Positions 1 through 12,731 of a stretch of 12,731 nt of DNA are shown here, piece after piece. The DNA is from an uncultured Eisenbergiella sp. (GTDB lineage: Bacteria > Bacillota > Clostridia > Lachnospirales > Lachnospiraceae): assembly GCA_948960675.1 (NCBI GenBank), contig CARDPF010000065.1, positions 1 to 12,731 of the forward strand. The letters are read 5' to 3'. A model generated the notes under the pieces. It was not told where the DNA came from and searched no databases. It saw only the letters and a program-made list of their open reading frames with translations. Both the position numbers and the translations under genes were made by a program. Numbering within the stretch: the first letter of the stretch is position 1; every line of letters begins with the position of its first letter.

Positions 1-56
1 AGGGGTTGCCGTGGCTTCACAGATCCTATGTATCTCCACCACTCTGAATAAGAGAG
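1..56 (-). ncRNA. SAM-I (S-box) riboswitch, 5' part, cut by window edge
   Basis: Read on the minus strand, the segment carries the S-box signature in order: CTTATTCAGAGTGGTGGAG (P1 5' side and start of P2), then TGTGAAGCCACGGCAACC, which closely follows the conserved GAUGAARCCCGGCAACC core. These motifs bind S-adenosylmethionine in the SAM-I family. The rest (P3, P4, 3' side of P1 and the expression platform) lies beyond base 1. The controlled gene is therefore outside the window and should belong to methionine/SAM metabolism or transport. A near-consensus promoter sits about 30 bp upstream, so this is its own transcription unit directly downstream of murA. Confidence 0.87.
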
Positions 57-91
57 TAACAATATTGAATTTTCTTATCAACCACGCCATC

Positions 92-120
92 ACTATACAC
101 CAGACAGCAATGTTTGTCAA
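92..120 (-). promoter_or_regulatory. Sigma-A promoter of the SAM-riboswitch transcript
   Basis: On the minus strand TTGACA (120-115) and TATAGT (97-92) are separated by exactly 17 bp. The start of transcription should lie near 85, giving about 30 nt before the riboswitch P1. The -35 box is only about 6 bp past the murA stop codon and no terminator is visible between them, so murA transcripts may read through into the riboswitch. Confidence 0.82.
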
Positions 121-126
121 GAACAA

Positions 127-1416
127 TTAGCTTATTTTGAGTTTAAACTTCTGCAGTTCCCTCTCGGAATCCACCTTGGCAATCTGCGCCCCCAATTTCT
201 GGAGTTTTAAATGGAAATCCTCATAGCCCCGCTCAATATAGCGGATATCATCCACGCTGGAAAACCCTTCCGCCGCAAGCGCCGCAATCACAAGGGCCGC
301 TCCGGCACGCAAATCCGGGGCGTTGATGCTGGCCCCCGTATAGCGGGAGATGCCGTCGATAATGGCCGTGTTGCCTTCCACCCGGATGCTCGCACCCATA
401 CGAACCAGCGCTTCCACATAGCGGAAACGGTTCTCAAAAACACTCTCTGTCACGATACTGGTACCCTGCGCCAATCCAAGTGTCACCACAATCTGCGGCT
501 GCATGTCCGTGGGAAAACCGGGATAAAAAAACGTCTTGACATGCGTATGGTGCAGCGGCCCCGCCACCACACGCACGATATCGTCCGCCTCCTGTACCCT
601 GCAGCCGATTTCCGTCAACTTCGCGCTGACGGACTCCAAATGCTTGGGAATCACGTTTTTGACCGTAATATCCCCGCCGGTGGCAGCCGCCGCAAACATA
701 TAAGTTCCCGCTTCGATTTGATCCGGAATGATGGTATACTCCGTCCTGTGCAGCTTTTCCACACCCCTGATACGCACCACATCCGTACCGGCGCCTTTGA
801 TGTTGGCGCCCATACTGTTCAGGAAATTGGCCAGGTCAACCACATGGGGTTCTTTGGCCGCATTCTCAATGATGGTCCTGCCATCCGCCAATACCGCAGC
901 CATCATAATATTGATGGTTGCCCCCACACTGGCCACATCCAAATAGATATGGCTCCCGGCAAGATGCTGTGTTCTGGCCGTAATCATCCCGTGGGCGATG
1001 GTAACTTCCGCGCCCAGCGCCTTAAATCCCTTGATATGCTGGTCGATGGCGCGGCAGCCAATATCACAGCCTCCCGGAAGCACGACGGTCGCTTCCCTGT
1101 ATTTGCCCAAAAGGGCGCCCAAAAAATAATAAGATCCCCTGATCTTTTTGACGGAGTCCCCTTCCACCACAAGGCTGTTGACAAATGCCCCATGGGTTCT
1201 CACCGTATGCCTGTCTAACCGTTCCACCTGCACACCGATGCCCTGCAGGGCCTCCAAAAGGATGTTGGTATCCCTCACATCCGGCATATTGTCTATAAGA
1301 ACCGACTCGTCCGTCATCAAAGAAGCAGCCAGAATGGGGAGCGCCGCATTTTTGGCCCCTCCGATCTCCACTTCCCCAACTAACGGATTCCCGCCGTTGA
1401 TTGCGTATTGTTCCAT
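127..1416 (-). CDS. murA: UDP-N-acetylglucosamine 1-carboxyvinyltransferase
   Basis: This cytoplasmic enzyme transfers enolpyruvate from PEP to UDP-GlcNAc, the first committed step of peptidoglycan synthesis. The N-terminus MEQYAINGG and the following GGAKNAALPI (with the Lys-Asn pair that contacts substrate) are typical. The active-site loop reads LPGGCDIG, so the PEP-attacking residue is Cys (about residue 117), the fosfomycin-sensitive form rather than the Asp variant. Length, about 429 residues, is normal for the family. An in-frame ATG exists at 1422, but an AGAGG Shine-Dalgarno lies only 1 nt before it and 7 nt before the ATG at 1416, so the latter is preferred. It is transcribed from its own promoter at 1583-1611 with a long leader. 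Clostridia often have two MurA paralogs; which one this is cannot be told. Confidence 0.96.
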   Translation of the reverse strand: MEQYAINGGNPLVGEVEIGGAKNAALPILAASLMTDESVLIDNMPDVRDTNILLEALQGIGVQVERLDRHTVRTHGAFVNSLVVEGDSVKKIRGSYYFLGALLGKYREATVVLPGGCDIGCRAIDQHIKGFKALGAEVTIAHGMITARTQHLAGSHIYLDVASVGATINIMMAAVLADGRTIIENAAKEPHVVDLANFLNSMGANIKGAGTDVVRIRGVEKLHRTEYTIIPDQIEAGTYMFAAAATGGDITVKNVIPKHLESVSAKLTEIGCRVQEADDIVRVVAGPLHHTHVKTFFYPGFPTDMQPQIVVTLGLAQGTSIVTESVFENRFRYVEALVRMGASIRVEGNTAIIDGISRYTGASINAPDLRAGAALVIAALAAEGFSSVDDIRYIERGYEDFHLKLQKLGAQIAKVDSERELQKFKLKIS

Positions 1417-1536
1417 ATTCATACCTCTGCATATTATAGGAACTACCTGAAAGCTGCGCTATCTATTATCTTCTATTTTTAAAGGTTTATTCCCGTATCC
1501 GAAAAAGAATTTACACACACTTTACCGTCATAAAGC

Positions 1537-1575
1537 AGATGGCAAATCGAGACGAGCGCCTTCCATTTGCCATCT
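1537..1575 (-). promoter_or_regulatory. 11-bp perfect inverted repeat at the murA transcription start
   Basis: AGATGGCAAAT (1537-1547) and ATTTGCCATCT (1565-1575) are perfect complements separated by 17 bases. The predicted murA start of transcription (about 1576) falls at its edge, so the mRNA would begin with this stem-loop, or the repeat could be a protein operator overlapping +1. The minus-strand sequence after the stem (GCTTTATG) lacks a real U-tract, so a terminator is less likely. Confidence 0.6.
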
Positions 1576-1582
1576 TTGATGG

Positions 1583-1611
1583 ATTATAGTATATTACCCA
1601 ACATTTGTAAA
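1583..1611 (-). promoter_or_regulatory. Sigma-A promoter of murA
   Basis: Minus-strand TTTACA (1611-1606) and TATAAT (1588-1583) with a 17-bp spacer. It lies after the terminator of the M23 operon and about 165 bp upstream of the murA start, so murA has its own transcript with a leader of about 155 nt. The rest of this roughly 300-bp gap holds only the inverted repeat and the terminator. Confidence 0.8.
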
Positions 1612-1664
1612 TAGCAAAATTCACCGAAACACCCGTTTGGCGGCCCCCCCGTATCATGTTCTCA

Positions 1665-1688
1665 CAAAATGCGCAGTTTATGCGCATT
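1665..1688 (-). terminator. Rho-independent terminator of the coiled-coil/flavin reductase/M23 operon
   Basis: On the minus strand an 8-bp perfect stem AATGCGCA / TGCGCATT with a 5-nt loop is followed by TTTTG, 33 nt after the stop codon of the M23 gene. The U-tract is short, so efficiency may be partial. Confidence 0.65.
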
Positions 1689-1721
1689 CCTGACCCTTGA
1701 ATAGTAACGCCCCCTCCTCCT

Positions 1722-3299
1722 TTAATGGAGATAGGAAAGGGGATTGACCGCGCTGCCGTTAATCCGGATTTCAAAATGCAGATGCGGGCCCGTACTGCGC
1801 CCCGTATTTCCGCTCAGGGCAATTTTCTGTCCCTGCCGCACCTTCTGGCCCGCAGAGACCAGCACTTTACTCAAATGCCCGTAACGGGTTTCCCTGCCGT
1901 CCTCATGCCGGATATAAACCACGTACCCATACCCGCTGCCCCAGCCGGCCTTCGTGACCGTGCCGCCGCAGGACGCAACCACCGACGTACCCACCGGGGT
2001 TGCCCAGTCCACGCCCTTGTGGTTGGTGGAAGCCCCCTTTGTGGGTGCGCGCCGTCCGCCATAGCCGGAGGAAAGCCGTCCGCCGGAAATCGGTTTGATA
2101 TAAGTAGGCGGGATTTTGGTTCCCCTTTCCACAATCTTTGGAACCGCCTCCGCCACCACTTCCTCCTTTACAATCTCCTGGGAGACTTCCGCATCGTTGC
2201 GGTAGGTGATCATGGCCGCCGCCTTCCTAAAACCCGCAGACGGCTGCTGGCGGACGACAGAATCGGTGGTATACCAGCCGTCATTGTCCACGTAGACCGT
2301 ATCGGCATCATAGCTGGCCTCGGTATAAATCCGCTCCATATGCACCACGGAAAGCAACGGCTCCGGCACGGTAATGATCAGTTCATCCCCGGCACGGATC
2401 ATGGAATCCTCACTTTCCAATGTGGGATTAATGGCAACCAAATCCGCAATCGACAGCCCTTTTACCTCCGCAATTTCGGAAAGCGTATCGCCGGACTGCA
2501 CCTCGTAAATTTGTTCCTTCTCCTGATCTGCGGTCACTTCCGACACCGCTTCTGCAAGCGGCGTAATCTCACTGTCCATCAAATAGGCGTCCACCACTTC
2601 CACTGTATCCCCAAAAGAAATGTCCACCATCCCGTAATCCAAATCCGCAAAACCGCTCTTTTCCAGATCCGGTTCTACTTCCTCAAACAGTTCCCCAAAA
2701 AACGAATCCACTCCGGCGCCTTCCCCGACAGCATGCTCCCTCCTTACTTCCCCGTCCCTTTTGGTAATGGACGTGGTAAGCACATTGAGTTCCCTGTCCG
2801 GATCGACTACCAGACTCACCTGATACTCCCGGTGCGAATCATACTTGTCAATTGCTTTCTGCAGAAGGGATAATACGTCCTTACTGCTGCCTAAATTCAC
2901 CATATAGTCATTGATTTTTACCGTATAGGCATGACGGAGCGTCTCGATTGTGCTATCTTTAAGCACCGCTTTGATATTTGACAAAAGCTGCTTTTTTCCG
3001 TCCACCTGCCCGAACACCATCTCCTCCCCCTTAACGGAAATGTCCACGGGAATATAAACCATATCGTCACTGGCCGCCGCAATTTCCCTGCGGGCCCGCA
3101 TGACCAATTCATCCACAGAGGCCAAATCCGCGCAGGAACCCACTTCGGTACCGTTTACCGTCACGGTAAAATAGTTGTCACCGGTATGGGTAAATTTCTG
3201 AAACGACGGGGTAAAAAAGAGGGCGCAAAAACAAATCACGCTGGTCGATAGCAGATAGGCAGCCTTCGCCGCCCGCATTATATTTATCTTTTTTCTCAT
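1722..3299 (-). CDS. Membrane-anchored LysM-G5-M23 family metallopeptidase
   Basis: Probable cell-wall endopeptidase acting outside the membrane. An N-terminal signal/anchor segment (residues about 11-32) has no clear signal-peptidase site. A 230-residue region without recognised domain follows, then a LysM peptidoglycan-binding domain (264-311, YEVQSGDTLSEIAE), a G5-like domain (315-395, ending ERGTKIPP) and a C-terminal M23 lysostaphin-type domain (400-525). The zinc and catalytic residues are present: H427 and D431 in NHKGVDWA, H475 in YGHLS, and H506/H508 in GPHLHFE, so it should be active. LysM-G5-M23 proteins of about 450-550 residues are common in Clostridia. Its ATG overlaps the flavin reductase stop by four bases (ATGA) and has no good Shine-Dalgarno, suggesting translational coupling. 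A terminator follows the stop. Its substrate, and whether it acts in growth or sporulation, are not shown. Confidence 0.93.
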   Translation of the reverse strand: MRKKINIMRAAKAAYLLSTSVICFCALFFTPSFQKFTHTGDNYFTVTVNGTEVGSCADLASVDELVMRARREIAAASDDMVYIPVDISVKGEEMVFGQVDGKKQLLSNIKAVLKDSTIETLRHAYTVKINDYMVNLGSSKDVLSLLQKAIDKYDSHREYQVSLVVDPDRELNVLTTSITKRDGEVRREHAVGEGAGVDSFFGELFEEVEPDLEKSGFADLDYGMVDISFGDTVEVVDAYLMDSEITPLAEAVSEVTADQEKEQIYEVQSGDTLSEIAEVKGLSIADLVAINPTLESEDSMIRAGDELIITVPEPLLSVVHMERIYTEASYDADTVYVDNDGWYTTDSVVRQQPSAGFRKAAAMITYRNDAEVSQEIVKEEVVAEAVPKIVERGTKIPPTYIKPISGGRLSSGYGGRRAPTKGASTNHKGVDWATPVGTSVVASCGGTVTKAGWGSGYGYVVYIRHEDGRETRYGHLSKVLVSAGQKVRQGQKIALSGNTGRSTGPHLHFEIRINGSAVNPLSYLH

Positions 3300-3883
3300 T
3301 TTTTCGTTTTCATATGATTTTTCGTTTTCGCTACACTGTATCCAAAAGTTCCGATCGCCTTTCCAAGGTCAAAATACGTACCGTGTGCATAGACAATGGG
3401 ATCCGCCCATTCCAGATGAAAACGGTTTTTGCTGTCCAGATACGCTTCATCCACACTCACCGACACCACCCGCGCCACAAACATGGTATGACTGCCCAGT
3501 GCAAGCGACCGTTCCACCCGGCATTCCAGACAGACCGGGCTTTCCCCGATCAGGGGCGCTTTCACCTCATTTGCCGCAACAGCCGTCAAATGCATACATG
3601 CAAACTTGTCCACGTCCCGTCCGCTCTTTACCCCGCAAAAATCCGTGGCAGACGCCAGTTTTTTTGTGGTAAGGTTCACCACAAATTCCCCCGTCTCCTC
3701 CAGAACTGCATAGGAATACCGCTCCGGACGCACGGAAACGGATATCATGGGCGGATCGCTGCACACCGTGCCCACCCAGGCCGCCGTAAAAACATTGGGA
3801 CGCCCCTGCCTGTCCGCTACGGATACCAATACCGCCGGAACCGGATACAGCATATTGCCGGGACGCCAGTTCACCCGGCCCAT
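3296..3883 (-). CDS. Flavin reductase family protein (flavoredoxin-like, FMN-binding split barrel)
   Basis: The 195-residue protein matches the flavin reductase-like/flavoredoxin family of small cytoplasmic FMN-binding electron carriers. Visible family segments are WRPGNMLYPVPAVLVS at the N-terminus, NVFTAAWVGTVCSDPP (30-45) followed by SVRPERYSY, EFVVNL (66-71), SGRDVDKF (87-94), and LGSHTMFVARV (129-139). Cys41 sits in the conserved CSDPP turn. The physiological partner is unknown. The ATG at 3883 shares one base with the stop of the upstream gene (TGATG), with GGGG about 7 nt upstream; a TTG one codon earlier is less likely. The stop overlaps the start of the M23 gene by four bases. No functional link between a flavin reductase and a cell-wall hydrolase is established, so this may be only co-transcription. 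Confidence 0.92.
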   Translation of the reverse strand: MGRVNWRPGNMLYPVPAVLVSVADRQGRPNVFTAAWVGTVCSDPPMISVSVRPERYSYAVLEETGEFVVNLTTKKLASATDFCGVKSGRDVDKFACMHLTAVAANEVKAPLIGESPVCLECRVERSLALGSHTMFVARVVSVSVDEAYLDSKNRFHLEWADPIVYAHGTYFDLGKAIGTFGYSVAKTKNHMKTKK

Positions 3884-4734
3884 CAAAACAACCCCAAAAG
3901 CCGCGCAGCCATCAGCCCAATATTCACCACTGCCGCCGCCAGCGTAACCATTACCAAAGGACGCAGGCCCCTGTTTTGATATTGCAAAATCTCATACCGC
4001 TCCGTCAATTCCGCATTCTGCGCCTTCATGGCCTCCATCTGTTTTCCGACTTCTTCCACCACCACAGCCTGTACATTCCGGTAAACTTTGACGTTTTCTC
4101 TATGGGTATAATCATCCGACTGTTTGAGCAGTTCCTTTATGGCCTCCATGTGTGCAAGAACCGCCGCTTCAATTTTCTCCACCGTTTCGGCGGATTCCTG
4201 GTTTTTTCTGTAAGAATCGTTCACCTGCGCCACACATTCCTGCACGCAGCTGCGCAAACCGGTCTGGCACTCCTGCGACAGTCTTTGGACGGCATCCTCC
4301 TGTGTCGCCGCAAGTGTTTCCATCCGTATCAGGCCATCCTGCACAATCCGCTTCACGCTCATGGCGCTCTCCTCGGATAACCGGCTGATTCCGGAAGCGG
4401 ACTCCTCCGCCAGCTGCCCGATACGGCCTACCCCTTCCTGAACCGCAAGCGCCAGATTGGATTCCCCCGCTTCGGCGGCCCGGGTGATATTGCTTGTCCC
4501 TGTCTCAATAATCCTGCGCAGGCCTCCCGCACTCTCCGCCGTCACCCGCTGTATTCCGTCCAGACTCTGCTCCGCCAGCTTCTGCATACCCACGGCGCTT
4601 TTGTCCGTATAACGCTGAATCACATCCAACGTCTCGGCGTTACGCATGATCACCTGTCTCATTTCATACAAATATCCGTCATTATCCGTCTGGGTATTCG
4701 TTCCCCTGCGTTTCCTTATTTCGTGCTCGTCCAT
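3883..4734 (-). CDS. Tail-anchored hendecad coiled-coil protein, function unknown
   Basis: I do not recognise a named family. The 283-residue protein has a short polar N-terminus, a very regular helical region of 14 consecutive 11-residue repeats (residues 27-180), a more heptad-like coiled coil (about 181-256) and one C-terminal transmembrane segment (LVMVTLAAAVVNIGLMAARLLG) with almost no tail. There is no signal peptide, so a long cytoplasmic rod anchored by its C-terminus is the natural reading. There are no MCP signalling-tip or HAMP motifs, although the Gln/Glu/Ser-rich helix superficially resembles chemoreceptors. It is first in an operon with the flavin reductase (TGATG junction) and M23 peptidase. 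Start choice: a TTG at 4761 abuts GGAGGAGG with no spacing; the ATG at 4734 has AGGGGCAGGG just upstream and is preferred, though the stronger GGAGGAGG lies about 27 nt away. Confidence 0.88.
   Translation of the reverse strand: MDEHEIRKRRGTNTQTDNDGYLYEMRQVIMRNAETLDVIQRYTDKSAVGMQKLAEQSLDGIQRVTAESAGGLRRIIETGTSNITRAAEAGESNLALAVQEGVGRIGQLAEESASGISRLSEESAMSVKRIVQDGLIRMETLAATQEDAVQRLSQECQTGLRSCVQECVAQVNDSYRKNQESAETVEKIEAAVLAHMEAIKELLKQSDDYTHRENVKVYRNVQAVVVEEVGKQMEAMKAQNAELTERYEILQYQNRGLRPLVMVTLAAAVVNIGLMAARLLGLF
4195..4656 (-). repeat. 14 tandem 11-residue (33-nt) coding repeats
   Basis: The encoded protein divides without gaps into 14 units of 11 residues. Position 2 of each unit is V I M I L I L I I V M V L V, position 5 is mostly L/I/V/A, and position 9 is small (S, G, C or T) in 12 of 14. 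Hydrophobic spacing of 3-4-4 is the hendecad pattern. Typical units are GIQRVTAESAG, RIGQLAEESAS and GISRLSEESAM. The units have diverged at DNA level, so this is an old, selected periodicity rather than a recent tandem expansion. Confidence 0.85.
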
Positions 4735-4801
4735 CCCTGCCCCTATCTGCGCGCCGCGCAACCTCCTCCAAAAGTACCGCTTTGCTTATCCCTATCGTTT
4801 T

Positions 4802-4830
4802 ATTTTAACATTAAAATTTTACGCTTACAA
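4802..4830 (-). promoter_or_regulatory. Promoter of the coiled-coil/flavin reductase/M23 operon
   Basis: Minus-strand TTGTAA (4830-4825) and TAAAAT (4807-4802), 17-bp spacer, in an AT-rich block. Transcription would start near 4795, about 60 nt before the first start codon. It is the only good promoter seen upstream of the three genes. Confidence 0.65.
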
Positions 4831-4959
4831 TACCAAAACATGCTTTCGACGCCGGAACCGGTAATAGTCGTTACTACCCTCAGTGGACAATGTCACTTAG
4901 TTAAGCCACGGGCTTTGGGAGATATGCCAACGGGCGGGGAAGGCGGAGCCTTTTGCAGG

Positions 4960-5147
4960 CCGGGCAAGCCGGTAAAGCCGCGAGGGCGAGAGCCCGGATT
5001 GCGCATACCCGCGGCGGTTGCGGGGCGCTGGGTGCCAGTGGCGCCCGTTTGGCGCCGACCGGAGCGGAGCGTAGACCGCGCCAGCGCGTAGCAACCGGCT
5101 TTCATGCGTGGTGGCGCGCCGACAATGGCGCATGCCAGTTTACTATG
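4960..5147. repeat. GC-rich structured repeat, copy A (divergent)
   Basis: This copy shares two long blocks with copies B and C: about 4960-5010 (GGGCAAGCCGGTAAAGCC and onward to GCGCATACC) and about 5077-5147 (GCGCCAGCGCG through GCCAGTTTACTATG). The centre differs, with about 45 extra bases forming an additional hairpin. AAGCCGGT (4966-4973) and ACCGGCTT (5094-5101) are perfect complements that can close the element; inside lies a GGGC-GAGA-GCCC hairpin (4984-4995) with a GNRA tetraloop. The 50 bp to its left (from about 4911) are also GC-rich and hairpin-prone but lack clear similarity to B and C. Open frames through this sequence are not credible genes. Confidence 0.85.
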
Positions 5148-5380
5148 CCAAAACCGCCTTGGATATTCCAGACGAAGCATTCCCTCCTTTGCCGGTTATA
5201 TGGTGTTCCAAATTACATTTTGTCTGTTTTGCACTAATTTTAAAATGCTTTTTTCATATTTTTATGCGAATTAACCGTGTTTTAACAACACGTTCATACT
5301 TTATTCATAATCGCTTGTTATACTCTATTTATCCTTTAAAGGGATAAACAAACTTGATTGCAGATAATTTTTTCATAATA
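5148..5380. other. AT-rich spacer between repeat copies, no gene
   Basis: The composition drops sharply to AT-rich. Visible are an inverted repeat CGTGTT/AACACG with a 5-nt spacer (about 5275-5291), a plus-strand TATACT that could be a -10 box near 5321 but without a good -35, and a weak hairpin TTTATCC/GGATAAA (about 5326-5346). On the minus strand AAAGGAGGGAATG near 5180 resembles a start site, but the frame runs straight into repeat copy A. No gene is supported. Confidence 0.5.
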
Positions 5381-5405
5381 GCCCAGGTGCCGCAAGGCCC
5401 TGGGC
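5381..5405. other. Strong hairpin with GCAA tetraloop
   Basis: GCCCAGG and CCTGGGC form a 7-bp outer stem; after a single bulged T, GCC/GGC close a GCAA loop, a GNRA tetraloop on the plus strand. It lies 9 bp before repeat copy B. Neither side has a T-tract, so it is not a standard terminator; it could be an RNA domain or part of the repeat insertion. Confidence 0.6.
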
Positions 5406-5413
5406 ACTCCTCA

Positions 5414-5613
5414 TTTACTATGAAAGCCCCGACCGGCAGCCGGGTGTATGGGCAAGCTTGCTTGCACAGACACCCGGATATCGGGCGGGCAAGCCGGTAT
5501 AAGCAAGGAGGGCGGCAGCCCGGATTGCGCATACCGGCGGCAGCTGTGGAGCGCGCCAGCGCGGAGCAGCTGGCTTTCATGCGTAGTGGCGTGCCAGCAA
5601 TGGCGCATGCCAG
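5414..5613. repeat. GC-rich structured repeat, copy B (full length, 200 bp)
   Basis: The unit starts with TTTACTATGAAAGCCCC, and the same 17 bases recur exactly 200 bp later at the start of copy C. It contains ATGAAAGCC (5420-5428) complementary to GGCTTTCAT (5572-5580), the palindrome GCAAGCTTGC, a CCCG/CGGG hairpin, AAGCCGGT (5491-5498), a GGGC-GGCA-GCCC hairpin (5510-5521) and CGCG-CCAG-CGCG. It ends with a second TGGCG...GCCAG segment. The palindromes suggest a foldback DNA or RNA element, not a coding sequence. Confidence 0.9.
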
Positions 5614-5810
5614 TTTACTATGAAAGCCCCGGACGGCGGCTGTGTGAATGGGCAAGCTTGCTTGCACAGACACCCGGATATCGGGCGGGCAAGCCGGTAA
5701 AGCCGCGAGGGCGGCAGCCCGGATTGCGCATACCGGCGGCAGCTGTGGAGCGCGCCAGCGCGTAGCAACCGGCTTTCATGCGTAGTGGCGTGCCAGTTTA
5801 CTATGAAAAC
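5614..5810. repeat. GC-rich structured repeat, copy C (tandem to B, with a 16-bp deletion)
   Basis: It directly follows copy B in the same orientation and is nearly identical over most of its length, including the HindIII-like palindrome GCAAGCTTGC and all stems. It is shorter because B has two GCCAG words 16 bp apart near its end while C retains one, as expected from a slippage deletion; one further base is missing near 5700. AAGCCGGT (5691-5698) pairs perfectly with ACCGGCTT (5768-5775). It ends in TTTACTATGAAAA just before the terminator. Confidence 0.9.
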
Positions 5811-5814
5811 CCTA

Positions 5815-5847
5815 AACGGCATAGCCTGTCAGCTATGCCGTTCTTTT
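5815..5847 (-). terminator. Terminator after the RNHCP gene, possibly bidirectional
   Basis: AACGGCATAGC and GCTATGCCGTT form a perfect 11-bp stem with a 6-nt loop, 18 nt past the stop codon of the minus-strand gene. The plus-strand side is followed by CTTTTAG and the minus-strand side by TTTAGGGTTTT, so either direction could terminate. The minus-strand gene makes that direction the obvious use. Confidence 0.75.
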
Positions 5848-5859
5848 AGCACCGTATTC

Positions 5860-6306
5860 TCATTTTGGGTTGCCGCAAAAAGCGCCGGTACTTCCCTCCC
5901 CGCCCATCATGCGGGTCATCTCCTCAATCCGTTCCACCGGAAAGGGCGGCGCCGTCAACGGTTTCATGGCGATGGACATCAGCTTCATCGGATTGTCATC
6001 CGCCGCCACGCGGTTGGAGGCAAACTTACCGCACACCCTGCAGCGGTGGATAACCGCCCACTCCCCATTTTTTTTCACCCATACGGCCACCGGATCCATA
6101 TACCCTCCGCAGTCCGACCCCCGGTCTCCAGGCTCATTGTCCACATGCAGACTGCTCAGGCAATTCGGGCAGTGATTGCGGTGGTCGCTTCCCGCCCCCT
6201 GCCAGACTACCGTTCTCCCGCATACCTTACAGGTAAACGTGTCCGTGCAGGCATGATTTTTGTAATATCCTTTCTCAAAAGATCTTTTTTTATTTTCTCT
6301 ATTCAC
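5860..6306 (-). CDS. RNHCP domain-containing zinc-binding protein
   Basis: The 148-residue protein contains HRNHCPNCLSSLHVD (42-56), the hallmark of the RNHCP family (named after that motif; function unknown). Cysteines C26/C29, C46/C49, C66 and C89/C92 give CxxC pairs that can form zinc ribbons, and the segments PGDRGSDCGGYM and HRCRVCGKFASNRVAADDNP complete the family pattern. It is cytoplasmic with no membrane segment. The start is GTG, supported by AGGAGG 9 nt upstream; there is no better ATG. It follows the CD3324-type gene on the same strand by about 130 bp, so the two are probably co-transcribed, and it ends in a clear terminator. Binding of nucleic acid is a guess from the zinc ribbons. 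Confidence 0.9.
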   Translation of the reverse strand: MNRENKKRSFEKGYYKNHACTDTFTCKVCGRTVVWQGAGSDHRNHCPNCLSSLHVDNEPGDRGSDCGGYMDPVAVWVKKNGEWAVIHRCRVCGKFASNRVAADDNPMKLMSIAMKPLTAPPFPVERIEEMTRMMGGEGSTGAFCGNPK

Positions 6307-6370
6307 GCTTTCTTTCCTCCTGACAGGTTCCTTTTTTGATACCCCTATGGGAGGAGGCGATTTTTCGCAT
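6299..6370 (-). CDS. Possible 23-residue upstream ORF (leader peptide)
   Basis: An ATG at 6370 preceded by GGGAGG at 8-nt spacing opens a frame of 23 codons (begins MRKIASSHRG, Lys/Arg/Glu-rich end) whose stop overlaps the GTG start region of the RNHCP gene by eight bases. Such an arrangement fits termination-reinitiation or translational attenuation. The ORF is short enough to occur by chance, and nothing else supports expression. Confidence 0.25.
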   Translation of the reverse strand: MRKIASSHRGIKKGTCQEERKRE

Positions 6371-6435
6371 CACACCAGCCTCCCGGCTAGCGGACCGATT
6401 CCTTATATTTATAATTTTTCACAAAATAATCCTCC

Positions 6436-6702
6436 TTAACGCCTTAAACTCCGTACGATTCTTTGTATGCTCTTTACCGATAAACAATAACGTGCCGCCA
6501 GTTCCTGCGCCGCTGTCCCGGAAAGGTATTCCGCATATATCTTTTCGTTTCTGGCCTTTAACCCGGCACGGGTATCCGTCCCCGAGCCCCAGATGCGTTT
6601 TTCCCCTTTCCTCGGAACATAGAGCAGTTCCCCGTCCACGTACTCTTGTACCAGCTGCAGTACATCCTCCGGCAGAACATCTTCTGCCCTAACATAGCCC
6701 AT
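6436..6702 (-). CDS. CD3324 family protein (Mor-like helix-turn-helix)
   Basis: An 88-residue protein of the small family typified by Clostridioides difficile CD3324. The N-terminal half carries the conserved segments VLPEDVLQLVQEYVDGELLYVPRK; the C-terminal part (about 50-88) is a helix-turn-helix with AAQELAARYCLSVKSIQRIVR, like the C-terminus of Mor/C phage middle-gene activators. It is therefore probably a DNA-binding regulator with unknown targets. AGGAGGG lies 6 nt before the ATG. It is the first gene after the promoter at 6836-6864 and precedes the RNHCP gene. Confidence 0.85.
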   Translation of the reverse strand: MGYVRAEDVLPEDVLQLVQEYVDGELLYVPRKGEKRIWGSGTDTRAGLKARNEKIYAEYLSGTAAQELAARYCLSVKSIQRIVRSLRR

Positions 6703-6835
6703 ATATGCCCTCCTAATGTTTTTCTTTAGGATACGCAGCCGCTATACAGGCAATCCCTTTTCGCATAGCCGCCGCTACGCCCCTACCGACTCCTTCTTCA
6801 TGAAAACTTTTCTCCTTTCCCTTTATAATACCTAT

Positions 6836-6864
6836 ATTTTAGCAAAACTACACCGGATTGCCAA
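6836..6864 (-). promoter_or_regulatory. Promoter of the CD3324/RNHCP pair
   Basis: Minus-strand TTGGCA (6864-6859) and TAAAAT (6841-6836) with a 17-bp spacer. The start would be near 6829, giving a leader of about 125 nt. Within that leader an AAGGAG followed by an 8-codon ATG frame is visible, too short to call. Confidence 0.6.
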
Positions 6865-6986
6865 CCTCATCTTCTTCTATAGGAAAACATGTGTTACGTT
6901 TTTGTTACAATTCACGGCCAATGTCACGCAGGAAAGCCGCCTATGGCCCGCCCCTCCCGCAAAATTGATCTCCGTGTGTCGGTAAT

Positions 6987-7024
6987 ACGGCAAACGCATG
7001 ATCTGGTGTCCATGCGTTTACCGT
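6987..7024. promoter_or_regulatory. Long inverted repeat in the divergent intergenic region
   Basis: AAACGCATG (6992-7000) and CATGCGTTT (7011-7019) are perfect complements around a 10-nt loop, extended by ACGG/CCGT beyond one mismatch. It lies 20 bp upstream of the -35 box of the phosphopantetheinyl transferase gene. There is no T-tract, so an operator or foldback structure is more likely than a terminator. The rest of 6703-7192 holds only the promoters described and no gene. Confidence 0.5.
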
Positions 7025-7044
7025 GATGCCAGTAACTGTTTTGC

Positions 7045-7073
7045 TTGCTTTCGTTTGTCATTTGCAGTATAAT
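7045..7073 (+). promoter_or_regulatory. Promoter of the phosphopantetheinyl transferase gene
   Basis: A perfect TATAAT (7068-7073) lies 17 bp from TTGCTT (7045-7050), a weak -35. Transcription from near 7080 would give a leader of about 110 nt before the ATG at 7193. Confidence 0.5.
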
Positions 7074-7192
7074 TTCCCAAAGTTTACCCGTCGGCCGATA
7101 AAATACCGGTCCACACTACGTCCCAAGCCATGGAAATGTATTTTGCAGGCGAAAAACCACGGATTGCTCTTCATGATTCCAAAAGGAGCGGC

Positions 7193-7858
7193 ATGAATAT
7201 TTATGTAAAATATGTTCTAATAGACGAAAAAACCCAGTTCCATGACCTTGGGCAATTCGTATCCCTGGTATCCCAAAAGCGGCAGGAACAAATCCAAAAA
7301 TACCGGTCCGACCGGGACAAAATCGCCTCCCTGGCAGCAGGGCTTTTGATCCGGCAAGAATCCTGCCGGTTTCTGGGCATTCCCGACTGTGCCCTTTCCT
7401 TTTCCTATAACGCTTTTGGGAAGCCTTTCCTAACCGACTATCCGGACTACGGTTTTTCCGTCTCCCATTCCGGATGGGCCGTCGCCTTTGCCTGCGGCCA
7501 TGCTGCCGTGGGCGTGGATATCCAAAAGGAGGCAGGGTTAAACGCCGCTGTCGTCCGGCGCTATTTTGCCCCCAAAGAACAGGCGTACTTTGAAAAAAGC
7601 CAAGAAAAAATAGCCGCCTTTTACGAATTATGGACCAAAAAGGAGGCTTATTTGAAAATGCTGGGAACGGGGCTATCCACGCCCCTTGCATCCTTCGATG
7701 TCACAGACAGTGCGATCGGAAAAACCTTTTGTTCCCTGCAAATACCCGGTTACCATTTACACGTATGCAGTAACGTCCTTGCCAGCAAAAGCGCAGCTGC
7801 CATTTTTGAAAAAGCACACCTGTGGGATCTGCTTGTCAAAGAGCCGCCAAAAGCTTAA
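7193..7858 (+). CDS. Sfp-type 4'-phosphopantetheinyl transferase
   Basis: It transfers the phosphopantetheine arm of CoA to a serine of acyl or peptidyl carrier proteins. The three Sfp-family motifs are present: FSVSHSG (88-94), VGVDIQ (106-111, metal-binding D109) and WTKKEAYLKMLGTGL (147-161, catalytic E151), the W/KEA subtype. The second acid of the usual DxE pair is Gln here, a substitution that some active members tolerate. The 221-residue length fits the family. The start at 7193 is set by AAAGGAG just upstream; an in-frame ATG at 7130 has no ribosome site. It is a single plus-strand gene converging on pdxA2-like 29 bp away. No carrier-protein, NRPS or PKS gene is in the window, so whether it serves fatty-acid ACP or a specialised carrier is open. 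Confidence 0.93.
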   Translation: MNIYVKYVLIDEKTQFHDLGQFVSLVSQKRQEQIQKYRSDRDKIASLAAGLLIRQESCRFLGIPDCALSFSYNAFGKPFLTDYPDYGFSVSHSGWAVAFACGHAAVGVDIQKEAGLNAAVVRRYFAPKEQAYFEKSQEKIAAFYELWTKKEAYLKMLGTGLSTPLASFDVTDSAIGKTFCSLQIPGYHLHVCSNVLASKSAAAIFEKAHLWDLLVKEPPKA

Positions 7859-7887
7859 GTATATGCCGGAAAAATCCTGCCCCTGCC

Positions 7888-8940
7888 TTATGCAGGCTGC
7901 CAGCCAGCCATACGAATGGCATAATCCATCGCGTTGCGCAGGCTTTGTTCGCTGGCAAGCCCTGTCCCCGCCTGATCGAACGCGGTTCCGTGATCCACCG
8001 AGGTGCGGATGATCGGCAGGCCAAGGGTGATATTTACTCCCGCCACGGCATCCCATTTCTTTTCCTGCCGGTTATACACAAATCCCACCGTCTTCAACGG
8101 AATATGACCCTGGTCATGATACATCGCCACCACAATATCGTACCAGCCGCCCCTCGCTTTGGAAAATACGGTATCCGCAGGAACCGGCCCGTCCACCAAA
8201 ATACCTTCCGCTCCTGCGGCCCTAATGGCAGGTGCAATTTCCTCTATCTCCTCCCTGCCAAACATCCCGTTTTCACCGCTGTGGGGATTTAAACCTGCCA
8301 CACCGATTTTGGGCCGCGCGATTCCAAGCTGCCTGCAGGCCTGATCGGCCATACGGATTACCTCAAGCACCCTGTCTTTTTTCACCCTTTCGCACGCCTC
8401 CCGCAGGGAAACATGGGTAGAAACATGCACCACCCGCAGATTTTCGCAGGCCAGCATCATCGCATATTTTGAGATACCGGTATAGGCCGCATAAATCTCG
8501 GTATGTCCGGAAAAACGATGTCCCGCCAGATTCATGGCTTCCTTATTTAACGCGTTGGTGACGGTGGCATCAATCTTTTTTTCCATGGCCAGTTCAATGA
8601 CCTTTTTCACGTATTGAAAAGCTGCGTTTCCCGCCATGGCGGATACCTGCCCCCGTCTCAGCTGCCCGGTCTGTATAATATCCATATCATAAACATCCAT
8701 GGTTCCGTATACAAAAAGCGCTTCTTCTACCTTGCCGACTTTTCGGATACGCAGCTTTTGGGAAAGTCCGGTAATTTTGAGCGCTTCCTCCATTACCCGG
8801 GCATCCCCTATGACCAGCGGCCGGCATCTTTCATAAACCGCCGGATCCGCCATTGCCTTCGCCGTAATTTCAGGGCCGATACCCGCCGGATCGCCCATGG
8901 TAACTCCTATGATCTTCACGTCTGACGCTTTTCCCCTCAT
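7888..8940 (-). CDS. PdxA-family dehydrogenase, PdxA2-like (4-phospho-D-threonate/erythronate type)
   Basis: A metal- and NAD-dependent 4-phosphooxy-acid dehydrogenase. GVTMGDPAGIGPEI (12-25), SGHTE, STHVSLR, LNPHSGE (H220), YHDQGHIPLK (H275) and IRTSVDHGTAFDQAG are all family hallmarks, and the metal-binding histidines are in place. The YHDQGHIPLK and GTAFD forms are those I associate with PdxA2, which oxidises 4-phosphorylated D-threonate/D-erythronate, rather than vitamin B6 PdxA (HDQGLPxLK, GTALD). Length, 350, is normal. Its ATG overlaps the stop of the DapA-family gene by four bases (ATGA), so both are made together. PdxA2 genes usually neighbour a DUF1537 kinase; none is seen here. A B6 role remains possible but less likely. 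Confidence 0.9.
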   Translation of the reverse strand: MRGKASDVKIIGVTMGDPAGIGPEITAKAMADPAVYERCRPLVIGDARVMEEALKITGLSQKLRIRKVGKVEEALFVYGTMDVYDMDIIQTGQLRRGQVSAMAGNAAFQYVKKVIELAMEKKIDATVTNALNKEAMNLAGHRFSGHTEIYAAYTGISKYAMMLACENLRVVHVSTHVSLREACERVKKDRVLEVIRMADQACRQLGIARPKIGVAGLNPHSGENGMFGREEIEEIAPAIRAAGAEGILVDGPVPADTVFSKARGGWYDIVVAMYHDQGHIPLKTVGFVYNRQEKKWDAVAGVNITLGLPIIRTSVDHGTAFDQAGTGLASEQSLRNAMDYAIRMAGWQPA

Positions 8941-9836
8941 ATATTTTTATAGTCTGCATAGTAGGTATCAATCGTTTTACGGATGCCTTCCACCGCTTCC
9001 TGCGGCAAAATGTCAAACGGTTTCCGGCAGGGCCCGACCGGCTGTCCGATTAAATTGGCGGCATATTTCAATACCGTATTGGGATTGCCGTACTTGACGC
9101 AATCACACATTTTGCCGATGGCATTCTGCGCTTCCCGGGCCCTTTCCATATCGCCCTTCAAATAGTTTTGGTAAATATCCACCAGAACCGTCGGCAGGAT
9201 ATTGGCGATCGCCGTGATGCCACCCCTTCCGCCGGCTATAAGCGTCTCCAAAATCAAAGGATCATGGCCGCACAAAACCGCAAAATCCAACCCTTGCGTT
9301 TCCCGGATATATTGCCGGATGTTACCTATATCACCGCTGGAATCCTTCACACCTACCATGTTTGGAAAGTCTTTTGCCAGCCTGGAGACGGTTTTTGGCG
9401 CCAGCGACACTCCGGTTCTGGACGGTATATTGTACATCACCACCGGCAGGTTCACCGCTTCAGCTACCGCCGCATAGTGCCGGTATAATTCTTCCTGACT
9501 GATCGCAGCAAAGTAGGGCGTGATCACGGAAAGAACATCCACCCCGATTTCCCCGGCCTTTCTGGACAAATCAACGGTCTCCTGCGTACCGATGCATCCG
9601 GTTCCGGCATATACGGGGACACGCCCTTTTACCTCCTCCACAAAAATCTCCATGATCCGGATTTTTTCCTGCGCAGACAGAACAAAAAACTCCCCGTTTG
9701 TCCCCATACAGAAAACCCCATCCACCCCTGCGCCGATCTGACGGTTGATCTGACGGCGCAGTTCCCCTTCATTGATGCTGCCGTCCTCATGCATGGCTGT
9801 CTGCATCGCCGCAATGATTCCCTTGATTTTAGTCAT
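8937..9836 (-). CDS. Dihydrodipicolinate synthase/N-acetylneuraminate lyase family protein
   Basis: A class I (Schiff-base) aldolase of the DapA superfamily, 299 residues. The Schiff-base lysine is in GVKDSSGD (about K164), the catalytic tyrosine and a carboxylate-binding arginine are in YNIPSRTG (Y135, R140), and Y108 in ITPYF matches the DapA relay tyrosine. The usual GTTGE loop reads GTNGE, changing the second threonine of the DapA proton relay, and the partner gene is catabolic, so lysine biosynthesis is unlikely. It probably condenses or cleaves a pyruvate-derived 2-keto acid; the substrate is not identifiable. The ATG at 9836 has GGAGGGGG at good spacing; a TTG two codons earlier is too close to it. 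It is first in the operon behind the promoter at 9895-9923. Confidence 0.9.
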   Translation of the reverse strand: MTKIKGIIAAMQTAMHEDGSINEGELRRQINRQIGAGVDGVFCMGTNGEFFVLSAQEKIRIMEIFVEEVKGRVPVYAGTGCIGTQETVDLSRKAGEIGVDVLSVITPYFAAISQEELYRHYAAVAEAVNLPVVMYNIPSRTGVSLAPKTVSRLAKDFPNMVGVKDSSGDIGNIRQYIRETQGLDFAVLCGHDPLILETLIAGGRGGITAIANILPTVLVDIYQNYLKGDMERAREAQNAIGKMCDCVKYGNPNTVLKYAANLIGQPVGPCRKPFDILPQEAVEGIRKTIDTYYADYKNI

Positions 9837-9894
9837 GTGCAATCCCCCTCCACATTCTTAACCCAGGAACGGATAACCCGTCCCGGTAGCTTTT

Positions 9895-9923
9895 ATTATA
9901 CCCTGCTTTAAGGGCGGTTTCAA
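9895..9923 (-). promoter_or_regulatory. Promoter of the DapA-like/PdxA2-like operon
   Basis: Minus-strand TTGAAA (9923-9918) and TATAAT (9900-9895), 17-bp spacer: nearly consensus. Transcription would begin near 9888, about 50 nt before the start codon. A short imperfect inverted repeat (GGAACGG/CCGTCCC) lies in the leader and could be an operator, but no regulator gene is adjacent. Confidence 0.8.
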
Positions 9924-9953
9924 TTGTAATTATGTAGGAGGCCGTTACGCCAA

Positions 9954-9982
9954 TTGTGGTTTTTGCAAGAACATGGTATAAT
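9954..9982 (+). promoter_or_regulatory. Promoter of the moxR operon
   Basis: TTGTGG (9954-9959) and perfect TATAAT (9977-9982) with a 17-bp spacer, divergent from the operon promoter at 9895-9923. The leader would be about 60 nt. Confidence 0.7.
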
Positions 9983-10048
9983 AATGGTAAGTTTGGACGT
10001 AGACAAATGCTGCTTTTATGAATGGATCACAAAGGAGCCGGATGATTT

Positions 10049-10981
10049 ATGGATGAAAAAGACAATATACTGCTTCTGCTGCAAAACCTGAACCGTTTCG
10101 TCATAGGAAAAGAAGAGACCATCCGAAATGTAGTCATTTGCCTGTTATCCGGAGGACACGTGCTATTGGAAGATGTGCCCGGCGTGGGAAAAACCACCCT
10201 GGCCAGAGTTCTTTCCCAAAGCATGGATGCCTCCTTTGGCCGCATCCAGTTTACGCCCGATACCATGCCGCAGGATGTCACCGGCACGGCCGTTTACGAC
10301 ATGAAAACGGGGGAATTGGGGTACCGTCCCGGCGCGGTGATGCATCAAATCCTTCTGGCAGACGAAATCAACCGTACCTCGCCCAAAACACAGGCAAGCC
10401 TTTTGGAAGCCATGGCCGAAAACCAGGTCACTGTGGACGACACTTCTTACCCGCTTCCGGAGCCCTTCTTTGTCATTGCCACCCAAAATCCGGTAGAATT
10501 TCTCGGAACCTATCCGCTTCCGGAGGCCCAGATGGACCGTTTCATGATGCGCCTGCGTCCCGGATATCCCGCAAAAGCGGACGAACTGAAAGTGGCCCGC
10601 CTCTTTTTGGACGGCAGCCTGCACCATGCCGCCCCCGCCGTCTGCCCGGCGGCAGATATCCTGCTCGCAAGGCAAAATGTCAAAACCATAACCGTCAAAG
10701 ACAACATTGTGGAATATGCGGCGGGAATCGTCTCCTCCACCCGCAAAGAGCCCGGATTCGCGCTGGGCGCAAGCCCCCGGGCACTGCTTGCGCTCCTGCG
10801 TGCTTCCCAGGCCCTGGCATACCTGCAAAACCGGGATTACGTAAAACCGGACGACATTCAGGAAATGGCCATGGATGTGCTGCTGCACAGACTGGTTTTG
10901 ACACCCGACGCAAAAATCCGGGGAGAGGACGCCGCCCGTACACTGCGCCGGTTGGTTTTGTCCGCAAAAATCCCTACTTAG
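10049..10981 (+). CDS. MoxR family AAA+ ATPase
   Basis: A cytoplasmic MoxR-type ATPase, thought to act as a chaperone for vWA or DUF58 partner proteins. Walker A is EDVPGVGKTT (41-50, K48), Walker B LLADEINR (102-109), sensor 1 ATQNP (144-148), the arginine-finger segment QMDRF (161-165) and sensor 2 GASPRA (240-245). The 310-residue length is standard. An AAAGGAG site lies about 11 nt upstream of the ATG, slightly long spacing. The DUF58 gene follows after 15 bp, the classic MoxR-DUF58 operon order. Targets are usually unknown; roles in envelope integrity and stress are described for some members. Confidence 0.95.
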   Translation: MDEKDNILLLLQNLNRFVIGKEETIRNVVICLLSGGHVLLEDVPGVGKTTLARVLSQSMDASFGRIQFTPDTMPQDVTGTAVYDMKTGELGYRPGAVMHQILLADEINRTSPKTQASLLEAMAENQVTVDDTSYPLPEPFFVIATQNPVEFLGTYPLPEAQMDRFMMRLRPGYPAKADELKVARLFLDGSLHHAAPAVCPAADILLARQNVKTITVKDNIVEYAAGIVSSTRKEPGFALGASPRALLALLRASQALAYLQNRDYVKPDDIQEMAMDVLLHRLVLTPDAKIRGEDAARTLRRLVLSAKIPT

Positions 10982-10996
10982 GAAAAGGCTTTCCCC

Positions 10997-12163
10997 ATGA
11001 AAATACGCAGATTTATTTTGGCGGGATTATGGCTCGCCTCCCTTGCCGCCATCAGCTTTTTAGGCAATCCTGTCAGCTACCGCTTTTTCTGGGCCGTCAC
11101 CCTGATCGGCCCGCTATCCTTTGTATACCTGCTCACGGTCGTCCTGCGCTTTAAACTTTACCAACAGTTGGAAAGCCGCAGCTGCGTGAGCGGACAGCCC
11201 GTCCCTTATTTTTTTGTGCTGCAAAATGAAGACCGCTTTGCATTTGTGGGGATCCGCGTAAAAATGTTTTCTTCCTTTTCTTATGTGGAAGACATGCCGG
11301 AAGGCATCGAATACCAGCTTTTGCCCGGCGACAGGTTTGTCTGGCACACCAATCTGGTCTGCAAATACCGCGGGGAATACGAGGTGGGTGTGAAAGAAAT
11401 CGTGGCTACGGATTTTTTCGGCCTTTTTTCCCTGCGCTATAAAAATCCCGGGGCTATCAAGGCGCTGGTCTCCCCCCGGTGCGTCCGCCTGCACAGTTCC
11501 AAAACCCTGAACAGCCTTGCAGACTATTTGCTGCGGGAATCCCCCGCCCATGATGCCGTTCCCGCACCTGATGTCCGGGAGTATATGCCCGGCGACGATA
11601 TCCGTCTCCTCCACTGGCGGGCCAGCGCAAAAGCCCAAAAGCTGATCGTGCGCAACCGCACCGGGGAAGAAAAGCACGGTTTAGCCATTTTTTTGGATAC
11701 CCGCCGGTTTAGCCAAAAGCAGCAGGAATTTCTGCCTGTGGAAAATAAAATGCTGGAAGTGCTTCTGGCTGTGGGAGGCTTTCTGGCAGGACGGGGCATA
11801 GGCTTTTCCACCCACTGCCTGCAGTCGGAAATGACGGAATTTTGTGTGCGTTCGCCACAGGATTTCGAGCCCTTTTACCAATTTTGCTCCCACATTACCT
11901 TCGGGGAAGAAAGGGCGCCACAAAAAGCCCTGTCACAGTTTGAAAGCCGCCTCCAAGGCACAGGCTGCAGCGTTTTCCTTTTTATCCTGCACCAACCGGA
12001 AAACGAATTTTTTGCACTGACCGAACGTCTTATCCGGGCCGGTTTTGGTATCGTGGTTTATCTGGTGACGGATCAAAAAGCAGACTTTCCGAATCTGTCC
12101 GCAAACGAACGGCGGCGTATCGTCACCGTTCCCACGCAAGCTCCATTGGAGGGACTTTTATGA
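10997..12163 (+). CDS. DUF58 domain-containing membrane protein
   Basis: A 388-residue protein with two N-terminal membrane helices (about 5-23 and 30-50), a beta-rich stretch, and the DUF58 signature VREYMPGDDIRLLHWRASAK (193-212) followed by a vWA-like region starting GLAIFLDTRR. DUF58 proteins are partners of MoxR ATPases; molecular function is not known. It lies 15 bp after moxR with a GGAAAAGG ribosome site, and its stop overlaps the next start (ATGA), so the operon is tightly coupled. Length and order are typical. Confidence 0.93.
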   Translation: MKIRRFILAGLWLASLAAISFLGNPVSYRFFWAVTLIGPLSFVYLLTVVLRFKLYQQLESRSCVSGQPVPYFFVLQNEDRFAFVGIRVKMFSSFSYVEDMPEGIEYQLLPGDRFVWHTNLVCKYRGEYEVGVKEIVATDFFGLFSLRYKNPGAIKALVSPRCVRLHSSKTLNSLADYLLRESPAHDAVPAPDVREYMPGDDIRLLHWRASAKAQKLIVRNRTGEEKHGLAIFLDTRRFSQKQQEFLPVENKMLEVLLAVGGFLAGRGIGFSTHCLQSEMTEFCVRSPQDFEPFYQFCSHITFGEERAPQKALSQFESRLQGTGCSVFLFILHQPENEFFALTERLIRAGFGIVVYLVTDQKADFPNLSANERRRIVTVPTQAPLEGLL

Positions 12164-12731
12164 TTTCATCCACGCGCATGTATCAATGGTGCAATACCGC
12201 CCTGCTTGCCGGTATCCTTTTGTCCCTTTTTGCAAGCGCCCGGCCCCTTGATATCCCCGCCGCACTCTGCCCGCTGGCCTGCGCCTTTTCGCTTTTGCTG
12301 CTCATCTGTATACAGTGCGCCGGGAAAAAGGGCTGTATCATCGGCGCCGCCACCCTTCTTTCCCTTTTTGCGTCTGTCCTTACCCTTTTGGGGCCTGCAA
12401 AAGCTGTCCTCCTTTTTGCAGACTGCTTTTCCCGTATTCTTGGACAGACTCCAAGCCTTCCGAAAACGGCGGTTTTCGACGGCCTTATGCGGACAAGCCT
12501 TCTCACTTTGGGCGCATTTTTGATGCAGGCGGCGCTGGAACGTTTTTTCAAGGCCAAAGCTACAGCGGCTCTTTTCTTAGCCGCCGGTCTCGTCAACGGC
12601 ATGGTTGCAAAAGCCAGCCTCCCCGTCACAGCCGTCTGCCTGTCTTTCGTATATTTGGCGTTGGTCTGCGCGCAATACCTGCAGGGCCGCCTGCCCAAAA
12701 AGCAAAAGCACTCCCCCGCCCAATGCATGGC
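12160..12731 (+). CDS. Multi-pass membrane protein, 3' end outside window (probable transglutaminase-like partner of MoxR/DUF58)
   Basis: A frame opens at an ATG overlapping the DUF58 stop (ATGA) with GGAGGG 6 nt upstream and stays open through the window end, 190 codons. About five to six hydrophobic segments are seen (near residues 12-26, 33-53, 58-78, 110-127, 134-150 and 154-172), then a basic stretch PKKQKH. No catalytic domain is inside the window. In MoxR-DUF58 operons the third gene is usually a membrane protein with N-terminal helices followed by an external transglutaminase-like domain, so this is the likely identity; it is inferred from position and topology only. Confidence 0.85.
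   Translation, partial: MISSTRMYQWCNTALLAGILLSLFASARPLDIPAALCPLACAFSLLLLICIQCAGKKGCIIGAATLLSLFASVLTLLGPAKAVLLFADCFSRILGQTPSLPKTAVFDGLMRTSLLTLGAFLMQAALERFFKAKATAALFLAAGLVNGMVAKASLPVTAVCLSFVYLALVCAQYLQGRLPKKQKHSPAQCM

Follow-up and report, generated by a model that had tools for sequence, protein, structure and literature searches.

What does a membrane-anchored protein built of 11-residue repeats do in an operon that also encodes a cell-wall hydrolase? The question arises from a gene in a contig of an uncultured Eisenbergiella sp., of which a stretch of 12,731 nucleotides, hereafter called the window, was analysed. A preliminary description, made from the letters alone, had proposed that the protein is a rod of 14 gap-free hendecads held by a single C-terminal membrane helix. 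The repeat proved to be real and strong, and the protein that carries it belongs to a family that is linked to an operon and uncharacterised. Its gene lies on the minus strand, with an ATG start at 4734 and the stop codon at 3885-3883, and the nearest genome match is a full-length gene with 85% identity in the metagenome-assembled genome (MAG) Lachnospiraceae bacterium UBA3332 (L001). The following features were assigned to it.

4802 to 4830, minus strand: candidate promoter (TTGTAA, 17 nt with TG, TAAAAT), a consensus match alone.
3883 to 4734, minus strand: tail-anchored coiled-coil protein of 283 amino acids (list of open reading frames; 319 relatives at E<=1e-3, of which the best 120 were listed).
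4657 to 4734, minus strand: N-terminal segment, residues 1-26, containing YLYEMRQ and conserved among close relatives.
4195 to 4656, minus strand: hendecad rod, residues 27-180, 14 units (Fourier and shuffle tests; lag-11 autocorrelation with a z of 8.3, protein P0001).
4105 to 4194, minus strand: heptad-like segment, residues 181-210 (local period of 3.52 over the windows 155-209 and 166-220).
4066 to 4104, minus strand: signature HRENVKVYRNVQA, residues 211-223 (invariant columns in a 37-row and a 72-row alignment).
3961 to 4065, minus strand: juxtamembrane helical segment, residues 224-258, with length differences of 7 or 14 residues between group-1 relatives.
3892 to 3960, minus strand: C-terminal membrane helix, residues 259-281 (hydropathy 2.07).

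Residues 27-180 divide into 14 units of 11 residues without a gap and contain no proline. Position 2 of the unit is I, L, M or V in all 14 units and position 9 is S, G, C or T in 12 of them, the latter as had been described, and neither count was reached in any column by any of 20,000 shuffles of the rod stretch. The Fourier power of I, L, M, V and F peaks at 3.67 and 2.75 residues (11/3 and 11/4) and is near nil at 3.5; the peak at 11/3 had been predicted, and its value was attained in one of 5,000 shuffles. This uninterrupted period of 11 residues, in a stretch that is modelled as helix and has neither proline nor predicted strands, agrees with the hendecad coiled coils as a structural kind. 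The hydrophobic 3-4-4 spacing assigned earlier held for position 2, but the third core position is small (S, G or C) rather than hydrophobic, and position 5 is I, L, M, V or F in only 8 of the 14 units. According to one study, hendecads aim one core residue at the bundle axis, which calls for either a small side chain or a higher oligomer (PMC9858780); the small residue at position 9 would allow a low oligomer. Past residue 180 the pattern fades, position 2 becoming A, L and K, and a local Fourier scan returns to 3.66-3.69, not 3.5, in windows from 177 to 253.

The top 19-residue hydropathy window, at 259-277, scores 2.07 against 0.68 for the best window starting before residue 225, so the protein has one C-terminal membrane helix, as had been claimed, with almost nothing after it. 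The helical rod was likewise borne out by AlphaFold, which modelled the window protein as helices 3-115 and 120-280 (mean pLDDT 81.3) and the 226-residue relative P0011 as a single helix, 2-223 (mean pLDDT 85.6). The pTM values were low (0.33 and 0.32, respectively), and these single-chain runs are uninformative on oligomers; the CCfrag paper warns that AlphaFold treats hendecads poorly (PMC11676326). A Foldseek search of the model against the PDB gave no match, such a search being uninformative for long single helices.

No Pfam or NCBIfam model matched the window protein above its cut-off, which upholds for this protein the earlier remark that no named family with its layout was known. At E<=1e-3 a search gave 319 relatives; of the best 120, which were listed, 18 have a precomputed Phasin_2 assignment. 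A profile of 37 chosen diverse members matched 3,660 of 7,998 scored candidates (best 120 listed), a number to be read with the false matches that long coiled coils can draw. The juxtamembrane signature, whose pattern across the family is HxExVKVYRNVQA, was present in 142 of 142 retrieved proteins. H211, E213, V215, V217-A223 and E228 are invariant in the 37 members as well as in the 72-row alignment; Y18 and L22 are almost invariant in both, and R26 is invariant in the latter. Many members outside the window protein's own subgroup start with MDNFMDKLAQKFNAQEMIKANS-like segments. The profile found matches in 81 of 299 genomes from the family of relative L002 at E<=1e-3 (54 at E<=1e-10). In the class of L002, 6 of 291 genomes matched at E<=1e-10, but five of these had already been counted with the family. 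Judged by this profile, which was built from members of the protein family itself, these proteins seem to cluster in a single bacterial family. Eight named relative loci come from MAGs titled Lachnospiraceae (four), Eisenbergiella (two) and Eubacteriales (two).

Protein length ranges from 139 to 489 amino acids. Among 183 signature-bearing sequences, a set skewed towards relatives of the window protein, 133 had a significantly repetitive middle part (z>=5) that was 55 residues or longer, for which the best lag was 11 in 117, 22 in 8, 14 in 4, 7 in 2, 28 in 1 and 18 in 1. At the same threshold, units of 11 residues were seen at the genome loci L077, L078 and L079 and units of 7 or 14 residues at L076, L080, L091, L092 and L097, and many short members have no clear repeat. 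The count of 14 units thus stands for the window protein but is not a property of the family, whose members differ greatly in their number of hendecads and in certain lineages have 7/14-residue units or no clear repeat.

The refutation test set for the rod model was a break of the 11-residue phase in homologs. In 73 of 82 relatives the spacer from YTDKS to HKENVKVYRN is 92, 103, 114, 125, 136, 147, 158, 169 or 180 residues long, and after redundancy removal it was in phase in 47 of 49 (at 90%), 30 of 31 (80%), 18 of 19 (70%) and 10 of 10 (60%). The phase is therefore broken in nine raw sequences, but in only two once near-duplicates are removed at 90%. Six of the nine exceptions (P0037, P0038, P0041, P0042, P0043 and P0047; the others being P0049, P0062 and P0085) are variants of P0035, a protein with 475 member sequences, carrying in-frame deletions of 8, 7, 3, 7, 7 and 27 residues. 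Two of the 7-residue deletions fall within the heptad-like segment, and every variant occurs on one or two contigs; as one of them lies on a 97.8-kb contig, some out-of-phase variants may be real. Two subgroups with other repeat sequences hold a phase of their own (37 of 37 with nine lengths, and 6 of 6 with three), a four-member subgroup is in phase in three, and seven ungrouped proteins are mixed. Close relatives differ in length by 11 (P0053/P0055), 22 (P0003/P0004) or 33 residues (P0068/P0082), and near-identical proteins by 11, 22, 33 or 44. For all length-differing pairs the difference is a multiple of 11 in 214 of 317 at 70-85% identity and in only 27 of 60 at 85% or more, the latter because of the nine phase-breaking relatives, one of which is involved in each non-multiple.

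The segment between the signature and the membrane helix served as a control for mere slippage, with few distinct lengths (three in step). Among 75 group-1 proteins it measures 24 (26 proteins), 31 (2), 38 (44) or 28 residues (3), so that 72 of 75 differ by 7 or 14, and in 17 other proteins 24, 29, 38 or 54 residues. Steps of 11 in the rod against 7 or 14 next to the membrane are not expected from slippage of a single repeat, and the two step sizes would fit one coiled-coil helix. To judge from the sequences compared, conservation lies in the juxtamembrane signature, in both ends and, for the most part, in the order of the genes, the rod appearing as a variable-length module between fixed ends.

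That gene order in the window runs from the rod gene to a flavin reductase, a LysM-G5-M23 endopeptidase and MurA, and the cell-wall hydrolase noted earlier in the operon is this endopeptidase.

3296 to 3886, minus strand: flavin reductase-like protein (PF01613), listed start TTG at 3886.
1722 to 3299, minus strand: bitopic LysM-G5-M23 endopeptidase of 525 amino acids with a basic cytoplasmic tail and one membrane helix (open reading frame and Pfam).
127 to 1422, minus strand: MurA-type enzyme (EPSP synthase family), the usual next gene (Pfam and gene order in relatives).

The listed TTG start of the reductase overlaps the rod gene by 4 nt, and its next in-frame ATG (3883-3881) has one base in common with the stop codon of the rod gene. 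The end of the reductase gene in turn overlaps the start of the M23 gene, again by 4 nt. All eight named relatives have rod, reductase, M23 and MurA genes in series, with MetK after MurA in the seven that reach far enough. A further sample comprised 40 places from 39 genomes, 34 of which hold an open reading frame with the signature. Within 3.5 kb downstream on the same strand, M23 was found at 28 of these 34 loci and the reductase at 25; anywhere in the stretch, an alarmone-synthetase-like gene was found at 27 and MurA at 28. At L096 the M23 gene lies about 3.7 kb downstream of the rod gene, at L098 and L099 the contig ends about 1.5 kb or less from the reductase, and at L079, L095 and L097 there was room but no M23 within the fetched stretch; their genomes carry it on another contig (G155), about 9 kb further on (G204) or on the opposite strand (G095). 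The signature was absent by pattern at six of the 40 places (L090, L105, L107, L109, L110 and L111), four of which still have M23.

Of 54 genomes with a rod profile match (E<=1e-10) among the 299 sampled, 49 also have M23 (at least 200 bits; odds ratio 52), and 39 of 88 M23 genomes are without a rod match at E<=1e-10; the association is one-sided. Examination of 40 M23 loci at which the rod match was missing, weak or not yet fetched gave a tail-anchored candidate upstream, with the signature intact or diverged, in nine, and none in 31, three of which stop shortly upstream. Diverged signatures such as HNESVKCYRNIQ, HKECVKCYRNVQ and HKDNLITYKNLRQ occur in tail-anchored proteins upstream of M23 at L165, L170, L175, L178, L180 and L181. 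The M23 enzymes have 517-556 amino acids, mostly 524-530 (36 listed, with automatically chosen starts), a basic tail and one membrane helix; their size is thus nearly constant, against the 139-489 amino acids of the rod proteins. A Y-K/R motif in the cytoplasmic tail was found at 22 of 41 loci with the rod and 11 of 27 without, which is no clear difference. By eye and uncounted, M23 beside the rod tends to end its membrane helix in FF-P and the others do not, an impression confounded by lineage. The gap between reductase and M23 is about 1-3 kb in L077, L078, L083, L085, L088, L089, L093, L096 and L100, where other genes may sit.

Upstream of the operon the window contains two tandem copies of the Clostridiales-1 RNA (RF01699; 103.4 and 62.8 bits) at 5421-5579 and 5621-5778 on the plus strand, and a third, diverged Clostridiales-1-like stretch near 4958-5160. 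They are followed on the minus strand by genes for an RNHCP-domain protein (5860-6306) and a Mor-like protein (6436-6702), a place where many relatives have the alarmone-synthetase-like gene, and by a pair of PdxA-like and DHDPS-like genes (7888-9842, minus) whose ends overlap by 4 nt.

How might the rod and the endopeptidase work together? We give roughly even chances to a reading in which the window protein forms a parallel coiled-coil rod that is tethered to the membrane and lies in the cytoplasm, and whose oligomer concentrates or positions the operon's bitopic M23 endopeptidase. The tail helix would anchor the rod in the membrane, the foot with its invariant VKVYRNVQA helix would adjoin it, and the 154 residues of the hendecad rod, a straight element of about 23 nm if each residue adds 1.5 A, would extend the N-terminal end into the cytoplasm. 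By oligomerising into a patch or bundle it might then gather or place the enzyme, and so affect wall growth, through a putative contact in which the foot or tail helix of the rod would touch M23 at its membrane helix or its short, basic cytoplasmic tail. Since a hendecad makes three helical turns, gain or loss of a unit shifts the length by about 1.65 nm and leaves the ends unrotated against each other. On this basis the rod could even be a length-tunable ruler, with which lineages set the distance between the foot, engaging the wall hydrolase, and the head by whole hendecads or heptad pairs with the ends kept in register, an extension that we consider quite unlikely.

Two other explanations concern the rod itself. 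Units of 11 residues are typical of lipid-binding helices of the apolipoprotein, phasin or perilipin style, and the repeat might be such an amphipathic helix lying on the membrane. Besides the Phasin_2 assignments, one of the best 120 relatives listed is assigned to Apolipoprotein, Phasin_2 matches 20 (best 2.1e-9) and Apolipoprotein 3 of the 37 alignment members at E<=0.01, and apolipoproteins A-IV and E gave weak PDB matches. These were outranked, however, by designed helical bundles and fusions, a viral-spike-derived construct and a chemoreceptor, which makes composition a likely cause. A lipid-binding discriminant (HeliQuest formula, scale and cut-offs, 0.68 being the lower cut-off) exceeded 0.68 in 24 of 137 rod windows, but its mean was 0.13 and no window exceeded 1.34; the mean charge of the rod is -0.63 per 18 residues, and PhaC_N was found in none of eight genomes with relatives against one of 14 control genomes. 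A lipid-binding repeat thus seems very unlikely to us. The chain might also fold back as an intramolecular hairpin that turns near residues 116-119, where the AlphaFold helix is broken; the rod would then have half the length and might be a monomer. Yet residues 114-122 have a pLDDT under 50 and coincide with gaps in many aligned relatives, P0011 is modelled as one helix, and single-hendecad differences (P0053/P0055, P0010/P0024) would shift the arms of a hairpin, which we regard as highly improbable.

The partner and the length steps invite other readings too. As M23 often occurs without the rod, and as the alarmone-synthetase-like gene, the reductase and MurA are nearly as constant beside it as M23 or equally so, the rod could be a general organiser at the cytoplasmic membrane that pairs with some other protein (for example the alarmone-synthetase-like one or the flavin reductase) or only with itself, M23 being merely co-inherited. 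Such an organiser appears to us somewhat doubtful: at seven loci without a reductase match (L076, L086, L091, L102, L103, L104 and L108) M23 starts within about 110 bp of the rod gene, and in the window the rod gene has no adjoining alarmone-synthetase-like gene. The 11-residue steps could also stem purely from unequal recombination between repeats of 33 bp, neither length nor phase being under selection; P0003 does contain tandem 22-residue copies (lag 22 strongest), and units were gained or lost between near-identical proteins. The window gene, however, has only one internal repeat pair at a multiple of 33 bp (23 nt, 78% identical, 165 bp apart) with its pattern intact, and the juxtamembrane steps are of 7 or 14, though in only three lengths, so that we think recombination alone unlikely.

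Our best reading is still that of a length-adjustable cytoplasmic scaffold that would serve M23, functioning like bactofilin-LmdC without being one. If this is true, Lachnospiraceae-type bacteria, which are abundant in guts, serve a wall hydrolase with an alpha-helical scaffold that has gone unrecognised, in the role that bactofilins have in other bacteria, and the natural 11-residue length series offers ready variants for probing the control of envelope machinery by rod length and helical phase. No account of the rod family was found among the listed titles and opening lines of abstracts on bacterial hendecads, tail-anchored coiled coils, M23 and bactofilin, and Lachnospiraceae, although the map of a 2023 hendecad survey may already include it. 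That survey, in J Struct Biol, reportedly describes hendecad amplification.

By its repeat the rod protein is one of the hendecad coiled coils, with a putative function. It resembles FilP/Scy, characterised bacterial examples, which are also long 11-residue coiled coils with a small core residue and lengths that vary widely within the family (PMC9858780). FilP/Scy are described there as actinobacterial, with an N-terminal DivIVA-like motif RGYDxxEVD (PMC9858780); reading of the 283-residue window sequence gave no such motif, and the window protein differs in its C-terminal membrane anchor and its own signature. This anchor also distinguishes it from Phasin_2 (PF09361), which was rejected for the window protein (18 bits against a cut-off of 24.9; no PhaC_N in the eight genomes); the filing of some relatives there is judged a compositional match. 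An Apolipoprotein assignment was set aside, its PDB matches being weak and composition likely, as was ZorA (NCBIfam antiphage_ZorA_4; 17.8 against 500 bits). No bactofilin was among the Pfam matches of the window protein at E<=0.1, and its AlphaFold model is all-helical. In the BacA-LmdC system a cytoplasmic scaffold gene lies beside that of a bitopic M23 enzyme, which is recruited via its cytoplasmic tail (PMC10945521). The window likewise has an adjacent bitopic M23 with a short cytoplasmic tail, as have 28 of 34 signature loci. Whereas bactofilin is a beta-helical polymer, the window protein would be an alpha-helical, tail-anchored rod whose binding to M23 is putative, and with this difference bactofilin-LmdC appears the best functional analogue of the rod-M23 pair.
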